Source: Rhodothermales bacterium (GTDB lineage: Bacteria > Bacteroidota > Rhodothermia > Rhodothermales > JANQRZ01). From it: a stretch of DNA of 64,000 bases. The position numbers were made by a program, and so were the translations under genes. The stretch lies in the NCBI GenBank assembly GCA_028284265.1, contig JANQRZ010000004.1, positions 1 to 64,000 on the forward strand. Reading direction: 5' to 3'. Each line of letters opens with the position of its first letter. Position 1 is the stretch's first letter. This document shows, piece after piece, positions 1 through 64,000 of the stretch. Under the pieces are notes generated by a model. The model searched no databases. It was not told the origin of the DNA and saw only the letters and a list, made by a program, of their open reading frames with translations.

Positions 1-1424
1 GCGACCTCACGGCCACGCACGTCGTAGACCGTCACGGCGACCTTGCTGCTCTCTTCGAGCGAGAAGGTGATCTCGGTCCGCTCGACGAACGGGTTCGGGT
101 AGGCCCCGACTTCGCTCGTGCGTGCTGCGGCCTCGAACGTCGGCCACGGCGTGGCGTCGACGAGCGTCCACTCGGTCGAGGTGCCAGCCACGCGACCCGG
201 GCTGCTCACGGTCACTTCCACATCGTCGCTTGCAACGGAGGCGCTGGTGTTCGGGCCTGCGCTGATCGTGACGGTGTAGGTGCCATCGGGAGCCGCACCG
301 GGAACGCCGAGGGAGAAGCCGAGCGTCGGCGAGCAGGTGTTGGCCGGGAGGCTGCCGCTCTGGACGACGCCGGGTCCGGCGACGGAGTTGCCACCGAGGA
401 AGGCCTCGAAGTAGACGACGCCGCTGACGGGGTTGCCCGTGTTGTTGCAGACGACGTAGGTGAAGCTAGCCGTGCCGGGTGCGGAGACGGTCTGCATCTC
501 CGGGTCGGCGTCGAGCGTGAACGGATCCATCATGCCGCCGGACATCGTCTCGCTGGCACCCGCAGTGATCTCACGGACAGCCGTTGCAGCACCGATCTTA
601 CCAACGAGCGTCGTGGCACCCGTGGTCAGGTCCACCGAGCGAAGCTCGGCGGGGTTGTTGCCGAGGCCGAATTCGGCGTTGTTGAAGGCATAGATGTACA
701 TCGTGCCGTCTTGGTTGTCGAAGTCAGCCGCTTGCGCGAAGTTGCCGTCGAAGCCAGCCAAACCAAGGAGCGTCGCCGAACCGTCAGCAATGTTGAGCTC
801 GTAGATCGAGTCCTCAATGATGCTGTGGAGGTAGCCCTGGCCGTCCGGGCTGATGGCGAGACCGACGGCGCAGGTCGCTTCCGTCGTGGAACCGATGAGC
901 GAGGTCGTCAGCGTGCCGAAGTCCACCGTGTAGAGACTCGTCTGCGTGGCGCAGTCTGAGACGATGGCGTAGAACGTGCCGTCGTAGTACGACAAGTCGC
1001 CGATCTCAATGAGGCCAACGTTGCCGAGGGGCGTCTCTGCACCCGTAACCGGGTCCACGTCAAAGGCGTTGCCCGCGAAGTCGATGACGTGGAACGTCGA
1101 CAGGTCGTTGCCTGCGAAGTCACCAGCGTTGATGAAGTCCGGATTGGTTGTCCCACCAATCGAGGTGGTGCCGCCCGGGGTGTCCTGCGCGAAGCGCAAG
1201 TACTCCGGTGCCACGAAATCATTGACGGCGTCGAAGCCGAAGACCGTGTCCATCGGGCCGGAGCGATCCAGCGAGACCTCGGGCGAGTCGATGGTGCGGG
1301 CGCACTCAGCGGGGAGCGGGCCAGCCGTCGTCGCGAGGCCGCGGCAGTTGTCCTGCGCGAACGTCACGGGGGTGAGTGCCACACAGAGCGCGGCTACACT
1401 GAAAAAGCGTACAAGCGTTTTCAT
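1..1424 (-). CDS. T9SS-sorted secreted protein, C-terminus cut by window edge
   Basis: The gene reads leftward from an ATG at 1424 and has no stop before base 1, so only about 474 codons are present. The N-terminus is a Sec signal peptide (MKTLVRF, then a hydrophobic stretch ending FAQ). Near the window edge it reads AYPNPF, a serine/threonine-rich strand and VYDVRGREV, the start of a type IX secretion sorting domain of about 80 residues. The body shares blocks such as DFINAGDF and GNDL with the next gene upstream (1663-3258), so the two are tandem paralogues. That paralogue looks like a repeat-propeller or DUF4394-like protein. The mature protein is probably secreted or anchored on the cell surface. 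Its substrate is unknown. Confidence 0.8.
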   Translation of the reverse strand, partial: MKTLVRFFSVAALCVALTPVTFAQDNCRGLATTAGPLPAECARTIDSPEVSLDRSGPMDTVFGFDAVNDFVAPEYLRFAQDTPGGTTSIGGTTNPDFINAGDFAGNDLSTFHVIDFAGNAFDVDPVTGAETPLGNVGLIEIGDLSYYDGTFYAIVSDCATQTSLYTVDFGTLTTSLIGSTTEATCAVGLAISPDGQGYLHSIIEDSIYELNIADGSATLLGLAGFDGNFAQAADFDNQDGTMYIYAFNNAEFGLGNNPAELRSVDLTTGATTLVGKIGAATAVREITAGASETMSGGMMDPFTLDADPEMQTVSAPGTASFTYVVCNNTGNPVSGVVYFEAFLGGNSVAGPGVVQSGSLPANTCSPTLGFSLGVPGAAPDGTYTVTISAGPNTSASVASDDVEVTVSSPGRVAGTSTEWTLVDATPWPTFEAAARTSEVGAYPNPFVERTEITFSLEESSKVAVTVYDVRGREV

Positions 1425-1580
1425 AGGTGTGTAAGGGGTTTGGTGAAGGGAACAGGGTGCTGATCTCGGGTAGAAACCAGTCAAAGTGCAAGGAACGACG
1501 CGGCGCTGGTTTTGTCAAGAACCCTCGAAGCAAAGACAGGCGCTTCGTGGGTGCGCTTTTGGCTCAGACCACATCCGGTG

Positions 1581-1623
1581 AAAAAATAAAGCGGGGGCGA
1601 TCCGGCACCGGATCGCCCCCGCT
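1581..1623 (-). terminator. Rho-independent terminator of the 1663-3258 gene
   Basis: A perfect 16-bp inverted repeat (1590-1605 and 1608-1623, two-base loop) is followed on the minus strand by a T-rich tract (complement of 1581-1589). It lies 40 bases past the stop of the T9SS gene to its right, so it should separate the two tandem paralogues transcriptionally. Confidence 0.9.
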
Positions 1624-1662
1624 TGCGTCTGCGTGAGCAGATGCGCGGTTAGCTACGCAGGG

Positions 1663-3258
1663 CTACTTGACGAGTGTGATGCGTCCGCTCTGCACCGCAT
1701 CGCCCGCCACAAGGCGGTAGATGTAGGTGCCGACGGCGAGGCCACGCCCCTCGAAGGTGGCCGTGTGCGTACCCGCTTCCAGTGCGCCATCAGTCAGCAC
1801 GGCGACTTGACGCCCGAGTACATCGTAGACCGCAAGGCGAACGTCCGCTGCCTCGTCGAGTGAGAACGTCAGCGTCGTCTCGCGGGCGAACGGGTTGGGG
1901 TAGGCTGCAACCGTGTTGGGAGCCGCCGTTGCGGCGGCGCTCACGGTGCTCTTCAGGGACGGCCACGGCGTGGCGTCGGAGACCGTCCACGTTGCCTCGG
2001 AGGCCCCGTTCGATGCCGTCACGGTAAGCGGGAGGCTCGCCGTCATCGTAACGTTCGAGTTGTTCGGGCTGGCGCTGATGTCAACGCGGTAGGTGCCGGG
2101 CTGTGCACCCGAGGCCACGCCGAGGTCGAACGAGAGCTCCGGCAGGCAGGTCTGTCCATCCACCGAGCCGGACTCAACGCGCACTTCGGGTGAGGCCGGG
2201 CTTCCGTTGAGGAAGAGCTGGTACGTCAGCTCGCCGGAGAGACGGGTAGCGACGCCGTTGCAGACTTGGTAGGAGAACGTTGCCGTGCCGCCCTGCGGAA
2301 CACTTTCAACCTCGGTCGAAGCCGCGACACTGAAGTTGTCGCGCGGCGTCCGGCTGGACCCAGCACCGATCTGGTTGCGACCACCGGGGAACGCGCCACC
2401 AAGCCGGCCGAGGAAGGTGGTGTTGCCATTGGCCTTGTCGACCATGCGAAGCTCGCCCCGGCGCGTATCGTTGTTGTACGCATAGGCGAAGAGGGTGCCG
2501 GTCATGTTGTCGAAGTCCATCTCCTGCCCGAAGTTCGGGTCGAAGTCGAGCGGACCGACAATGCTCACGTCGCCGTTGGACTTGCTGATCGTCACCAACT
2601 GGTTGGTGTTGATGCCGTAGGCGTAGAGCGTCCCATCAGTGGGGTCCGAGGCCAGCGCGATGCCGCAGAGGAGGTCGCGTTCTTCGGCAGGGCCGACCCG
2701 CGTGCGGGTGCGTGCGTCGATGTCGATGACGAAGAGCGAGGTCTCGCTGCCACAGTCGGCAGACAGCGCGTAGAAGACCTGGTCTCGGTAGTCCCACGTC
2801 ATCGCGGTCCACGTCTGACCGTTCGGCGGGTCGATCCGACCGAGGTTGGTGACGTTGCCGGTGTTGGCGTTGACCGAGATGGCGCGGCCCTCGGCATCGA
2901 GGCCGTACCAGATCGTAAGGTCGTTGCCGCGGAAGTCCCCGGCGTTGATGAAGTCCGACGGGTTGAACGGCGTGACGAGACCGTAGACCTGCGGGCGGTC
3001 TTCCTCGAACCGGACGAAGGCCGAGTTCTGGTAGTCGTGGCCGAAGGCGGGGGCGTTCGAGGCGAGGCGGAGAGCCGGGGCCACCTCAGGAGCCTCGGAG
3101 AGCGAGGCGCAGGCGGCGATGGCGTGGTCAGCAGGGCCAGCGGACAGCACCGTCCGGTCGCAGCTATCCTCTTGGGTAGCGGACTGTTGGGCGGCTGCAA
3201 AGGGGGCGAGGGCGACGCAGAGCGCCGCCACGCGGAGGAAGCGTGGGGTGAGCTTCAT
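1663..3258 (-). CDS. T9SS type A sorting domain protein, propeller-like
   Basis: 531 residues from ATG 3258. I chose this over the open frame's upstream start because it begins a clean signal peptide (MKLTPRFLRV, hydrophobic core, AAAQ). The middle has repeated blocks in which aromatic and Asp/Gly motifs alternate (YAYGINTNQL, FAYAYNNDT), like DUF4394 or quinoprotein-type beta-propellers. A CARDB/immunoglobulin-like segment follows (FSYQVCNG). The last 80 residues are a T9SS sorting domain (AYPNPFARET, VYDVLGRQVAVL, GTYIYRL). It is a tandem paralogue of the gene at 1-1424 and has its own terminator at 1581-1623. It is probably a surface or secreted protein. Catalytic function is not evident. 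Confidence 0.85.
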   Translation of the reverse strand: MKLTPRFLRVAALCVALAPFAAAQQSATQEDSCDRTVLSAGPADHAIAACASLSEAPEVAPALRLASNAPAFGHDYQNSAFVRFEEDRPQVYGLVTPFNPSDFINAGDFRGNDLTIWYGLDAEGRAISVNANTGNVTNLGRIDPPNGQTWTAMTWDYRDQVFYALSADCGSETSLFVIDIDARTRTRVGPAEERDLLCGIALASDPTDGTLYAYGINTNQLVTISKSNGDVSIVGPLDFDPNFGQEMDFDNMTGTLFAYAYNNDTRRGELRMVDKANGNTTFLGRLGGAFPGGRNQIGAGSSRTPRDNFSVAASTEVESVPQGGTATFSYQVCNGVATRLSGELTYQLFLNGSPASPEVRVESGSVDGQTCLPELSFDLGVASGAQPGTYRVDISASPNNSNVTMTASLPLTVTASNGASEATWTVSDATPWPSLKSTVSAAATAAPNTVAAYPNPFARETTLTFSLDEAADVRLAVYDVLGRQVAVLTDGALEAGTHTATFEGRGLAVGTYIYRLVAGDAVQSGRITLVK

Positions 3259-3584
3259 AGGATGGTAAGGTATTGTGTGGTGGATAGGTAGAACGTGTCG
3301 TCTGGTGGGAACGACACTTTGGGCACTGCTAAACAACCACCGTGTTTTCCCTATGTCAATAGCATGGAGCGTGAAGTGGCTAAGAAAGTCCAAAGGCCAC
3401 TTGACTATGTCAACCTGAAGCGACGAAAGGGAATACCAAGGTGACAGCGAGGACTAGGAGTATCGTCCATCCCACGGGGTGACTTTAATCCTCCTGCGCA
3501 TAGGGGTTTCCCTTATCATGGTGCGCGCCAGTGGGCGCATATCACAACCTCCTTCTTGCCACTTGCGCCGCTGAGGGGGGAGTG
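3259..3584. other. Gene-free spacer between divergent genes
   Basis: No coding frame here looks real. The stretch separates the leftward T9SS gene (start 3258) from the rightward RiPP-like gene. It should hold the promoter of the leftward gene, but I could not pick one box with confidence. The right end contains the TTG of the promoter described at 3563-3592. Confidence 0.6.
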
Positions 3585-3592
3585 TATATTTG
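3563..3592 (+). promoter_or_regulatory. Bacteroidota-type promoter of the RiPP-like gene
   Basis: TTG at 3563-3565, 19 bases, then TATATTTG at 3585-3592. This matches the Bacteroidota sigma-A pattern TTG-N19-TAnnTTTG exactly. Transcription should start near 3598-3600, about 48 bases before the ATG at 3647. An AGGAG ribosome-binding site sits at 3636-3640. Confidence 0.6.
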
Positions 3593-3646
3593 CGATGTGG
3601 CTCACGCTATACTTACTCTACTCTACACCACGGCCAGGAGACCGTA

Positions 3647-3844
3647 ATGAAGACTTACCAAGAACCCCAAATCACCATCTACGGTGACATCGCCGAGATC
3701 ACGGCAACGCTGGGCGACCCCTTCACGGGTGACCAGTCGTTTGATATCGACGGCAACGTGATTGAGTCCTCCGAGAACTCGATCAACCAGTGCCCGACGA
3801 TCAACAACGAGGGCTGCTTCTTCAACGAAGGCGGCGCTCCGTAA
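3647..3844 (+). CDS. Orphan RiPP precursor with lasso-type leader
   Basis: 65 residues from ATG 3647, chosen because AGGAG lies seven bases upstream and because the recognisable leader begins there. Residues 4-19 read Y-x2-P-x-I-x3-G-x5-T. This is the leader motif bound by the B1 (PqqD-like) protein of lasso-peptide systems. Thr21 sits two residues before Gly23, which would fit leader cleavage with Gly23 as core residue 1 and Asp29 as a possible ring acceptor at position 7. However, the remaining 43 residues are long for a lasso core. They carry two cysteines (49 and 57) and many acidic and Asn residues. No B, C or E maturation gene lies in the window, so processing would have to act in trans. 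It stands alone, with its own promoter (3563-3592) and a hairpin after it (3890-3921). The leader family is fairly sure. The nature of the product is open. Confidence 0.65.
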   Translation: MKTYQEPQITIYGDIAEITATLGDPFTGDQSFDIDGNVIESSENSINQCPTINNEGCFFNEGGAP

Positions 3845-3889
3845 GGACACAGCATTGACACGGCTGCTGGCCGAGGTCGGTAGCGTGTG

Positions 3890-3921
3890 CAGGCCCTAGG
3901 GACGCAGGTTCCTAGGGCCTG
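3890..3921 (+). terminator. Hairpin after the RiPP-like gene
   Basis: An 11-bp perfect stem (3890-3900 with 3911-3921) with a 10-base loop is followed by TCTGTATTT. It lies 46 bases past the stop of the RiPP-like gene and before the glycosyltransferase. The U tract is weak, so this may be a processing hairpin or a modest terminator. Confidence 0.6.
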
Positions 3922-3983
3922 TCTGTATTTCTGGGTGGAAGCGCTTCCGGTTTCGAGAGCGTCTCTGCCGCTCGGATCGGCGG

Positions 3984-3990
3984 TATCTTC
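3984..3990 (+). promoter_or_regulatory. Candidate -7 box for the glycosyltransferase operon
   Basis: TATCTTC lies 34 bases upstream of the ATG at 4025. The same box precedes several other genes in this window. No clear TTG sits 19 bases upstream, so support is partial. Confidence 0.35.
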
Positions 3991-4024
3991 GGCGCTCGTG
4001 CGTCACCGTGTCTCCATCCTCTCC

Positions 4025-5218
4025 ATGCCCCCTTCGTCTCCGCCCCGTATCGTTCTCGTCGGTCCGTTTTTTCCGTATCGGGGCGGGATCGCGCACTTCA
4101 ACAACCGGCTCGCGCAGGCCTTTGCCGAGCGATGCGACGTGCGGATGTTGAGCTTCCACCGGCAGTACCCATCGTTGCTGTTTCCCGGTGAGACGCAGTA
4201 CGAGGACACGCCGTGGGACCTGCCCGGCACGCCTGAGCGGATCATGGATTCCGTCAACCCGCTCGCATGGAAGAAGGCGGGCGATTGGCTCGCGGCGCAG
4301 CAGCCGGATGTGGTGGTGCTCGCACACTGGATCCCGTTCTTCGTCCCGGCCTACCTGATGATGCTGCGCCGGATGCGGAACGTGCTCAAGGCGCAAGGAG
4401 CACCGCAGCCCGAGGTAACGCTGTTCCTCCACAACGTGCACCCGCACAAGCCCTTTCCGTTTACGAACCCGCTGATGCGCGCCCTCATCGGTGCGGCGGA
4501 TTCGTACTTCACCCTCTCCGGGCATATCTCGGACGACCTGCGCGCCCTCAAGCCGGAGGCGCGCGTGCTCGAAGCGTTCCACCCGGTCTACGACATCTTC
4601 GAGGACGCCGTCCCCGCCGCCGAGGCGCGCCAGCAACTCGGGTTGCCGGACCGCCCCACGCTCCTCTTCTTCGGTGTCATCCGTCGGTACAAAGGGTTGG
4701 ACCTCCTCGTTGAAGCGCTCCCGAAAGTGCGCGAGCGGGTCGATGTTCAACTCCTCGTGTCGGGCGAGTTCTACGAGGACGAGGAGGAGGTAAAAGCCCG
4801 CGTCCGCGAACTTGGCCTCGACGCGGGGCTGGAGCCTGCCGTCCGCTTCTTTCCCGGCTACGTCCCGAACGAGGAGGTTCACCTTCACTTCTGCGCCTCC
4901 GACCTCGCCGTCCAGCCCTACCGCACCGCCACCCCGAGCGGTGTCGTCCAGACCGCCTTCTACTTCGGCGTGCCGCTCGTGGTCTCCGACCTCGGAGTCC
5001 TCGCCGAGATGGTGCCCGATGGCGAGGCGGGATATGTCGTCCCGCCGGAGGACGTGGACGCGCTCGCCGACACCATCGTCCGGTTCTTCGAGGGCGACCA
5101 AGCGAAGCTCATCGACGGGGCGAAAGCGCAGGGCGACCGCTACTCGTGGGACGCGCTCGTAGACGAGTTGCTACCGTTCTTCACGCGCTCCGAGCCTGCA
5201 CCCGAACCAACCGCCTAG
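4025..5218 (+). CDS. Glycosyltransferase family 4
   Basis: 397 residues. The start at 4025 is preferred over the open frame's earlier start because the protein core begins PRIVLVGPFFPYRGGIAHFN, the N-terminal donor-side strand and Gly-rich loop of GT-B enzymes. The C-terminal half has the GT4 features: FFGVIRRYKGLDLL (nucleotide-binding strand-loop with Arg and Lys) and PSGVVQTAFYFGVPLV followed by EMVPDGEAG. It should transfer a sugar from a nucleotide-sugar donor to a lipid- or sugar-linked acceptor at the cytoplasmic membrane face. Its stop (TAG 5216-5218) directly abuts the epimerase start, and the methyltransferase follows after three bases. The three therefore form one operon, probably for surface glycan assembly. 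Acceptor unknown. Confidence 0.9.
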   Translation: MPPSSPPRIVLVGPFFPYRGGIAHFNNRLAQAFAERCDVRMLSFHRQYPSLLFPGETQYEDTPWDLPGTPERIMDSVNPLAWKKAGDWLAAQQPDVVVLAHWIPFFVPAYLMMLRRMRNVLKAQGAPQPEVTLFLHNVHPHKPFPFTNPLMRALIGAADSYFTLSGHISDDLRALKPEARVLEAFHPVYDIFEDAVPAAEARQQLGLPDRPTLLFFGVIRRYKGLDLLVEALPKVRERVDVQLLVSGEFYEDEEEVKARVRELGLDAGLEPAVRFFPGYVPNEEVHLHFCASDLAVQPYRTATPSGVVQTAFYFGVPLVVSDLGVLAEMVPDGEAGYVVPPEDVDALADTIVRFFEGDQAKLIDGAKAQGDRYSWDALVDELLPFFTRSEPAPEPTA

Positions 5219-6205
5219 ATGCAAAAAGTTCTCGTCACCGGAGGGGCCGGGTTCGTCGGTCGCCACCTCGTTCGCCGCCTGCTGGAGCGGGGCGATGAGG
5301 TCCACTGTGTCGATCCCATCGTGGACTTCACGGGCGGCATCCACCCCCAAGCCGGCTGGCCGATCTTCGACCCCTGCGACCACGACGCCTTTCATTTCTA
5401 CGAGGAGGACTGCCGCAATTTCTTTCGCCGCCGAGACGATAATGACTTCGACACGGTCTTCCACCTCGCGGCGATTGTCGGCGGGCGACTCGTGATCGAG
5501 AACAACCCGCTCGCCGTGGCGGACGACCTCTCGATTGACGCCGAGTACTGGCAGTGGGCGGCGAAGGTGACACCAGGCCGGACGGCCTGCTTCTCGTCGA
5601 GCGCGGCCTACCCGGTGGACCTGCAACGAGATGGCGATTACGTCTTGCTGAAAGAAGACATGATCTCGTTCGAGGGCGACATCGGGATGCCGGACCTCTC
5701 CTATGGCTGGAGCAAACTGACGGTCGAGTACCTCGCCCGGCTCGCGCACGAGCGGCATGGGCTGAAGTCGGTCTGTTACCGCCCGTTCTCTGGCTACGGC
5801 GAGGACCAAGACGACACCTACCCGTTCCCAAGCATCTGCAAGCGTGCCATTGCCAACCGGGGCGCGGACGTGTTGAACGTGTGGGGCACCGGCGAGCAGA
5901 TGCGCGACTTCATCCACATTGAGGACTGTGTGACCGGCATCCTCCAGACCGTCGAGCAGATCGACGACGGCGATGCGGTCAACCTCTCGACCGGTGTCTA
6001 CACCAACTTCAAGCAGTTCGCCCGGATGGCTGCCGAAGCGTGTGGGTACGAACCCGAGGTGGTCGGCCTCTCCGACAAACCCTCCGGCGTCTTCGCGCGC
6101 GGCGGTGATACGACCAAGCAGCGCGCCCTCGGGTTCGTGGCGGAGACCGATTTCCGCACCGGCATCGAGCGGGCGATTGCCTACTACGAATCGCAAGGAG
6201 CCTAG
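5219..6205 (+). CDS. NAD-dependent epimerase/dehydratase (extended SDR)
   Basis: 328 residues. The N-terminus carries the Rossmann motif TGGAGFVG (residues 7-14). FHLAAIVGG follows at about 81-89, then the Ser126-128 cluster (SSSAAYP), then the catalytic Tyr162-x3-Lys166 (YGWSK). RPFSGYG and FIHIEDCV are substrate-pocket motifs of nucleotide-sugar epimerases. The overall pattern resembles GDP-mannose 3,5-epimerase or GDP-fucose synthase relatives, but substrate cannot be assigned. The ATG immediately follows the glycosyltransferase stop codon, and the methyltransferase starts three bases after this gene. It probably supplies or modifies the activated sugar used by its neighbour. Confidence 0.9.
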   Translation: MQKVLVTGGAGFVGRHLVRRLLERGDEVHCVDPIVDFTGGIHPQAGWPIFDPCDHDAFHFYEEDCRNFFRRRDDNDFDTVFHLAAIVGGRLVIENNPLAVADDLSIDAEYWQWAAKVTPGRTACFSSSAAYPVDLQRDGDYVLLKEDMISFEGDIGMPDLSYGWSKLTVEYLARLAHERHGLKSVCYRPFSGYGEDQDDTYPFPSICKRAIANRGADVLNVWGTGEQMRDFIHIEDCVTGILQTVEQIDDGDAVNLSTGVYTNFKQFARMAAEACGYEPEVVGLSDKPSGVFARGGDTTKQRALGFVAETDFRTGIERAIAYYESQGA

Positions 6206-6208
6206 CCG

Positions 6209-7033
6209 ATGGACTACGATCCCGTCAAAGACCGGCTCGGCGATGCGTTCGGGCGCTCGCCTGCACTGAACAAGGTTTTTTACCGACTGCTCGACACGGT
6301 CTTCCTCCGCTCGTGGTACGTTCGCCGTGAGCTGCGGGCGCTCATCGAGTCGATGCCCAAAGATCGCCCGGTGCGCGTGCTCGACGCCGGGACCGGGTTT
6401 GGGCAGTACGCCTATTTCTTGCTCGACCAGTTTCCGCACGTCGAAGTCACGGCGGTGGACGTGAAGGCCGACTACCTCGCCCGCGCTCGCACGTTCTTCG
6501 ATCAGACCCCCCACGCCGACCGCATCGCCTTCCGCCAACTCGACCTCACCGAGCCGATGGAGCAAGAGGCCGTCTACGACCTCTGCCTGAGCGTCGACGT
6601 GATGGAGCACATCGAGGATGACCGCGCCGTGTTCCGCAACTTCCGGCAGGTGCTCCGGCCCGGTGGCTACGTCATCGTCAACACGCCGAGTGATCAGGGG
6701 GGTAGCGGCGTCACCGAGGAAGGCGAGGAGAGCTTCATCGGCGAGCACGTCCGCGACGGGTATCCGCCCGCCGAGTTGCAGGAGAAGCTAGAGACGGCGG
6801 GGCTGGAGGTCGTCGACTGGATGTACACCTACGGACGCTACGGGTCGGCGGGGTGGCGGCTCCTCGTCAAGTGGCCCATCGGACTGCTGAACCGAAGCAT
6901 GGCCTTCGGCGCACTCTTGCCGTTCTACTATCTCCCCGCGCTGCCGACGGGCCTCGCTCTCAACGCCCTCGACCTCCGCGAGAAGAATTCGACCGGCACC
7001 GGGCTGCTGATGATTTCAAGAAAGCCCGCGTGA
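6209..7033 (+). CDS. Class I SAM-dependent methyltransferase
   Basis: 274 residues. Motif I is VRVLDAGTGFGQYAYFL (about residues 53-70), with the acidic loop of motif II in VTAVDVK and LSVDVMEHI as motif IV. A hydrophobic stretch near the C-terminus (GLLNRSMAFGALLPFYYLPA) resembles membrane-associated methyltransferases of glycan or lipid clusters. It starts three bases after the epimerase stop, so it is the third gene of the sugar operon. It could methylate a sugar, a lipid-linked glycan or a quinone-like molecule. The context favours a glycan. Confidence 0.88.
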   Translation: MDYDPVKDRLGDAFGRSPALNKVFYRLLDTVFLRSWYVRRELRALIESMPKDRPVRVLDAGTGFGQYAYFLLDQFPHVEVTAVDVKADYLARARTFFDQTPHADRIAFRQLDLTEPMEQEAVYDLCLSVDVMEHIEDDRAVFRNFRQVLRPGGYVIVNTPSDQGGSGVTEEGEESFIGEHVRDGYPPAELQEKLETAGLEVVDWMYTYGRYGSAGWRLLVKWPIGLLNRSMAFGALLPFYYLPALPTGLALNALDLREKNSTGTGLLMISRKPA

Positions 7034-7083
7034 ACGCTCGTCCGCTAGGCGCGTATCAAGCGCCGCACCATTCATCTGAGCCG

Positions 7084-7653
7084 ATGCCTGCGACCCTGCT
7101 AGAACCCCACACGTTTACGGTAGACGAGTACCACGCTCTCGCCGAAGCTGGTATTCTCTGCGAGGACAGTCGCGTCGAACTCATTGATGGAATCATCACC
7201 GCTATGTCCCCTGTCGGAGCCGCCCACATCGCTTGTGTCAATCGTCTTACTCGGCTTTTCAACCGGATCGGGCTAGCTTTGGATGATGCGTTCGTCGTCA
7301 GCGTGCAGAACCCGGTGCGGCTTGGGCCGAAGCAGGAGCCGGAGCCGGACATCGCACTCTTGCGACCGATGACAGAGGTGCGTGTGCCCGAAGCAGCCGA
7401 TGCGCTCCTCGTTATCGAGGTGGCGGATGCGACGCTCGCGACGGACCGGGCGGTGAAAGCGCCGCGCTATGCTGCCGCCGGGGTGCCCGAAGTGTGGATC
7501 GTCAACCTACCGGACAAGCAGATCGAGGTGTACCGCCGCCCCGGAGCCAACGGGTATCTCGAAACCCGAGTCGCAGCGCCGGGCGAGTCACTGAGGTTCG
7601 CGGCACTTCCCGATGCAAGCGAGGTTAGGGTCTCGGACATGCTGGGAATGTAG
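7084..7653 (+). CDS. Uma2 family PD-(D/E)XK nuclease-fold protein
   Basis: 189 residues from ATG 7084. The open frame extends further upstream, but that part overlaps the methyltransferase in another frame. The order F(T)[55 protein letters not shown] is typical of Uma2/DUF820 proteins. The Asp of EPDIALL, the Glu of VIEVAD and the Lys of the YAAAGV helix region match the expected nuclease-type site. These small genes are often scattered and multicopy in Bacteroidota and cyanobacteria. Their biological role is unsettled. Confidence 0.88.
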
Positions 7654-7732
7654 CTCCGGGAGGAATTCGTCGGCGGGAGCGGGCGGCAGGCGTTACCTTA
7701 GCGAAACCCTCCGCACCCAGACCCCGGCTCTC

Positions 7733-9493
7733 GTGCAGACCAAGTACCTCTTCGTCACGGGCGGCGTGACCTCCTCGCTCGGCAAGGGCATCTTTTCGGC
7801 CTCGCTTGGTCGCCTCCTCGAAGCGCGCGGCCTCCGCGTCACCATCCAGAAGTTCGACCCGTACATCAACGTCGACGCGGGGACGATGAACCCCTACGAG
7901 CACGGCGAGGTCTTCGTCACCGACGACGGGGCGGAGACCGACCTCGACCTCGGGCACTACGAGCGCTTCCTCGGCGTGCCGATGAGTCAGGCCAACAACG
8001 TCACGACGGGCCGGGTCTATTCGGGCGTGATCGAGAAGGAGCGCGCCGGGGCGTATCTCGGCAAGACGGTCCAGGTCGTCCCCCACGTCATCGACGAGAT
8101 CAAGGGGTGGATGCGGAAGCTTGGCGAGACGGGCGACTACGATGTTGTTATCACCGAAGTCGGCGGGACGGCGGGCGACATCGAGAGCCTGCCCTACCTC
8201 GAAGCAATCCGCCAGTTCGCGCTCGAAGAGGGGCGCTCGAACGTCTGCCTCGTTCACCTGACGCTCGTCCCATACCTCGCGGCGGCGGGCGAACTGAAGA
8301 CCAAGCCGACGCAGCACTCGGTCAAAACGCTCCAGAGCTACGGCCTCCAGCCCGATGCCCTCGTCTGCCGCACCGAGCATCCGCTCCCCGACGACGTGCG
8401 CCGCAAGATCGCCAACTTCTGCAACGTCGAGCAGCGAGCCGTCGTGCAGGCGCTCGACGCCGAGACGATCTATGAAGTGCCGCTGCTCCTGCGCGAGCAG
8501 GGGATCGACGAGGTGGTGATCGAGAAGCTCCGCCTCGGCGAGGGGGCCGAGCCGCTCGGCGAGGTCGAACTGGACCGATGGATCGAGTTTTTGCAGCGCC
8601 TCAAGCACCCGACGGGCAAGGTCCGCGTGGCGCTCGTCGGGAAGTACGTCGAGCATCAGGACGCCTACAAGTCGATCTCGGAGAGCTTCATCATCGCAGG
8701 GGCGGCGCACAGCGTACAGGTCGAGGTCGTCCCGATTCACTCGGAGGCGGTCACGGCGGAGAACGTGGCCGACCTGCTCGGCGAGGTCTCCGGCGTGCTC
8801 GTCGCACCGGGGTTCGGGGAGCGCGGGATCGAGGGCAAGATCGAGGCCGTCCGGTTCGCCCGCGAGCGCGGCGTGCCGTTCCTCGGCATCTGCCTCGGGA
8901 TGCAGTGCGCGGTCATCGAGTTCGCCCGCCACGTCTGCGAGTGGGAGGATGCCCATTCGACCGAGTTCAACGAGGACTCGCCGAAGCCGGTCATCGCCCT
9001 GATGGCCGAGCAGAAGGAAGTCACCGAGAAAGGCGGGACGATGCGTCTCGGCCAGTACCACTGCCGCCTCGAACCGGACTCCCGCGTGCGTGCCGTCTAC
9101 GGCGAGGACGAGGTCCACGAGCGGCACCGTCACCGCTACGAGGTCAACAACCACCTGCGCTACAAGCTGAAGGAGCACGGGATGGCCTTCACCGGCGTCA
9201 ACCCCGAGCGCGACCTCGTCGAGATCATCGAGCTACCGGAGGACGGGCCGACGGCGCACCCGTGGTTCGTCGGGGTGCAGTTCCACCCGGAGTACAAGAC
9301 GACGGTGCAGCGCCCGCACCCGCTCTTCGTCGCGTTCATCGGAGCCGCCGTGACGCACGCCACCGAAGCCGGGACGCTCGACACGCCGCGTCCGCCGAGC
9401 GCCACGCGCAAAGTCCGCCGTGCCTCGGCCACCCTCCCCCGCAGCGGCGACGGCGAGGCGGGTCTCCCCGCCGACGTGTCACGGGCGGAATAA
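7733..9493 (+). CDS. pyrG: CTP synthase
   Basis: 586 residues from GTG 7733. The family's N-terminus (M[18 protein letters not shown]) begins exactly there, and no ATG is suitably placed. The enzyme makes CTP from UTP and glutamine. The N-terminal synthetase domain carries the P-loop-like [10 protein letters not shown] and HYERFLG. The C-terminal glutamine amidotransferase has the oxyanion loop APGFGERG, the nucleophile Cys in GICLGMQ, and the His/Glu pair in QFHPEYK. It is some 40 residues longer than the E. coli enzyme because of a basic, Pro/Ser-rich C-terminal tail. It stands alone in a cytoplasmic nucleotide pathway. Confidence 0.97.
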
Positions 9494-9525
9494 GATAGCG
9501 TGAACAGCGGGCGCGTTATATCGCG

Positions 9526-10176
9526 TTATATACTGACTCTGCTGGCAAGTCGATCAAGCCCCTTCATTCGCTGAACGAACAGCTCTCTTGTTCGATCAAG
9601 ATTCCAGTTCGGCTTGTCACCAATAAACGCTTTCCACCTCGGGAGAAACACCGATACGTTGTCCGATCTATTCTGGTGATCGAAGTAGGCCAAGGCCGCC
9701 ATCGCATCACTTTGCTCGAACCAGAGTTCAGTTCGCGTAAGGTAGTAATCGAGGTATCGCTTGATATAATCGAGTCCTGCCGGTGTACCAAGTCTGGCTA
9801 GCGCGAGACAGTATCCTCTCCCTGCATCGCAGACATCACTACGAAGAAGTAGGCGTCCAACAAGGTCTTCGTGCTCGTTCATCCGTTTGAGAGCGACGAA
9901 GTAAGCTCCTACGAGACGAGGTCGCCAGTTAAACTCAGAGAGAAGCCGAAGCGCTAGCGATTCATCTATTTCCTGCCATGCTGTAGCGAGCGCTTTGGTT
10001 GTAAGCTCGTCTGGATGCACGAGGTCAGCCATGTAAAACGGTCGCACCCACTTTGCAATGAAACCAGCGTCGAGTGCCTCTTCTGAGACGGGGACGCTGA
10101 GATTAGCAAAGGGGCTCTGATGACGCACCGTTGCTCCGGCGTGGTGCAGTCCTGCTGCATCGTGAGGAATAGGCAT
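9526..10176 (-). CDS. DUF6000-like conserved hypothetical protein
   Basis: 216 residues, soluble, no signal peptide. The pattern W-x-RLVGAYFVAL, LLLRSDVCDAGRGYCLALARLGTPAG, YLDYYL-T-x-ELWF-x-Q-x-DAMAALAYFD and KPNW-x-LD matches my memory of the DUF6000 family, an all-helical protein of unknown function. A sampled 60 bases (9601-9660) contain 29 G or C, well below the neighbours, so it may be horizontally acquired. It converges with pyrG, and its start diverges from the PQQ dehydrogenase gene at 10372. Confidence 0.7.
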   Translation of the reverse strand: MPIPHDAAGLHHAGATVRHQSPFANLSVPVSEEALDAGFIAKWVRPFYMADLVHPDELTTKALATAWQEIDESLALRLLSEFNWRPRLVGAYFVALKRMNEHEDLVGRLLLRSDVCDAGRGYCLALARLGTPAGLDYIKRYLDYYLTRTELWFEQSDAMAALAYFDHQNRSDNVSVFLPRWKAFIGDKPNWNLDRTRELFVQRMKGLDRLASRVSI

Positions 10177-10325
10177 CAGTAGATCAGAGGTAGGCCCTAG
10201 GGAAACGAGTTTAGGATGCTATTTCGCAAATGGCGTCAGTGAAGCATACCAAGCGCATAAGGTAGCGTAGCCCAAGCGCACCCCGGTTGAGTCCGATCTA
10301 TCGTCGCAAAGCGAGGTCGAGAGGT

Positions 10326-10332
10326 TATCTTC
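10326..10332 (+). promoter_or_regulatory. Candidate -7 box for the PQQ dehydrogenase gene
   Basis: TATCTTC lies 39 bases before the ATG at 10372, consistent with the recurring box in this window. No convincing TTG element lies 19-21 bases upstream. Confidence 0.35.
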
Positions 10333-10371
10333 GCATCCTTCTGTCCACATAACACTTAATGGTATCCGACC

Positions 10372-12243
10372 ATGCAGGCTCGCTACGTCGTTCTGCTCAC
10401 TCTCCTCTTCACCGGCACGGCCTTCGGGCAGACGTTGCAGGACGCCTTCCCCAGCCTCGTTGCCTTCGACGGCCCGACCGACCTGCAAGCCCCGGACGAC
10501 GGCTCGAACCGGCTCTTTGTCTCCGAGCAGCAGGGCCTCATCTATGTCTTCGACAACGACGATGCGGCCACCTCGGCTTCGACCTACCTCGACATCACGG
10601 ACCGGATTCGTTTTACCAGTTCGCTGGGCCTGCTCGGGTTCGTCTTCGATCCGTCCTACGCGCAGAACGGGTACGTCTACGTCCACTACTCCCGCGATCA
10701 CCCCGACATGGGTGACCCCGACCCGACGCAGAGCGTCATCGCCCGCTTCACCGTGTCGAGCGGCAACCCCGACCTCGCCGACGCGAGCAGCGAGGAGATT
10801 TTGATTACGGTGGACCGGCCTCAGAACCAGCACAACGGCGGGCAGCTTCAGTTCGGCCCGGACGGCTACCTCTACGTTTCGATGGGTGACGGCGGCGGGC
10901 AGGGCGACCCCTTCAACAACGGGCAGGACACGACCAATATGTCCAGCACACTTCTCCGCCTCGACGTGCGCGGCACGGGCAACCCGCTCGACTGCGGCGC
11001 GGGCACCGGCTCGGCCACGATTCCTGCCGACAACCCGCTGATCGACGGCGCAGGCGGGACGTGCGACGAGATCTACGCCTACGGCTTCCGCAACCCGTTC
11101 CGCTTCAGCTTTGGCCCGGACGGTCGGATCTGGCTGGCCGATGTGGGACAGAACACGCGCGAAGAGATCAACCTGATTGAGCCGGGCACGAACCACGGAT
11201 GGAAGACCTGGGAGGGCACCTTCTGCTTCAACCCCGGCCCCGGCGGCTGCACCACGCCCGGTTTCGAGTTCCCGATCCTCGAATACGACCACGTCTTCAC
11301 CGATGAGGGCGGCTTTGCGGTGATCGGTGGCTATGTCTACACCGGCAACAACTGCGCGGCCCTGCGGGACGAGTTCGTCTATGCCGACTTCGTCACCGGC
11401 AACATCTGGGCGCTGACCTATGACGGCATGACGGCGGACAACGACCTCCTCCTTGGCCTCACCGGCAAGGCGATCACCACGTTCGGGCGCGACGAGCAGG
11501 GCGACGTCTACCTCGTCGACGCCATCGACGGAAGCATCTCGTCGTTCGATTGCGACCCACCCGTGACGGTGAGTGTTGCGCCGGTGGGTGCACCCATCAC
11601 GGTGCCCTCGACCGGCGGGGCGGTGGCCTTCGACGTGACGCTCACTAACACGACGGGGTCGCCCCAGACCTTCGATGCCTGGGCCGATGCCGACCTCTCG
11701 AACGGAGCCGAGTTCGGCGTCATCCCTCCGACCACGGTGACGCTGCCCGGCGGTTTTAGCTTCACCCGGCGCATCAACCTGAACGTGCCGGGTGCGGCCC
11801 CCGCCGGGACGAGCACGCTCGTCGTCAAGCTCGGTGACTTCCCTGACGCCGCAAGCAGCGCCGACCAGTTCACCGTGACGAAGCTGACGGCGGCAGGCGC
11901 GCAGCAGGCTTCCGCCACATGGCAGGTCAAGGGCTGGGACTTCGCCGAGGGCGAGGCTGCGAGCCGGACGGCTACCGCCGCGCCGAGCGCGACGCTCCGT
12001 GCCTACCCCTCGCCGTTCACCTCGCAGGCGACCGTTGCGTACACGCTGCCTCAAGCGGCCTCGGTGCAACTCACAGTCTATGATGTGCTCGGGCGCGAAG
12101 TCGCGGTGCTGATGAACGGCGAGGCTGAAACTGGTCGGCACGAGGCAGTGTTTGCGGGTACCGATCTGCCTGCCGGGGTCTACCTCGTGCGCCTCGTCGT
12201 GGGCGGTCAGACGCAGACGCAACGGGTGACGCTCCTGCGCTGA
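10372..12243 (+). CDS. PQQ-dependent sugar dehydrogenase with T9SS sorting domain
   Basis: 623 residues. A signal peptide (residues 1-19, ending AFG-Q) is followed by a six-bladed propeller of the soluble glucose/sorbosone dehydrogenase family: LGLLGFVFDP, QNQHNGGQLQFGPDGYLYVSMGDGG, YAYGFRNPFRFSF, LADVGQNTREEI and GGYVYTG. The His in QNQHNGG matches the catalytic or PQQ-site His of this family. Residues about 400-520 form an immunoglobulin-like stretch. The last 80 are a T9SS sorting domain (AYPSPF, VYDVLGREVAVL). The protein is therefore probably exported and surface-bound, oxidising sugars or polyols outside the cell. It ends immediately before a 91-bp palindromic repeat. Confidence 0.9.
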   Translation: MQARYVVLLTLLFTGTAFGQTLQDAFPSLVAFDGPTDLQAPDDGSNRLFVSEQQGLIYVFDNDDAATSASTYLDITDRIRFTSSLGLLGFVFDPSYAQNGYVYVHYSRDHPDMGDPDPTQSVIARFTVSSGNPDLADASSEEILITVDRPQNQHNGGQLQFGPDGYLYVSMGDGGGQGDPFNNGQDTTNMSSTLLRLDVRGTGNPLDCGAGTGSATIPADNPLIDGAGGTCDEIYAYGFRNPFRFSFGPDGRIWLADVGQNTREEINLIEPGTNHGWKTWEGTFCFNPGPGGCTTPGFEFPILEYDHVFTDEGGFAVIGGYVYTGNNCAALRDEFVYADFVTGNIWALTYDGMTADNDLLLGLTGKAITTFGRDEQGDVYLVDAIDGSISSFDCDPPVTVSVAPVGAPITVPSTGGAVAFDVTLTNTTGSPQTFDAWADADLSNGAEFGVIPPTTVTLPGGFSFTRRINLNVPGAAPAGTSTLVVKLGDFPDAASSADQFTVTKLTAAGAQQASATWQVKGWDFAEGEAASRTATAAPSATLRAYPSPFTSQATVAYTLPQAASVQLTVYDVLGREVAVLMNGEAETGRHEAVFAGTDLPAGVYLVRLVVGGQTQTQRVTLLR

Positions 12244-12334
12244 CCTCCTGCTTTGCTCGTCTCTTCGAGCACTCGCAAAGCTGTCCCCCTTCGAGGGGGA
12301 CAGCCAAGTGAGCATAGCGAATGAGGCAGGGGGT
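12244..12334. repeat. 91-bp palindromic repeat, copy 1
   Basis: It begins on the base after the PQQ gene stop. It matches copy 2 at 13953-14043 at all but five positions. Terminal CCTGC/GCAGG arms enclose a strong inner hairpin (GCTGTCCCCCTT paired with its near complement). It is REP-like, and its position just past a stop codon suggests a terminator or mRNA-end role. Confidence 0.85.
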
Positions 12335-12399
12335 CTGAAAGTGTCGTAGTGCGACCGACTGCTGATGCAGTGCGTGAAGACGGGGGCGCAGAACGGGGC

Positions 12400-12406
12400 T
12401 ATCTTG
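12400..12406 (+). promoter_or_regulatory. Candidate -7 box for the 12412 gene
   Basis: TATCTTG ends only five bases before the ATG at 12412. If this is the promoter, the transcript would begin at or next to the start codon and be leaderless. Confidence 0.35.
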
Positions 12407-12411
12407 ACGGC

Positions 12412-12789
12412 ATGGCTTCCCTTCGATCCTTCCTGCGGCTCGCGCTCGTACTCTGCCTCGTGCTCAGTACGCAGGGCTTGCTGCTCGTTCAGGGCACGTT
12501 CCTCCTGCGGAAGGACTTCGTGATCGAAAACCTCTGCGTCAACCGGGGGATGCCGGAGTTGGAGTGCGAGGGCACCTGCTTTCTGACAAAGCAGCTCCGC
12601 GAGCACCACGAGCGTCAGGAAGAGCGCAACGCCGTGAGCATGGAGGTGATGCTCGCCATCGGGTGGTTCCTCGGCGACGGCACAGCGCTCCCCGATCCGC
12701 CGGAGCGCTCCAGCACCTATTCAACGGGTCCGTCATTGTCCTCCGAGGCCCCCTTCACCAGCGACGTGTTCCATCCGCCCCGCGCCTAG
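12412..12789 (+). CDS. Small Cys-containing exported protein of metal cluster
   Basis: 125 residues from ATG 12412, where a hydrophobic signal or anchor helix begins (LRLALVLCLVLSTQGLLL). The motif N-LCVNR-x3-PEL-x-CEGTCFLTKQL, three Cys in a short span, is shared by small proteins found beside metal-related genes in Bacteroidota. It may bind a soft metal in the periplasm. The next gene (12867) encodes a Met/His-rich outer-membrane-type protein in the same direction 77 bases on, so the two are probably co-transcribed. The exact role is unknown. Confidence 0.75.
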   Translation: MASLRSFLRLALVLCLVLSTQGLLLVQGTFLLRKDFVIENLCVNRGMPELECEGTCFLTKQLREHHERQEERNAVSMEVMLAIGWFLGDGTALPDPPERSSTYSTGPSLSSEAPFTSDVFHPPRA

Positions 12790-12866
12790 CGTTTGGCCTC
12801 GCAACACGACCTCGGTACTTCGCTCTTGCGGAGTGCCCCTTTCGCACGTTTCAACGCTGGTGAACT

Positions 12867-13952
12867 ATGCCTATTCGACTTCTGCGCGCCGCCATCGCGG
12901 CTGCGTTCTGCTTCCTCGCTCTACCACTTCACGCCCAACCCTGGACCTCGCAGCGCCCGGACGGCCACGCCCCCATCGGGGTGATGGGCGACCACACGCA
13001 CGGCGCGGGTGAGGTGATGTTGTCCTATCGCTACATGTACATGCCGATGGCGGGCAGCCGCGTCGGCACCGACGCCATCGCCGACGCCGACATCGTTAGC
13101 CCGAACGGCTCAAACTTCCTCGTCACGCCGACCGAGATGCCGATGCAGATGCACATGTTCGGCGCGATGGTGGCTCCGACCGACGACCTCACGCTGATGC
13201 TGATGGTGCCGCTCGTCTTCTCCGAGATGGATCACGTCTCTAGGATGAGCATCCAGAACAACCCGGATGCTGTCGCCTTCACCACGGAGTCCGGCGGCCT
13301 CGGCGACGTAAAGCTCTCGGCCCTATACACCTTCGCCCGCCCCGGACGCACCCGCTTCCACGCTAACCTCGGTGTCAGCTTCCCGACCGGCTCCATCGAC
13401 GAGCAGGGCGTGACTCCTATGTCGATGGGCAACGAGGTCCGCCTGCCGTATCCGATGCAGGTCGGCTCTGGCACGTTCGACCTGATGCCGGGCGTGACCT
13501 ACCTCGGCCAGAGCGATGCCATCAGTTGGGGCGCGCAGGCGTCCGCTACCGTTCGCCTGAGTGAGAACAGCAACGACTACCGCCTCGGCAATGTCTACGG
13601 CGGGACATTGTGGGGCGCGTACAAAATCACCGAGATGTTCAGTGCGTCCGTCCGCGCCAAGGCGATGACGTGGGGCGATGTTGAGGGAGCCGACCCGGCT
13701 TATGCGATGGCCGTCACCAACCGGGTGGTGCCCACCGTCTTCCCCGATCTGCGCGGTGGCACCCGCCTCGACGCAGGTATCGGTGTCAACTTCTTCGTCC
13801 CGAGCGGCTCGCTTCACAACCTTCGCATCGGGGTCGAGGGAGTGCTTCCCATCTTCCAAGACCTCGACGGGCCGCAGCTCGAAGTAGACCCGATGATTGA
13901 GGTCGGGGTGCAGTATGCCTTCGGCCTGTTTGGCAAGGGGCACGGACACTGA
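12867..13952 (+). CDS. Met/His-rich outer-membrane beta-barrel protein
   Basis: 361 residues. A signal peptide ends PLHAQ. Mature residues include GVMGDHTHGAGEVMLSYRYM and MPTEMPMQMHMFG-type Met/His runs, and the protein ends GKGHGH. Alternating aromatic beta-strands (MTWGDV, GLFGKG) and a terminal strand VGVQYAFGLF suggest an outer-membrane barrel of the PF13557 (MetA-pathway) type. The Met/His clusters suggest copper or another soft metal. Its gene follows the small Cys protein and runs into a 91-bp palindromic repeat, and on the far side lies a TonB-receptor unit. Transport direction and metal are inferences. Confidence 0.75.
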   Translation: MPIRLLRAAIAAAFCFLALPLHAQPWTSQRPDGHAPIGVMGDHTHGAGEVMLSYRYMYMPMAGSRVGTDAIADADIVSPNGSNFLVTPTEMPMQMHMFGAMVAPTDDLTLMLMVPLVFSEMDHVSRMSIQNNPDAVAFTTESGGLGDVKLSALYTFARPGRTRFHANLGVSFPTGSIDEQGVTPMSMGNEVRLPYPMQVGSGTFDLMPGVTYLGQSDAISWGAQASATVRLSENSNDYRLGNVYGGTLWGAYKITEMFSASVRAKAMTWGDVEGADPAYAMAVTNRVVPTVFPDLRGGTRLDAGIGVNFFVPSGSLHNLRIGVEGVLPIFQDLDGPQLEVDPMIEVGVQYAFGLFGKGHGH

Positions 13953-14043
13953 CCCCCTGCTTTGCTCATCTCTTCGAGCACTCGCAAAGCTGTCCCCCTT
14001 CAAGGGGGACAGCCGAGTGAGCATAGCGAACGAGGCAGGGGGT
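13953..14043. repeat. 91-bp palindromic repeat, copy 2
   Basis: It fills exactly the space between two convergent stop codons (TGA at 13950-13952 and the minus-strand stop at 14043-14045). Inside is a perfect 12-bp stem with a one-base loop. Outer arms CCCCCTGC and GCAGGGGG pair. It is about 95 percent identical to copy 1 and probably ends both transcripts. Confidence 0.88.
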
Positions 14044-14654
14044 TAGCCCGTGATCGCCACCGGGAAGGTGAAGTCCACGTCGTTCTCGACGACGCCGGGG
14101 ACCTCGTCGGCAGTGGCCGTGTCGTTGCGCTTGTCGGCGGGGAGGTCGGCGTCTTCCTCGTAGTGACGAAGCTTGACGCGGAACTGGCCGGTCGCGGCTC
14201 CGCCAGCGGACGCGGCGAGATCGAACGACAGCCCGAGCGGATCGCCGTTGGGATCGGCGTCGAGGCCAGAGACGGTCAGCCGACCGGCGACTCCGCCCTC
14301 GGGCGTGTAGAAGAAGCGGTGCGCATCCGGCTCTTCGTCGCGGATCTCCTCGGTGATACTCTCCGGCGGGGTTTCGAGCGTGTTCTGGAGATCAATCGTC
14401 ACGTCGTAGGTGGTCCCAGCGGTCAGGTTGAGGGTTTCGGCGTTTTGCAGCACACCGGCCTCATCGAAGGTGGCATCGACCATCATGGCAGCCCCGCCAC
14501 CCTGCGGCGTGAGCGCGAGGCGGACGAGCGTGATGACTTCCTCCTCGCCCGCACCGTCGTCATCGTCGGGTTCATTGGAGTCGCAGGCCGTGAAAAGGAA
14601 CGCGAAAGCGAGCAAGAGCGCGCCGAAGCGCGTGAAGGTAGAGAAGGTGTTCAT
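14043..14654 (-). CDS. Lipoprotein partner of TonB-dependent receptor
   Basis: 203 residues with a lipobox (AFLFTAC-DSNE), followed by an acidic linker and a beta-rich domain (VRLALTPQGGG, GTTYDVTIDLQN, EITEEI, AHRFFYTPEG, LGLSFDL, FRVKLRH). Proteins of this type commonly sit next to metal-uptake TonB receptors in Bacteroidota. Here it starts 45 bases after the receptor gene stop, in the same direction. It is likely a surface or periplasmic substrate-binding accessory. The bound ligand is not visible from sequence. Confidence 0.78.
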   Translation of the reverse strand: MNTFSTFTRFGALLLAFAFLFTACDSNEPDDDDGAGEEEVITLVRLALTPQGGGAAMMVDATFDEAGVLQNAETLNLTAGTTYDVTIDLQNTLETPPESITEEIRDEEPDAHRFFYTPEGGVAGRLTVSGLDADPNGDPLGLSFDLAASAGGAATGQFRVKLRHYEEDADLPADKRNDTATADEVPGVVENDVDFTFPVAITG

Positions 14655-14699
14655 GGGTCTAGGTTGTGTTGGCTTGGTGTGTTGTTTTCGGGTTGGTGC

Positions 14700-17048
14700 T
14701 CACGACGAGCCGAGCGGGACCTGCACACGCAGGACCACGTTGCGGCCGGGGTCGTGAGCGAAGTAGCGGTAGCGGCTGAGGTAGTCGCGGTACCGCGTGT
14801 TGAGGATGTTTTCGATGTCGAGCGAGAGGCGGACGGGCGTGGCCCCGAGGCGGAGTTCGCCCGACAGTCCCGCGCTGAGGAGGGCATAGCCTCCCGGCGG
14901 AGCGACGTAGTCGAGTGCGACGGCGTCGCCCTCGGCGTCGAGGCGGATGGGGAACTGGTCCTGCTCACGGACGAGCGTAGCCCCGACCTCCACCTGCGGC
15001 GTGCTGAACGCGCCGAGGCTCGGCAGGGCATAGGTAGCAGTCAGCCCGAGCCGGTCGGCGGGCATGGCGAGGAGCGGCTCGTCGCGGCTGGTGTCGGTCC
15101 CCCGGACGGCGGCGGCGGTGAGACCGAGCGAGAGGCCGCCCCCCACGACCACATCGAGCGCCCCGTCGAAGCCGAGGAGACGAGCGTCGGTCTGCCGGTG
15201 ACGGAACTCGGGGAAGACCCCACGCACTGTCACGACGATCTCGCTCTGGGGGTCGAGGTAGATGTAGTCGGCGATGCGCGTGGCGTAGGCGCTGGCTTCA
15301 AATGCGACGCGGCGGCTCTGGTGGCGGAGCGTCGCGTCGAGGCCGAGGCTGCGCTCGGTGCCGAGGCTGCCGTCGCCGACCTCGAACTGTGCTGTGCCGT
15401 GGTGGATGCCGAAGCTGTACAGCTCGTTCACGCTCGGCGGTCGCCACGCAGCCGAGGCGTTCGCCCCGACAGACCACGACTCGGTGAACTGCCAGATCGC
15501 CCCGAGCGCCCCCGACGCTCCGGTCCATGTCCGCGTCGTCTCGACGAAGTCGCCACGTTCGCCCGATTCCCGGGGGAAGGCCCGCAGCCATCGGCTATCG
15601 AGCCGCGCCCCGGTCTCGACGGTGAGCGGTCCCCGTGCCCACGTCGCCCGTGCCCACACACCGCCATCGTAGGACCGGAAGTTGGGGATGAGGTAGCCGA
15701 TCTCGGAGCGGTTGCCCTGCGTCATGCCGTGCAGCCCGACGGTGCTGAACACGTCGCCGCCGAGGAGCCGGGTAGGTCGCGTCTGCACCTTGGCGTCGAG
15801 CGTCTGCGTCAGCAGGATAAGGTCGAAGGCGGCTCGTTCGAGCGGATCACGCCCGCCGATGCGGTCGGCGTCGAACTCCTGCCGCCGGTTTCGCTGTACG
15901 GCGTATTGCACGTCGGCACTGGCACCGCGACCTAGATCGAGCCGTCCTCGGAGGGCGATGATGTCGTGGACGATGTCCTGCTTCGGCGCGCCGATGTCGT
16001 AGCCGAAATCGTACTCCACCGGCGGGCGGCCCGCCTCAAAGACGGACTCCAGCGCAGCGAACGTGTTGAAGTGCGCGCCCCGGTAGACGCCGAGGTCGGT
16101 CCCGAAGTGGCTGGCGTGGGCTTCGAGGTCGAGCGCTCCGAGTGCGTAGCCGAGGGCGACCTCAGCACTTCGCTCGAAGAACGCGGTGTTGCCGAGGACG
16201 TAGTCCGGCGTCCGCGCATCGCCCGCTCGCCGCAGGCTCCCCTGCACGCGAACACCAAGGCCCGGCACGGCGGCAGGACTTCCTTCGAGTTCGACAGAGC
16301 CTGCGGCCTGTCGGCTGTTCGAGAAGGTGCTCGCCGAAACCTGCCCGCCCCATCCCGGCGTGCGGGGCAGCGCCTCGTCCTCGATCCGCACGACCCCACC
16401 GATGGCTCCGGCTCCGTACTCGACTCCGGCGGCTCCACGCACGACTTCGATCCGCGCCCCGGAGAACGGGTCGATTTCGGGCGCGTGCTCGGCTCCCCAC
16501 TGCTGGCCTTCTTGAGGCACGCCCTTGTTGACAACGATCACGCGGTCCGAGTGCAGCCCGCGGATCACGGGCTTCTGGATGCTCGGTCCGGTGGCGAGCG
16601 TCGTCACGCCCGGAAGCCGTTCGAGGGTTTCGCCGAGGGTCTGGCCGCGCACGGCGTCGAGGTCTTCGGCTTCGAGTACCGCGATGGACTGCGGGGCGCG
16701 GCCAAGGGCTTCCTGCACTCGGTCCTCGCGCACCGTGACCACGTCCAGTTCCTCAATCACCTCGGTGAGCACCACATCGAGTAGCACCTCGCCGCTGACC
16801 GTCACCGCCTGCTCGATTCGCTCATATCCGACAGCGCTGAACACCACCGTGAGCGGGCCGGTCGGCAGATTGCCGAGGCGATAGCGCCCATCCGCGTCCG
16901 TGGCGGTGCCGCGTTCGAGGGCGGGCACGGCCACGTTGACGCCGGGAAGCGGCGCACCGTTCGTGTCGGTGACGCGCCCACTGAGGGACTGCGCCACTGC
17001 CATCGGAGCGAGAGCGAGGAGGAGGAGAAACGAGAGGAAACTCCGCAT
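14700..17048 (-). CDS. TonB-dependent receptor, ZnuD-like
   Basis: 782 residues from ATG 17048 (signal peptide MRSFLSFLLLLAL to AVAQ). The upstream in-frame start is not signal-like. An N-terminal carboxypeptidase-regulatory domain (SGRVTDTNGAPLPGVNVAV) precedes the plug (QSIAVLEAEDL, LGETLERLPGV, KPVIRGLHSDRVIVV, EGQQWGAEHAPEIDPF, YGAGAIGGVV). A 22-strand-type barrel ends in NVVLRVQVPLG. The plug pattern IRGLHSDR plus QQWGAEHAPEID is that of the zinc/metal receptors related to ZnuD. It should import a scarce metal or metal complex using TonB energy. It is flanked by a His-rich small protein (17201) and its lipoprotein (14043), which supports metal uptake. Which metal is inferred. Confidence 0.9.
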   Translation of the reverse strand: MRSFLSFLLLLALAPMAVAQSLSGRVTDTNGAPLPGVNVAVPALERGTATDADGRYRLGNLPTGPLTVVFSAVGYERIEQAVTVSGEVLLDVVLTEVIEELDVVTVREDRVQEALGRAPQSIAVLEAEDLDAVRGQTLGETLERLPGVTTLATGPSIQKPVIRGLHSDRVIVVNKGVPQEGQQWGAEHAPEIDPFSGARIEVVRGAAGVEYGAGAIGGVVRIEDEALPRTPGWGGQVSASTFSNSRQAAGSVELEGSPAAVPGLGVRVQGSLRRAGDARTPDYVLGNTAFFERSAEVALGYALGALDLEAHASHFGTDLGVYRGAHFNTFAALESVFEAGRPPVEYDFGYDIGAPKQDIVHDIIALRGRLDLGRGASADVQYAVQRNRRQEFDADRIGGRDPLERAAFDLILLTQTLDAKVQTRPTRLLGGDVFSTVGLHGMTQGNRSEIGYLIPNFRSYDGGVWARATWARGPLTVETGARLDSRWLRAFPRESGERGDFVETTRTWTGASGALGAIWQFTESWSVGANASAAWRPPSVNELYSFGIHHGTAQFEVGDGSLGTERSLGLDATLRHQSRRVAFEASAYATRIADYIYLDPQSEIVVTVRGVFPEFRHRQTDARLLGFDGALDVVVGGGLSLGLTAAAVRGTDTSRDEPLLAMPADRLGLTATYALPSLGAFSTPQVEVGATLVREQDQFPIRLDAEGDAVALDYVAPPGGYALLSAGLSGELRLGATPVRLSLDIENILNTRYRDYLSRYRYFAHDPGRNVVLRVQVPLGSS

Positions 17049-17200
17049 GGGATATCCGTGGGGCCCGCATCCTCCACGCGCACAGGAGCGCACGGAGAAC
17101 ACCTGGAATGAGCACACGACAGACCTCAGCCTGCGTGCGATTCAAGAACAACCGTCAGGGGCGAGCGAGACGTGCTCGCCGCAGGAGCCGACGGGCTCCG

Positions 17201-17566
17201 TCAGGCGACGGCAGGAGGACCACGGATGGGGAGCAGCACCTGCGCCGAAGCCATCGGTGCGGTGCGGTGCAGCAAAGCGAAGGACTGGGTCGCTGCGAGC
17301 GGAGACGGGGCGACGGCGAGCGTCGGCGTCCGCGAGGTCTTCGGCAGGCAAAGCACGCACAGGTCGTGCGGCACGTCGATGCCTTCGAGCGGGACGGTGA
17401 AGCCGACGCCGTCGGCGTGGACGTGATCGGTTTGCGCGGCGGCTTCGTGCCGGGCGTGCTCATGCTCGATCCCGTGCGCCACGCGGTGCAGCGCAGGTGC
17501 GACCAGCCCACCGCCGAGGAAGGCAGCGAGCGCGACGAGGGCGCTGATGTGGCGGAACGAGGACAT
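17201..17566 (-). CDS. His/Cys small exported protein, DUF2946-like
   Basis: 121 residues with an N-terminal hydrophobic helix. A His-rich stretch follows (HRVAHGIEHEHARHE, then DHVHADG), then HDLCVLCLPK and a C-terminal IRGPPA. The C-x2-C after a His cluster and the terminal RGPP resemble DUF2946-type metal-linked proteins. It is encoded 152 bases upstream of the TonB receptor in the same direction, so it is likely part of the same regulon. It could bind metal in the periplasm. Family assignment is tentative. Confidence 0.65.
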   Translation of the reverse strand: MSSFRHISALVALAAFLGGGLVAPALHRVAHGIEHEHARHEAAAQTDHVHADGVGFTVPLEGIDVPHDLCVLCLPKTSRTPTLAVAPSPLAATQSFALLHRTAPMASAQVLLPIRGPPAVA

Positions 17567-17647
17567 GAGAATGCGTGGAGCGAGAGCCGTACAACGCGGA
17601 AGATAGCACCATGTTGCCTCATACCGTCGCGTGCGCTGCTGCGAGAG

Positions 17648-17905
17648 CTACCGTCGCTGCTCCGCCGAGTAGCCGAACTCCGGTTCGTGCAGCGTCAGGT
17701 CAAGGTCCGCCACGGTAGTTTGTAGACGGGCTTGTGCATCCTTGATCGCCTGATTGTAAACGCTCGGCCCGACCTCCTTCAGCACAAACTCCAGCATCAG
17801 CGAGGCACCGAGGTCGCCGATCTCCTCGTCGCGCTCCTCGGCGAAGTAGCGCTTGATCGAGGCGATGAGTTCCTGCTTCGTGTCGTCGGACAATGTGATC
17901 GGCAT
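17648..17905 (-). CDS. DUF2164 family protein
   Basis: 85 residues, cytoplasmic. The blocks ITLSDDTKQEL, SIKRYFAEERDEEIGDLGA, MLEFVLKEVGPSVYNQAIKDA and DLDLTLHEPEFGY match the small, widespread DUF2164 family almost position by position. Function is unknown. The neighbouring small gene at 17945 runs in the same direction 39 bases upstream, so they may be co-transcribed. Confidence 0.88.
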   Translation of the reverse strand: MPITLSDDTKQELIASIKRYFAEERDEEIGDLGASLMLEFVLKEVGPSVYNQAIKDAQARLQTTVADLDLTLHEPEFGYSAEQRR

Positions 17906-17944
17906 AGGATAGTCAGCGTTGAGTGCTACATCCTGGTTGTGTAT

Positions 17945-18163
17945 TTAGGCGTACCGCTGCACTCTTGCTCGGACCTTTGCATGAAGCCTCCGATCCGAAG
18001 ATGGGTCCAGTCTTTCAGCTTCGTATATCGCTTCTACAAACGCATCTACAGAGGTCGGGGGCTTCTCCTCGAACTGCATCCGCGCCTCAAGAGGTAAGCA
18101 GAAACCTAAATCGCGGCAAAGCTCGTCGAGCAACTGAGCGATCTGTGCGGGCGTCATTTTCAT
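17945..18163 (-). CDS. Small conserved hypothetical protein
   Basis: 72 residues. The pattern ELCRDLGFCLPLEARMQF, PPTSVDAFVEAIYEAERLDP followed by a basic C-terminal helix is one I recognise from many small uncharacterised proteins in proteobacteria (LCADLGFCLPP... DAFTDAVFRAEGLDP). It is soluble and helical and has no catalytic motif. It starts 15 bases after the pgi stop and reads the same way, so it may lie on the pgi transcript. Confidence 0.7.
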   Translation of the reverse strand: MKMTPAQIAQLLDELCRDLGFCLPLEARMQFEEKPPTSVDAFVEAIYEAERLDPSSDRRLHAKVRARVQRYA

Positions 18164-18178
18164 GCAGCAAGCCCCGTT

Positions 18179-19447
18179 CTACTCCGGGCGTCCGAGGAGG
18201 GAGAACATCTTCTGTTTGTAGTTCTCCACGCCGGGCTGGTCGAACGGGTTGATGCCGAGCAGGTAGCCTCCTACTGCGACGGCGTGCTCGTAGAACGCGA
18301 TGAGGGCACCGACCGAGCGGGCGTCGAGGCCGGGCATCGTGAGGGTCCAGTTGGGGACGCCGCCTTCAGCGTGGGCGGCGGCGGTGGCCTCGTAGGCGCT
18401 GCGGTTGATCTCGGCGTAGGTCTTCCCAGCTAGGTAGTTCAACTCGTCCGGGTTGCCGTCCTCCTCGCCGACCGTCGGCCCGTCGCCCGCATCGTCCACC
18501 CAGAGGAAGCTCTCGACGAGCGAGCGCTGGCCCTGCTGCACATACTGCCCGAGTGAGTGGAGGTCCGAGGTGTACTGCGCGACGGCGGGGAAGAGCCCCT
18601 TGTGCTCTTTGCCCTCGCTCTCGCCGAACAGCTGCTGCCACCACCCGCCGACGCCCGCGAGCCGAGGCTCGAAGGCGGCGAGCAGTTCGGTCTTGTAGCC
18701 CTGTTCGTGTAAGAGGTAACGGTCGGCGGCGTAGTCGAGCGCTGGATTGGCTTGGGGGCCGTCGAGCCGCTTCAACTCGTCCGAGGCTCCACCGACGAGC
18801 GCACGGACATCATGCCCCGCCGCCGCAATCGGTAGAAGGCCGACCGGGGTGAGGACGGAGAACCGCCCACCGACGCCGTCCGGGAGGACGAACTTGCGGT
18901 AGCCCTTCTCGTCGCGGAGTGGGTTGAGCAGCCCACCTGTCGGGCCAGTCGTGACGATGATCCGCTCGGCGGTATCGTCGAACGTCCGTTCGAGGTAGCG
19001 CCGGATGAATCGGAAGGCGAGCGACGGTTCGAGGGTGCTGCCGCTTTTCGAGATAACGTTGACATAGACACTCTTGCCTTGGAGAGTTTCGAGCAGACGC
19101 TCATGGTAGCCCGGCGAGAGGTGGTGCCCCGCGAACACGATCTCTAGGTCATCCTCGGCAAACGCCGGGGTGAGCGCGTCAATCACCGCCTTCGCGCCGA
19201 GGTACGACCCGCCGATCCCGATGCAGACCAGCACATCGGCCCGCTCGCGAATCTCCTCGGCCACCTCTTCGATGGCGTCGAGCGGGGGTGGCGTGCTGAG
19301 AAGCAGGTCGCGCCAGCCGAGCATGTCGGCTCCGGCGCCCGTGCCGTTGAGGACGGCGCGATGCGCGTCGAGGACGTAGGGCTGAAGACTCGCGCGGGCG
19401 CTGTCGTCGAGAAACGGGGCGAGGTGCTGGCGGTCGAGGGCGATCAT
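18179..19447 (-). CDS. pgi: Glucose-6-phosphate isomerase
   Basis: 422 residues, the short Bacillus-type form. It interconverts glucose-6-phosphate and fructose-6-phosphate in cytoplasmic glycolysis. Visible signatures are GIGGSYLGAKAVIDAL (phosphate loop), VISKSGSTLEPSLAFR (Ser/Thr phosphate site), TGPTGGLLNPLRDEKGYRKF with FVLPDGVGGRFSVLT, GESEGKEHKG with its catalytic Glu, and NPFDQPGVENYKQKM with the C-terminal Lys. It begins at ATG 19447. The small gene at 17945 follows closely. Confidence 0.96.
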   Translation of the reverse strand: MIALDRQHLAPFLDDSARASLQPYVLDAHRAVLNGTGAGADMLGWRDLLLSTPPPLDAIEEVAEEIRERADVLVCIGIGGSYLGAKAVIDALTPAFAEDDLEIVFAGHHLSPGYHERLLETLQGKSVYVNVISKSGSTLEPSLAFRFIRRYLERTFDDTAERIIVTTGPTGGLLNPLRDEKGYRKFVLPDGVGGRFSVLTPVGLLPIAAAGHDVRALVGGASDELKRLDGPQANPALDYAADRYLLHEQGYKTELLAAFEPRLAGVGGWWQQLFGESEGKEHKGLFPAVAQYTSDLHSLGQYVQQGQRSLVESFLWVDDAGDGPTVGEEDGNPDELNYLAGKTYAEINRSAYEATAAAHAEGGVPNWTLTMPGLDARSVGALIAFYEHAVAVGGYLLGINPFDQPGVENYKQKMFSLLGRPE

Positions 19448-19514
19448 GAGGGCGAGGCGATGGGGGAGAGGAAGGGATGATACGCAGGCGTGCGGCTGCC
19501 GTGTCGTGATAAAC

Positions 19515-19616
19515 CTATCCCGAGGCGGCAGCGGCGGCCCAGTTCCACATCAGCAAGACGAGCCAGAAAGCGAACACCGGTACTGGCAGCGACTCAGGCA
19601 AGTCGACCAAAGCCAT
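19515..19616 (-). pseudogene. Duplicated 3' end of the 19881-20348 gene
   Basis: A 33-codon frame (M-x-LVDLPESLPVPVF then FWLVLLMWN, ending AAAAASG) that repeats the last part of the LURP-like gene (LPESLPLPVRVFCFWLVLLMWN, then AAAAASG) with a few changes and a 6-bp deletion. Its ATG overlaps by one base the stop codon of the AT-rich membrane gene (TGATG), so it could be translated by coupling. It is more likely a remnant left when the AT-rich segment arrived. Confidence 0.75.
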
Positions 19617-19813
19617 CAGTTGAAAAACCTCTTGTATATAAAAAGTGAAATAACAAAAGACACTAAAAAGCAGCACAATTTATATATCATGCTTGCCAAA
19701 TCCTGCCTCTCCTCACCCCAAATCGCCCACAAGAACATTGGAATGCCTGTGTACGGCAACAAATAGTATACCGGCACCAAGATCAGCAATGTTATCAATG
19801 CTACCTTAGCCAT
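19616..19813 (-). CDS. Small AT-rich membrane protein
   Basis: 65 residues with two strongly hydrophobic helices (ALITLLILVPVYYLLPY and KLCCFLVSFVISLFIYK). A good ribosome-binding site (GGAGG) lies nine bases before ATG 19813, so the gene looks real. The DNA is strikingly AT-rich: 19621-19680 holds only 16 G or C in 60. It lies between two copies of the 3' end of the neighbouring gene (19515-19610 and 19882-19985). Both points mark it as recently acquired. No family recognised. Confidence 0.7.
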   Translation of the reverse strand: MAKVALITLLILVPVYYLLPYTGIPMFLWAIWGEERQDLASMIYKLCCFLVSFVISLFIYKRFFN

Positions 19814-19880
19814 TCACTACCTCCGTATGCATCAAGTGCGTCGTAATATATTTCAAGTACGGTCCACATTTATACCATGC

Positions 19881-20348
19881 TTACCCCGAGGCGGCAGCGG
19901 CGGCCCGGTTCCACATGAGCAGGACGAGCCAGAAGCAGAACACCCGCACCGGCAGCGGCAGCGACTCCGGCAAGTCGATCTTGGTCGCCCGCCCGAACCA
20001 CCGCACAGGCGTGATGTGGCCTATCCGATCGCCTGTATCGCCAGCCCGCAGGACAAACGCTCGCTTGAACGCCGAGTCCTTTTCGAGGACGAACGTTTGG
20101 TCGTCTAATTCGAGGATGAAGCGCTCGGAGAGCGCACTCGGCTTATCCGCTCGCACGAGCACGGCCTCTTGGAAGTCCAGCACGAAGTCGCCCACCATGC
20201 CCTCGCGGTAGAACTCGAAGGGCACGTCTTCGACGGAGAACGTCGCCCGCTCGCGCAGCTTGGCCAGCTTGAGCGAGCCGACCTCGCGCTCGCCGTCGGA
20301 GAGGCGGAAGGTGGAGGAGTACCAAGCAGCAGGCGCGGCGTGAAGCAT
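19881..20348 (-). CDS. LURP-one-like protein with C-terminal membrane helix
   Basis: 155 residues. The N-terminal 120 residues are beta-rich with the pattern of LURP-one/tubby-like folds (FRLSDGEREVGSLKL, FEFYREGMVGDFVLDF, FILELDDQTFVLEK, AFVLRAGDTGDRIGHITP). A single membrane helix ends the chain (VFCFWLVLLMW). It may be a membrane-tethered lipid-interacting protein, but that is only an inference from fold-like similarity. Part of its 3' end is duplicated at 19515-19610. Confidence 0.65.
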   Translation of the reverse strand: MLHAAPAAWYSSTFRLSDGEREVGSLKLAKLRERATFSVEDVPFEFYREGMVGDFVLDFQEAVLVRADKPSALSERFILELDDQTFVLEKDSAFKRAFVLRAGDTGDRIGHITPVRWFGRATKIDLPESLPLPVRVFCFWLVLLMWNRAAAAASG

Positions 20349-20413
20349 GAGGGGGCGGGCGGACGTAGGGGGCTGTCTTCAACGCACACCATCGGCGAGG
20401 GTGCCGCGCGGAC

Positions 20414-20420
20414 TATATTC
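20414..20420 (+). promoter_or_regulatory. Candidate -7 box for the acyl-CoA-binding protein gene
   Basis: TATATTC lies 36 bases before ATG 20457. The spacing and box match others in the window (48557, 31353). The -33 element is unclear. Confidence 0.4.
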
Positions 20421-20456
20421 CCGACGTCCTCTTCTCCCGCCAACCCACGCACTCCG

Positions 20457-20714
20457 ATGGCTGACCTCGCTTCCCAATTCGCTGCCGCTGCTGAGGCCGT
20501 GCAGGACCTCGACGAGCGCCCCGACAACGCGACGCTCCTTCAGCTCTACGCGCTCTACAAACAGGCGACCGTCGGCGACGTGGAGGGCCGCCGCCCCGGC
20601 TTCACCGACTTCGCGGGTCGCGCCAAGTACGACGCCTGGGCCGACCTCGAAGGCACCGATTCCGAGGACGCCATGCAGCAGTACATCGACCTTGTCGACG
20701 AGCTTCGGGGCTGA
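20457..20714 (+). CDS. Acyl-CoA-binding protein
   Basis: 85 residues, the usual length of a single ACBP domain. Start ATG 20457 is chosen because the four-helix domain begins at once. Family signatures are clear: LLQLYALYKQATVGDVEG, RPGFTDFAGRAKYDAW, and a final helix MQQYIDLVDEL. The Tyr and Lys of YALYKQAT and the Lys of GRAKYDAW match the residues that contact the CoA and acyl chain. It should carry or buffer long-chain acyl-CoA esters in the cytoplasm. It stands alone. Confidence 0.92.
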   Translation: MADLASQFAAAAEAVQDLDERPDNATLLQLYALYKQATVGDVEGRRPGFTDFAGRAKYDAWADLEGTDSEDAMQQYIDLVDELRG

Positions 20715-20745
20715 GTTCGCCCAGACCTCGTAGAAGCAGCCCCCG

Positions 20746-20752
20746 TATCTTC
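20746..20752 (+). promoter_or_regulatory. Candidate -7 box for the permease gene
   Basis: TATCTTC lies about 104 bases before the ATG at 20857. If used, it would leave a long 5' leader. Support rests only on resemblance to the recurring box. Confidence 0.25.
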
Positions 20753-20856
20753 GCGCTCGTCCTTTCGCCACGTCTGCCCCTACGCACCAACGCCTCCTCG
20801 CAGGGGCCGGTCCCGGTGTCTCTTCGCCGCTGGGTCGAGGGCCTGACCCCGCTCTG

Positions 20857-22983
20857 ATGGCTGCTGCTCCGAAGCTCAAAAAGACCCTCACGCTCTTCGA
20901 CGTCTACGCGATCTCGACGGGCGCGATGTTCAGTTCGGGGTTCTTCCTCCTGCCCGGCCTTGCCACGGCGAAGGCGGGTCCGGCGACGGTCCTCGCGTAC
21001 TTCCTCGCGGGCATCTTCATCCTCCCCGCGATGTTCTCCGCGGCGGAGCTTTCGACGGCGATGCCGCGGGCGGGCGGGGCGTACTACTTCCTTGACCGCA
21101 GCCTCGGGCCGCTGGCCGGGACGGTCGGCGGGTTGGGGACGTGGCTGGCGCTCGTGCTCAAGAGTGCCTTCGCGCTCGTCGGGATGGGGGCCTACCTCGT
21201 GTTCTTCTTCGACGTGCCCATCAAGCCGCTGGCAGTCGCGCTGACGGTCGCGTTCGCGGCGCTGAACATCGTCGGGGCGAAGGAGACGAGTGGGTTGCAA
21301 CGGGTGCTCGTAGCGGTGCTTGTCGGTGTACTCGCGTTCTTCGTTGTGCAGGGCCTCGCCGAAGTCGGTGGGATGGAGGGGAGCGACCTCGAACGGCAGT
21401 TCACGCCGTTCCTGCCGTTCGGGTGGGAGAGCATCCTCCCGACCATCGGGCTGGTGTTCGTCTCGTATGCCGGACTGACGAAGGTGGCCTCGGTCGCCGA
21501 AGAAGTCCAGAACCCCGACCGCAACCTGCCGCTCGGGATGTTCCTCTCGCTGTTCACGGCGACGGCGATCTACTGCGTCGGCGTGTTCATCATGATCGCG
21601 GTACTGGATGCGAATGAGCTGCGGAGCGACCTGACGCCGGTAGCGACAGCGGCGGAGGCGTTCTTCGACTGGTTGCCGGAGCCGTGGGGGCTGCTGCTCG
21701 TCGTTGCGGCAGCCATTGCCGCGTTCGCCTCGACGGGTAATGCAGGCATTCTCTCGGCTTCGCGGTACCCGCTGGCGATGGCACGCGACCACCTCGTGTC
21801 GGCCCGCCTCGGTGACCTCGGGCGCTTCGGGACGCCGGTCCCGGCTATCCTCGTGACGGCTGGACTGATGATCTTCGTGATTGTGGCGCTCGACGTGGAG
21901 GGGATCGCCAAGCTGGCGAGTGCCTTCCAACTGCTGCTCTTCGGGCTGCTCAACGTGGCGGTCATCGTGATGCGCGAGAGCCAGATTCCGGGCTACGTGC
22001 CCGGCTACCGCAGCCCGCTCTACCCGTGGATGCAGGTCGCGGGCATCCTCGTGCCCATCGTGCTGGTGGCGCAACTCGGGGCGCTGGCCTGGGGCACGTC
22101 GGCCCTAATGATTGCAGGGGGCGTGCTGTGGTACCGGCGCTACGCCCGCCCGAATCCGAAGGTTGAGCGCGAGGGGGCGATCTATCACCTCTTCGAGCGG
22201 CTCGGGCAGCGGCGCTACGACGGCCTCGACAGCGAGCTTCGGACGATTCTGAAGGAGAAAGGGATGCAGGACGAGGCCCCGTTCGAGAGCCTTGTCACCC
22301 GTGCTGCCGTGATCGACCTCGACGAGGCGGTGCCGTATGCGAACCTCATCGCCCGTACCTCGGCAGTGCTCGCGGATCAACTCGGTGTTCCAATGCAACA
22401 GTTGGAGCAGGGCTTCATCGACGCCTCCAGCTATGGGGCAACGCCGGTGGCGCACGGGGCCGCGCTCCCACACCAGCGTCTGCCGAACATCGAGCAGTCG
22501 GAGGCCGTCTTCGTGCGCTGCCGAGCCGGGGTCACGCTCGACACGTCGCTGGAAGATGAGTCGCGCTCGGAGCCGGTCTACGCGATCTTCTTCCTCGTCA
22601 GTCCCGAGGGAAGCACGAGCGCTCACCTCCGCATCCTCGCCGGACTCGCCAGCCGGATCGACGAAGAGCAATTCATGAGCGAGTGGCTCGCCGCGCCCGA
22701 CGAGCAAAAGCTCAAGGAGACGCTGCTCCACAATGAGCGCTACCTCTCGCTTCACCTCCACCCCGGCACCGACGCGGCATCGCTCATCGGCAAGGCCCTG
22801 CGCGAGGTCCGGCTTCCGGCGGGGACGTTGGTCGCGCTCGTGCGGAGGCGCGGACGGCTGCTCGTACCTAGCGGGATGACCGTTCTGGAAGCGAACGATC
22901 AGATCACGCTGATCGGTGAGGCAGAGGGCGTCGCCGAACTCTATGAGCGATACGGCAGCGCGTCTTCGAGCGCGCAGGCGTAG
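20857..22983 (+). CDS. APC-family permease fused to EIIA and TrkA_C domains
   Basis: 708 residues. Residues 1-430 form a 12-helix amino acid-polyamine-organocation transporter (STGAMFSSGFFLLPG, GGAYYFLDRSLGP, FVSYAGLTKVASVAEEVQNP, GYRSPLYPWMQ). Residues about 475-610 are a PTS EIIA type-2 domain. Its candidate phosphorylation site is His539 in GAALPHQRL. Residues about 630-705 are a TrkA/RCK C-terminal domain (LPAGTLVALVRRRGRLLVPSGMTVLEANDQITLIG). The transporter probably imports an amino acid or cation, gated by phosphorylation or a nucleotide/ion ligand. The chain is one frame with no shift. The substrate is not evident. Confidence 0.88.
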   Translation: MAAAPKLKKTLTLFDVYAISTGAMFSSGFFLLPGLATAKAGPATVLAYFLAGIFILPAMFSAAELSTAMPRAGGAYYFLDRSLGPLAGTVGGLGTWLALVLKSAFALVGMGAYLVFFFDVPIKPLAVALTVAFAALNIVGAKETSGLQRVLVAVLVGVLAFFVVQGLAEVGGMEGSDLERQFTPFLPFGWESILPTIGLVFVSYAGLTKVASVAEEVQNPDRNLPLGMFLSLFTATAIYCVGVFIMIAVLDANELRSDLTPVATAAEAFFDWLPEPWGLLLVVAAAIAAFASTGNAGILSASRYPLAMARDHLVSARLGDLGRFGTPVPAILVTAGLMIFVIVALDVEGIAKLASAFQLLLFGLLNVAVIVMRESQIPGYVPGYRSPLYPWMQVAGILVPIVLVAQLGALAWGTSALMIAGGVLWYRRYARPNPKVEREGAIYHLFERLGQRRYDGLDSELRTILKEKGMQDEAPFESLVTRAAVIDLDEAVPYANLIARTSAVLADQLGVPMQQLEQGFIDASSYGATPVAHGAALPHQRLPNIEQSEAVFVRCRAGVTLDTSLEDESRSEPVYAIFFLVSPEGSTSAHLRILAGLASRIDEEQFMSEWLAAPDEQKLKETLLHNERYLSLHLHPGTDAASLIGKALREVRLPAGTLVALVRRRGRLLVPSGMTVLEANDQITLIGEAEGVAELYERYGSASSSAQA

Positions 22984-23014
22984 CTTTGCGTCTCCTCGTC
23001 CAGCACCCCTCGCC

Positions 23015-23614
23015 ATGCGCTCTGTCCTCTCTGTCGCTGCATTCCTGCTCCTGTTCTTTGGTCTAAGCGGTTGCTCCGGTGGCGACCGGCTGGCCGAGCA
23101 ACAGAACACCATCACCGCGCTACGCTCGGACCTTGCTGCCGCATCGGCTGAGATCGACCGGCTGGAAGCAGAGAATGCCTCGATGGACCGGCAACTCCGT
23201 GAGGCGATGGACACCGTCGCGCAGACGAGCGCCGAGGGCGACCGGGGCGAGACGGTCGCCGTGCTGGAGGCGCGCGACTTGTTCGCTTCTGGAGGCGTCC
23301 GGCTCACGCGCAACGGTACGGACCTGCTGGCCGAGGTCGCCACCCGGCTTCGTACCGAGTTTCCCGGCCGCCTCGTCCGCATCGAAGGCCACTCCGACAA
23401 CCAGCCAATCCGCACGGCGCGCTTTCCCTCCAACTGGGACCTCTCGACAGCGCGGGCGAGTGCGGTCGCGTTCTATCTGCAAGAGGAGCAAAACTTCGAC
23501 GGCGTCACGCTCGAAGTGGTTGGTCTCGCGGAGCACTATCCTGTGGCCGACAATGAGACGGTGGAGGGTCGCCGTCGGAATCGCCGCGTCCGCATCGCCG
23601 TGCTGGACGGCTAA
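23015..23614 (+). CDS. OmpA-family lipoprotein
   Basis: 199 residues from ATG 23015. A lipobox (FFGLSGC) is followed by a coiled-coil (residues about 28-75: RLAEQQNTITALRSDL, AEIDRLEAENASMDRQL), then an OmpA/MotB-type peptidoglycan-binding domain (VRIEGHSDNQPI, NWDLSTARASAVAFYLQ, VEGRRRNRRVRI). The Asp of GHSDNQP and the Arg of RRRNRRV are the usual diaminopimelate contacts. It should tie the outer membrane to the cell wall. Its end faces the T9SS gene at 23688, with a hairpin between. Confidence 0.9.
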   Translation: MRSVLSVAAFLLLFFGLSGCSGGDRLAEQQNTITALRSDLAAASAEIDRLEAENASMDRQLREAMDTVAQTSAEGDRGETVAVLEARDLFASGGVRLTRNGTDLLAEVATRLRTEFPGRLVRIEGHSDNQPIRTARFPSNWDLSTARASAVAFYLQEEQNFDGVTLEVVGLAEHYPVADNETVEGRRRNRRVRIAVLDG

Positions 23615-23626
23615 GGGCCTAAACGA

Positions 23627-23660
23627 GTGCCGCCCCCGAAGCCGGGGCCTCGGGGGCGGC
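23627..23660. terminator. Bidirectional hairpin between convergent genes
   Basis: A perfect 12-bp GC-rich stem (23627-23638 with 23649-23660) with a 10-base loop. It lies 13 bases after the OmpA-lipoprotein stop and 28 before the end of the opposing T9SS gene. It has no U tract, so it may act with Rho or as an mRNA-end stabiliser. Confidence 0.6.
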
Positions 23661-23687
23661 AGCGCCTGCAATATGGGCGGTGCGCGG

Positions 23688-25613
23688 TTAGCGCACGAGG
23701 GTCACGCGGCCCGTCCGCATCACATCCCCGACCGTGAGGCGGTAGATGTAGGTGCCTGAGGCGAGACCGCGAGCGTCGAGGGCGATGTCGTGCGTTCCGG
23801 CTTCCACCGGCCCGTCGAGGAGCACCGCCACTTCGCGCCCGAGCACGTCGTAGACGGCGAGGCGCACCTCGTCGCGCACGTCCAGCCCGAAGCTAAACGT
23901 GGTGCCTGCCTCGAACGGGTTCGGGTAGGCCGTCAGCTCCGTCGGTGTGGCGCGCGAGGCGGCGGTCGGGGTAGCGACGGCGGAGAGCATGCTGTCGTTC
24001 ACGTCGAGCGAGACAGTGAAGTCCATGCCTGCGCCCGCCACGGCTCCGTCCTTCGTGATCGTGAACGACTCGGAGGCGAAGATGTCCGTGTCGAAGTCGC
24101 CCACGTTGAGGTCCACCTCGTAGCTGCCTGCCGGGAGGCCGCCGGGGACGCCGAGCGTGATGCTCCGCGTGATCGAGAAGCCCGCCGGAAGCGTGCCCGA
24201 GGCGAGTTGGATGGTGCGATTGATTGGGCCAGTGGCATCGATCCAGACATCCACCGGGAGCGATCCGTCGGTCAGGTTCGTTAGCGTACCGGTGAAGGTG
24301 AGGTCGCCACCGCCTGCCGGGATCGTCGTCGTGTTCACCGAGGCATCGAAGGCTACCACATCGTCAGCGCCGCCGAACCCGAAGACGGCATCCACTTCGG
24401 TGCCACCGCCCACCGGCTCGACTTCGAGCTTGACGTAGGCGATGCCGTCTTCCGTGAGCGCGCCAGCTCCTTGGCTACCGAGGCCGAGGTCTAGGTCCGT
24501 CACCACGTAGTCTGCGTTCCCGTCGCCGTTGGTGTCGAGCGAGTCGCCGGTAGCGACGAGCCGGGTCGAGGTGCCGGCGAGGTCGGAGGCATCACCGAGG
24601 AAGAGGATCTCATCAGATGAGCTGATGTTCGTAGTCCACGCCCAGAGGACCTGGCCGCTGTTATTGAGGTCGAGGCCACGCACAAAGCCGCCGAGTGTGT
24701 CGCCGTCTACCACATCGCCTTCGCGGAGTGCAATCACGCCGTCGATAGCGATGAACTCATCGGATGCGGAGTCGCCATCCGTGTCGCCGCTGAACGCATA
24801 GGTTCCGGCGTTGTTGATGTCCACGTTGTCGAAGTTATCCCAGTTGTCACCGTCGCCTGTCGGGAAGGTCTCGCGCGCAACGCCCGTCCCGTTGACGATA
24901 AGCGTGCCATCATCGAGTGATGAGCCGGTGTCGAGGTTTACATCGTGGATGTGATTCGACCCATCGCTTGAGACGTCGTAGTCGAAGCCAAGGCCACTCC
25001 CGATGTCGATCGGGAAGGTGCCGCCGGGGGCCGGGATGAGGTCACCCGCCGCGAGGACAATGCTGATGCTCCCTGTGGTACGGTCCGGGCTGGTGTAGAG
25101 CACGCGGGCCACAGAGCCGCTGCCTGCGCCGTTGTCATAGCCAGCGATCCAGTAGGCTGCGCCGTTCGGGATCATGGTCGGACGGCTGTTGAAGGTGTTG
25201 AGCGTGTCCATCCCGAACCCCGGCGCGGGCATGCCCTCGACGAGGAGCAGGCCGAGGTCGGTCCAGACAGCGTCGTTGCTGCCGGGGAGCGCTGGGCTGT
25301 AGATGAATTCCCCATCATCGCCGATGCCCATCGTACCCTCAGCTCCGCTGAGGGTGTCTCCGGGGAGGGCGAAGCTGTTGAGCCAGATGGCGGACCCGTC
25401 GAAGAAGACGCCGTCATCGCCGTCGATGTCGATGGTGAGGCCCACTTCGCCGTCATTGTTGATGAAGGGGGATTGCACGAGGCTCACCGTGCCAGGCCCG
25501 AGGGCTTGTTCTTCGATGACGACGAGGTCAGCGTCAACGACTTGGGCCTGGGTGATCGGCACCAAGAGGAGCGCGAGCACGCCGAGTAGGGTGATGCGAG
25601 AAACCGTATGCAT
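23688..25613 (-). CDS. Large T9SS-sorted secreted protein
   Basis: 641 residues from ATG 25613, the start of a signal peptide (SRITLLGVLALLLVPITQAQ). The body is beta-rich and acidic, with repeats of the form TIDIDGDDGVFFDGS, FDNVDINNAGTYAFSGDTDGD and RGLDLNNSGQVLWAW. These resemble the choice-of-anchor or propeller-type repeats of DUF7453-like proteins. Residues about 420-530 add an immunoglobulin-like domain. The final 80 are a T9SS sorting domain (AYPNPFEAGTTFSF, VYDVLGREVAVLLDG, GTYIYRLTVG). The many Asp residues suggest calcium binding. It is surface or secreted, with no catalytic residue seen. Confidence 0.82.
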   Translation of the reverse strand: MHTVSRITLLGVLALLLVPITQAQVVDADLVVIEEQALGPGTVSLVQSPFINNDGEVGLTIDIDGDDGVFFDGSAIWLNSFALPGDTLSGAEGTMGIGDDGEFIYSPALPGSNDAVWTDLGLLLVEGMPAPGFGMDTLNTFNSRPTMIPNGAAYWIAGYDNGAGSGSVARVLYTSPDRTTGSISIVLAAGDLIPAPGGTFPIDIGSGLGFDYDVSSDGSNHIHDVNLDTGSSLDDGTLIVNGTGVARETFPTGDGDNWDNFDNVDINNAGTYAFSGDTDGDSASDEFIAIDGVIALREGDVVDGDTLGGFVRGLDLNNSGQVLWAWTTNISSSDEILFLGDASDLAGTSTRLVATGDSLDTNGDGNADYVVTDLDLGLGSQGAGALTEDGIAYVKLEVEPVGGGTEVDAVFGFGGADDVVAFDASVNTTTIPAGGGDLTFTGTLTNLTDGSLPVDVWIDATGPINRTIQLASGTLPAGFSITRSITLGVPGGLPAGSYEVDLNVGDFDTDIFASESFTITKDGAVAGAGMDFTVSLDVNDSMLSAVATPTAASRATPTELTAYPNPFEAGTTFSFGLDVRDEVRLAVYDVLGREVAVLLDGPVEAGTHDIALDARGLASGTYIYRLTVGDVMRTGRVTLVR

Positions 25614-25728
25614 GACAGTGTAGGGTTGATGAAGAGGACCAACAACATACATGCGAGTAACCGCTTTTGCCATGCGCCTTTGGAGTATCCTTCCATGAGC
25701 CTTCTGCTGTAGTCAACCCCTTGCTCTG

Positions 25729-26082
25729 ATGCCTCCCATCCCGATCCCCGACAGCGACGAGGACCTCCTCGCCGAGTGCGAGGTGGAGACGTTCCGCTCC
25801 GGCGGGCCGGGTGGGCAGCACGCCAACAAGGTCGAGAGCGCCGTCCGCCTGCGCCACCGGCCCAGTGGGGAGACCGTCACGCGGCGCGACACGCGCAGCC
25901 AGCACCGCAACAAACAGCTCGCCCTCAACGAACTGCGCCGTCGCCTCGAAAAGCTGAACCAGCCCCGGAAGCGCCGCGTCAAGACAAAGCCGACCGTTGC
26001 CTCCAAGCGCCGCCGCGTTGAGGCCAAGCGACGGCGGGCCGAAAAGAAAAAGTTCCGCCGTCCGCCCCGCGGCGACGAGTGA
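25729..26082 (+). CDS. ArfB-like peptidyl-tRNA hydrolase (release-factor domain)
   Basis: 117 residues. One RF-1 domain with the invariant GGQ loop ([21 protein letters not shown]) and a highly basic C-terminal tail ([19 protein letters not shown]). That architecture is shared by ArfB/YaeJ, which enters stalled ribosomes and hydrolyses the peptidyl-tRNA. The tail would occupy the mRNA channel. It lacks the codon-recognition domain of RF1/RF2. It stands alone, with the UspA gene convergent on the right. Confidence 0.88.
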
Positions 26083-26101
26083 TCCCGCCGCCCTCGCTCC
26101 G

Positions 26102-26563
26102 CTACGCCCCCTCGCCCGTTTCATCCTTCCGGGCTGGTACGATGAGCACAGGGCGCGAGCCGCGCTGCATGACGCCTTCGCTGACGCTGCCGAGGAGTGC
26201 TCGGCGGAGCGCCCCATGCCCGTGCGAGCCGAGAACAATCAGCTCAGCGTCGATCTTGTCCGCTTGCTCTAGGATGGTCTCGACCGTCGTGCCTTGCACG
26301 AAGAGGGCTTCGGCTTCGAGGCCTTGGGTGCCGAGTCGGTCGGCGAAGCGGTGGAGGGCACGGTGTTCCTCTCGGAGTTCGGCGGCCACTTGGTCGCGGA
26401 CGACTTGCGGTCCGGCCTCGTAGCCGAAGAAACCGTCGAGGTCTGGGTCGGCGACGTGGAGGAGGCGAACCCGGCTGCCGAGCGCTGCCGCCAGCCGAGC
26501 GGCGACCTCAACGACGCGGTCGGTCACATCGGAGAAATCGACGGGGACGAGGAGGGTGCTCAT
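26102..26563 (-). CDS. Universal stress protein (UspA family)
   Basis: 153 residues, a single Usp domain. The first strand is LLVPVDFSDVTD, and the ATP-binding loop is the classical G-x2-G-x9-G-S/T pattern (GSHGHGALRRALLGSVSE) followed by PVLIVP. It should be a small cytoplasmic ATP-binding stress protein. It lies 11 bases beyond the stop of the cNMP/CBS/DUF294 gene in the same direction, so the two probably share a transcript and perhaps a signalling role. Confidence 0.93.
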   Translation of the reverse strand: MSTLLVPVDFSDVTDRVVEVAARLAAALGSRVRLLHVADPDLDGFFGYEAGPQVVRDQVAAELREEHRALHRFADRLGTQGLEAEALFVQGTTVETILEQADKIDAELIVLGSHGHGALRRALLGSVSEGVMQRGSRPVLIVPARKDETGEGA

Positions 26564-26574
26564 GCCATTACTTG

Positions 26575-28473
26575 TTAGCCGCGCTCATAGCGGTTCTGGA
26601 GGGCCTGCTGCACTTTGTCCACCTTCTTGAACGTCTCCTTGAGCAGGTTCTGCTGGCTTTTGTGGAGCGCGTTCGGGTCGATCAGGTCGCTCGGCGTGAC
26701 GCCCGTTTCGGCGGCCTGCATCTGGGCGCGGAGGTGCATGTCCGAGAGTGTAGTGAACGCGCCGAGCAGCGCCTTCTCCTCACGCTCTAAGTCCGGCAGC
26801 GACTCGCGGAGGTGACGGAGCCGGTGGAAGGTGTTGGTGCTACGAAGGTGGCCCGTTTCGAGGGCGAGTACGCGGGCCATGTCCACAATCGGGTCGAGGC
26901 CCCGCTCGCGGAGGTTGAGGCCCTCGGTACCCTCGCCCTGTTCCAACTCAAAGCGACCGAAGAACGAGATCGGCGGGCGGTTCTTCGTCGCGCCGCGCAT
27001 GAGGATGGCGAGAAGGCGGCGGCTGTTTTCGAGCTGGGTGCGAACGGCCTTGAGCAGGCGGTCGACAAGGTCGTCGTCACCGTACAGCCCGCGCACGTCG
27101 AAGCAAATGGCAGAGCGAAGCGAAGCCACCGCGTCGGTGCCCGTGATCCACTGGTCGTAGGCGGCGATCCACTGACTGAGCGGTTGGCGAAACGGCGCTT
27201 CGGAAGCAAGGATGCCCTCGTCGCTCGGGCGGATGCCGACCTCGTTGAGAGCCGCTACGGCGCGCTCGGTGAGGAAGGCGAACCAGCGCTCGGCCCGCTC
27301 GGCTTCGGCCTCATTCGCCGGATCGGCATAGACGAGGCCGTTGGACTGGCTCGTGAAGAGCGCCGCCTCGCGCCGACCGGGTGCGCCGAAGCCCAGCCAC
27401 GCCCATGGCACGTCCATCGCTAGGTCTGGCCGGTCGATGATCGCTTGCTCTTCGACGAGATATAGAAGCCGCGCCTTGAGCTGGTCGTCCATCTCGGCCA
27501 CGACTGCGAGGAGCGATTCACTCTGGACGCCCTGCTGGTAGAGCCGGAAGAGGCGGCGCGTGGACTCGTTGCGGATCTGGGCCAGCTCCTTGATCGAGCG
27601 GGCTTTTTCCAGCCGCTCCACCGTCGCCACGGGGTCGAGGCCCCGGAAGTGGGCGATATCCTCGGCGGTGACCACCCCGAGGATCGGCTTGGCCTTGGGG
27701 TCGGTGCTGGTGACGACGACGCGGCGGATCCGATACTGCATCATCACCCGGACGGCGTCGAAGAGCCGGTCCGAGCCGGACAGCGTCACGGGCGGACGCT
27801 GGACGAGGTCCATGACCGGCGTATCCAGCGAGGCCCCGGCGGCGACAATCTCTTTGATGATGTCCCCCTCGGTGATGAGGCCCACCGCGCTGCCGTCTTG
27901 GACGATCAGGACCGTGTCGCCCTTGGTGTCGCGCATCAACTGGGCGGCCTCCTGCACGGTCGCGGCCGGTTGGCACGCGAGGGCGTCGTGGTAGACCACG
28001 TTGGCGAGGCTCGTCTCGAAGAGGAGGAACGCGCCGCTGGCGTCCATCTCGGTGTCGAGCGTGCGGACGTACTGCTTGAGGTCCTCGTCGAAGTGTGCGG
28101 CAAACGTCGGGTCGTTCTTGTAGAGGTCGTTGAAGTGTTCGGCGGAGAGCAGCGCGCAGACCGTCGGCTCGACGGCCTTTGCCTCATAGGGAAGGATGCC
28201 GCCCTGAAGCAGGCCGTAGGACCCGAAGACCGATCCCTCGCCGACCATGTTGAGGAGCTTGCCCTGCTCGTCGTCGAACAGCCGGATCAGGCCCGACTCG
28301 ACGATGTAGAGCGCGCGGTGGATGTCCGTGCCTTGCTGGAGGATGACCTCGCCCGGCTCAAAGATTTCGAGCGTGGTGTCCCCGATGATGCTCTGCCGCT
28401 TGGCAGCCGAGAGGTGGTCGAAGGGAGGCGTGTGCTCAAGGAGGGCCGCGAGGCGCTCGGTGATGGAACTCAT
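26575..28473 (-). CDS. cNMP-binding, CBS and DUF294 nucleotidyltransferase-like protein
   Basis: 632 residues. Residues 15-135 form a cyclic-nucleotide-binding domain (FEPGEVILQQGT, GEGSVFGSYGLL). Two CBS domains span about 160-275. The DUF294 nucleotidyltransferase-like domain starts near 320, with a C-terminal helical partner from about 480. The usual glycine/acid motif appears as GFGAPGRRE (361-369). The catalytic Asp pair of this family (T-D-x-D-N) is replaced by Ser375 and Ser377 in TSQSN. The domain is therefore probably not an active nucleotidyltransferase and may act as a sensor. The UspA gene follows 11 bases on. Confidence 0.88.
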   Translation of the reverse strand: MSSITERLAALLEHTPPFDHLSAAKRQSIIGDTTLEIFEPGEVILQQGTDIHRALYIVESGLIRLFDDEQGKLLNMVGEGSVFGSYGLLQGGILPYEAKAVEPTVCALLSAEHFNDLYKNDPTFAAHFDEDLKQYVRTLDTEMDASGAFLLFETSLANVVYHDALACQPAATVQEAAQLMRDTKGDTVLIVQDGSAVGLITEGDIIKEIVAAGASLDTPVMDLVQRPPVTLSGSDRLFDAVRVMMQYRIRRVVVTSTDPKAKPILGVVTAEDIAHFRGLDPVATVERLEKARSIKELAQIRNESTRRLFRLYQQGVQSESLLAVVAEMDDQLKARLLYLVEEQAIIDRPDLAMDVPWAWLGFGAPGRREAALFTSQSNGLVYADPANEAEAERAERWFAFLTERAVAALNEVGIRPSDEGILASEAPFRQPLSQWIAAYDQWITGTDAVASLRSAICFDVRGLYGDDDLVDRLLKAVRTQLENSRRLLAILMRGATKNRPPISFFGRFELEQGEGTEGLNLRERGLDPIVDMARVLALETGHLRSTNTFHRLRHLRESLPDLEREEKALLGAFTTLSDMHLRAQMQAAETGVTPSDLIDPNALHKSQQNLLKETFKKVDKVQQALQNRYERG

Positions 28474-28573
28474 AGAGGCCGGGAGCAGGGTGGGCGAGGA
28501 GAGGTTGTCGGGGGACGCTTACGCAAGAACGGTAATCCGCCCCTAAGAATGCAAGACGGAGCACCGAACGGTG

Positions 28574-28948
28574 TTATGGCGTAGCGTTTGAAAGGGAGTC
28601 GGGGGGCGAGGTCTCCACAAGAGTGAGCGGCGTGTCGGGCGGGAGGACGCGGATGCTGTCGATGCGGTAGCCGTTGCCCCGGTCGGCGAGGAGGAAGCGG
28701 ATTTTGTCGCCTTCGCGGAGACTGTCGAGCGAAACGGACTCTTCGATGCGGAAGGGCATCTGCATGGCCTCCATGAAGCCGGGAATCGCCTCGTGGCTGA
28801 TGACCGCGACGGCTCCGTCGTAGGCCGGGCCGAGGTACTGGCCGCGCACAGTGAACGATACGCTCGTTTCGTCGGGCGGCTCGGCACAGCCCGCGAAGAC
28901 AGCGCAGCCGAGGCAGAGTAGACAGGCAAGGAAGCACAGGCGGGTCAT
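28574..28948 (-). CDS. CusF-like copper-binding lipoprotein
   Basis: 124 residues from ATG 28948. The lipobox is AVFAGC. The mature domain (VRGQYLGPAYDGAVAVISHEAIPGF then MEAMQMPFRIEES, LREGDKIRFLL) is the OB-fold of CusF-type proteins. The His of SHEAIPGF and the Met pair of MEAMQMPF are the copper-site residues of the family. Its ATG overlaps the stop of the haem lipoprotein gene by four bases (ATGA), so the two are translationally coupled. It probably buffers or delivers periplasmic Cu(I). The redox neighbour suggests delivery to respiratory or haem proteins, which is inference. Confidence 0.85.
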   Translation of the reverse strand: MTRLCFLACLLCLGCAVFAGCAEPPDETSVSFTVRGQYLGPAYDGAVAVISHEAIPGFMEAMQMPFRIEESVSLDSLREGDKIRFLLADRGNGYRIDSIRVLPPDTPLTLVETSPPDSLSNATP

Positions 28949-29415
28949 GGTGCGAAGGATTGCGAGGGGTAGGCGTTGGTGCGAGGTACGACGAGTTGGA
29001 TAAACCCGTGCTCGGTGGTGGTGTGGCACCCGTTGCATCCACCGAGAAGCGCACCGTAGGCGGCGTCGAACGTCTCCGGTGACTGCGTCTCGATGGCTTC
29101 CTCGATTCGCTCCAAGGCCGGGAGCAGCATCGTCTGCATCAGGGCGCTCACGTCGTGTCCGTCCTCCTCAAAGCCTCCGGCTACGATCTCTTCACTGACC
29201 TCGGCGATCTCATGCTCATAGAAGTCTGCCAGCGCCCAGTTTTCCTCCGAGCCTGCGAGGTAGAGTTTCTCCGCGAAGCGTTGGAGTGAGGCCATGTAGG
29301 GGGCTAATTCTTCGCTAGGCTCCTCGTCCGACTCATGGGCAGAAGGCTCATCGGGAGTCGGGGCGGTGCAGGCGGCGATGAGGCCTGCGAGGAGAAGAGG
29401 GAAGAGGTAGCGCAT
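28945..29415 (-). CDS. Monohaem cytochrome c-type lipoprotein
   Basis: 156 residues from ATG 29415. A lipobox (AGLIAAC-TAP) is followed by an acidic linker and a helical domain. A single CNGCH haem-binding motif lies near the C-terminus. The domain resembles cytochrome c' or DUF1924-like small cytochromes, but no distal ligand is obvious. It overlaps the CusF-like gene by four bases, so the two are made together. A TAGCTTG box near 29450 may be its promoter. Confidence 0.8.
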   Translation of the reverse strand: MRYLFPLLLAGLIAACTAPTPDEPSAHESDEEPSEELAPYMASLQRFAEKLYLAGSEENWALADFYEHEIAEVSEEIVAGGFEEDGHDVSALMQTMLLPALERIEEAIETQSPETFDAAYGALLGGCNGCHTTTEHGFIQLVVPRTNAYPSQSFAP

Positions 29416-29443
29416 GACAGTAGAGAGAGTAAAGGCGTGCAAG

Positions 29444-29911
29444 CTACGCCCCGGCTTGGGTCAGCGTTTGGAACGCCGGAATGGTATCGAGAAAGTGGAA
29501 CGTTCCCGCGTCGCGGTCCACCGTCCAGCAGTAGTGTTCGCGTCCGTTGGTGACAACGAGGTGCGGCGCGAGCGTGACCGTGTTGTACCGGGAGACCTGA
29601 TCGAAGACGGCTTGGGTCAGCTTCACCGAGGGGGCCTTGCACTCGGCGATGAGAAGCGGGCGTTGCCCCCGGTCGTAGGCGACCACATCGGCGCGGCGCG
29701 GCCCGCCCGCCGCCTCGATTTTCTTCTCGACCGCCAGCAGCCCGATGGGGTAGCCGAGCGTCTCGGTGAAAAGGCGGACGAGATGCTGGCGGACCCACTC
29801 CTCGGGCGTCAGCCGGACGTACTTCCGACGAACCGCATCGAGGATCACGCGCCGCCCGCCCTGGTCGCGCACGTCGAACGGGCCGGTCGGGGGGAAGTTG
29901 AGGGATTCCAC
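29444..29911 (-). CDS. HsdR N-terminal domain protein
   Basis: 155 residues. The nuclease-fold pattern is present: PEEWVRQHLVRLFTETLGYP, VEKKIEAAGGPRRADVVAYD, RPLLIAECKAPSV. The Asp of RADVV and the Glu and Lys of IAECKAP match the PD-(D/E)XK site of the type I restriction enzyme N-terminal domain (PF13588). Stand-alone versions are common in Bacteroidota and are not part of an HsdR enzyme here. No methylase or specificity gene is adjacent. It lies 7 bases after the 29919 gene stop in the same direction. Confidence 0.88.
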   Translation of the reverse strand: MESLNFPPTGPFDVRDQGGRRVILDAVRRKYVRLTPEEWVRQHLVRLFTETLGYPIGLLAVEKKIEAAGGPRRADVVAYDRGQRPLLIAECKAPSVKLTQAVFDQVSRYNTVTLAPHLVVTNGREHYCWTVDRDAGTFHFLDTIPAFQTLTQAGA

Positions 29912-29918
29912 GACGCGG

Positions 29919-30365
29919 TCAGGCCGTCCGGGCGGCTTGGCGTTTCAGCGCCCGCAGCGCGCCGCACCACCAGTCGGCGTCGCGCGTGAGTTGGTGGATC
30001 GTCACGTCAGCGAAGTGGGGGATGAGCGAGACGAGGACCGGCGGCACCTCAGACCAGCGGTCTTCTAGGACGAGGGCTTCGAGGTCGCGGGCAACGGTCC
30101 GGCTCCAGCGCCATGTCTCGCGGAGCGCCTCGGCCTTCTTCCAGTAGTTGCGGTCGTCCCACGCATGGGCACTCTCGTCGATGGTGGTGTAGATACCGCG
30201 CAGGTGGAGGACGAGGAACGCCGTCATGTCCTTCGCCTCCGCGTCGAAGCGGCCCGAGGCCAGTCCCTCGTTCTGGGCGAGGAGGCGGAGCGCTTCGGCG
30301 CAGGAGCGGATGTGGGCGCGGCGCGTCTTGGCGGGCGTCGTGCCGGTGTTGGTGATGCGGCCCAT
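29919..30365 (-). CDS. Conserved hypothetical helical protein
   Basis: 148 residues, soluble and helical, Trp-rich (WDDRNYWKKAEALRETWRW, WWCGALRAL). It contains AFLVLHLRGIYTTIDESAHAWDDRNYW, a block I recognise only from uncharacterised Bacteroidota proteins. No catalytic motif is visible. It precedes the HsdR-N gene by 7 bases in the same direction, so they are probably co-transcribed. Confidence 0.65.
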   Translation of the reverse strand: MGRITNTGTTPAKTRRAHIRSCAEALRLLAQNEGLASGRFDAEAKDMTAFLVLHLRGIYTTIDESAHAWDDRNYWKKAEALRETWRWSRTVARDLEALVLEDRWSEVPPVLVSLIPHFADVTIHQLTRDADWWCGALRALKRQAARTA

Positions 30366-30466
30366 CGCGGAGGCAGTGCGTGAAAGGGACGCCCGGAAAC
30401 TACGCTTCAGATCGGTCTGCGTCAGACCTGTCTTACTCTGGTTTACCTCTGCTGCGACCTGCTGGG

Positions 30467-30811
30467 CTATAGCTGCCAGAACCCATGTTGAGTATCGCCT
30501 TGAAGGTAGATGGCGATCACGCCTTTACCGGGAAGCTCCATGGGTGGAAGCGCAATGTGGCAGCCTGCTTTCTCAGCCGCTCGTACCGCCTCAGAAATGT
30601 TCTCTACCAGCCAGTAAGGTCGCGTGACGGGTGGTTCGGCATCGTTCATCGGTGCCCGCACCCCGAGCAAGCAGCCATCTTGCAGCATGGCGACACGCGC
30701 ATTTCCCAGCACGGCGTCGGGCTCAGAGAACTCCAGGTTCAACGTGGACTGATAGGAATTGCAGACACCCGCCACATCGGGCGTAACCACTTCCAGATAG
30801 TAAATCTTCAT
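30467..30811 (-). CDS. VOC family (glyoxalase-like) protein
   Basis: 114 residues from ATG 30811. The longer open frame upstream overlaps unrelated sequence. The VOC beta-alpha-beta-beta-beta pattern is visible: IYYLEVVTPDVAGVCNSY, DAVLGNARVAMLQDGCLLGV, PYWLVENISEAVRAAEKAGC, KGVIAIYLQGDTQHGFWQL. Metal-binding His or Glu residues are only partly recognisable. Members include glyoxalase, dioxygenases and bleomycin-resistance proteins. It is encoded directly past the decayed attC-like sequence at 30832-30957 and oriented away from intI, as a cassette gene would be. Confidence 0.82.
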   Translation of the reverse strand: MKIYYLEVVTPDVAGVCNSYQSTLNLEFSEPDAVLGNARVAMLQDGCLLGVRAPMNDAEPPVTRPYWLVENISEAVRAAEKAGCHIALPPMELPGKGVIAIYLQGDTQHGFWQL

Positions 30812-30831
30812 TCTTGGCCTTCCATCCAATA

Positions 30832-30957
30832 AGCTGCTCGACAGTTTTCGCTTCAGCCACCGTCGGCGGCACGGCGCAGGGACGAGGCAAAGTAGCGCAG
30901 ACGCCTGTATGAAGCAAAGCCGCGAAGCTCGGGATCGGTTTGCAGTGGCGGGTTCTA
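30832..30957 (-). repeat. Degenerate attC-like sequence
   Basis: Read on the minus strand, it begins GTAGAACCCGCCACTGCA and shares many blocks in order with the site at 34689-34813 (TGCTTC, GCCTCGTCC, AAACTGT). The inner stem and the right core have decayed, so it is probably no longer recombinogenic. Its left core overlaps the stop codon of the membrane-protein frame at 30955. Confidence 0.4.
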
Positions 30958-31371
30958 CCGCCGTGCGGTGGGCCAACCGAGAACGGGGGCCATTACCGCG
31001 CACAGGAACAGAAAACCTACCAACAACCAGTGCGTTGATTGGCGGCGCTCTAGTTTCGCAACATGCCACAGCAAACCGAACAGGAGGCCAACGGGACCTG
31101 CCACGGCACCGCCAAGCCAGAAGTCTATGAACGGATCTCCCTCCGGTCTGACCGAGACCATAGAGACGACTCCGCTCACGACCTGGAAGAGCGCGGAGAC
31201 CGCGACCAGCCGCCAGTGCCTCAACAGGAGAACGAGAGCCTCGACTCCGTCTTTCGGTATAGTGCGTGTGTTCAAAGCGAGAGGCGGTATAACCAGCAGT
31301 TTCGTGCCGGAGAGATGCAATGTAAAACAACTGCGGACGGGTCGCGCAGGGATATATTCTGAGAACATCAT
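30955..31371 (-). CDS. Possible three-helix membrane protein
   Basis: Up to 138 residues. Three hydrophobic helices are plausible (LVAVSALFQVVSGVVSMVSV, FWLGGAVAGPVGLLFGLLW, THWLLVGFLFLCAVMAPVLG). The annotated start at 31371 is doubtful because the first 40 residues are not membrane-protein-like and the promoter box of the 31383 gene lies inside. The true start may be a TTG or GTG further in. The stop codon lies within the decayed attC-like site. No family recognised. Confidence 0.45.
   Translation of the reverse strand: MMFSEYIPARPVRSCFTLHLSGTKLLVIPPLALNTRTIPKDGVEALVLLLRHWRLVAVSALFQVVSGVVSMVSVRPEGDPFIDFWLGGAVAGPVGLLFGLLWHVAKLERRQSTHWLLVGFLFLCAVMAPVLGWPTARR
31353..31359 (+). promoter_or_regulatory. 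Candidate -7 box for the 31383 gene
   Basis: TATATTC lies 23 bases before the ATG at 31383, the spacing seen for the 51634 gene. No TTG is found at the expected distance. Confidence 0.4.
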
Positions 31372-31382
31372 CCGCTCCCGCT

Positions 31383-34300
31383 ATGCGCCCATTCTTGCTT
31401 CTGCTCTCACTCCTGCTGGTCCTGCCCGCTCACGCCCAGGACGACCCGCCCACGGTGGCGGGCTTGAACTACGACGCCCTCTCATGGCGCGGCATCGGAC
31501 CCGCGTTCACGTCGGGCCGCATCGCCGACATTGCGATCCACCCGAACGACCCGCAGACGTGGTACGTCGCCGTCGGGAGCGGCGGCGTCTGGATGACCTC
31601 GAACAGCGGCACCACCTGGACGTCCCTCTTCGACGGGCAGTCCGCCTACTCGACCGGGTCGATCGCGCTCGACCCGCAGAACCCGAACACGGTCTGGGTC
31701 GGCACGGGCGAGAACATCGGCGGGCGTCACGCGGCCTACGGCGACGGCATCTACCGCTCGACCGACGGCGGCCAGACGTGGGAGAACCGCGGCCTCAAAG
31801 AGAGCGAGCGCCTCTCGACGATCTGGATTCACCCCGACGACTCGAACGTGGTGCTCGTCGCGGCGCAGGGTCCGCTGTGGAGTCCCGGCGGCGAGCGCGG
31901 CCTCTACCGCACCGAGGACGGCGGCGAGACGTGGACGCGGACGCTCGGCGGCAGTGATTGGACCGGCGCGACCGACCTCGTCGTGGACCCGCGCGACCCC
32001 GACGTCATGTACGCCGCGACATGGGACCGCCACCGGACGGTCGCAGCCTACATGGGCGGCGGACCGGGCACCGGCCTCCACAAGAGCACCGATGGCGGCC
32101 GGACGTGGACCGAGTTGACGCGCGGACTGCCGAAGAGCAACATGGGCAAAATCGGCCTCGCGATCTCGCCCCAGAACCCGGACGTCGTCTACGCCGCCAT
32201 CGAAACGGACCAGCGTGAGGGCGGCGTGTGGATGAGCGCGGACCGTGGCGCGAGTTGGAAGAAAATGTCCGACGCCGTCGCCGGAGGGACCGGCCCGCAC
32301 TACTACCAAGAGCTGTACGCCTCGCCGCACCACGAAGGCCGCATCTACCTGATGGACGTGCGCGTGCAGCAGTCGAACGACCACGGCGCAACGTTCTTCA
32401 TCCAGAACACTGCGAACAAGCACGTCGACAACCACGCGCTCGCCTTCCACCCGACCGACCCCGACTACCTGCTCTCGGGCACGGACGGCGGTCTGTACGA
32501 GTCGTTCGACGGCGGCGAGAGCTGGCGCTACATCGACAACCTGCCCGTCATCCAGTATTACAAGGTTGCCGTTGACGATGCACTCCCGTTCTACAACATC
32601 TACGGGGGCACCCAAGACAACAACTCGCAGGGCGGCCCCTCGGCCACAGACACGCGCGAGGGCGCGGGCAACGGTGACTGGTTCATCACGCTCGGCGGCG
32701 ACGGCCACCAGTCGGCCACCGAGCCGGGCAACCCGGACATCACCTACGCGCAGTCGCAGCAGGGCAACCTGCACCGCATCGACCAGATCACCGGCGAGGC
32801 GACGTACATCGTGCCCCAGCCGGGTCCGGGCGAGGGGCCGGAGCGCTACAACTGGGACGCGCCGATCCTCGTCAGCCCGCACGATCCGGCGACGCTCTAC
32901 TTCGCTTCGCAGCGCGTCTGGAAATCGACCAACCGCGGCGACAGTTGGACAGCGATCTCGGGCGACCTGACGCGTGACCAGGAGCGCTTCGAACTGCCGA
33001 TCATGGGCCGCACGCAGTCGATTGACAATGCGTGGGACATCTATGCGATGTCGGTCTACAACACCGTCACGTCGGTCGATGTCTCGGCGCGGGACGCGGA
33101 CCTGATCTACGCCGGGACCGATGACGGCCTGCTGCAGATCACCGAGGACGGCGGCGGCTCGTGGCGCGAAGTCGAGGTCGGCTCGATTCGAGGCGTGCCT
33201 GCGACGGCGTTCGTCAACCACGTCTACGCCGACCTGCACGACGCGAACACAGTCTACGCCGCGCTCGACAACCACAAGTATGGCGACTTCGCGCCGTACC
33301 TCGTCAAGAGCACGGACCGCGGCCGCTCGTGGGCGATGGCGACCGAGGGCATTCCCGAGCGCACCCTCGTGTGGCGACTGGTGCAGGACCACGTCCAGCC
33401 GAACCTGCTCTTCGCAGCCACCGAGTTTGGCGTCTACTTCTCGTCCGACCGCGGCGGCCAGTGGATCGAACTCGGCGGAGATATGCCGACCATCGGCGTG
33501 CGCGACCTCGTCATCCAGCGCCGCGAGAACGACCTCGTCGCCGGGACGTTCGGGCGCGGCTTCCTCGTGCTCGACGATTACAGCCCGCTGCGCGAGATGA
33601 CCGACGCTGTCGTAGCGAGCGAGGGGCACCTGTTCGGCCTGCGCGATGCCAAGCGCTTCAACTATCGCCGGGCCACCAACGGGTCGGTCGGCGACGACGA
33701 GTACCGCGCACCCAACCCCGAGTACGGTGCCGTCTTCACGTACTACCTCCGCGACGGCTACCAGAGCCTCGAAGCCCAGCGTCAGGAAGCCGAGGGCGAG
33801 ATCGAAGAGGGCGACGACGTGCCCTTCCCCGGCTGGGATGCACTGGACGCCGAGCGCAACGAAGAAGCCGACCGCGTCGAACTGCACATCCGCGATGCCC
33901 AAGGCGACGTCGTCGCCCGCGTCGAGGGTAGCAACTCGAAAGGGCTGCACCGCGTCGCGTGGGACCTCGAGCGCGATGCGCTAGGCCCGGTCACACCGGG
34001 CGAGGACAGCGAGGCGAACGGCTTCGAGGCCGAGCCGGGTGCGTATTCGGCCACGCTCGTGCGCGTCGCCGACGGGCAGGCGCGCACCCTCTCGGGTCCG
34101 GTCTCGTTCGACGTGGTGCCGCTGCGCGACGGCGCACTGCGCTCGGCGACGCCCGTTGATCTGGCGGCGTTCCGCGAGCGCATGGAGCGTTTGATGACTG
34201 AGATGACGCTGTTCTCGAACGCGATGGAGCGTGCCGAAGATCGCATCGGGGCGCTCGAAGCGGCCCACGACCGCGCGCGCCGACCGGACGAGGCCCTCGC

Positions 34301-34601
34301 TGCACGCATCGACGCGGTGCAGGAGCAACTCTACGACCTCGACGTCGCGCTCTACGGCTCCCCCACCAAACGGTCGCTTCGCGAGCGCACCTCGCCGTCG
34401 ATGCGGTCGCGTATGTTCGTCGGGTATCGCGGCCTGACCACCCAGTACGGCCCGACGCCGCTGCACCTCGAATCGGTGGACATCGCCGAGCGTGAGTTGC
34501 AGCAGGCGCGCACGCAGCTCGACGCCATCACGACCGAGATCGCCCGGATTGCCGACGGGCTGCCGAGCACAGGCGCTCCGGTCGTGGACATGGGCGAGTA
34601 G
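31383..34601 (+). CDS. Sortilin/BNR-repeat secreted protein (VPS10-like)
   Basis: 1072 residues with a signal peptide (LLLLSLLLVLPAHAQ). Residues about 40-740 are a chain of Asp-box/BNR repeats (STDGGQTWENRG, TEDGGETWTR, STDGGRTWTEL, SADRGASWKKM, SFDGGESWRY, STNRGDSWTAI, STDRGRSWAM, SSDRGGQWIEL), as in sortilin/VPS10 and the sialidase-fold 'glycosyl hydrolase' exoproteins of Bacteroidota. A beta-sandwich region and a helical C-terminal domain follow (about 930-1072). It lacks a T9SS sorting domain. It is likely periplasmic or surface-bound and processes or binds glycans or peptides. No catalytic Asp/Glu/Tyr set is evident. Confidence 0.82.
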   Translation: MRPFLLLLSLLLVLPAHAQDDPPTVAGLNYDALSWRGIGPAFTSGRIADIAIHPNDPQTWYVAVGSGGVWMTSNSGTTWTSLFDGQSAYSTGSIALDPQNPNTVWVGTGENIGGRHAAYGDGIYRSTDGGQTWENRGLKESERLSTIWIHPDDSNVVLVAAQGPLWSPGGERGLYRTEDGGETWTRTLGGSDWTGATDLVVDPRDPDVMYAATWDRHRTVAAYMGGGPGTGLHKSTDGGRTWTELTRGLPKSNMGKIGLAISPQNPDVVYAAIETDQREGGVWMSADRGASWKKMSDAVAGGTGPHYYQELYASPHHEGRIYLMDVRVQQSNDHGATFFIQNTANKHVDNHALAFHPTDPDYLLSGTDGGLYESFDGGESWRYIDNLPVIQYYKVAVDDALPFYNIYGGTQDNNSQGGPSATDTREGAGNGDWFITLGGDGHQSATEPGNPDITYAQSQQGNLHRIDQITGEATYIVPQPGPGEGPERYNWDAPILVSPHDPATLYFASQRVWKSTNRGDSWTAISGDLTRDQERFELPIMGRTQSIDNAWDIYAMSVYNTVTSVDVSARDADLIYAGTDDGLLQITEDGGGSWREVEVGSIRGVPATAFVNHVYADLHDANTVYAALDNHKYGDFAPYLVKSTDRGRSWAMATEGIPERTLVWRLVQDHVQPNLLFAATEFGVYFSSDRGGQWIELGGDMPTIGVRDLVIQRRENDLVAGTFGRGFLVLDDYSPLREMTDAVVASEGHLFGLRDAKRFNYRRATNGSVGDDEYRAPNPEYGAVFTYYLRDGYQSLEAQRQEAEGEIEEGDDVPFPGWDALDAERNEEADRVELHIRDAQGDVVARVEGSNSKGLHRVAWDLERDALGPVTPGEDSEANGFEAEPGAYSATLVRVADGQARTLSGPVSFDVVPLRDGALRSATPVDLAAFRERMERLMTEMTLFSNAMERAEDRIGALEAAHDRARRPDEALAARIDAVQEQLYDLDVALYGSPTKRSLRERTSPSMRSRMFVGYRGLTTQYGPTPLHLESVDIAERELQQARTQLDAITTEIARIADGLPSTGAPVVDMGE

Positions 34602-34688
34602 CGCCTCTACCCCGCGTTGCGCTCGACAGCGTCCGACCTCCACGCGTAGATTGGGCGCTGCTGCGTGTTGAAAGAGATAAGCCAGGCT
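34602..34688. other. Gene-free start of a 315-bp gap
   Basis: This 87-bp stretch after the 31383 gene shows no gene or clear signal. The rest of the gap to 34916 holds the attC-like site (34689-34813) and the methylase promoter region with a C-box-like site. Confidence 0.5.
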
Positions 34689-34813
34689 GGCTAACAGTTT
34701 GCCACTCAGCCGCACAACGCGGCGGGACGGTTGGACGAGGCAGTGTAGACGCTGGCGGTAGAACGAAGCAAGAGCGCTGAAGCGTTGTGCCGGCCTGCAG
34801 TGGCGGGTTATAC
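34689..34813 (-). repeat. attC-like recombination site of the R-M cassette
   Basis: A 125-bp imperfect palindrome. On the minus strand it opens with GTATAAC and closes with GTTAGCC, each one mismatch from the integron core consensus. Inner arms pair: GCCACT (34701-34706) with AGTGGC (34799-34804), and GCACAACGC (34712-34720) with GCGTTGTGC (34782-34790). Unpaired G residues occur in one arm only, like the extrahelical bases of attC sites. GTATAAC is the exact complement of GTTATAC at the opposite cassette end (37861-37867). Confidence 0.65.
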
Positions 34814-34871
34814 AGCCTTTAGGGACAAGGTGTGGACAACTTCTGCTTGCCTGTTACACATCGTGCAAGTA

Positions 34872-34882
34872 GACTCATAGTG
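34872..34882 (+). promoter_or_regulatory. C-box-like operator before the methylase
   Basis: GACTCATAGTG matches ten of the eleven positions of the C-box half-site pattern GACTNNNAGTC. It lies 35 bases before the methylase ATG at 34917. The paired sites at 37819-37844 precede the XRE gene. One site alone could be chance. Confidence 0.4.
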
Positions 34883-34916
34883 TTCACGGACCTGACCCGA
34901 CCTGAATCCCCATCAG

Positions 34917-36860
34917 ATGGAATTGACTCTCTTCGAGGGCGCGCCGCGCAGCTACCACGCCGCATTTAAGGATCTCTACTATCACCTCTACTCGAACAGC
35001 CGTAGTTCGAGAGCGGAGCGGATTGTAGAGGACCTTGCAAAGGTGCTGATGGCGAAGATCGCCTCCGACCGCGGATCGGCCACTCCTGTCTCTGATTACG
35101 CCAGCGGTGTCGGCACTGCAAACCAAGACCTCCTGCCTGCCTTAGCGCTGGCGTACCCTGGTCTGATCAGCGAATCGGACGTTTTCACTCTCGGCGATGA
35201 CGCAATTCGCCGGAGCCTGCAGTTGCTGCAGGATGTAGATGTGGCGCACGCACCGTCCCATGTACTTGGAGAAGCCTTCCAAGCCCTGATGGGGCCTCGT
35301 CTTCGAGGGGATAAGGGCCAGTTCTTCACTCCGCGCAGCCTAGTCCGCTCGATCGTTCGGGCGCTCGCCCCTCCGGCTTCCTCAGTTGTTGTGGACCCTG
35401 CGTGCGGTACAGGAGGGTTTCTGACTGAGACTGCGATTTTCTGGGCTGACTCTGGGTATGGTTCCGATAGAGATGGGCGCGTAATTGGGATTGACAAGGA
35501 CAGAGACCTCGCTCGCCTAGCTGCGGCTGCGCTGGAGATGGTGGCTCCCAATCACCATCAACTAATGTGCGCAGACTCCCTCGATATTGATATGCTCCTT
35601 TCAGACGAAGGTCTCGGCGAGGGCTTTTCGGCTGACTACGTGCTGACTAATCCTCCGTTCGGCGCAAAGATCGGTGTAGCAAACAAGCGTTTGCTACAAC
35701 GATTTGAACTCGCTCGGCACTGGGTTTTCTCCTCTACGGAGAACCGTTGGGTCAAAACAGACAGATTGCGAAGCTCCCAGGATCCCCAGCTCTTGTTCAT
35801 AGAGCTATGCGTGCGCCTCCTCAAGCCTGGAGGCCGACTAGGCATCGTGTTACCCGAAGGGGTGTTCGGCAATAAGCGCTCTGGGTATGTCTGGGACTAC
35901 TTGCTAGCGCGCGGAACCGTTATCGGCTTGATTGACTGTCCCAGGACGACATTTCAGCCAGGCACTGACACAAAAACTAATGTGTTGCTATTCGAGAAGA
36001 GCGCGGCTGAACCTTCCTCCAGCAGATCCGAGCCGCCGTTTCGCGTTCCCGTAGCTGTCGCCCTGCATTGTGGGCATGATCGCCGAGGTAATGAAGTTCG
36101 GCCCGATGGCACACCGCACCCGGACGACTTCGCGGAGATCGGAGCTACCTACGGCGAAGTCGGCAAGTCGGGTTGGGGTACATCCACGGTCACAGACCCG
36201 TACTACTGGGTACCTCGATTCTACGACGCGGACCTCGATGCCGAGCTTGAATCTCTCGCCTCCGAGTTGGAAGGGGAGGTTCTTACCGTAAAAGAACTCA
36301 GGGAACGCGGACTAGTCCGTGTGCGAAAGGGTGATGAAGTTGGGTCAGACGCCTACGGAACGGGGGATATCCCGTTCGTCCGAACCTCGGACATTTCCAA
36401 TCTGGAGGTGTCAGCCGACCCAACTAAATCCGTGAGCCTAGATGTTTACGAGAAATACCGCCGACGGCAGAAGCTAGCGGTCGATGATATTCTGCTTGTG
36501 GTAGACGGGCGATATCGTATAGGCAAGATGGCAGTTGTGCACGATGCGAACGTACGCAGTGTGGTTCAGAGCCATATCAAAATCATTACAGTGGACTCCG
36601 AGGCACCATTCGATGCTTACGAGTTGCTGTATCTGCTAAAGCATCCAATTATGTTACAACAGATGCGCGCGCTCACCTTTGTGCAGTCAACACTGGGGAG
36701 TCTCGGCAAGAGAATCGAAAGGTTGCGTATACCCGTTCCTAACTCGTCAAAACACCTCGCTTGGCGCGAAGAGGCAGGTCGGCTAAGGACTGCCCTGAAG
36801 CGTCGGGCAGATCTCCTGGCAACAGTTCAAGAGTTCGATAATCGCGAAGCTGAGTTGTAA
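34917..36860 (+). CDS. N6-adenine DNA methylase fused to specificity domain
   Basis: 647 residues in one chain. The N-terminal helical region is HsdM-like (HVLGEAFQALMGPRLRGDKGQFFTP). It is followed by the SAM-binding motif DPACGTGGF (160-168) and the catalytic motif NPPF (245-248), typical of gamma-class N6-adenine methylases. From about 455 a HsdS-like target-recognition domain follows (IPFVRTSDISN, VSLDVYEKYRRRQKL, DILLVVDGRYRIGKM, LGSLGKRIERLRIPVP). It methylates adenine in a defined target to protect the chromosome. It faces the HNH nuclease gene tail-to-tail, with stop codons one base apart. G+C is low here (29 of 60 in 36541-36600, against 41 of 60 in 33541-33600), which suggests transfer. 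Confidence 0.9.
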   Translation: MELTLFEGAPRSYHAAFKDLYYHLYSNSRSSRAERIVEDLAKVLMAKIASDRGSATPVSDYASGVGTANQDLLPALALAYPGLISESDVFTLGDDAIRRSLQLLQDVDVAHAPSHVLGEAFQALMGPRLRGDKGQFFTPRSLVRSIVRALAPPASSVVVDPACGTGGFLTETAIFWADSGYGSDRDGRVIGIDKDRDLARLAAAALEMVAPNHHQLMCADSLDIDMLLSDEGLGEGFSADYVLTNPPFGAKIGVANKRLLQRFELARHWVFSSTENRWVKTDRLRSSQDPQLLFIELCVRLLKPGGRLGIVLPEGVFGNKRSGYVWDYLLARGTVIGLIDCPRTTFQPGTDTKTNVLLFEKSAAEPSSSRSEPPFRVPVAVALHCGHDRRGNEVRPDGTPHPDDFAEIGATYGEVGKSGWGTSTVTDPYYWVPRFYDADLDAELESLASELEGEVLTVKELRERGLVRVRKGDEVGSDAYGTGDIPFVRTSDISNLEVSADPTKSVSLDVYEKYRRRQKLAVDDILLVVDGRYRIGKMAVVHDANVRSVVQSHIKIITVDSEAPFDAYELLYLLKHPIMLQQMRALTFVQSTLGSLGKRIERLRIPVPNSSKHLAWREEAGRLRTALKRRADLLATVQEFDNREAEL

Positions 36861-36861
36861 A

Positions 36862-37542
36862 TCAGACTCGCCCGACACGTGAGAGGATGCCCTTGGCCCA
36901 ATCGTAGAACTCGTCCAACTTCATCGGTCCTTGAGCCACATTGCAGCGACGGTGTGCAAACCCGACGTTGTCAGAGTTGTGAGCACGGGGGTCTTTGTGG
37001 CATGTCTCGATTTCTGCTTTGCCTCGTTTCGCCTCTGCAAAAAGCTTGAAATCCAAGGGGAGCCGACATACTTCGCAAACCGTTGAGCCTTTCGACATCG
37101 AACCACGCAGATCCTCTAGATACGCGGCAATCTCCTTTGGAGCTTCGGGCGCGTTCTGCATTTGATAGGTGAGCCAGGTCAGCTTGATCGCTACATCCAC
37201 ACAATCGTCGTAGGATGCCGCCTTGTCACGGAGCTTCGCAACGATGCCTGGCCGAAGCTTAGACATGTCCAAGCCATGCTGCTTCAACTCCTTGTCGGTA
37301 AGCTGCATGGCCCAGCGAGCAATCCGATTCGGGCCAGCGTCCTCACTCTTCCAAGCGGCCCCAGTAGTCATGGTGGCGTCTCGCTTGATCTTGTTGGCAA
37401 CCCGAGAATGCTTGGCTTTGAGGTGCTGTAGGAAGGGGTATTCGGCGTGTCTGCCTTTATGCCCGGCTTCCAGGTGACAGGTATGAATGGCGACGTCGTC
37501 GAACTTCTCGCGCGTCTTAATTCGCTTGCCGCAAAACTCCAT
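36862..37542 (-). CDS. HNH-type restriction endonuclease
   Basis: 226 residues from ATG 37542. The C-terminus has the zinc-linked HNH pattern: CEVCRLPLDF, then TCHKDPRAHNSDNVGFAHRRCN (CxxC, His-Asn, His, C). An N-terminal zinc-finger-like segment (CGKRI, CHLEAGHKGRH, EYPFLQHLK) may bind DNA. It is convergent with the methylase and lies 7 bases after the XRE regulator gene in the same direction. It is best read as the restriction enzyme of this system, cutting DNA that lacks the methylase's mark. The target sequence is unknown. Confidence 0.8.
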   Translation of the reverse strand: MEFCGKRIKTREKFDDVAIHTCHLEAGHKGRHAEYPFLQHLKAKHSRVANKIKRDATMTTGAAWKSEDAGPNRIARWAMQLTDKELKQHGLDMSKLRPGIVAKLRDKAASYDDCVDVAIKLTWLTYQMQNAPEAPKEIAAYLEDLRGSMSKGSTVCEVCRLPLDFKLFAEAKRGKAEIETCHKDPRAHNSDNVGFAHRRCNVAQGPMKLDEFYDWAKGILSRVGRV

Positions 37543-37549
37543 TGATGGC

Positions 37550-37804
37550 TCAGTCTGGCGAGGCCTCGACTGAGGTGAGCAGATCTGCAGGACGGACGCC
37601 GAGAGCACGGGCAATCCTGACGATATTGCGGAGCGACACATTTCGCTCGCCCCGCTCGATACCGCCTATGTAAGTGCGATGCAGGCCGCAGAGTTCGGCT
37701 AGTCGCTCCTGCGACAGGCCTTTTTCCTGACGTGTAACCCGTACGGCGCTTCCGAACTGCTCAAGCTCAGTCAATTCCCCAGGGTGGGGTTGGTGAAGCG
37801 CCAA
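37550..37804 (-). CDS. XRE-family controller (C) protein of the R-M system
   Basis: 84 residues, one helix-turn-helix domain (FGSAVRVTRQEKGLSQERLAELCGLHRTYIGGIERGERNVSLRNIVRI). This is the pattern of restriction-modification controller proteins. The start is a TTG at 37804, and a second TTG lies 12 codons further in, so the exact start is uncertain. Two C-box-like operators (37819-37844) lie just upstream, which implies autoregulation. The HNH gene follows 7 bases after, so the controller and nuclease share a transcript and restriction can be delayed until methylation is established. Confidence 0.82.
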   Translation of the reverse strand: MALHQPHPGELTELEQFGSAVRVTRQEKGLSQERLAELCGLHRTYIGGIERGERNVSLRNIVRIARALGVRPADLLTSVEASPD

Positions 37805-37818
37805 TAGAACTCTGTGAT

Positions 37819-37844
37819 GACTTTAAGTCTACAGACTATAAGTA
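37819..37844 (-). promoter_or_regulatory. Paired C-box-like operator of the controller gene
   Basis: GACTTTAAGTC (37819-37829) is a perfect fit to GACTNNNAGTC, and GACTATAAGTA (37834-37844) fits ten of eleven, four bases later. The pair lies 15 bases before the XRE start, overlapping where its promoter should be. This resembles the tandem C-boxes of controller-protein systems. Confidence 0.65.
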
Positions 37845-37860
37845 TCGGGTCTGGAAGGCT

Positions 37861-37867
37861 GTATAAC
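37861..37867 (-). other. Probable attI/cassette junction
   Basis: On the minus strand this reads GTTATAC, one mismatch from GTTRRRY. It lies between intI (start 38040) and the first cassette gene (XRE start 37804). It is complementary to the GTATAAC core of the attC-like site at 34807-34813, with matching flanks (GGCTGTATAAC at 37857-37867 and its inverse at 34807-34817). This is the signature expected when a cassette sits at attI. Confidence 0.5.
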
Positions 37868-37936
37868 TACTACTTCAGCAGCGTCGGGCGCTGCATAAGA
37901 GGACAAATCGACCCATTATACGGCACGCTTGCTTGC

Positions 37937-37976
37937 GAAGCGCCTCGCTTCAGCATTTAGCGAGCGTGGGCGCTTC
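37937..37976. other. Hairpin in the putative attI region
   Basis: GAAGCGCC (from 37937) pairs with GGCGCTTC (37969-37976), and CTCGCT pairs with AGCGAG inside. It lies between the cassette junction and the intI start. It could be part of attI, a decayed attC, or an mRNA element. No function can be assigned. Confidence 0.35.
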
Positions 37977-38039
37977 ATAAGGTCCAGGTTACGTTGGTTC
38001 GCACGCTGCGTCTATGGGGGCAATCAGCCTCCTTATCCG

Positions 38040-39002
38040 ATGAAGCTACTCGACCAAGTTCGGAGTGCCACCCGTGAGCGGCATCTGAGCTACCGTACCG
38101 AACAGGCCTACGTCGGATGGGTCCGGCGCTACGTGCGCTTCCACGCACGCCTGCGCGGGGCCTATCAGCATCCCCGGTTGCTTCGCGAGAGGGAGGTGCA
38201 GCAGTTCCTCAATCACCTCGCCGTGGAGCGCGAGGTCGCCGCGAGCACGCAGACGCAGGCTCTGTCGGCCCTGCTCTTTCTTTACGACGCAGTGCTCGGT
38301 CAGCCGCTGGACGACAGGGCGGGGCTGATACGGGTGCGCAAGCCGCCCCGGCTTCCTGACGTGCTGACACAGGCTGAGGTCGGGCGCTTGTTGGCGCAGC
38401 TTCGGGGCCTCCATCGCCTCGTCGGTGGCCTGCTCTACGGGGCCGGCTTGCGCCTCGCCGGATGCCTGCGGCTCCGGGTCAAGGACGTAGACCTCGACCG
38501 GCGGCAGCTCACCGTCCGGCGTGGCAAAGGGAAGAAGGACCGATGCTCCATCGTACCCGACGTGCTCATCGCTCCTCTGCACGCGCACCTGGACGGCGTC
38601 CGCACTCTACACGAGGCGAACTTGGCAGACGGGTTCGGAGAGGCCCTGCTGCCGCATGCCTACGTGCGAAAGCACCCCGCCGCCGTGCGGCAGTCCGTGT
38701 TCCCCGCCAGCCGCATCTCCGCCGACCCGCGAACCGGTTTCATCGCACGTCACCATCTGCACCCCTCAGCAGTACAGCGGGCGGTCCGCCAAGCGGCACG
38801 TCGCGCCGGGATCGAGAAGTGAGCGATGTGTCATACCCTCCGTCACTCCTTCGCCACGCACCTCCTCGAGGCCGGGACCGATGTGCGGACCGTGCAAGAG
38901 TTGATGGGGCACGCCAAGCTCGCCACGACCCAGGCCTACCTTCACGTCGCAAACGTAAACGGCTTTGGAATAACCAGCCCGCTGGACCGGCTGCCCGCCT
39001 GA
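38040..39002 (+). pseudogene. intI: Integron integrase, interrupted by one TGA codon
   Basis: Begins ATG 38040 and reads 260 codons to TGA at 38820-38822, then continues in the same frame for 59 codons to a second TGA (39000-39002). The total of 320 codons is normal for integron integrases. Residues 1-100 form the core-binding domain (SYRTEQAYVGWVRRYVRFH). Arg138 (GAGLRL) and the GKGKKDR region are catalytic motifs. Residues about 200-250 carry the IntI-specific insert (RKHPAAVRQSVFPAS, DPRTGFIARHHLHPSAVQRAV). After the stop come [21 protein letters not shown] and AYLHV with the nucleophile Tyr300. An Arg codon CGA changed to TGA would explain the break. It lies divergently from the R-M cassette to its left. 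Confidence 0.85.
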
Positions 39003-39039
39003 AAAAATCGGGGGCGACCCCATCGTGTGGAGCCGCCCC
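39002..39039 (-). terminator. Rho-independent terminator of yceI-like gene
   Basis: On the minus strand GGGGCGGC pairs with GTCGCCCC (one G-U pair), 13-base loop, followed by CGATTTTTT. It lies 27 bases past the YceI gene stop and abuts the end of intI. Confidence 0.85.
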
Positions 39040-39065
39040 TGTCGGTGGTGGGAGTCGGGGAGAGA

Positions 39066-39680
39066 CTAGGCGTCCGCCGGGGCCGCCTGGATGTCGAGGA
39101 TGATGTCCACGTTGTCGCTGACGACGTTCACGCCCTCAACGACGCGGTTCCACTGGAGACCGTAGTCCTTCCGGTTGATGGTGGTCGAGGCGGTGAAGGC
39201 CACCCGCTGCTTGCCTTCCATGTCTGTCACCGGCCCGGCCATCTCGGCGTCCAGCACTACCGGCAGCGTGACGTCGCGGATCGTGAGGTTGCCGAGCAAC
39301 TCGAACTGGTTGCCGTTGACGTTCTGCACGCCGGTGCTTTCGAAGGTGAGCGTCGGGTAGGTCTCGGCCTCGAAGAAATCGCCCGAGCGGAGGTGTCCGT
39401 CGCGGCGCTCGATGCCGGTGTCGATGGACCCGGCTTGGACAGTGGCGCTGGTCTGAAGCGTGCTCAGGTCTGAAGCATCAAGGTCGAGGTCGATCTCGAA
39501 GTCGTGGAAGGTGCCGGTCACCGTGGTGATGCCGAGGTGCTTGACCTTGAACTGGACTTGCGTGTGGGCTTTGTCGACGGCGTAGGGCACGCGCTCAGCC
39601 GGTGGGTCCGGGGTGAAGGCCGTAACGGGAACGGCGAAGAGGAGGAGGAAGGCGAGGAGGCCGAAGGATTGAATACGCAT
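39066..39680 (-). CDS. YceI family protein
   Basis: 204 residues from ATG 39680 (signal peptide MRIQSFGLLAFLLLFAVPVTA). The YceI lipocalin-like barrel is clear: YAVDKAHTQVQFKVKHLGI, VTGTFHDFEIDLDLD, IDTGIERRDGHLRSGDFFEAETYP, LTFESTGV, LTIRDVTLPVVLD, NRKDYGL. Such proteins bind isoprenoid or quinone lipids in the periplasm. A palindrome at 39760-39777 upstream resembles a MarR-type operator. Its terminator is at 39002-39039. It stands alone. Confidence 0.9.
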   Translation of the reverse strand: MRIQSFGLLAFLLLFAVPVTAFTPDPPAERVPYAVDKAHTQVQFKVKHLGITTVTGTFHDFEIDLDLDASDLSTLQTSATVQAGSIDTGIERRDGHLRSGDFFEAETYPTLTFESTGVQNVNGNQFELLGNLTIRDVTLPVVLDAEMAGPVTDMEGKQRVAFTASTTINRKDYGLQWNRVVEGVNVVSDNVDIILDIQAAPADA

Positions 39681-39759
39681 GGCGAGAGAGGTCGAGTGAG
39701 AGAGACGGTTCCGGCGACTCGCCCGAGCCGCTGGATAGTGCGGTGTACGCCTCAGTGTA

Positions 39760-39777
39760 TATTTGTTCCAACAAGTA
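39760..39777. promoter_or_regulatory. MarR-like palindrome upstream of yceI-like gene
   Basis: TATTTGTT-CC-AACAAGTA is an 18-bp near-perfect palindrome (one mismatch), 80 bases before the YceI start. MarR-type regulators often control YceI genes and bind such sites. The TATATTTG on the + strand here is read as part of the palindrome. Confidence 0.45.
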
Positions 39778-39829
39778 AATAACAAGTCGATCACGAAAGG
39801 GTCTTGGCGGGAAGTCGATAGGGTGTGCC

Positions 39830-40927
39830 TCAGACGTTGAAGCGGAACAGCAGCACGTCCCCATCGGCTACGACGTACTCTTTGCCCTCGCTCCGCATTG
39901 CTCCGGCCTCGCGGGCGGCGGCCTCGCTCCCAAGCCGGTCGTAGTCGGCGAACTTGATCGTCTCAGCGCGAATGAAGCCCTTCTCGAAGTCGGTGTGGAT
40001 GACGCCCGCGGCCTGCGGGGCCTTGGTGCCTTTGGTGATGGTCCACGCCCGCGCCTCCTTCGGCCCAGCGGTGAAGTAGGTGGCGAGGCCGAGGAGGTCG
40101 TAGGCTTCGCGGATCAGCCGGTGGAGGCCCGGCTCGGTCTGCCCGGCTTCGGCGAGAAACTCGGCCCGGTCCTCGTCTTCCAGCTCGACGAGTTGCGCCT
40201 CGAACTCGGCGGAGACGAGCACGACGCCTGCGCCTTCGTTCGCAGCGATCTGCCGGACCTGCTCCACGTAGGCGTTGCCCGAGGCGAGGTCGCCTTCGCC
40301 GACGTTGGCGACGTAGAGCACGGGCTTGGCCGTCAGCAGGAACACGTCGCGCAGGAGTCGCGCCTCCTCGCCGTTGGTGATCGGGAACGTGCGGGCGGGG
40401 TGGCCGTCGCCGATGTGGTCGTGGAGACGCTCGTAGAACGCAAACTCGGTCTTGGCCGCCTTGTCGCCCGTCTTCGAGCCTTTCTGTGCCCGCTCGACCC
40501 GCTTCGCGGCGGTGTCGAGGTCTTTGAGCAGCAGTTCGGTCTCGATCACCTCGATGTCGCGTGCCGGATCGACGGAGCCTTCGACGTGGACCACGTTCTC
40601 GTCCTCGAAGCAGCGGACGACGTGGGCGATGGCATCGACCTCGCGGATGTGGGCGAGGAACTGGTTGCCGAGTCCTTCGCCCTTCGACGCACCCGCGACG
40701 AGGCCTGCGATGTCGACGAACTCGATGGTCGCCGGGATCGTCTGCGCCGACTTCGCCAGCTCGGACAGCCGGTCCAGCCGCGTGTCCGGCACGCCGACGA
40801 CGCCGACGTTCGGCTCGATGGTGCAGAAGGGGTAGTTCGCGGCCTCGGCCCCGGCCTCGCTGAGCGCGTTGAACAGGGTGGACTTGCCGACGTTGGGGAG
40901 GCCGACGATACCGACGCGAAGGGCCAT
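39830..40927 (-). CDS. ychF: Redox-regulated ATPase YchF (Obg family)
   Basis: 365 residues, normal length. Walker [10 protein letters not shown] (residues 8-16), the switch [17 protein letters not shown], and a non-canonical NKxD position favouring ATP. A coiled-coil helical domain and a C-terminal TGS domain follow ([45 protein letters not shown]). It binds ribosomes in the cytoplasm and is linked to translation and oxidative stress. It stands alone. Confidence 0.96.
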
Positions 40928-41009
40928 GATAGTGTCGAGTTGCGAGTGACGAAGGTCGAGGGAGAGGAGCAGTCTACGGATGTGCTGCCGGTCGTGTCCC
41001 GGCGCGGGC

Positions 41010-41016
41010 TATCTTC
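41010..41016 (+). promoter_or_regulatory. Candidate -7 box for the 41135 gene
   Basis: TATCTTC, the recurring box, but 119 bases upstream of the ATG at 41135. A long leader or a second, closer promoter is possible. Confidence 0.2.
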
Positions 41017-41134
41017 AAGCATTCCTCAGACGCCACGACGGGTGTGAGCGTGAAGGGGTAGGGTGTGTGAGTGCAGACCAGCGACCGAGTCAACGCCACG
41101 CTCATCCTCTCATCTTCCTCATACCCTATCCTCC

Positions 41135-41647
41135 ATGCCCGCCCGCCACGCTCTGCTCGTCGCGCTGTTCCTCGTGCTGTGCCTCCCCGCGCAAGCACAG
41201 TTCGCCACGCCATCGCTGCCGTTCGTCCAGCTTGGGGCGTCGGGGCTGCCGGGCGTTGGCGGGCAGGCAGGGTTTGCGACGCCCGCCTTCACGGTGCTCA
41301 CCCGCGAGGGGATGCTCTATGCCGACTACGAGCCGCGCTTCCTCGACGAGGACGGTGGACGATTGCTCGTCGGCCTCGGGCTGGGCGGGAGCGTCCGTGT
41401 GCTCCGCGTGCTCACCGTCATCGCGGATGTCAACACCGGTCCTTATGACTTCGACGTGGGCTTCCGCTTCGGGCCGAGCTTCTTCTTCTCGTTCTTCGAG
41501 CAGACTGCCGCGAGCAAGGCCCGCTCGTTCCGCCTCTTCGCCGAGCCGTTCATGCGCGGCTCGGCGCGGCTCGGTAGGCGCGTGGTCTACGTCGAACTCG
41601 GCGCGCAACCGGGCCACCTGCGGGCCGGGCTGCTCTTCGGCCTCTGA
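41135..41647 (+). CDS. Exported hypothetical outer-membrane-type protein
   Basis: 170 residues from ATG 41135 (signal peptide ALLVALFLVLCLPAQAQ). The mature part is Gly/Phe-rich and beta-like (FVQLGASGLPGVGGQAG, LLVGLGLGGSVRVL, VGFRFGPSFFFSFF, VYVELGAQPGH, GLLFGL). It ends in a short aromatic strand, as small outer-membrane barrels do. No family recognised. A dispersed repeat follows at 41684. Confidence 0.7.
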   Translation: MPARHALLVALFLVLCLPAQAQFATPSLPFVQLGASGLPGVGGQAGFATPAFTVLTREGMLYADYEPRFLDEDGGRLLVGLGLGGSVRVLRVLTVIADVNTGPYDFDVGFRFGPSFFFSFFEQTAASKARSFRLFAEPFMRGSARLGRRVVYVELGAQPGHLRAGLLFGL

Positions 41648-41683
41648 CTCGGGCCTCGAGTCGAAGACTCATCCAGAAAGTCT

Positions 41684-41777
41684 GTCATTCCGAACGAACG
41701 TGAGGAATCTCCTGCGTTAGCGTCTTGCACGTCCCCATCGTGGAGAGATTTCTCCTCGCTGCGCTCGTCGAAATGAC
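41684..41777. repeat. Dispersed inverted-repeat element (GTCATTCCGAACGAA type)
   Basis: It begins GTCATTCCGAACGAACGTGAG and ends GCTCGTCGAAATGAC. The outer arms pair imperfectly around a loop (GGAATCTC with GAGATTTC). Its six-frame readings (CHFDERSEEKSL, RSFGMTDF) are ones I recall from annotated repeats in many Bacteroidota. It sits in the gap after the 41135 gene. Confidence 0.65.
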
Positions 41778-41789
41778 AATGCCTAAATC

Positions 41790-42455
41790 TTAGCCAGAGT
41801 AATCGACCTGGATGAACTCGCGCTCGGGGAGGCGGACGGCGGTGAGTTTGCCGTACTCCGGGTGGGTGTAGTAGACGCAGCCGGTGTCGATGCAGAGGAG
41901 GTCTGGCTGATTGACCGGCTCGGGCTGCGGGGTGTGGCCGCAGACGACGGGTTTCTCCCACTGACGCTGCGGCAGCGAGAGGTGCTCGCGCGTCCAGAGA
42001 AACGTCTCGGCGGTCTCGTGCTGGAGGTTGTACGAGACCGGGTAGTACGGCTTCAGTCCGGCGTGGACGAAGCAGAAGTCCGGCGTGTCGAGGTAGAGTC
42101 GGGTGCGGCGCAGAAAGGCGTGATGCGCCTCGGGGATTTCGCCGATGCCCGCATAGCTCTCCAGTGTTTCGACGCCGCCGTTGATCCGCCACAGGCTCAT
42201 GTCGCCGCGCTCTATGTAGTCGAGCATCATCTGGTCGTGGTTGCCACGGATGAAGGTGCAGCGCGGGCCGGTCTTAGCCTGGCTCGCCGCCTCCATCTTG
42301 ATCAGCCGGTCGATGACGCCCTTTGAGTCCGGCCCCCGATCCGTGTAGTCGCCGACGAAGACGAGGTGGTCGTCGGGAGTCGGCGCGATACGCTCGATCA
42401 GGTCGTCGAGCGAGCGAGCGCAGCCGTGGATGTCACCAATGGCGAAGAGAGTCAT
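41790..42455 (-). CDS. PPP-family serine/threonine phosphatase-like metallophosphoesterase
   Basis: 221 residues. All PPP motifs are present: GDIHGC (D8, H10), VGDYTDRGPDS, FIRGNHDQMM, FVHAGLKP and VCGHTPQ. It should be a dinuclear-metal cytoplasmic protein phosphatase or diadenosine-polyphosphatase-like enzyme. It follows the nusB gene in the same direction, 68 bases on, with a low-G+C gap between. The substrate is not determinable. Confidence 0.92.
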   Translation of the reverse strand: MTLFAIGDIHGCARSLDDLIERIAPTPDDHLVFVGDYTDRGPDSKGVIDRLIKMEAASQAKTGPRCTFIRGNHDQMMLDYIERGDMSLWRINGGVETLESYAGIGEIPEAHHAFLRRTRLYLDTPDFCFVHAGLKPYYPVSYNLQHETAETFLWTREHLSLPQRQWEKPVVCGHTPQPEPVNQPDLLCIDTGCVYYTHPEYGKLTAVRLPEREFIQVDYSG

Positions 42456-42523
42456 GCAGAAGCGGTGTGAGGGGCTACCAAATTAAAGAGAAAAAGATAG
42501 GAGAATAATGTAAGCCCCGAAGG

Positions 42524-42991
42524 CTACGAAGTTGTCGGCAGCGTGGCTTCGAGGAGACCGCGGCCTGACTTGCGAATGCGGCCTTCCTTTCGGAGTGTCT
42601 TCAGCACCGCGTCGAGGATGCCGTTGAGGAACGTCCCGCTCTGCGGCGTGCTGAATCGCTTGGCGACCTCAATGGCTTCGTTGATCGAGACCTTCGGCGG
42701 GATGTCCTCGAAGTGGAGCATCTCGGTGATTGCAATCCGCAGCGTCAGCCGGTCCACTAAGGCGATACGTCCTAGTTCCCAGTTCTTCGCGTGCGCCTCG
42801 ATCAGTTCGTTGGCCTCCTCCGTCCGGTCGAGCGTGGCGAGGAACAGGCGCTCGGCGAAGCGGAGCGGCGGCCCCTCAAACTTCGGGGCGAGGAGTTGAT
42901 TCACGATGTGCCCGACTTCATCGCCGCTCAACTCGCGGGCGTAGAGGGCTTGCATGACACGGGCACGAACGTCGCGGCGGCTACTGCTCAT
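42524..42991 (-). CDS. nusB: Transcription antitermination factor NusB
   Basis: 155 residues, all-helical. Family signatures: RRDVRARVMQALYARELSG, then LTLRIAITEMLHFEDIPPKVSINEAIEVAKRFSTPQSGTFLNGILDAV. It binds boxA RNA with S10/NusE to prevent premature termination, mainly in rRNA operons. It stands upstream of the phosphatase gene, same direction. Confidence 0.95.
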   Translation of the reverse strand: MSSSRRDVRARVMQALYARELSGDEVGHIVNQLLAPKFEGPPLRFAERLFLATLDRTEEANELIEAHAKNWELGRIALVDRLTLRIAITEMLHFEDIPPKVSINEAIEVAKRFSTPQSGTFLNGILDAVLKTLRKEGRIRKSGRGLLEATLPTTS

Positions 42992-43148
42992 GGGAACGGG
43001 AAAGAACGGGCGGAGGCGAAAGTGCCCATGCTACGACCCGTCGACCCGGTGGTGCCGAGCATGAGGCAGATTCGCGCAAGCTCCACACGGTGAGGTTACG
43101 CTCCGGTTGGTGCTGTGTCTAGGGGAATAGTTTATCGGTTCTCGCTCC

Positions 43149-45632
43149 ATGCCCTCTTCCTCCGACCACCCGATCCGCTGGCGCTCTCGTCCGGCCCTCG
43201 GTGTGGCTGGGTGCTTCGCGCTCGGGATCGGTGGAGCGCATGTTGCGTCGGGCGTCGGGTTCTGGACGTGGGTAGGGATCGCTGCCGGGGCAGCGCTGGT
43301 GACGGTGGCGTCGGTCGGGTGGGCACGGCGTCGGCTTGTCTCGCTTGGTTCGCTAGCGGCGACGCTTGGGCTGGGGATCGCGCTGACCGCGCTCGGTGGA
43401 GCGTGGCTATCCGCGTGGCAGCAGCTCCCGGCGGACCACATCGCTCACCTCGCAGCGCGCACCACGTTCCCCATCGAACTCACCGGGACCGTCGCTGACC
43501 ATCCGGTCGAGGCCGAGCGCGGCGTTCGGTTCACGCTCACCGCTGACTCGGCAGCCCCAGCAGAGACCTATCTCCCGGTACAGGGCAATGTGCAGGTCGC
43601 CCTCTGGCAACCCCGCGATGAGGAAGTGCCACGGATCGACTACTCGGGGTTGCAGGCGGGCGACCGAGTGCGGGTCCTCGGAACACTTCGCCCGCTCGCG
43701 CCGCGTCGCAACCCGGCAGACTTCGACTACGGCGCGTACCTCGCCAGGCGTGGTATCCACGCGACCCTCGCGGGCTACGACTCCACGGCTCTCGCGGTCA
43801 TCGGAAGCGAGGCTGGGTTGCAAGACCGCATCGCCAATGCCGTCCGTGCCCACACTCGCCACGCCCTCCAGACACACGTCCGTGCCGATGAGCCGCGCGC
43901 CGTGCTTTCAGCCCTTCTCCTCGCTGACCGCAGCCGGATCGACCGGGAAACGCGGGCCACCTTCGCCGCCACAGGGTTGATGCACCTCCTCGCCATCTCC
44001 GGGTTGCACGTCCTTCTCGTCGGGATGGCGCTCTACGGATTGCTCAAGCCTGTGCTGCACCGGCTGGGCTGGTCGTGGCGGCGAGTCGAGGTCGTGCGGG
44101 CGGCGGTGACGCTCGCGGTGCTCGGGCTGTACGTCGTTGCCACGGGCGCGCCTCCATCGGCGGTGCGAGCGCTCGTGATGGCCACGCTGCTGATTGTCGG
44201 TGCGGCGACGGAGCGGGCACCGAACACGCTGAATGCCCTCGGCGTGGCGGCCCTCGCCCTGCTCATGGTGCGTCCGACCTTCTTGTTCGATGTCGGCTTT
44301 CAGCTTTCCTTCGCTGCCGTCGGAGCCATCGTCACGCTGGTGCCAGTCTTCGAGGGTGGTATCCCCGCGTGGTGGACTGCCGGTCGTGCGCGACGGTGGG
44401 TGACGGGCATGACGCTCGTCTCGTTGGCGGCGACGCTCGGGACGATGCCGGTCTTGCTGTTCCACTTCGGGCGGGTGCCGCTGGCCGGTCTCGTCCTCAA
44501 CCTCGCCGCGATTCCCGCCACAACCGTCACCCTCGCGGGTGGGCTTTTCACGGTGCTCTTCGGCGGATGGGCGGCACCGCTGGCCGACCTCGCTGGAGCC
44601 TCGGCCGAGGTGGGCGCGACGGTCCTCTTCTGGGTCAGCAGAGCCGGGGCAGAGTGGCTGGCGTGGTCGAACGTCGGTGGGTACGTGCAGAGCGGATGGT
44701 ACCTCGGCGCGATGACACTCGGGTTGCTTGCCCTCGCGTTCGGGCTGCGACCTCGTGTGCGCTGGCGTCTCGTCGCGGCGGCCGGGTGCCTCGCAGCGTT
44801 CGGTGTCTGGCAACCCGTCTGGACCGGCGATGCGCAGCCTGATCTGGAGGTTGTGTTCTTCGATGTCGGGCAGGGCGACGCTGCGCTCTTGAGCCTACCC
44901 AACGGGCGGCACCTCCTCGTCGATGCAGGCGTGCGCGACCCCTACACCGACGCCGGGGCGCGGACCCTCCTCTCACACCTCCGTCGCCACGGGATCAACC
45001 GGCTCGACGCGGTCGTGGTGACGCACCCGCACGCGGACCACTTCGGCGGACTCCCTGCGCTGCTTCGTGAGATCGAAATCGGGCAGGTGGTCCACAACGG
45101 GCAGCCCTATGGCTCGCACCTCTACGCCGAGACGTTCGGGCTGATGGACTCGCTCGGCGTCCGCAATCACACGGTCGTTGGGGGCGATTCGCTCGCGCTC
45201 GATCCGGCGGTGCATCTCCAAGTCCTCGCGCCCGACATTGCGCCCCATCTCGGTGCCGAGGCCAACGACGGGTCCGTCGTGCTGAAGGTGACCTACGGCG
45301 GGACTTCATTCTTGCTGACGGGCGATGCCGAGCACGCGGCAGAGACCGATCTTGTTGCACAGTACGGCGACCTCTTGCGGAGCGATGTCGTCAAGGTCGG
45401 CCACCACGGGAGCCGGACGAGCAGCACGCCTGCCCTCGTTGAGCGCGTGATCGGAGATGGAGCACCGCTGGCGGTCGTCTCCGTGGCAAAGCGCAACGTT
45501 CACGGGCTACCCGACGCCGAGGTGCTGGACCGTTGGCAGGACGCTGGGGCGACCGTCCTTCAGACGTGGGCCGAGGGCGCTGTCTGGCTCCGCTCCGATG
45601 GGCAGCGCGTCGAGCGTGTGGCGTGGCGTTAG
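43149..45632 (+). CDS. comEC: ComEC/Rec2-type DNA uptake channel
   Basis: 827 residues. The N-terminal part has membrane helices and an OB-like extracellular domain (DUF4131). The competence domain follows with ALLLADRSRIDRETRATFAATGLMHLLAISGLHVLLVGM and further helices. The C-terminal metallo-beta-lactamase domain carries DVGQGDAALL, THPHADHFGG and GHHGSRTSS. Together these move one DNA strand across the inner membrane during natural transformation. The MBL motif is complete, suggesting nuclease activity. It stands alone. Other competence genes are not in the window. Confidence 0.95.
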   Translation: MPSSSDHPIRWRSRPALGVAGCFALGIGGAHVASGVGFWTWVGIAAGAALVTVASVGWARRRLVSLGSLAATLGLGIALTALGGAWLSAWQQLPADHIAHLAARTTFPIELTGTVADHPVEAERGVRFTLTADSAAPAETYLPVQGNVQVALWQPRDEEVPRIDYSGLQAGDRVRVLGTLRPLAPRRNPADFDYGAYLARRGIHATLAGYDSTALAVIGSEAGLQDRIANAVRAHTRHALQTHVRADEPRAVLSALLLADRSRIDRETRATFAATGLMHLLAISGLHVLLVGMALYGLLKPVLHRLGWSWRRVEVVRAAVTLAVLGLYVVATGAPPSAVRALVMATLLIVGAATERAPNTLNALGVAALALLMVRPTFLFDVGFQLSFAAVGAIVTLVPVFEGGIPAWWTAGRARRWVTGMTLVSLAATLGTMPVLLFHFGRVPLAGLVLNLAAIPATTVTLAGGLFTVLFGGWAAPLADLAGASAEVGATVLFWVSRAGAEWLAWSNVGGYVQSGWYLGAMTLGLLALAFGLRPRVRWRLVAAAGCLAAFGVWQPVWTGDAQPDLEVVFFDVGQGDAALLSLPNGRHLLVDAGVRDPYTDAGARTLLSHLRRHGINRLDAVVVTHPHADHFGGLPALLREIEIGQVVHNGQPYGSHLYAETFGLMDSLGVRNHTVVGGDSLALDPAVHLQVLAPDIAPHLGAEANDGSVVLKVTYGGTSFLLTGDAEHAAETDLVAQYGDLLRSDVVKVGHHGSRTSSTPALVERVIGDGAPLAVVSVAKRNVHGLPDAEVLDRWQDAGATVLQTWAEGAVWLRSDGQRVERVAWR

Positions 45633-45652
45633 ACGCGCTGCCCATCGGGTGC

Positions 45653-47038
45653 TTAGTTGCCCGCTAGGATGTCCGGGGACTCATAGACCCGCACGTAGTC
45701 GACCTCCATCTGTACGGGGAAGATGCTGTCGTCGATGGGGCCGCCCGCCCGACCCCACGCCCCGCCGATGGCGAGGTTCAGGATCAGGTTATACGGGTGG
45801 TCGTAGGGCCATGCTCGCCAGCCCGTCCCCTCATTGACATAGGTGAAGTAGCGCGTCCCATCGAAGAACATGTCGATCCGCTCGGGGGTCCACTCAACGG
45901 CGTAGACGTGGAAGTCCTCCTCGGCGTTGACAGTTTCGATGCTGCCTTTGCGCTGCTCCCAGTTGATCCAATAGTAGGCCTTGTTGTGGACCGTGCCGTG
46001 GACGTTGTTCATGTCGTAGCCCACATGCTCCAGAATGTCGATCTCGCCGGAGTTGGGCCATGCGTCGCAGGTGGCGCTGCCCTGCCACTCCTCCGGCTCT
46101 TCGCAGGTCGTCGCGTAGCGGTACGGGTCGCTCGGAAGCATCCACGCGGCGGCCCAGGTGCCCTGCCCCGCCGGAATCTTGGCGCTGACCTCGACGCGCC
46201 CGTAGAGGATGTCGCCCTTGCCTTCGGTGTGGATGCGGCCAGAGGTGTACTCGGCGTTGTCGTACTGCTCTTTGTGGGCCTCGATGATGAGCCGCCCGTT
46301 TTCCACGCGGACGTTCTTCAGCCGGTCGGTGTAGGCTTGGTCTTCGTCGTTCACTTTGCGGGCGGGCCAGACGTTGTAGGACCACTTGGAAGAGTCAGGT
46401 GCGCCCTCGTAGTCGAAGGTGTCTTCCCAGACGAGGTTCCACTCGCGGGTGTCCTCCACCTTCTGGCGAACCACGATAGCACTCAGCACCGGCTCGCCGA
46501 CCGAGGCCTCGAAGGTCACGTCCAACTGCCCATCGGTAACCTCCACATCGGAGACCGTCCTCGTGAGGGCCGAGACGTATTTCTCGTCTCGCGCGCCGCG
46601 CACGTCGAGGTCGGGGATCACGACGTTGCCTTCAGCGAGGACGGAGAAGACCCGGCTCCCGACGGGTTCGTCGAACGGCTCGGCGAAGTGGAAGGTGATG
46701 TCGTACCGACCGTTGGGCAGCGGCGCTTGGATCGCAATGTCACCGGCCCGGTACGTGCGGTACAGCGTTCCGTCTTGGCTCCCGAGAACCGTGTCCATCG
46801 GTGCGACTGTGCCACCGATGATGCCTTCGTCGGCCCGGTACGCCACACCATCGACCCCGACATACGCCTCGCCGCCGACATTGACGGCCCACACGACGGT
46901 ATCGGCGTAGAAGATGCCGGAGGTACCCGCCGTGTCGCCGGTTGGCGCGGGTTCCGGGGTGCCCTGCATGCACCCTCCGAGGAGGCTTAGGATGAGCAGC
47001 GAGACGCCGGACAGGAGAAAGAGATAGGTAAGGTTCAT
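45653..47038 (-). CDS. Malectin plus GH16 beta-glucanase lipoprotein
   Basis: 461 residues. A lipobox (LLGGC) anchors it. Residues about 43-192 are a malectin-type carbohydrate-binding domain (YAVNVGG-type start, NGRYDITFHFAEPF). Residues about 198-455 form a GH16 catalytic domain with the family signature GEIDILEHVG, where Glu332 is the nucleophile and Glu337 the acid/base. WAAAWMLP and MFFDGTRYFTY are substrate-cleft strands. It probably hydrolyses beta-1,3(4)-glucans such as laminarin at the outer membrane. It stands alone beside the tRNA. Confidence 0.92.
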   Translation of the reverse strand: MNLTYLFLLSGVSLLILSLLGGCMQGTPEPAPTGDTAGTSGIFYADTVVWAVNVGGEAYVGVDGVAYRADEGIIGGTVAPMDTVLGSQDGTLYRTYRAGDIAIQAPLPNGRYDITFHFAEPFDEPVGSRVFSVLAEGNVVIPDLDVRGARDEKYVSALTRTVSDVEVTDGQLDVTFEASVGEPVLSAIVVRQKVEDTREWNLVWEDTFDYEGAPDSSKWSYNVWPARKVNDEDQAYTDRLKNVRVENGRLIIEAHKEQYDNAEYTSGRIHTEGKGDILYGRVEVSAKIPAGQGTWAAAWMLPSDPYRYATTCEEPEEWQGSATCDAWPNSGEIDILEHVGYDMNNVHGTVHNKAYYWINWEQRKGSIETVNAEEDFHVYAVEWTPERIDMFFDGTRYFTYVNEGTGWRAWPYDHPYNLILNLAIGGAWGRAGGPIDDSIFPVQMEVDYVRVYESPDILAGN

Positions 47039-47069
47039 GGGACTCGTGGGGCGGTGGAGAAGTACGAGG

Positions 47070-47142
47070 TGGGCCTGGCAGGGTTTGAACCTGCGACCGT
47101 CGGATTATGAGTCCGCTGCTCTAACCACTGAGCTACAGGCCC
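47070..47142 (-). tRNA. tRNA-Ile (anticodon CAT)
   Basis: The minus strand folds into a 7-bp acceptor stem (GGGCCTG with CAGGCCC), D arm, anticodon loop CTCATAA, and TpsiC arm (GGTTCAAACC). Anticodon CAT with the GACTCATAATC context and GTTAGAGCAG D-arm is typical of the lysidine-modified tRNA-Ile2 rather than tRNA-Met. The 3' CCA is not encoded (bases after the discriminator read CCT). Confidence 0.93.
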
Positions 47143-47346
47143 GCAGGGCAGCAAAATACGACGGGTATCTCCAGAGAGATCGGTGCCCCAATCGGCGGGG
47201 CACTAATCGGTGACGGGCGGTGCAGGCCATACGACTGGACGTGACGGCGGCGTTACCTCTGCCCCGTCGCGTCCGGCTGTTTCGGTAGCCGCCATGCAAC
47301 GCGCCGCCGCGCTCGGCGTAGGCGTAGACCGACCGATCCTAGGCTC

Positions 47347-48531
47347 ATGCGTTTCCGACTTGCCCTTTTCCTCTCGGTGCTCGCCGTGCTCCCGCTGGCA
47401 GCGCACGCGCAGATCCGCACGATTGCCCACGCCGACACGACCGTGGGCAATCACTTCGGGGCGGCAGTCGCACTCGATGCCGAGCGAGGCCGGGCGGTCA
47501 TAGGCGCAACGGGCGAGGCGCGGTGCGGCACGAACGCGGGCGCGGCCTACGTCTTCGAACGCAACCCGGCAGGCACCTTTGCCGAAGCGGCCCGGCTGGA
47601 GCCGGATGACTGTGCCTCGGGCGATCTGTTCGGTCGCGCCGTGGCGCTCAGTGGCGACCGGGCGCTCGTCGCGGCAGGCGGTGAGTTCGTCGATCCGGGC
47701 CGTCCGAACCGGGCCTACCTCTTCGAGCGCGATGCCTCCGGCGCGTGGCGGCAGGCTGCCATTCTCATGGCCGAGCAAGGGCACGACGAGGGCGTCTTCG
47801 CCGCGTCGATTGCGCTTGACGGCAACCGGGCACTTGTGACCACGGCGGGCGATCCGGCCAAGAAGGCCTACGGCGGAGCAGCCTACATGTTTGAGCGCGA
47901 TGCGTCGGGCGACTGGCGGCAGACGGCGCGGCTCGTCGGGAGCGAGGGCACGCGGGCAGGCATCTTCGGGAGCCATGCGAGGCTCGATGGAGATCGGGCA
48001 CTTGTCACCGCCTCGCCCTATGAAAATGACGGCACCGGGTCGGTCTACGTCTTCGAGCGTGACCCCTTAGGCGACTGGCGCGAGACGGCCCGCATCGGTA
48101 GCGTCCGCAGCTTCACCGTCCGCGCCGACCTCGACGGCGACCGCCTCCTCGTCGGCCACAGCGGGGCCGGGCCGAACCGCTCCGGTGGGGCCGTTTTCTA
48201 TCATCGCTCTGACACGGGCACATGGCGTCGCGTTGCCACGCTCGTGCCGAGCGTGCCCTACCACAACGGCTCGTTCGGCGACGCGGTCTCGCTCGACGGC
48301 GACCGGGCGCTCGTCGTCGGGTACAGCGAGCAGATCGGGTTGGGTTACAACGTAGACCGCGTCGTCTACAGCTTCGCCTACACCGCCGAGGCTGGGTGGA
48401 CGCAGCAGCAGGTGATGGACCTCGGCGCATGGGCCTTCGGCGCGGCGCTCGACCAGGCCGGGCGCACCGCCATCATCGGGCAGGCCTCGGACGCGCAGCC
48501 CGGCGCGGCCTATCTCGTCGAACTCCTCTGA
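47347..48531 (+). CDS. FG-GAP/integrin-alpha-like beta-propeller secreted protein
   Basis: 394 residues with a signal peptide (ALFLSVLAVLPLAAHAQ). Seven or so repeats of the form FGAAVALDAERGRAVIGA, FGRAVALSGDRALVAAG, FAASIALDGNRALVTTAG, GSHARLDGDRALVTAS and FGDAVSLDGDRALVVG, each followed by AYVFERDxxGxW. This is the FG-GAP-like propeller pattern. The repeats suggest a periplasmic or extracellular binding protein. No T9SS sorting domain is present at the end. Ligand unknown. Confidence 0.85.
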   Translation: MRFRLALFLSVLAVLPLAAHAQIRTIAHADTTVGNHFGAAVALDAERGRAVIGATGEARCGTNAGAAYVFERNPAGTFAEAARLEPDDCASGDLFGRAVALSGDRALVAAGGEFVDPGRPNRAYLFERDASGAWRQAAILMAEQGHDEGVFAASIALDGNRALVTTAGDPAKKAYGGAAYMFERDASGDWRQTARLVGSEGTRAGIFGSHARLDGDRALVTASPYENDGTGSVYVFERDPLGDWRETARIGSVRSFTVRADLDGDRLLVGHSGAGPNRSGGAVFYHRSDTGTWRRVATLVPSVPYHNGSFGDAVSLDGDRALVVGYSEQIGLGYNVDRVVYSFAYTAEAGWTQQQVMDLGAWAFGAALDQAGRTAIIGQASDAQPGAAYLVELL

Positions 48532-48556
48532 CACACCCGTCGTCACAGGGTCAGGT

Positions 48557-48563
48557 TATATTC
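48557..48563 (+). promoter_or_regulatory. Candidate -7 box for recJ
   Basis: TATATTC lies 43 bases before the recJ ATG at 48607, as for the 20457 gene. Confidence 0.4.
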
Positions 48564-48606
48564 TCGCCCACATCGCGTCTGTGTGAGGAAACCAGCCTGA
48601 GCGGGA

Positions 48607-50355
48607 ATGAACTACCGGTGGACCCTGCGTCCGATTGATAACGAAGCCTCGGTCGGCGAGATCGCCCGACAACTCAACGATCTGCCCGACCCGCTCGCCC
48701 GCGCCCTCGTGCTGCGCGGGGTCGATTCGTTCGATGCGGCGAAGCACTTTTTCCGCCCCTCGCTCGACGCGGTCCACGACCCGTTTCTGATGCGCGATAT
48801 GGACGCCGCCGCCGACCGGCTCGCCGAGGCCGTGGCGCGCAAGGAGCGCGTGATGGTCTACGGTGACTACGACGTAGACGGCACCACCTCGGCGGCGATG
48901 ATGACAACGTTCTTGCGCGAACTCGGCGTCGAGGCGACGTACTTCGTCCCCAACCGCTTCGAGCACGGCTACGGGCTGTGCACCGCTGGACTCGATGAGG
49001 CCGTCGAGCGCGGGGCCTCGCTCGTCATCGCCATCGACTGCGGGATTACGGCGCATGACGAAGCCGCTTACGCTCGCACGCTCGGTCTCGATCTCGTCAT
49101 ATGCGATCACCACACCGCGCTCGACACGGTGCCGGATGCGGTCGCCGTCCTCGATCCGAAGCGGCCCGACTGTCCGTATCCGTTCGACGGCCTCTCGGGT
49201 TGCGGCGTCGGCTACAAGCTGATGCAGGCGACGCTCGACCGGCTGAACTTGGAGCCGGAGCGCGCTCACCCGTATCTCGACCTCCTCGCCGTCTCGATTG
49301 CTGCCGACATCGTGCCGGTCGTCGGCGAGAACCGGCTGCTGATGCACGCCGGGCTGGAGCGCCTCGCCTCGCAGCCGCGCCTCGGCTTGCTCGCCCTCGC
49401 CGAAGCGACGGGCGTAGACTTGGAAGCGTGCTCGACCTCGCGGATCGTCTTCTCGATGGGGCCCCGCATCAACGCCGCCGGTCGGCTCGGCGATGCGGGC
49501 CGTGCGGTAGACCTCTTGATGGCGACAGACCCGGCCCTCGCCCGCCGCCTCGCGGGGGACCTCGACCTTCTCAACCGGCAGCGGCAGGAACTCGACCGGA
49601 ACACCCTGGCCGAAGCCCTCGCCGAGGCAGAAGCACACGTCGAAGCCCACGACCCGTTCGCGCTCGTGCTCCACCAGCCGCACTGGCATAGCGGCGTCAT
49701 CGGTATCGTCGCCAGCCGCATCGTCGAGCGCTTCCACCGCCCGACGCTCATGCTCACCGGCGACAGCGGCGTGGCTCGTGGTTCTGCTCGCTCCATTGAC
49801 GGGGTCTCGATCTACGACGCCCTCGCCGCGTGCAGCGACCTACTCATCGGGTTCGGCGGACACCACGCGGCGGCAGGTGTCTCGCTCGACATAGCAAACT
49901 TACCTGCCTTCCGCGAAGCCCTCAGCGAGGCCGTCGGGGCACGCATTACGCCGGAACAGCGTGAGCCTGAAATCGAGATCGACGCCCCGCTCGACCTTGG
50001 TGAGATTGAGGGTGGCGTCGGTGGACGATTTTGGCAGGTGCTCCGGCAGTTCGGCCCGTTCGGCCCCGAGAACCAGCGGCCGGTGTTCTGGGGGCGCGAC
50101 CTTCGCCTCGTCGGGGAGCCGAAGACGGTCGGCAAGGACCAGAGCCATCTCAAGCTCCGTGTCGCCCAGCGGCAGAACGGCGGCGGGTCGTATTCCGTCA
50201 TCGGCTTCGGTCTTGCCGAGCGTCTCGATATGCTAAAAGAGAGCGCTCGCACTGGCACGCCGCTGGAGTTGGCGTTCAACGTTGAGGAGAACACCTGGAA
50301 CGGGCGGACCGAGCTGCAGCTCAAGGCGAAGGACGTGCGCCCGGCGTCTGCATGA
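48607..50355 (+). CDS. recJ: Single-stranded-DNA-specific exonuclease RecJ
   Basis: 582 residues. DHH motifs are in order: YGDYDVDGTTSAAMM (motif I), IAIDCGITAHDE, DLVICDHHTALD (motif III DHH), GCGVGYKLM, then DHHA1 with GFGGHHAAAGVSLD, and a C-terminal OB region (FWGRDLRLVGEPK). It degrades ssDNA 5' to 3' in repair and recombination. Its stop overlaps the moeA start by four bases (ATGA at 50352), so the two are translationally coupled. Confidence 0.95.
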   Translation: MNYRWTLRPIDNEASVGEIARQLNDLPDPLARALVLRGVDSFDAAKHFFRPSLDAVHDPFLMRDMDAAADRLAEAVARKERVMVYGDYDVDGTTSAAMMTTFLRELGVEATYFVPNRFEHGYGLCTAGLDEAVERGASLVIAIDCGITAHDEAAYARTLGLDLVICDHHTALDTVPDAVAVLDPKRPDCPYPFDGLSGCGVGYKLMQATLDRLNLEPERAHPYLDLLAVSIAADIVPVVGENRLLMHAGLERLASQPRLGLLALAEATGVDLEACSTSRIVFSMGPRINAAGRLGDAGRAVDLLMATDPALARRLAGDLDLLNRQRQELDRNTLAEALAEAEAHVEAHDPFALVLHQPHWHSGVIGIVASRIVERFHRPTLMLTGDSGVARGSARSIDGVSIYDALAACSDLLIGFGGHHAAAGVSLDIANLPAFREALSEAVGARITPEQREPEIEIDAPLDLGEIEGGVGGRFWQVLRQFGPFGPENQRPVFWGRDLRLVGEPKTVGKDQSHLKLRVAQRQNGGGSYSVIGFGLAERLDMLKESARTGTPLELAFNVEENTWNGRTELQLKAKDVRPASA

Positions 50356-51578
50356 AGACGGTGATCTCGGTCGAAGAAGCGCGCCGGATTGTGCTTGATG
50401 CAATCTCCCAGTCTCTCGGTGTGGAGCATCTCCCGCTTGCCGATGCGCTCGGGCGCACCCTCGCTGAGGCAGTCGTGAGCCGTGATGCGATTCCGCCGTT
50501 CGACAACTCGGCGATGGACGGGTTTGCCGTCTGCATCGAGGACTTCGCCGACGACACCGCCACGCTCGACCTGATCGGCGAAGTAGCCGCAGGCGGCGTG
50601 CCGACCGAGGCTGTGCGACCGGGAACGTGCGTTCGCATCATGACCGGCGCACCTGTGCCGGAAGGAGCCGATGCAGTCGCCCCGGTCGAGTGGACCGAGA
50701 CTGAGGCAGGGCGTGTCCAGATCAGTCGAGCGCCGACGCCGAGGCAGCACATCCGCCGGGCTGGAGAGGACGTGCAGCCCGGCGATGAAATGATTGCGGC
50801 GGGTAGCGTCGTCACGCCGCCCGTCGTCGGGATGGCGGCGACGCTGGGATATCCGGAGATCGCGGTTCGTATGCCGCCGCGTGTGTCTGTGGTCGCAACG
50901 GGTGACGAGTTGGTAGACGCCGGGACCGATCCGGGGCCGGGGCAGATCCGCGACGCGAACGGCCCGGCGCTCGCCGCTCAGGTGGTGAGTGCGGGCGGCA
51001 CCGTGCTCGGTCCCTTCCACGCCCGCGACGATGAAGCCGATGCGCGTGTCGTGCTGGAGCAAGCGCTCGACGCCGATGTGCTCCTCGTCTCCGGCGGCGT
51101 CTCGATGGGGGACTATGACATCGTCAAAGAGGTGCTCGACGACCTCGGCGTGACGTGGCACTTCTGGAAGGTCCGGCAGCGACCGGGCAAGCCGCTCGCG
51201 TTCGGGACTCATCCCTTCGGTACGCGGGGCAATACGCTCGTCTTCGGGCTGCCCGGTAACCCCGTCTCGTCATCCGTGTGTTTTGAGCAGTATGTCCGGC
51301 CTGCGCTTGCGGTACTGCTCGGTCGGTATACCGTTCTTCGTCCGCGCATCCCCGCTGTGCTTGCCGAGCCAGTCAAGAAGGCTGCCGGGTTGCTCCATTT
51401 TATTCGGGGCATCGCTGAGTTCAGCAGCGACGGGCCGCTGCGGGTTCGACCCACCGGCGCGCAGGGTTCGGGTCTCTATTCCTCGATGCTGCGCGCCGAT
51501 GTTCTGATCCATCTGCCCGAGGATATGGAGCACCCTGCTGTGGGCACGCCCGTTGAGGTCGAGTGGTTGCACTGGTGA
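50352..51578 (+). CDS. moeA: Molybdopterin molybdotransferase
   Basis: 408 residues. Signature blocks: PPFDNSAMDGFAV, VRIMTGAPVPEGADAVAPVEWTE, RRAGEDVQPGD, SVVATGDELVDAG, RDANGPALAAQV, DVLLVSGGVSMGDYDIVKEVL, FGLPGNPVSSSVCFE. It inserts molybdate into adenylated molybdopterin. No other moa/mob gene is in the window. It overlaps recJ by four bases, an unusual operon partner. Confidence 0.95.
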   Translation: MKTVISVEEARRIVLDAISQSLGVEHLPLADALGRTLAEAVVSRDAIPPFDNSAMDGFAVCIEDFADDTATLDLIGEVAAGGVPTEAVRPGTCVRIMTGAPVPEGADAVAPVEWTETEAGRVQISRAPTPRQHIRRAGEDVQPGDEMIAAGSVVTPPVVGMAATLGYPEIAVRMPPRVSVVATGDELVDAGTDPGPGQIRDANGPALAAQVVSAGGTVLGPFHARDDEADARVVLEQALDADVLLVSGGVSMGDYDIVKEVLDDLGVTWHFWKVRQRPGKPLAFGTHPFGTRGNTLVFGLPGNPVSSSVCFEQYVRPALAVLLGRYTVLRPRIPAVLAEPVKKAAGLLHFIRGIAEFSSDGPLRVRPTGAQGSGLYSSMLRADVLIHLPEDMEHPAVGTPVEVEWLHW

Positions 51579-51604
51579 ACTTTTTGACCGACGCTCCACT
51601 TAAA

Positions 51605-51611
51605 TATCTTG
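51605..51611 (+). promoter_or_regulatory. Candidate -7 box for the STAND ATPase gene
   Basis: TATCTTG lies 22 bases before the ATG at 51634, 26 bases after moeA's stop. It suggests the ATPase has its own transcript. Confidence 0.4.
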
Positions 51612-51633
51612 CTACGCCCTCACCCCGTCCGCC

Positions 51634-53694
51634 ATGTCGCTGCAAGACCGTCTCCGCGAAGCCCGGCACAGCCGATTTGTTGGCCGAGAGGCGGAGTGCG
51701 CCCTCTTTGCAGAGGCGCTGGATGCCGAGACCTTGCCGTTCCATGTCCTCTATCTCTACGGGCCGGGCGGCATCGGGAAGACGGCGCTCCTGCGCGAGTT
51801 CCAGAATGCCTGCCGCCGCGCTGACGTACCGTCGGTCTATCTCGACGGACGCAACATCGACCCGACGCCGGAGGCGTTCGAGCAGGCTATCGGGCGAGCA
51901 CCCGTGCCCGACGGGCGGGCGGCCCTGCTGATCGATACCTACGAGACGCTCCACGACCTAGACAACTGGCTCCGGGACGACTTCCTGCCGACCGTCTCTG
52001 AGGACCTGATCGTCGTCCTCTCGGGCCGATACCCGCCGGGGACGGTGTGGCGCAGCGATCCCGGATGGCGCGAGGTGGTCTGCGTGCTCCCACTGCGTAA
52101 CCTGACGCCCGCCGAGAGCATGAAACTCCTCGATGCGGCCGGGGTGCCGGAGAGCGAATTCGTCGATATCCTCCGCTTCACGCACGGCCACCCACTCGCG
52201 CTGGCGCTCATCGCCGACCGGAGTCGGCACCAGCCGGACACGCCGTTCGAGGTGGACGACTCGCCAGACGTAGTCGGGACGCTGCTGCAGCGGTTCATGC
52301 AGGAGATTCCCGAGGGGGGCGAGCGCGATGCCCTCGAAGCTGCCGCCGCCGTCCGCGTTGTCACTGAAGGGCTACTCGCTGAACTCCTCGGGCGCGACGA
52401 TGCCCGCGAGGCCTTCGCGTGGTTGCGCGAGTTGTCCTTCATCGAGGCAGGCGTCGATGGCCTCTTCCTCCACGACCTCGTCCGCGATGTACTCGCGGCA
52501 GACCTTCGGTGGCGTCGCCCAGACCGCTTCGACGAACTCAACCACACAGCGCGCGCCTACTACACCCGCCGTCTCCTCAGCACCGAGCCGGAATCGGTGC
52601 AGCAGGCCATCCTCGCCGACTACACCTTCCTGCACCGCCACAATCCTATCGTCGAGCCGTTCTTCGCGCAGCTTCGCGGGCAGTGGCGCGAGGCCAAGCT
52701 CCAGACCACGGGTCAACCGCAGGAGGAAGAATGGGATGTGCTCCGTGCGATGGTTGCCGCGCACGAAGGTGAGGCGTCCGCCGAGATCGCGGTCCACTGG
52801 TTCGAGCGCCAGCCGCAAAACGTGCAGGTGTTCCGCGACGAGGACGGTCTACCCACCGGCTTTCTTCTCCGCCTCGCTCTCGAAGCGACGACGGAGGCCG
52901 ACCGGGCCGCCGACCCCGGCGCAAAAGCCGCGTGGGACTACCTCCGCGAGCACGCCCCGCTCCGCGAAGGAGCCGGCGCGGGTGTCGAGCGGGCCACCTG
53001 CTTCCGGTTCTGGATGGACCGCGAGCACCACCAAGGCGTCTCGGCGGTGCAGAGCCTCATCTTCGTCGCCACCGTGCGGCACTATCTCCAGACCGAGGGG
53101 TTGGCGTTCACCTTCCTGCCCTGCGCGATGCCTGAGTTCTGGGCGGCAGTGTTTACGTATGTCGGGCTTCGACGCTTGGAGGAGGCGGACTTCGAGGTGG
53201 GCGGACGAACCTATGGGGTCTATGGACATGACTGGCGCGCCGTGCCGCCTGCCCGCTGGCTCAACAGCCTCGCCGAGCAAGGCCTGCCGGGGGTGCCGGA
53301 CGAACCCATGGCCGATTCCCCGGACCGTCTCGTTGTGCTCAGCCGCCCAGACTTTGCTGAGGCGGTCCACGACGCACTCCGTGCCTTCGCGCGCCCGCAT
53401 GCACTCGAAGCGAATCCGCTTCTGCGCTCGCGGCTCGTCACCGAGGCCGCCGATGGCGAAGAACGGATCGAGACGCTGCGAGCGCTACTCAACGAGGCCG
53501 CCGAAGAATTGAATGCAACCCCCCGCGAGGAGCCGTACTACCTCGCTGTCGATGCCACCTACCTTGACCCGGCGCGCACGCAGGCCGAAGCCGCCGAGCA
53601 ACTGGATATGCCGTTTAGCTCGTACCGCCGCTACCTCAAGCGCGGCGTCGAGCACATCGTGGAGGCACTCTGGCAGCGCGAGGTTGCAGCGTGA
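51634..53694 (+). CDS. STAND-type ATPase fused to GNAT-like and HTH regions
   Basis: 686 residues. The N-terminus is a STAND-type P-loop domain: FVGREAEC, Walker A GPGGIGKT (43-50), ALLIDTYE as Walker B, LSGRYPPGT, and a C-terminal helical subdomain (LHDLVRDVLAAD). Residues about 420-560 have the pattern of a GNAT acetyltransferase fold (LPTGFLLRLALEATTE, RFWMDREHHQGVSAVQSLIF, PEFWAAVFTYVGLRRLEEADFEVGGRTYGVYGHDWR). The final 60 residues look like a helix-turn-helix (AEQLDMPFSSYRRYLKRGVEHIVEALW). A sensor-regulator coupling a ligand or acyl transfer to transcription is plausible, not proven. Confidence 0.72.
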   Translation: MSLQDRLREARHSRFVGREAECALFAEALDAETLPFHVLYLYGPGGIGKTALLREFQNACRRADVPSVYLDGRNIDPTPEAFEQAIGRAPVPDGRAALLIDTYETLHDLDNWLRDDFLPTVSEDLIVVLSGRYPPGTVWRSDPGWREVVCVLPLRNLTPAESMKLLDAAGVPESEFVDILRFTHGHPLALALIADRSRHQPDTPFEVDDSPDVVGTLLQRFMQEIPEGGERDALEAAAAVRVVTEGLLAELLGRDDAREAFAWLRELSFIEAGVDGLFLHDLVRDVLAADLRWRRPDRFDELNHTARAYYTRRLLSTEPESVQQAILADYTFLHRHNPIVEPFFAQLRGQWREAKLQTTGQPQEEEWDVLRAMVAAHEGEASAEIAVHWFERQPQNVQVFRDEDGLPTGFLLRLALEATTEADRAADPGAKAAWDYLREHAPLREGAGAGVERATCFRFWMDREHHQGVSAVQSLIFVATVRHYLQTEGLAFTFLPCAMPEFWAAVFTYVGLRRLEEADFEVGGRTYGVYGHDWRAVPPARWLNSLAEQGLPGVPDEPMADSPDRLVVLSRPDFAEAVHDALRAFARPHALEANPLLRSRLVTEAADGEERIETLRALLNEAAEELNATPREEPYYLAVDATYLDPARTQAEAAEQLDMPFSSYRRYLKRGVEHIVEALWQREVAA

Positions 53695-53999
53695 GCCAAC
53701 GCGCAAAGCGACCCGGTGGCAGCCCGAGCATCGCGGCGTTGCGTCCCTAGCTCAAACATGAAATGGACACGGTTTGGTCTTGCTGCAGACGGATGTCCCT
53801 AGCGAATTGAGGCGCGGTGTGCCGAGCAGGAGGGCGTGGTTGCTCTGTCTTTCGACACATTTCTCTCTTGTTTCTTACCTTCAGTGTTACCTTTCTCACG
53901 CTTCTGCTCCCGAGAAGCTCATCTTTTGTAGATGTCAAGCAGGCACCGGACGCTCGGTGCGCGTGACCACCCCAACCCATTCATCAGCAACCCGGACCT
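53695..53999. promoter_or_regulatory. 305-bp spacer with promoter-like boxes
   Basis: No convincing gene. On the + strand TTG (53868-53870), 17 bases, then TACCTTTC (53888-53895) resembles a Bacteroidota promoter for the Tat ferritin-like gene, at shorter than usual spacing. A T-rich pyrimidine tract (53846-53905) lies around it. Confidence 0.35.
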
Positions 54000-54968
54000 A
54001 TGTCTGAACCCACCTTCCCACACGACGAGCTCCGAAGCGATCGGCGCTCCTTCCTCAAGATCGCTGGCATTGGCGGGGCTGTCCTCGTCGCCGCCGGTTG
54101 CGACTCCGCCGACACGCCCGACCCCATCGACCCTGGTACGTTCAACGGTTTGATGGGTACCGTTACCAATGAAGACGATGGGTCGCCGCTCGCGGATGTG
54201 ACCATCACGGTCGAGGGAACGTCCCGCATGGCGGTCACGGACGCGAACGGGATGTACGCTATCGAGAACCTCCCCACGGGCACCTACACCGTGATGGCTA
54301 CGACGGCCAACTTCGTTGACGGCGAGCAGGAGGGTGTGGCGATTGCGGCAGGGAGTGCCGGGACAGCCAACTTCGCACTCCAGCCCGGTGGAGACATCGT
54401 CATCGACTTCGCCGATGACTTCGGCCCGCTCAACTACGCCTATGCGCTTGAGCAGCTCGAAGCGGCCTTCTACGCGGCGGTCGTTGCTAGCCCCTACGCC
54501 GGGATCACGCCGGACGAGATGGACATCATGATGGACCTCGCAGCACACGAGGCCATCCACCGCGACTTCCTCGCTGCCGCCATAGCTGGAGCCGGAGGCA
54601 CGCTCTCCAACCGCGACCTCATTCCCGCCCTCACGCCGGACTTCTCGGCCGTGGACTTCACCGACCGAGCCAGTGTCCTCGCCACAGCTTTGACGTTCGA
54701 GGACCTCGGCGTTGGAGCCTACAACGGAGCCGGACGGTCCTTCAGCGACTCGGAGGCCGGGAGCCTGTACCTCACGCTCGCCGGGAAGATCGTCTCGGTC
54801 GAGGCGCGCCATGCCTCCGTAATCACCCAGCTTATCGCCGACGGAACGAATCTGCTTGGCGGTGCCGGTGTCATCACGGACGGTCTGGACCAAGCGCTTG
54901 CGCCGACTGACGTGCTCGCCGCCGCCGCACCGTTCCTCGAGAACGGGATCACCGTCATCAACGGCTGA
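54000..54968 (+). CDS. Tat-exported ferritin-like lipoprotein
   Basis: 322 residues. A twin-arginine signal (SDRRSFLKIAG) is combined with a lipobox (VAAGC). Residues about 50-130 are a carboxypeptidase-regulatory-like domain (GTVTNEDDGSPLADVTITVEG, YAIENLPTGTYTV). Residues about 140-270 are a ferritin-like four-helix domain (PF13668-like). Its helices keep the expected ligands: YALEQLEAAFY (two Glu), AHEAIHRDFL (Glu, His), TFEDLGVGAY (Glu) and SVEARHASVI (Glu, His). It probably binds a di-iron or di-manganese centre on the outer face of a membrane. It is followed 52 bases on by a degenerate relative. Confidence 0.85.
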   Translation: MSEPTFPHDELRSDRRSFLKIAGIGGAVLVAAGCDSADTPDPIDPGTFNGLMGTVTNEDDGSPLADVTITVEGTSRMAVTDANGMYAIENLPTGTYTVMATTANFVDGEQEGVAIAAGSAGTANFALQPGGDIVIDFADDFGPLNYAYALEQLEAAFYAAVVASPYAGITPDEMDIMMDLAAHEAIHRDFLAAAIAGAGGTLSNRDLIPALTPDFSAVDFTDRASVLATALTFEDLGVGAYNGAGRSFSDSEAGSLYLTLAGKIVSVEARHASVITQLIADGTNLLGGAGVITDGLDQALAPTDVLAAAAPFLENGITVING

Positions 54969-55020
54969 TCCAGTCGGACGCCGACCCCGCTGACCTTCCC
55001 TCTTTAGCACCATTCCGACT

Positions 55021-55812
55021 ATGAACTCCGATTTCCTGAACACCCTCGACGCGCTCGACAACGCGACTTCCTCCCGGCGCGACGCCCTCCGTAAGGCGGG
55101 CCGCCTCGGGGCTAACGCCGCGCTCGCCTCGCTCCCGTTCTTCGCTTCGGCGCAGAACACGGCAGCGAAGAGCTTCAACCCCGAAGAGGATATCGACATC
55201 CTCAACTACGCCCTCACGCTCGGGTACCTCAAGCAGTTCTTCTACCAAACTGCCCTCGGTGCTGATGGCCCCACGATCCCAGCCGCTGACCTGCCGCTTT
55301 TCCAAGCGATCAGCGCCAACGAGACCGCGCAAGTGACGTTTCTCTCGACGGTCATCACGGACCTCAGTGGTACGCCGGTCGTGTTCACGTCTGATGACTT
55401 TGACTTCAGCGCCGGTGGCACCTATGACATCAGTGACTACGCGACATTCTTGACGCTGTCGCAGTCGTTCGAGGACTTGGGGCAACGTGCCTACAAAGGG
55501 CAGGCCGCCGCTATCGCCGACCCCGGCATTCTTACGGCAGCACTTCAGATCCACTCCATCGCGGCCCGCCAGGCGGCGGCTGTGCGTCGCCTTCGTGGCA
55601 ACCAGGGCTGGGTTGCGGGCAACGAGCCGGGAGCGGCTGTACCTGCCATCTATGCCGGAGAGGACAACGTCACCCAAGGGGGCGTCAACCTCGTCGACGC
55701 GCTGCCGAACTACACGGCCGAGCAGATCACCGAGGCCTTCGACGAGACACTCTCGATGGAAGACGTGACCAACGCGCAGGGCACCGGCATCGCCGACCCG
55801 TTCTTCGCGTAA
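55021..55812 (+). CDS. Ferritin-like protein lacking most metal ligands
   Basis: 263 residues. A Tat-like start (SRRDALRKAG) precedes an export region (LASLPFFASAQ). The four-helix domain aligns with the 54000 gene, but the metal ligands are mostly gone: helix 1 LNYALTLGYLKQFFY has Gly and Lys in place of two Glu, helix 2 ANETAQVTFL has Gln for His, and helix 4 HSIAARQAAAV has Ala and Gln for Glu and His. The Glu of helix 2 and that of helix 3 (FEDLG) remain. It probably lost metal catalysis but may pair with its neighbour. Both genes run the same way. Confidence 0.82.
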   Translation: MNSDFLNTLDALDNATSSRRDALRKAGRLGANAALASLPFFASAQNTAAKSFNPEEDIDILNYALTLGYLKQFFYQTALGADGPTIPAADLPLFQAISANETAQVTFLSTVITDLSGTPVVFTSDDFDFSAGGTYDISDYATFLTLSQSFEDLGQRAYKGQAAAIADPGILTAALQIHSIAARQAAAVRRLRGNQGWVAGNEPGAAVPAIYAGEDNVTQGGVNLVDALPNYTAEQITEAFDETLSMEDVTNAQGTGIADPFFA

Positions 55813-55818
55813 GGCGAT

Positions 55819-55892
55819 CCCGCTTCGATCAACGATAAAGCGCCCGGTCTCCATCGATGGAGACCGGGCGCCTTATCGTTGATCGAAGCGGG
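55819..55892. terminator. 74-bp near-perfect palindrome between convergent genes
   Basis: Two 37-base arms (55819-55855 and 55856-55892) with a single mismatch and no spacer. It lies 6 bases past the ferritin-like stop and 7 bases before the end of the S9 peptidase gene. The RNA from either side would fold into a very long hairpin, so it probably ends both transcripts. Confidence 0.85.
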
Positions 55893-55899
55893 AGACGGA

Positions 55900-58623
55900 C
55901 TACATCCCCGATCCGTTCAACTCCGCAGTGATAGTCCCGCCGCCCATCTGGGCAGGCATCGTGGACATGGACTTGACCAGCATCTTGGTTTCGCTGTCGA
56001 GGTAGAGCGTCGAGTCCTCGTTCGAGTCGGCCCGGTCCACCTCAACGACGTAGGTCTGGTAAGTCCCGGCGGGGACCGTGACTTCTTCCATCCCGGTGAC
56101 GGTCATGGTGTAGGTGTTGACACCTTGCTGGCCCGGCATCGGGTTGTAGGTAGCGAAGGAGGCCGAGTAGCCCTCGATCAGCGGCAGCGTGCTCAGGCCG
56201 ACTTCCAGCGCGTGGTTGTCGGCGATGATCGGTAGGTCGAGCGCGCTCGTGAACGGCATCGACTGGCCGCCCTGTGACATCTCGCCCTGCACTTCGCTGT
56301 CAGTATAGGTGAGCATGATCGAGCCTGGCCCCTGCTGAAGCTTCCGGTGGAGCGGCTTGAAATCACCTCGGGCGACGACGAACGAGTCGACCATCGTGAC
56401 ATTGCCCATCATCGGCGGGAGTGTGGCGCGGTCCACAATGGCGAGGGCGGGTTGCCCGTTGTGCTCGACCTCGGCGACGGTCCGGCTCGGGTTCTGCAAC
56501 GCAACCTGCTGGCCCTGCACCTCGAAGGCGATGTCGTAGCTCATCGTCGCCGACTTAATCTTGCTGCCATCGAACGGGAGAGCGTCCATGTCGCTCGCGC
56601 CCATCGGGTCGGTGACGACGACTGTGGCTGGGTCAACGGTGATGTCGATGAGCTTGGCTTCGATAGCTTCGGGCGCACCCTCTTGGGCACGTCCGCCGAG
56701 GTGCTCGGCGAGGAAGCCCTCGACGGCAACAAACATCGCCATGCGGTTCTCCTCGCCCCGGAAGCCGTGGCCTTCATCTGGCGCGACGAGGTACTGCACC
56801 GGGTAGTTACGGTCGCGGAGGGCGACGACGATCTGGTCGCTCTCGCGCTGCTTCACGCGCGGATCGTTGGCTCCTTGGATCACGAGGAGCGGCGTCGTGA
56901 TGCGGTCGGCGAAGTTGAGCGGGCTTTGTGCTTCGAGTTGGGCGCGGCCCGCTTCGGTTTCTGGGTTGCCCATCCGCTCGTGGAACATAACGCGACCGGC
57001 TTCCCAGTAGGGCGGGATGGATTCGAGCAGCGTGATGAGGTTGCTCGGCCCGACAATCGAGACCGAGGCGGCGTAGAGGTCTGGCGTGAAGGTCACGCCC
57101 GCGAGCGCCGCGTAGCCGCCGTAGGAGCCGCCCATGATTCCGACGCGCTCGGGGTCGGCGATGCCTTGGTCGATGAGGTACTGGACGCCGTCGGTGATGT
57201 CGTGCTGCATCGCGCCGGTGCCCCACTCCTTGTTGCCCGCGTTGAGGAATGCCTTGCCGTAGCCCGTCGAGGCGCGGAAGTTGGGTTGAAGAACCGCATA
57301 GCCCCGGTTGGCGAGGAACTGGGCGAAGGCATCATAGCCCCAGGTGTCGCGCGCCCACGGCCCGCCGTGCGGGTTGATGACGACGGGCAGGTTCTTCGGC
57401 TCGACGCCTTTCGGCAGCGTGAGGTAGGCCGGGATTTCGAGACCGTCGCGGGCGGTGTAGCGGATCGCCTGCATCGAGGCCATGTGCTCGGTCGGCAGGT
57501 CGGGACGCGAGGTGTAGAGCTTCTCGATCTCGCGGGTGTCGCGGTTGAAGAGGTAGACCGTGCCGGGGTCCACGTCGCGGTACAGCGTTACCTTCACGAG
57601 ACGCTCGTCGTTGGTGCTGCTGCCGAGCGAGAACTCGCCTTCTGGAAGGTTCGCCCGGAGGTAGTCGAGGTCGGCGGCGATAGCATCGTTCTTCGGATAG
57701 AGCCGCGTGCGGTCGCCGGTGTAGGCCGTCAGGACCAATTCGTCGGTGGCATCCGAGAAGATGGCTTGGCCGAAGTCTACCTCGCCCTCGGGGTCGCGCT
57801 CGACGAGTTCTTCCTCGCCCGTCGCCGGGTCGAAGAGGACGAGTTCAGTGAGATCGCGGTCGCCTTTGTTCGTGACCATGTAGACGCGGCGACCATCTTG
57901 GTGGTAGCGAAGCGTCCCGCACGACTCGTAGACGGAGCAGGTGTAGACCGGCGTCGAGTCAATCGAGAGGTCTTCGGCGACGCGGAGGATTTCGGTGGAG
58001 CCGTCGTTGGTGGTGCGAAGGGCGAGGCGGACGTTGCCGTTGAGGTCCATCTCCCAGCCCGCGATGCGCTCGGTGTTCTCGATGAGCAGTTCGCGCTCGC
58101 CGGTTTCGAGGTTGAGGCGGTAGACATCGTGCCACGCCGGATCACGACCGTTGAGGCCGACGATGATCTCATTCGGCGTGCGCTGCGGCACTGAGTAGAT
58201 GAAGGCGCGGACGCCGTCCACAGGCGTCAGGTCACGGGCCATCGGCACGCCGGTCGCCGGGTCCGTCTCGCCAGACGGGTTGACAGTGTAGACGTGGTAG
58301 TTCTCGTCGCCGCCCTTGTCTTGGACGTAGAGCAGGTAGCGGCTGTCTTCGCTCCAGAAGTAGCCGGGGACGGGGCGCTCGTCGGCGGTCAGCGGGCGCG
58401 CCGCGTCGAACGGCTCGTCGATGCCCTTCACCCAGACGTTCAGCACGTCGTTGTAGGGCTTCAGGAAGGTGAGGTACTGGCCGTCCGGCGAGACCTGCGA
58501 GTTGGTGATCTCCGGGTCGCCGAAGAACACCTCGCGGTCAAGGAGGGGCGGAAGCTGGGCGGCGGCGGGGAGAGCGGTAGCGACGAGCGCGAGCAGGAGC
58601 GCGCCGCGAAAGAGAATGGGCAT
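55900..58623 (-). CDS. S9 family prolyl oligopeptidase-like peptidase with extra C-terminal domain
   Basis: 907 residues from ATG 58623, the start of a signal peptide ending PAAAQ. Residues about 30-390 form the beta-propeller. Residues about 395-650 are the alpha/beta-hydrolase domain with Ser500 (GGSYGGYA), Asp587 (QGANDPRV) and His619 (DEGHGF) as the triad. The last 250 residues add a beta-rich domain (IAFEVQGQQVALQNPSRTV, GSIMLTYTDSEV, YTMTVTGMEEVTVPAGTYQTYVVEV, TLYLDSETKMLVKSM) like DUF3108/LolA-fold proteins. It cleaves short peptides in the periplasm or at the surface. The fusion is not the usual S9 layout. Confidence 0.92.
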   Translation of the reverse strand: MPILFRGALLLALVATALPAAAQLPPLLDREVFFGDPEITNSQVSPDGQYLTFLKPYNDVLNVWVKGIDEPFDAARPLTADERPVPGYFWSEDSRYLLYVQDKGGDENYHVYTVNPSGETDPATGVPMARDLTPVDGVRAFIYSVPQRTPNEIIVGLNGRDPAWHDVYRLNLETGERELLIENTERIAGWEMDLNGNVRLALRTTNDGSTEILRVAEDLSIDSTPVYTCSVYESCGTLRYHQDGRRVYMVTNKGDRDLTELVLFDPATGEEELVERDPEGEVDFGQAIFSDATDELVLTAYTGDRTRLYPKNDAIAADLDYLRANLPEGEFSLGSSTNDERLVKVTLYRDVDPGTVYLFNRDTREIEKLYTSRPDLPTEHMASMQAIRYTARDGLEIPAYLTLPKGVEPKNLPVVINPHGGPWARDTWGYDAFAQFLANRGYAVLQPNFRASTGYGKAFLNAGNKEWGTGAMQHDITDGVQYLIDQGIADPERVGIMGGSYGGYAALAGVTFTPDLYAASVSIVGPSNLITLLESIPPYWEAGRVMFHERMGNPETEAGRAQLEAQSPLNFADRITTPLLVIQGANDPRVKQRESDQIVVALRDRNYPVQYLVAPDEGHGFRGEENRMAMFVAVEGFLAEHLGGRAQEGAPEAIEAKLIDITVDPATVVVTDPMGASDMDALPFDGSKIKSATMSYDIAFEVQGQQVALQNPSRTVAEVEHNGQPALAIVDRATLPPMMGNVTMVDSFVVARGDFKPLHRKLQQGPGSIMLTYTDSEVQGEMSQGGQSMPFTSALDLPIIADNHALEVGLSTLPLIEGYSASFATYNPMPGQQGVNTYTMTVTGMEEVTVPAGTYQTYVVEVDRADSNEDSTLYLDSETKMLVKSMSTMPAQMGGGTITAELNGSGM

Positions 58624-58783
58624 GATAGAGCAGGGTTGGCGGTTGGGAAGGGCGAACAAGATAGGAGTATCCTTACGGCAGGCCCTCTCGCCGGTTGCAC
58701 CGGGCAATCTCGCAACCGCGCCGTGCGTTATGTCGTCAGACTGACCTGCTACGCTTCCTGCTCCTCTTCAACCTCTCCTCTGC

Positions 58784-60343
58784 ATGTCTCGACGCATCCT
58801 CTGGGCCGACGACGAAATCGACCTCCTCCGCCCGCACATCCTCTTCCTCGAAGCCAAAGGGTTCGACGTGACCAGCGTCACGAACGGGGCCGACGCCGTG
58901 GACAAGATGCGCGACGAGCGCTACGACGTGGTCTTCCTCGATGAGCAGATGCCGGGGATGGGCGGGATCGAGACGCTCGGCGAACTAAAGGGCATGGCCC
59001 CGGAGACGCCGGTCGTGATGATCACGAAGTCTGAGGAGGAGCACCTGATGGAAGACGCCATCGGGCGGCAGATCGCGGATTACCTCATCAAGCCAGTCAA
59101 CCCGAAGCAGATTCTGCTGACCTGCAAGCGCCTCCTCGAAGGCTCCCGGCTCCGCGAAGAGACGGTGTCCCAGAACTACCTCCAATCGTTCGGTCAGATC
59201 GCCGCCGAGATCAGCAGCGGGCTGGACTATGAAGGCTGGACGCGGGTCTACGCCGACCTCGTCCGCTACGGCCTCGAACTCGACGCCGATGATGGGGCGC
59301 GTCAGATTCTGGAAGACCAAGCCCGCGACGCCAACCGTGAGTTTGGGCGCTTCGTCGAGCGCCACTACCCAGCGTGGATTGAGGAAGCGAAGGCGGGCGA
59401 GACCGACGACCGGCCTACGCTCTCGCACGAAGTCCTGCCCCGCTGGGTGCTGCCCCACCTCGACGGCGGCAAGCCCGTCCTCTTCTTCCTCATCGACTGC
59501 ATGCGCTTCGACCAGTGGCTGGAGTTCGAGCGCCTGCTCTACCCGCTGTTCGACATTGAGAAGGACTGGCACTACGGGCTGCTCCCGACCGCGACGCCGT
59601 ACTCGCGCAATGCGATTTTCAGCGGTCTCCTGCCTATCGACATCGCGGCCCGGTACCCGCAGTTCTGGCAGCATGATACCGGCGATGAGCACTCGCTCAA
59701 CCAGTTCGAGTCCGAACTCCTCGGCGAACTCCTTAAGCGCAAGCACAAGCGTGACACCCGCTACCGCTACGAGAAAATCGTCTCCACCGATGACGGCACC
59801 GCGATGGCTGACCGCGTGACCGACCTCGCTCAGCACGACCTTGCCGCCATCGTCGTCAACTTCGTCGACATCCTCGCGCACAGCCGGTCGGACTCGAACG
59901 TGCTGAAAGAAATCGCCCCGGACGAGCGGGCGTACCGGGCACTGACACGGACATGGTTCGAGCACTCGTGGCTGTTCCGTGCCTTCGAGGAGCTAGCACG
60001 CCAAGACGTTACCATTGTCATCTCGACGGACCACGGCGCGATCCGCAGTCTCCATGCCACCAAAGTCATCGGCGACCGTGAGACCTCGACGAGTCTCCGG
60101 TACAAGCACGGTCGCAACCTAAAGTGCGACGAGAGGCACGCCATCTTCGTCAAGGAGCCGGAAACCTACGGCCTCCCGCGCACCAGCATGAACGAAAACT
60201 ATATTTTTGCGAAGGAAGACTATTACTTTGTCTACCCGACCAACTACCACCGCTACCTCAATCGCTACAACGACACGTTCCAGCACGGCGGGGTCTCGCT
60301 CGAAGAGGTCGTCCTGCCTGTCGTGACGATGCGGCCTAGGTAG
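58784..60343 (+). CDS. porX: T9SS response regulator with PglZ domain
   Basis: 519 residues. A receiver domain with ADDE near residue 9, phospho-acceptor Asp53 (VVFLDEQMPGMGG) and KPVNP is followed by a linker and a PglZ/alkaline-phosphatase-like domain (residues about 200-519: VLFFLIDCMRFDQW, ATPYSRNAIFSGLLP, VNFVDILAHSRSD, IVISTDHGAI). This is the PorX architecture, a regulator of T9SS genes that also hydrolyses oligonucleotides in some species. It fits the T9SS cargo genes in this window. It stands alone here. Confidence 0.9.
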   Translation: MSRRILWADDEIDLLRPHILFLEAKGFDVTSVTNGADAVDKMRDERYDVVFLDEQMPGMGGIETLGELKGMAPETPVVMITKSEEEHLMEDAIGRQIADYLIKPVNPKQILLTCKRLLEGSRLREETVSQNYLQSFGQIAAEISSGLDYEGWTRVYADLVRYGLELDADDGARQILEDQARDANREFGRFVERHYPAWIEEAKAGETDDRPTLSHEVLPRWVLPHLDGGKPVLFFLIDCMRFDQWLEFERLLYPLFDIEKDWHYGLLPTATPYSRNAIFSGLLPIDIAARYPQFWQHDTGDEHSLNQFESELLGELLKRKHKRDTRYRYEKIVSTDDGTAMADRVTDLAQHDLAAIVVNFVDILAHSRSDSNVLKEIAPDERAYRALTRTWFEHSWLFRAFEELARQDVTIVISTDHGAIRSLHATKVIGDRETSTSLRYKHGRNLKCDERHAIFVKEPETYGLPRTSMNENYIFAKEDYYFVYPTNYHRYLNRYNDTFQHGGVSLEEVVLPVVTMRPR

Positions 60344-60415
60344 TGATGAAAGGCGCGGTGGTGTGATCTCGTAGGGGCGACCCGCCGGTGGCCCTTGCGG
60401 CAGACCCCCGGTGCC

Positions 60416-61321
60416 ATGCTTCCGAAAGGCTATCTCACCGCCACGATCACCCGGCGCAACGACTTCGCCGACGACCTCGCCACGTTCTGGCTCCGTCCCA
60501 CCGAGAAGCTCGACTTCAAGCCGGGGCAGTACGCGACCCTCGCGCTCGAAATCGACGGCAAGTTGGTCAAGCGGGCCTACTCGATTGCGAGTGCGCCGCA
60601 CGAGGCCGAATTGGAGTTCTATGTTGAGTGTGTCGAGGATGGGGTGCTGACGCCATGCCTGTGGGACTTGAAGGAGGGCGACGAGTTGTTCATCCGCCGG
60701 AAAATCGTCGGTCACTTCACGCTGGACGAGCAGCGGACGCAGCACGCGATGGCGGCGACGGTGACGGGTCTCGCGCCGTTCCTTTCCATCGTCCGCCATC
60801 AGGTGCACCAGCTAGAGCAGGGCGCGCTCGACACGGTCCACCGCTTCCTGATTCTCCACGGCTCCAGCCACGCTGCCGAACTCGGTCCCTACCGCACCGA
60901 AGTCGCCGCCCTCGCCGACGCGCACGACTGGCTCACCTACGTTCCCTCGATCAGCCGCCCGTGGGCCGACCCCAAGTGGGAAGGGGAGACAGGTCGGGTG
61001 GGTGAGCTCCTCCGCATGTGGATGGACCGGGCGGGCTTCGACCCGGCGCAGACGGCGGGCTATGCCTGCGGCAATCCGCAGATGATCGAGAACGCCAAGG
61101 GCATCCTAGCCCGCGCCCGTCTCCCCGAAGACGCGATCCACGAGGAGAAATACTTTACGCTGGCGGCTGAGAAAGAGGCCGTTCGTCTCGCTCAGCCGAA
61201 GGCGGCTCGTGCGGTTCCACCCAGCGGGGTGAAGCCGCGCGCGGTGAAGCCGAAGGCCGGACGGAAACCGCCGCCGGGTGCCCTTAAGCTCAAAGCGGTC
61301 AAGCGTCCGCCCTCCTCATGA
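60416..61321 (+). CDS. Ferredoxin-NADP reductase-type flavoenzyme
   Basis: 301 residues from ATG 60416. The FAD-binding domain has KPGQYATLALEIDGKLVKRAYSIASAP (the R-x-Y-S-I-A signature). The NAD(P) domain has VTGLAPFLSIVRHQV, LILHGSSHAAELGPY and YACGNPQMIENAKGIL. It should shuttle electrons between NADPH and ferredoxin or flavodoxin. A 40-residue basic, Pro-rich tail (GVKPRAVKPKAGRKP) is unusual and might bind nucleic acid or membrane. It precedes tsaE by 51 bases. Confidence 0.9.
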   Translation: MLPKGYLTATITRRNDFADDLATFWLRPTEKLDFKPGQYATLALEIDGKLVKRAYSIASAPHEAELEFYVECVEDGVLTPCLWDLKEGDELFIRRKIVGHFTLDEQRTQHAMAATVTGLAPFLSIVRHQVHQLEQGALDTVHRFLILHGSSHAAELGPYRTEVAALADAHDWLTYVPSISRPWADPKWEGETGRVGELLRMWMDRAGFDPAQTAGYACGNPQMIENAKGILARARLPEDAIHEEKYFTLAAEKEAVRLAQPKAARAVPPSGVKPRAVKPKAGRKPPPGALKLKAVKRPPSS

Positions 61322-61372
61322 GAACGCGAGCGCGAGTCCGGCGTAGGGGGGAGGTCCATTCTCACCGCTGCT

Positions 61373-61816
61373 GTGCCTGACTTCGACGATCTGCTACCTG
61401 CTGAAACGGTTTCGCCCGAGGCGACGATTGCGCTCGGTCGGCGTCTGGCGGAGCACTTGGAGCCGGGCGATGTGCTCGCGCTGATCGGCGACCTCGGCGC
61501 AGGGAAGACGCACCTCGTCAAAGGCATCTGCGCCGGGCTAGGAGTGCCTATCGAAACCATCACTTCACCGACGTTCACGATTGCCAACGAGTACACCGGG
61601 GCGGCGGGGCCGGTCTATCACCTTGACGCCTACCGGATCGAGCGCCCGGAGGAGTTTTTCGAGCTAGGCTATGAGACTTACTTCTTCGGTGATGGCCTTT
61701 GCCTGATCGAATGGCCCGAGCGCGTGGCGGCGCTGATTCCCGAAGAGGCTATTTTGCTGCGATTGACGCACGGTAGCGGCGACACGAGACGGATCGAACA
61801 GGTAGAGATCGGATGA
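61373..61816 (+). CDS. tsaE: tRNA t6A ATPase subunit TsaE
   Basis: 147 residues from GTG 61373. Walker A GDLGAGKTH and switch TSPTFTIANEY, then HLDAYRIERPEEFFELG and the conserved LIEWPERVAALIP. It powers threonylcarbamoyladenosine formation on ANN-decoding tRNAs. Its stop overlaps the folC start (ATGA at 61813), so the two are coupled. Confidence 0.95.
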   Translation: MPDFDDLLPAETVSPEATIALGRRLAEHLEPGDVLALIGDLGAGKTHLVKGICAGLGVPIETITSPTFTIANEYTGAAGPVYHLDAYRIERPEEFFELGYETYFFGDGLCLIEWPERVAALIPEEAILLRLTHGSGDTRRIEQVEIG

Positions 61817-63102
61817 CCCGCGCTGAGGCTGAAGCCCTCCTTTGCGCTCTGCCGCGCTTTGCAGATCAGGGAGCCGCTGCGATGAAGCCGGGGCTGGAGC
61901 GGATGGATACGCTGCTCAGCGCGATGGGCCGACCGCATGAGCGTTTCCGCAGTGTCCACGTCGCGGGCACCAACGGCAAAGGCTCGACGGCCTCGATGGT
62001 GGCGGCGATTGCTACGGCGTCCGGCCTGCGGACGGGTCTCCATACCTCACCCCACCTCTACGACCTCGCCGAGCGCCTCCGCATCAATGGCGTACCCGCG
62101 CCGCATGACTGGATCGCCGATGCTGTGGCACGCTTCCGTCCGGCTTTCGACACGGTCGAGCCAAGCTTCTTCGAAGCGATGGTGGCGCTCAGTTTTCTGT
62201 ACTTCGCCGAGCAGGAGGTAGACCTCGCGGTCGTCGAAGTGGGCCTCGGCGGGCGGCTGGACGCCACGAACGTGCTTCATCCCGAGGTGGCGCTCGTGAC
62301 TCATATCGGGCTGGACCACACGGACCTGCTCGGGGAGACGCGCGAGGCGGTGGCGCGAGAGAAGGCCGGGATTGCCAAGCTGGGGGTGCCGCTGCTGAGT
62401 GCCGCCGCGGGTGCGGATGTGATCGCAGCGCTGCGTGAGACCGCCGAAGCGCGGGGCGCTCAGTTCGTGAACGTGCGGGATGAGGTGGCGGTGGAGAACG
62501 TGGAGGAACAGGTGGCTGGCCTCGTGCTGGACCTCACCACACCGAGCCGGACCTATCAGCGATTGCGCGTCGGACTGCCGGGGCGGCATCAGGTTTGGAA
62601 CGCGGCTCTCGCAGTCCGGGCAGCAGAATCTGCTATCGCAGAAGTTATACATAATCCTGACACTGTTGCGAGAGGTCTGGCGGAGGTCGGGAAACTTAGT
62701 GGCCTTGCAGGCCGTTGTGAAACGTACCAATCGACGCCTCTCATTCTGGTCGACGTAGCGCACAACGCGGATGGGCTTGAGGCCGCGCTGGCTGCCACAC
62801 GCTCGGCACTTCCCCCGGCAGGTACGCTCTACGTGCTTTTCGGCACGATGCAGGACAAAGACATCGGCGCGCTCGCCGATGCACTCGTCCGCTACGATGC
62901 CACGGTGCTGCCCGTCGGGTTGCCGACGCCGCGTGCGTTGCCTGCGGGGACTCTGCGCGACACCCTTCGCGCACGCGGCCTGCGCATCATTGACGTAGCC
63001 GGGGTGAAAGACGGCATCAATTGGTTTCGTCGGCAGGCGGGGGGTGCCGATGGGTTGCTCATCACCGGTTCACATCTCACCGTCGCCGAGGCCACTTCCT
63101 GA
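61813..63102 (+). CDS. folC: Folylpolyglutamate/dihydrofolate synthase
   Basis: 429 residues. Key motifs: [16 protein letters not shown] (P-loop), [60 protein letters not shown]. It adds dihydropteroate to glutamate and glutamates to folate in the cytoplasm. It overlaps tsaE by four bases. A short patch (about 62625-62700) is more AT-rich than the rest, but the frame is intact. Confidence 0.95.
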
Positions 63103-63220
63103 CACCCGGCTCCTATCGAGTCCTCCTGCTCTTCTCGTTGCCTCGCGGCTTCGGTTACACCTTGGTCCCACACTTCTTCTGCTTGCAAGCACCGGCTCAC
63201 GGGTGCTGAGGCTCTCGGCA

Positions 63221-64000
63221 ATGAACATCGCCTCCCTCCAAACCAAGAAGCTCGGCGAACTACAGCGGATTGCCCGCGACCTTCGCGTCAAAGAATACTC
63301 CCACCTCCGGCGGGAGGACTTGATCTACCAGATCCTCGAAGCCTACGCGCGGAGGGACGCGGAACGCCCCGAGCCAAAGGAGGCCGAACTCCGGCCCGTT
63401 GACGTGCAGACACGGGACCCGCGCACCACCACGCGGGCCGAGCGCAGATCCCAGCCTCGCCGCACCGAGCGGCGCGGTCGGCAAGCGCGTCCTCGGCAGC
63501 CGCTCTCCGATGTCTACCCCGCCTACATGCGGGCCTTCGACCCTGCAACAACAGCGCTCGTTGGGATGATCCGCCGGGTTGGGGTGCTGGAAATCATGCC
63601 GGACGGTTACGGTTTCCTGCGCTCCGCGGAGTTCAACTACCTCCCGTCGGCGGACGACATCTACGTCTCGCCGTCGCAGATCAAGCGGTTCAATCTGCAG
63701 AAGGGCGATACGGTGGACGGCGAGATCCGACCGCCGAAAGAAGGGCAGCGGTTCTTCGCACTCATCCACGTCAACTCAATCAACGGCAGTGCGCCCGAGG
63801 GGCTGGGCGAGCGCGTAGAGTTCGACCACCTGACCCCGCTATTCGCCCACGAGGCGCTGCATCTGGAAACAGAGGGTACCGAGCACTCGACCCGCGTCAT
63901 GGACCTGTTTTGCCCCATCGGCAAAGGGCAGCGCGGCCTCATCGTGGCCCAGCCAAAGACGGGCAAGACGATGCTGCTCCAGAAGATCGCCAACGCCGTC
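63221..64000 (+). CDS. rho: Transcription termination factor Rho, truncated by window end
   Basis: First 260 codons. The N-terminal helical domain ([29 protein letters not shown]) is followed by an Arg-rich linker (about residues 45-95) and the cold-shock RNA-binding domain ([36 protein letters not shown]). The P-loop region begins at [17 protein letters not shown] before the edge. Rho is the ATP-driven helicase that ends transcription at unstructured C-rich sites. The start is the ATG at 63221. Confidence 0.93.

What the first reader, a model, noticed from the sequence alone, without database searches (positions are those of the whole stretch)
3647..3844. Orphan precursor peptide with a lasso-type leader and no maturation genes nearby
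Residues 4-19 match YxxPxLxxxGxxxxxT, the leader signature for lasso-peptide RRE binding. There is a strong promoter, a good ribosome-binding site and a hairpin after it, so it looks expressed. The downstream 43 residues are long and contain two Cys, unlike ordinary lasso cores. It might be modified by distant enzymes or be a new product class.
Basis: partly seen in the sequence, partly recalled or inferred. Interest (0 to 1): 0.6.

Follow-up and report, generated by a model that had tools for sequence, protein, structure and literature searches.

The report
Scattered lasso-peptide precursors sharing one core
The small gene is one of at least five scattered copies of a lasso-peptide precursor whose product part is kept almost identical while its recognition part and surroundings differ, and the enzymes that could mature it sit elsewhere in the same genome.

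Summary
The 65-residue ORF is real. Its leader matches the lasso Y/P/L/T pattern and has homologues. It has no maturation genes beside it, but the same genome holds a complete lasso cassette (B1, B2, cyclase, ABC transporter, kinase-like gene) on contig C13, with its own precursor of nearly the same core. The genome carries five copies at separate places (A = window, B, C = cassette, D, E). Their flanks are unrelated and their leaders 57-73% identical in DNA, yet their cores are 82-100% identical (codons 18-49). A sister species keeps A, D and E at the same places. There the leaders follow the locus, while the D/E core and tail follow the genome, and A is a mosaic. This looks like ectopic gene conversion holding one product constant behind different leaders, the reverse of the prochlorosin pattern. 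Literature numbering and 13 aligned precursors place core residue 1 at Thr21 and the ring acid at Asp29, so the core has 45 residues with two Cys. Maturation in trans is inferred, not shown. The sister assembly has no detectable cassette, and Thr as residue 1 lacks precedent in the papers read. New variant of a known kind.

The parts
3563..3592 (+). Possible promoter TTG-N19-TATATTTG (Bacteroidota type, consensus recalled)
   Evidence: background 0.004 per 250 nt in the window; the sister species has a degenerate form; absent upstream of the other copies
3635..3640 (+). Ribosome-binding-site-like CAGGAG
   Evidence: sequence; kept in the orthologue's upstream region
3647..3844 (+). Lasso-type precursor gene, copy A
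3647..3706 (+). Leader, residues 1-20 (Y4, P7, I9, G13, T19)
   Evidence: YxxPxL at -17 to -12 per PMC10368454 puts residue 21 at +1
3707..3841 (+). Predicted core, 45 residues, Cys at core 29 and 37
3707..3733 (+). Predicted macrolactam ring Thr1-Asp9 (residues 21-29)
   Evidence: Asp29 invariant in 13 of 13 aligned precursors
3743..3796 (+). Segment of B-type sequence (DIDGNVIESSENSINQCP), of a different type from the sister species' copy at this place: probable conversion tract
3889..3922 (+). Terminator-like hairpin (15 pairs)

Best explanation
The gene is a stand-alone lasso-peptide precursor. Shown: five same-core copies in the genome, one inside a B1-B2-C-transporter cassette on C13; leaders that keep the residues known to bind B1; Asp at core position 9; separate transcription-end hairpins; a core that behaves as a homogenised segment. 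Inferred: B1 (PqqD-like) of the C13 cassette binds the leader, B2 cuts after Ala20, the cyclase joins the Thr21 amine to the Asp29 side chain around the tail, and the ABC transporter exports the product, so several separately controlled loci feed one enzyme set and yield nearly one product. Gene conversion between the scattered copies keeps the product uniform while leaders and promoters drift with their loci.
For: Cassette on C13: PqqD 66 bits, lasso B2 NF033537 86.9 (cut-off 33), lasso cyclase NF033535 764.8 (cut-off 525), ABC transporter, HprK-like, nucleotidyltransferase. All 5 lasso-leader matches in the genome belong to this family. Leader DNA (codons 1-17) 57-73% between paralogues in G000, but codons 18-49 82-100%. 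Orthologues of A, D, E in syntenic places in G001. In quartet D0/D1/E0/E1 the sites grouping by locus are nt 8, 24, 25, 33 and those grouping by genome nt 39, 49, 50, 66, with no site for the third grouping. Tails: D1 = E1 (FNDGGKP) and D0 = C0 type (FNENP). Synonymous differences in the core: D0/E0 0 of 32, D1/E1 1 of 32, against about 0.3 at orthologous neighbour genes. Asp at core 9 in 13 of 13. Among 33 distinct leader-bearing cores, D/E at positions 8-9 in 18, against 3-10 for adjacent pairs of positions that include neither 8 nor 9; the overlapping pairs 7-8 and 9-10 give 10 and 16.
Against: Maturation in trans is untested. G001 has three intact precursors but no B2 and no DNA of the cassette; its assembly is 96% complete in 130 contigs, so loss and gap cannot be told apart. 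Thr as core residue 1 is not among the observed residues named in PMC12670498. A run test on silent columns alone is not significant (14 columns, best p 0.059). The all-sites version is significant but confounded by different constraint on leader and core. The window peptide itself is below the NCBIfam cut-offs.
Confidence: 0.68

Rival explanations
1. Dead duplicates: copies of the cassette precursor were dropped around the genome and are decaying, with no product.
For: No maturation genes nearby; sister assembly lacks the cassette.
Against: 6 of 6 same-family copies held in full are open; the two cut by contig ends (D and E in G000) are open as far as they go. Three loci are kept in the same places in two species whose neighbour genes differ at about 0.3 of silent codons. 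Leaders diverge but keep Y4, P7, G13, T19.
Confidence: 0.12
2. Leader-bearing peptides that are not lasso substrates: a linear or otherwise modified 45-residue secreted peptide, or a decoy that occupies B1.
For: Core is long; first residue Thr (Tyr or Asp in G002); precursors without a detectable cassette in G001; other order members have the same leader type on cores without D/E at 7-9.
Against: One copy lies between the lasso cyclase and the transporter in C13; Asp at core 9 in all 13 aligned.
Confidence: 0.15
3. Lasso precursors, but no gene conversion: identity of cores reflects strong constraint on protein and codons, while leaders are free to drift.
For: Core protein is constrained; even between species D0/D1 differ at only 1 of 32 silent-capable codons; silent-only run test not significant.
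Against: Genome-wise grouping of D/E with a clean switch between nt 33 and 39, tail types shared within genomes including a two-residue length difference, and mosaic copy A.
Confidence: 0.2

Closest known systems
Split-B lasso peptide clusters (paeninodin type; bsf cluster of Bradymonas, PMC10368454, abstract and passages seen)
   Same: PqqD-like B1, B2 protease, cyclase, ABC transporter, HprK-like kinase, nucleotidyltransferase; leader Y(-17), P(-14), L(-12), a set residue at -2
   Different: Here most precursors lie away from the cassette; core is 43-45 residues with two Cys; residue 1 would be Thr
Prochlorosins/synechococsins with ProcM/SyncM (PMC10783134, passages seen)
   Same: Precursor genes scattered over the genome, alone among unrelated genes, served by one enzyme set
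   Different: There the precursors are hypervariable (a conserved leader is recalled); here the core is constant and leaders vary; different chemistry
   Same: Three leaders with cores identical over their first 14 residues, Asp at core 9, two Cys
   Different: Copies are tandem beside the cluster's genes, not scattered

Membership tests
Lasso peptide precursor | Leader Y(-17) P(-14) L(-12) and T(-2) | tested here: met
   Y4, P7, I9 (Leu in three of the other four G000 copies, Val in one), T19; spacing as in PMC10368454
Lasso peptide precursor | Asp/Glu at core position 7-9 | tested here: met
   Asp29 = core 9, 13 of 13 aligned
Lasso peptide precursor | Accepted first core residue | tested here: inconclusive
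   Thr21; observed residues named in PMC12670498 are Gly, Cys, Ser, Ala and now Asn
Lasso peptide precursor | B1, B2 and cyclase available | tested here: met
   Full set on C13 of the same genome; not beside the window gene; not found in G001
Lasso peptide precursor | NCBIfam curated cut-off | tested here: inconclusive
   Window copy below (27.8/33; 13.4/19); copies B and C above for NF033521 (22.7, 20.2 against 19), G001 copy E above for NF033528 (36.8 against 33)
Lasso peptide precursor | Threaded macrolactam product | not testable with these tools
   needs mass spectrometry or NMR
Prochlorosin-like scattered precursors | Hypervariable cores | tested here: not met
   Cores near identical; a lanthipeptide synthetase was not looked for

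The most novel reading that the evidence does not exclude
A one-product, many-leaders lasso system: ectopic gene conversion copies the core between scattered precursor genes so that separately controlled loci all yield the same signal or weapon, possibly outliving the local maturation cassette in the sister species.
Probability: 0.4. Interest if true: 0.7.

Novelty: new variant of a known kind. Interest (0 to 1): 0.52.

Why it matters
Genome mining looks for lasso precursors next to their enzymes, so stand-alone copies are missed. A constant core behind drifting leaders inverts the usual idea that RiPP evolution keeps the leader and varies the core. It suggests selection for one product under several controls, and it offers natural leader variants for testing what B1 accepts.

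Tried and rejected
Dual-hairpin 3' element: the five copies folded each showed two hairpins, but 306 of 500 random 60-nt stretches also hold a 7-pair stem, so only the long terminator-like hairpin was kept.

Ring Gly23-Asp29 (7 residues): rejected as first choice because T19, not T21, is the invariant Thr, and YxxPxL numbering puts +1 at residue 21.

tRNA-linked insertion: copy B lies near tRNA-Val and copy E (G001) near tRNA-Asp, but no tRNA was found in the stretches examined near A (window, whose only tRNA is at 47068, and the G001 orthologue), C, or on D's own contigs. G002 has no precursor in the corresponding B gap. In G001 the contig ends inside the sigma-factor gene upstream, so B's absence there is uncertain.

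Mobile origin: no match in viral contigs, plasmids or phages. Genome contigs gave none for the peptide.

G034's precursor looked remote from B2, but B1 and the cyclase lie beside it, so it is not a stand-alone case.

Errors in my scripts: the glycosyltransferase row was read out of frame (4 of 88) and should be ignored; without it the pooled rate is 973/3288 = 0.30 instead of 0.289. In one search copy C was offset by 3 nt, which affects only its flank and printed tail. In one search copies D and E of G000 are not counted because they are cut by contig ends, and one of the three G050 precursors was missed by the script's filter.

Full report
Observation. The ORF at 3647-3844 encodes a 65-residue peptide. 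Its leader fits Y-x2-P-x-[LI]-x3-G-x5-T. NCBIfam gives lasso_cyano at E 1.9e-6 (27.8 bits, cut-off 33), with rhodolasso and lasso_leader_L3 weaker. A CAGGAG lies before the ATG, a 15-pair hairpin at 3889-3922, and a Bacteroidota-like promoter motif (recalled consensus) at 3563-3592, which is present in 1 of 8 copies. The sigma-70 scan found none. Neighbours are a secreted DUF4394 protein with a T9SS-type tail on one side and glycosyltransferase, epimerase, methyltransferase and Uma2-like genes on the other (the Uma2 label is recalled).

Genome context. A search of the window's own genome (3.69 Mb, 24 contigs, 97.86% complete) gave 7 places at E up to 10. Five are precursor genes, one is the 3' end of one of them on contig C9, and one is a weak chance-level place (E 0.19). 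I name the genes A (window, C2), B (C23), C (C13), D (C18, its 3' end on C9 by synteny with G001) and E (C19). NF033521 found the same five and nothing else. C13 carries the full lasso cassette in order: PqqD-like B1, B2, cyclase, precursor C, HprK-like protein, ABC transporter and further on a nucleotidyltransferase. C2 and C13 are separate contigs, so the true distance is unknown. From the contig ends it is at least about 10 kb.

Conservation pattern. Between paralogues in G000, leader DNA (codons 1-17) is 57-73% identical, while codons 18-49 are 82-100%. Upstream and downstream 150-nt flanks between different loci align at 34-57%, against 64-70% for the three orthologous upstream pairs; of the two orthologous downstream pairs, A gives 68% and D only 48%. 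The same-genus genome G001 holds three copies. Their surroundings match those of A, D and E, so they are orthologous loci. Leaders follow the locus (A 82%, D 80%, E 78% between species), although D1/E1 is also 82% because a shared tract reaches into the leader's end. For D and E, four informative sites up to nt 33 group by locus, four from nt 39 on group by genome, and none supports the third grouping. A perfect split of eight such sites has a chance of 2 in 70 under random order. Tails agree: D1 and E1 share FNDGGKP, while D0 has the FNENP tail of C0. A0 shares codons 33-49 with B0 (94%) and differs from its own orthologue A1 (73%), which carries the D/E type there (96-98%), although both A copies keep the same tail end. 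At amino-acid-identical codons the neighbour genes differ silently in about 0.3 of cases; core pairs D0/E0 and D1/E1 differ in 0 and 1 of 32 (with the error told under Tried and rejected). Against this, a run test on silent columns only was not significant (14 columns, best p 0.059), and the all-sites version is confounded by unequal constraint. Core silent sites are also unusually alike between species (D0/D1 1 of 32), which conversion within a genome does not explain by itself.

Core and ring. PMC10368454 (abstract and passages seen) places the leader's YxxPxL at -17 to -12, which puts residue 21 of the window peptide at +1 and T19 at -2. In 13 aligned precursors (6 of this family, 3 from G002, 3 from G050, 1 from G034) K2, Y4, P7, G13, T19 and D29 are invariant. 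D29 is then core residue 9. Over 33 distinct leader-bearing cores of the order, D/E at positions 8-9 occurs in 18, against 3-10 at adjacent pairs of positions that include neither 8 nor 9; 13 of the 33 have no D/E at 7-9. The ring would be Thr1-Asp9 and the tail 36 residues with two Cys (core 29 and 37), which could form a disulphide within the tail. PMC12670498 (abstract and passages seen) names Gly, Cys, Ser and Ala as observed first residues and adds Asn, so Thr would be new.

Relatives. Of 114 genomes of the order, 31 have a lasso_cyano match at E up to 0.05 (3 over the cut-off) and 36 a B2 match at E up to 0.001 (34 over the cut-off). A search with this family's own alignment matched 8 of 114 genomes at E up to 0.01, strongly only in the 3 of the window's family. 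G002 has a cassette in the same setting (Wzc-like and WecA-like neighbours, recalled labels) with two tandem precursors, plus one stand-alone precursor on another contig. G001 has no B2 match and none of the cassette's DNA apart from the precursors themselves and short weak matches elsewhere. Rhodothermus records appear among relatives of the cyclase (3 of 7 loci).

Mechanism. I take it as most likely that the window gene is matured in trans by the C13 cassette and that ectopic gene conversion keeps its product close to that of the other loci. The presence of genes, motifs and mosaic pattern is shown. Binding, cleavage, cyclisation, export and expression are inferred. What the product does is not known from these data; uniformity of the core across separately controlled loci fits a signal or a weapon with one receptor or one immunity factor.

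Literature. Searches for lasso peptide with orphan precursor, gene conversion with precursor and core peptide, lasso with Rhodothermus, lasso with distant or precursor genes, RiPP with concerted evolution, lasso with in trans, lasso with scattered and lasso with Bacteroidota and orphan listed no paper whose title or abstract start described scattered same-core lasso precursors. I did not read most of the listed papers, and the library lacks most subscription journals. Scattered precursors served by one enzyme set are known for prochlorosins (PMC10783134, passages seen). PMC8498205 (passages seen) gives the ring as 7-9 residues and mentions HPr kinase homologues and nucleotidyltransferases in lasso clusters.

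Noticed in passing
L084, L085, L077, L080, L090 (G036, G037, G035, G040, G039; one genus): Lasso-like leaders on cores such as GSCWYGKQGGQYDADLGPGTLSDCR with no D/E at ring positions 7-9 and a conserved Cys near the end; the B2 match of these genomes lies far away or on another contig.
   Followed up: partly
L114 (G034) 6760-9599: B1, cyclase and a long two-Cys precursor together without a reported B2; the only B2 match at E up to 0.001 is about 1.7 Mb away in a single-contig genome.
   Followed up: partly
L115 (G050) 11881-13225: Three lasso precursors in a row with cores identical over their first 14 residues and different tails.
   Followed up: no
L047 (G001) 8375-15635: Copies D and E face each other about 7 kb apart, forming an inverted repeat of about 160 bp; in G000 the assembly breaks inside it.
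   Followed up: partly
window 3-1484 and 1663-3264 (-): Two neighbouring, apparently similar secreted proteins; the second has DUF4394 and a T9SS-type sorting tail.
   Followed up: no

Follow-up and report, generated by a model that had tools for sequence, protein, structure and literature searches.

How does a small AT-rich gene come to lie between two copies of the end of its neighbour? This question is raised by a stretch of 64,000 nucleotides from a Rhodothermales bacterium, referred to here as the window, in which the 3′ end of an uncharacterised protein gene (gene A) is found twice, once in the complete gene and once beside pgi. Along the minus strand, gene A (155 aa) is followed by a 67-bp spacer, a 65-codon ORF, a 33-codon ORF and pgi (Table 1), and the insert is bordered on either side, exactly at its ends, by a copy of the doubled 3′ end.

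Table 1. Features from gene A to pgi (positions in the window)
Feature	Coordinates	Strand	Remarks
Gene A, full-length	19881..20348	-	155 aa / 155 codons; beta-rich soluble part and C-terminal hydrophobic helix (predicted tail-anchored)
Duplicated 3′ end of gene A (last 31 codons + stop)	19881..19976	-	sequence comparison
AT-rich spacer, 41.8% G+C	19814..19880	-	carries Shine-Dalgarno GGAGGT at 19824-19819
Orphan ORF, 65 codons, two predicted transmembrane helices	19616..19813	-	no relative found
33-codon ORF, second, diverged copy of gene A 3′ end, MALVDLPESLPVPVFAFWLVLLMWNWAAAAASG	19515..19616	-	ATG 19616 to TAG 19515
pgi, glucose-6-phosphate isomerase	18179..19447	-	Pfam PF00342

The region 19515–19613 on the minus strand repeats the 3′ end of gene A. 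Ungapped DNA identity is 87% over 76 nt (19516–19591 vs 19882–19957), the copies of the tail, about 97 bp long, are 82–87% identical, and at the protein level identity is 81% over residues 122–155. When the whole genome was searched at the DNA level with the repeat region, 19882–19978 matched at E 1.2e-21 and all other sites gave E 0.06 or worse, which rules out a chance similarity of the two tails, the outcome that the first-pass annotation had named as one that would refute its proposal. The 6-bp deletion and few changes that it described were confirmed, and the 6-nt gap is real, single and in frame. The remnant is not merely a broken fragment; it is a 33-codon open frame with its own ATG, and this ATG shares base 19616 with the stop of the 65-codon ORF, exactly the TGATG overlap reported earlier. 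An assembly artefact or chimaera might be suspected in a 3.69-Mb draft genome of 24 contigs, but it is extremely improbable here: the copies differ by 13%, both lie inside one 288-kb contig, and a misjoin would not yield diverged in-frame copies. Two pairs of short partial repeats were also seen, 19871–19885 with 19683–19697 (13 of 15 bases) and 19599–19616 with 19796–19813 (13 of 18 bases). The latter pair joins the start regions of both small ORFs (ATGGCT..GGT..). Both pairs are probably due to chance.

The DNA between the tails is foreign in composition. The 270 bp poorest in G+C of the whole window lie here (39.6% vs 64.7%), and the next-lowest stretch of equal size is at 0.481. The value of about 27% G+C given by the first-pass annotation stands for the poorest 60 bases (19640–19699, about 28%) and not for the insert overall, which is near 40% (39.5% for the whole 200-bp gene region and 40.4% for the 270-bp segment). 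GC3 of the 65-codon ORF is 0.56, compared with 0.79 in host ORFs. The strong ribosome-binding site is indeed present, as GGAGGT 5 nt before the ATG. Any 5-mer Shine-Dalgarno word was found at the first start codon of 3 of the 35 long ORFs in the window, a rough count in which start codons were assigned mechanically, and Rhodothermus and Salinibacter have been reported to lack a Shine-Dalgarno signal (PMC3155529). A stop-free run of 64 codons has a chance of about 1% per given frame at such composition, so the 65-codon ORF is probably a real gene. That a membrane gene of 65 codons lies between the copies was borne out, since two long helices are predicted in its 65-residue product (single-sequence model, pLDDT 76; hydropathy).

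The 65-residue protein is an orphan. No relative was found in 245 genomes of the class, searched by both protein and DNA, in a phylum sample of 394 genomes, or in phages, plasmids and viral contigs, and a DNA search of the whole genome showed no other place from which the insert could have come; the search for the origin of the AT-rich segment, which had been proposed as a check, gave no source. Phylum matches at E 0.003–0.01 were in stop-bearing frames or in unrelated long ORFs. The best library matches were insignificant (RseC_MucC, E 0.5; a holin family, E 0.035; CcoS, E 0.04), the fold search with the model gave no significant viral match, and no RNA family was matched. The insert has room for the 65-codon ORF only, and next to it neither an integrase nor a transposase gene nor a recognisable attachment site is present.

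Two near relatives were compared, one of the same genus (G001, 96% complete) and one of the same family (G002). The 65-codon gene is absent from both. Gene A is absent from G001, where its place is taken by a gene for a 177-aa lipoprotein-like protein (L028, 5573–6106). This gene is absent from the present genome and has two neighbouring matches in G002, in which the homologue and gene A are about 10 kb apart. Gene A of G002 has a single 3′ end, followed by a different, glycosyltransferase-like ORF and then pgi. The look for an uninterrupted version of the locus in relatives, which the first-pass annotation had suggested, therefore leads only halfway: the gene end is single in G002, but another gene stands before pgi, and G001 is without gene A. 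The stop of gene A in G002 overlaps the ATG of the glycosyltransferase-like ORF (L029, around 4494–4496), so that a tight joining of genes to the 3′ end of gene A is seen in another genus too. The contents of G001 and G002 differ at this place, so the stretch from gene A to pgi is generally variable. Its far edge is marked by the pgi coding region and leader, which are conserved in G001 up to about 19484 (18183–19484 aligned at 85.8%). On the other side, two genes keep their order in G001 with 83–84% DNA identity: a small acidic helical ORF, which starts near 20460 (20460–20714), and one that is permease-like (20857–22983). This limits the variable stretch to about 19485–20452. Composition, a Shine-Dalgarno site unusual for the host, the lack of relatives and absence from G001 and G002 all support the earlier proposal that the AT-rich gene was acquired.

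When 114 genomes of the order were searched, relatives of gene A turned up in 18, and gene A aligns full-length to that of G002 (59% identity) and to others. It matched no Pfam, NCBIfam, PHROG or PDB family; its model, which is of moderate confidence (mean pLDDT 65), has a beta-rich body and a C-terminal hydrophobic helix, and the fold search gave no significant PDB match. The idea that gene A might be tubby/LURP-like gained no support. A Hassallia locus (L027) that appeared as a relative was a chance match, being an ABC-transporter permease, and a match of G001 to the tail at E 0.065 was the antisense of an unrelated gene.

The differences between the two tails are mostly synonymous. Eleven differences were found across 29 aligned codons, 7 of them synonymous by the Nei–Gojobori count, and these 29 codons gave dS 0.41, dN 0.065 and Fisher P 0.005. 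In a neutral simulation with 11 changes placed at random, three or fewer amino-acid changes occurred with P = 0.003–0.005. For pgi, dS between this genome and its congener G001 is 0.46. By this measure the distance between the tail copies is about that between this species and the one congener examined. They look like alleles from related species, and they diverged as coding sequence under protein-level selection. The first-pass annotation had explained the layout by partial target duplication, and this part of its proposal fits poorly. When an insertion simply duplicates its target site, the repeats are identical at first and the spare one then drifts neutrally. The tails do flank the insert directly, as such a duplication would leave them, but about 97 bp is far above the usual target duplication size, the repeats are neither short nor near-identical, the gap is in frame and the pattern of change is non-neutral; we consider this explanation very unlikely. 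Furthermore, TKIDLP of gene A is replaced by M-ALVDLP in the remnant, and other family members have ALVDLD or ALADLP. The remnant is closer to the other members of the family at these residues, which argues against plain decay of the present-day end of gene A and for a diverged homologous end. Such an end would either have been brought in or displaced by recombination, or be the stub of a tandem paralogue.

Our tentatively favoured explanation is that the locus is the scar of a horizontal acquisition, in which a foreign fragment entered gene A at its 3′ end by recombination. The incoming piece would have carried a diverged gene A end of its own together with the AT-rich, Shine-Dalgarno-led membrane gene. 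Gene A would have stayed full-length by using one version of the end, and the other version would have been displaced by about 366 bp downstream, beside pgi, where it would persist as the 33-codon ORF with a start codon formed at the junction. Here we infer the recombination step, and with it the identity of the incoming copy and the history of the insert, which may have been small from the start or shortened later. A truncated tandem paralogue would account for these data almost as well. In that case the whole of gene A would have been duplicated, both copies would have evolved under selection, and the downstream copy would later have lost its 5′ part to a deletion, with AT-rich foreign DNA taking the place of that part, so that the tail alone was left. 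This would also account for the mostly synonymous divergence and for the residues that the remnant shares with other family members. Nevertheless, it requires two events and a border exactly at a start codon, and the order sample contains no tandem full copies: every other genome with gene A has one match, and no second tail was seen near the other homologues checked. Similarity does not extend beyond the 3′ end either, and the AT-rich segment compared with gene A and its upstream region scored 17 against a shuffle mean of 17.4, which leaves no trace of the gene A 5′ part. We regard the paralogue as rather unlikely. Recombination is favoured over it because the repeat begins where the insert stops, because no second gene A or tail occurs in the other genomes checked, and because of this missing 5′ part. 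Against recombination, neither a recombinase nor a recognisable attachment site is present beside the insert, 0.27 kb is far below the size of a self-moving element, the statistics on the tails come from 29 codons, and an intact site without the insert is not among G001 and G002, which lack gene A or have another gene there.

The type of event that we favour looks like one already known, the e14 prophage in icd of Escherichia coli K-12. There too, a protein gene received the insert at its 3′ end and remains full-length, with the other version of the end at the far side (the icdC remnant), and the differences between the versions are likewise mostly silent: within the 165 bp that are duplicated, 12 nt are exchanged but no more than two amino acids, both conservatively (PMC11148124, citing Hill et al. 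1989). However, e14 is a prophage with an integrase, whereas the present insert lacks a recombinase and consists of 0.27 kb that hold a single orphan gene. In target-restoring genomic islands of tRNA and tmRNA genes (PMC4383910) and of dusA (PMC8409611), a regenerated target and a displaced fragment mark both borders, as they do here; unlike those islands, this locus has no integrase gene and no island-sized cargo, and its target is an uncharacterised protein gene. The 65-codon gene resembles the short ORFan genes of bacteria in being small, AT-rich and without relatives, but here a gene end present in two copies delimits the insert.

A further possibility is that the two small ORFs form a functional operon, in which membrane microproteins of 65 and 33 residues are co-translated through the TGATG coupling and the free tail-anchor helix is active, for example by competing with or binding the anchor of gene A. 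The stop/start overlap and the strong ribosome site are consistent with this, as are the intact 33-codon frame, the in-frame gap and the few amino-acid changes. The chance of a stop arising after equally many random changes is about 0.3. On the other hand, an arginine invariant in the gene A family (R148 of gene A) is a tryptophan in the remnant, the pair is known from a single genome, and the synonymous bias can be older than the truncation. A functional operon of this kind is therefore doubtful, and it is slightly more doubtful still that the tail anchor of gene A was freed as a 33-residue membrane microprotein, coupled to the acquired 65-residue protein and kept by selection.

The locus is a compact case of orphan-gene entry, in which a gene end is doubled, the host gene stays intact and the displaced short end gains a start codon. 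If the displaced end is not made or not kept, it would be a routine scar of foreign DNA recombining into a gene end. A working operon of two microproteins would, if true, be the new element, and a displaced end that is made and kept would point to a route by which membrane microproteins may arise from tail anchors.
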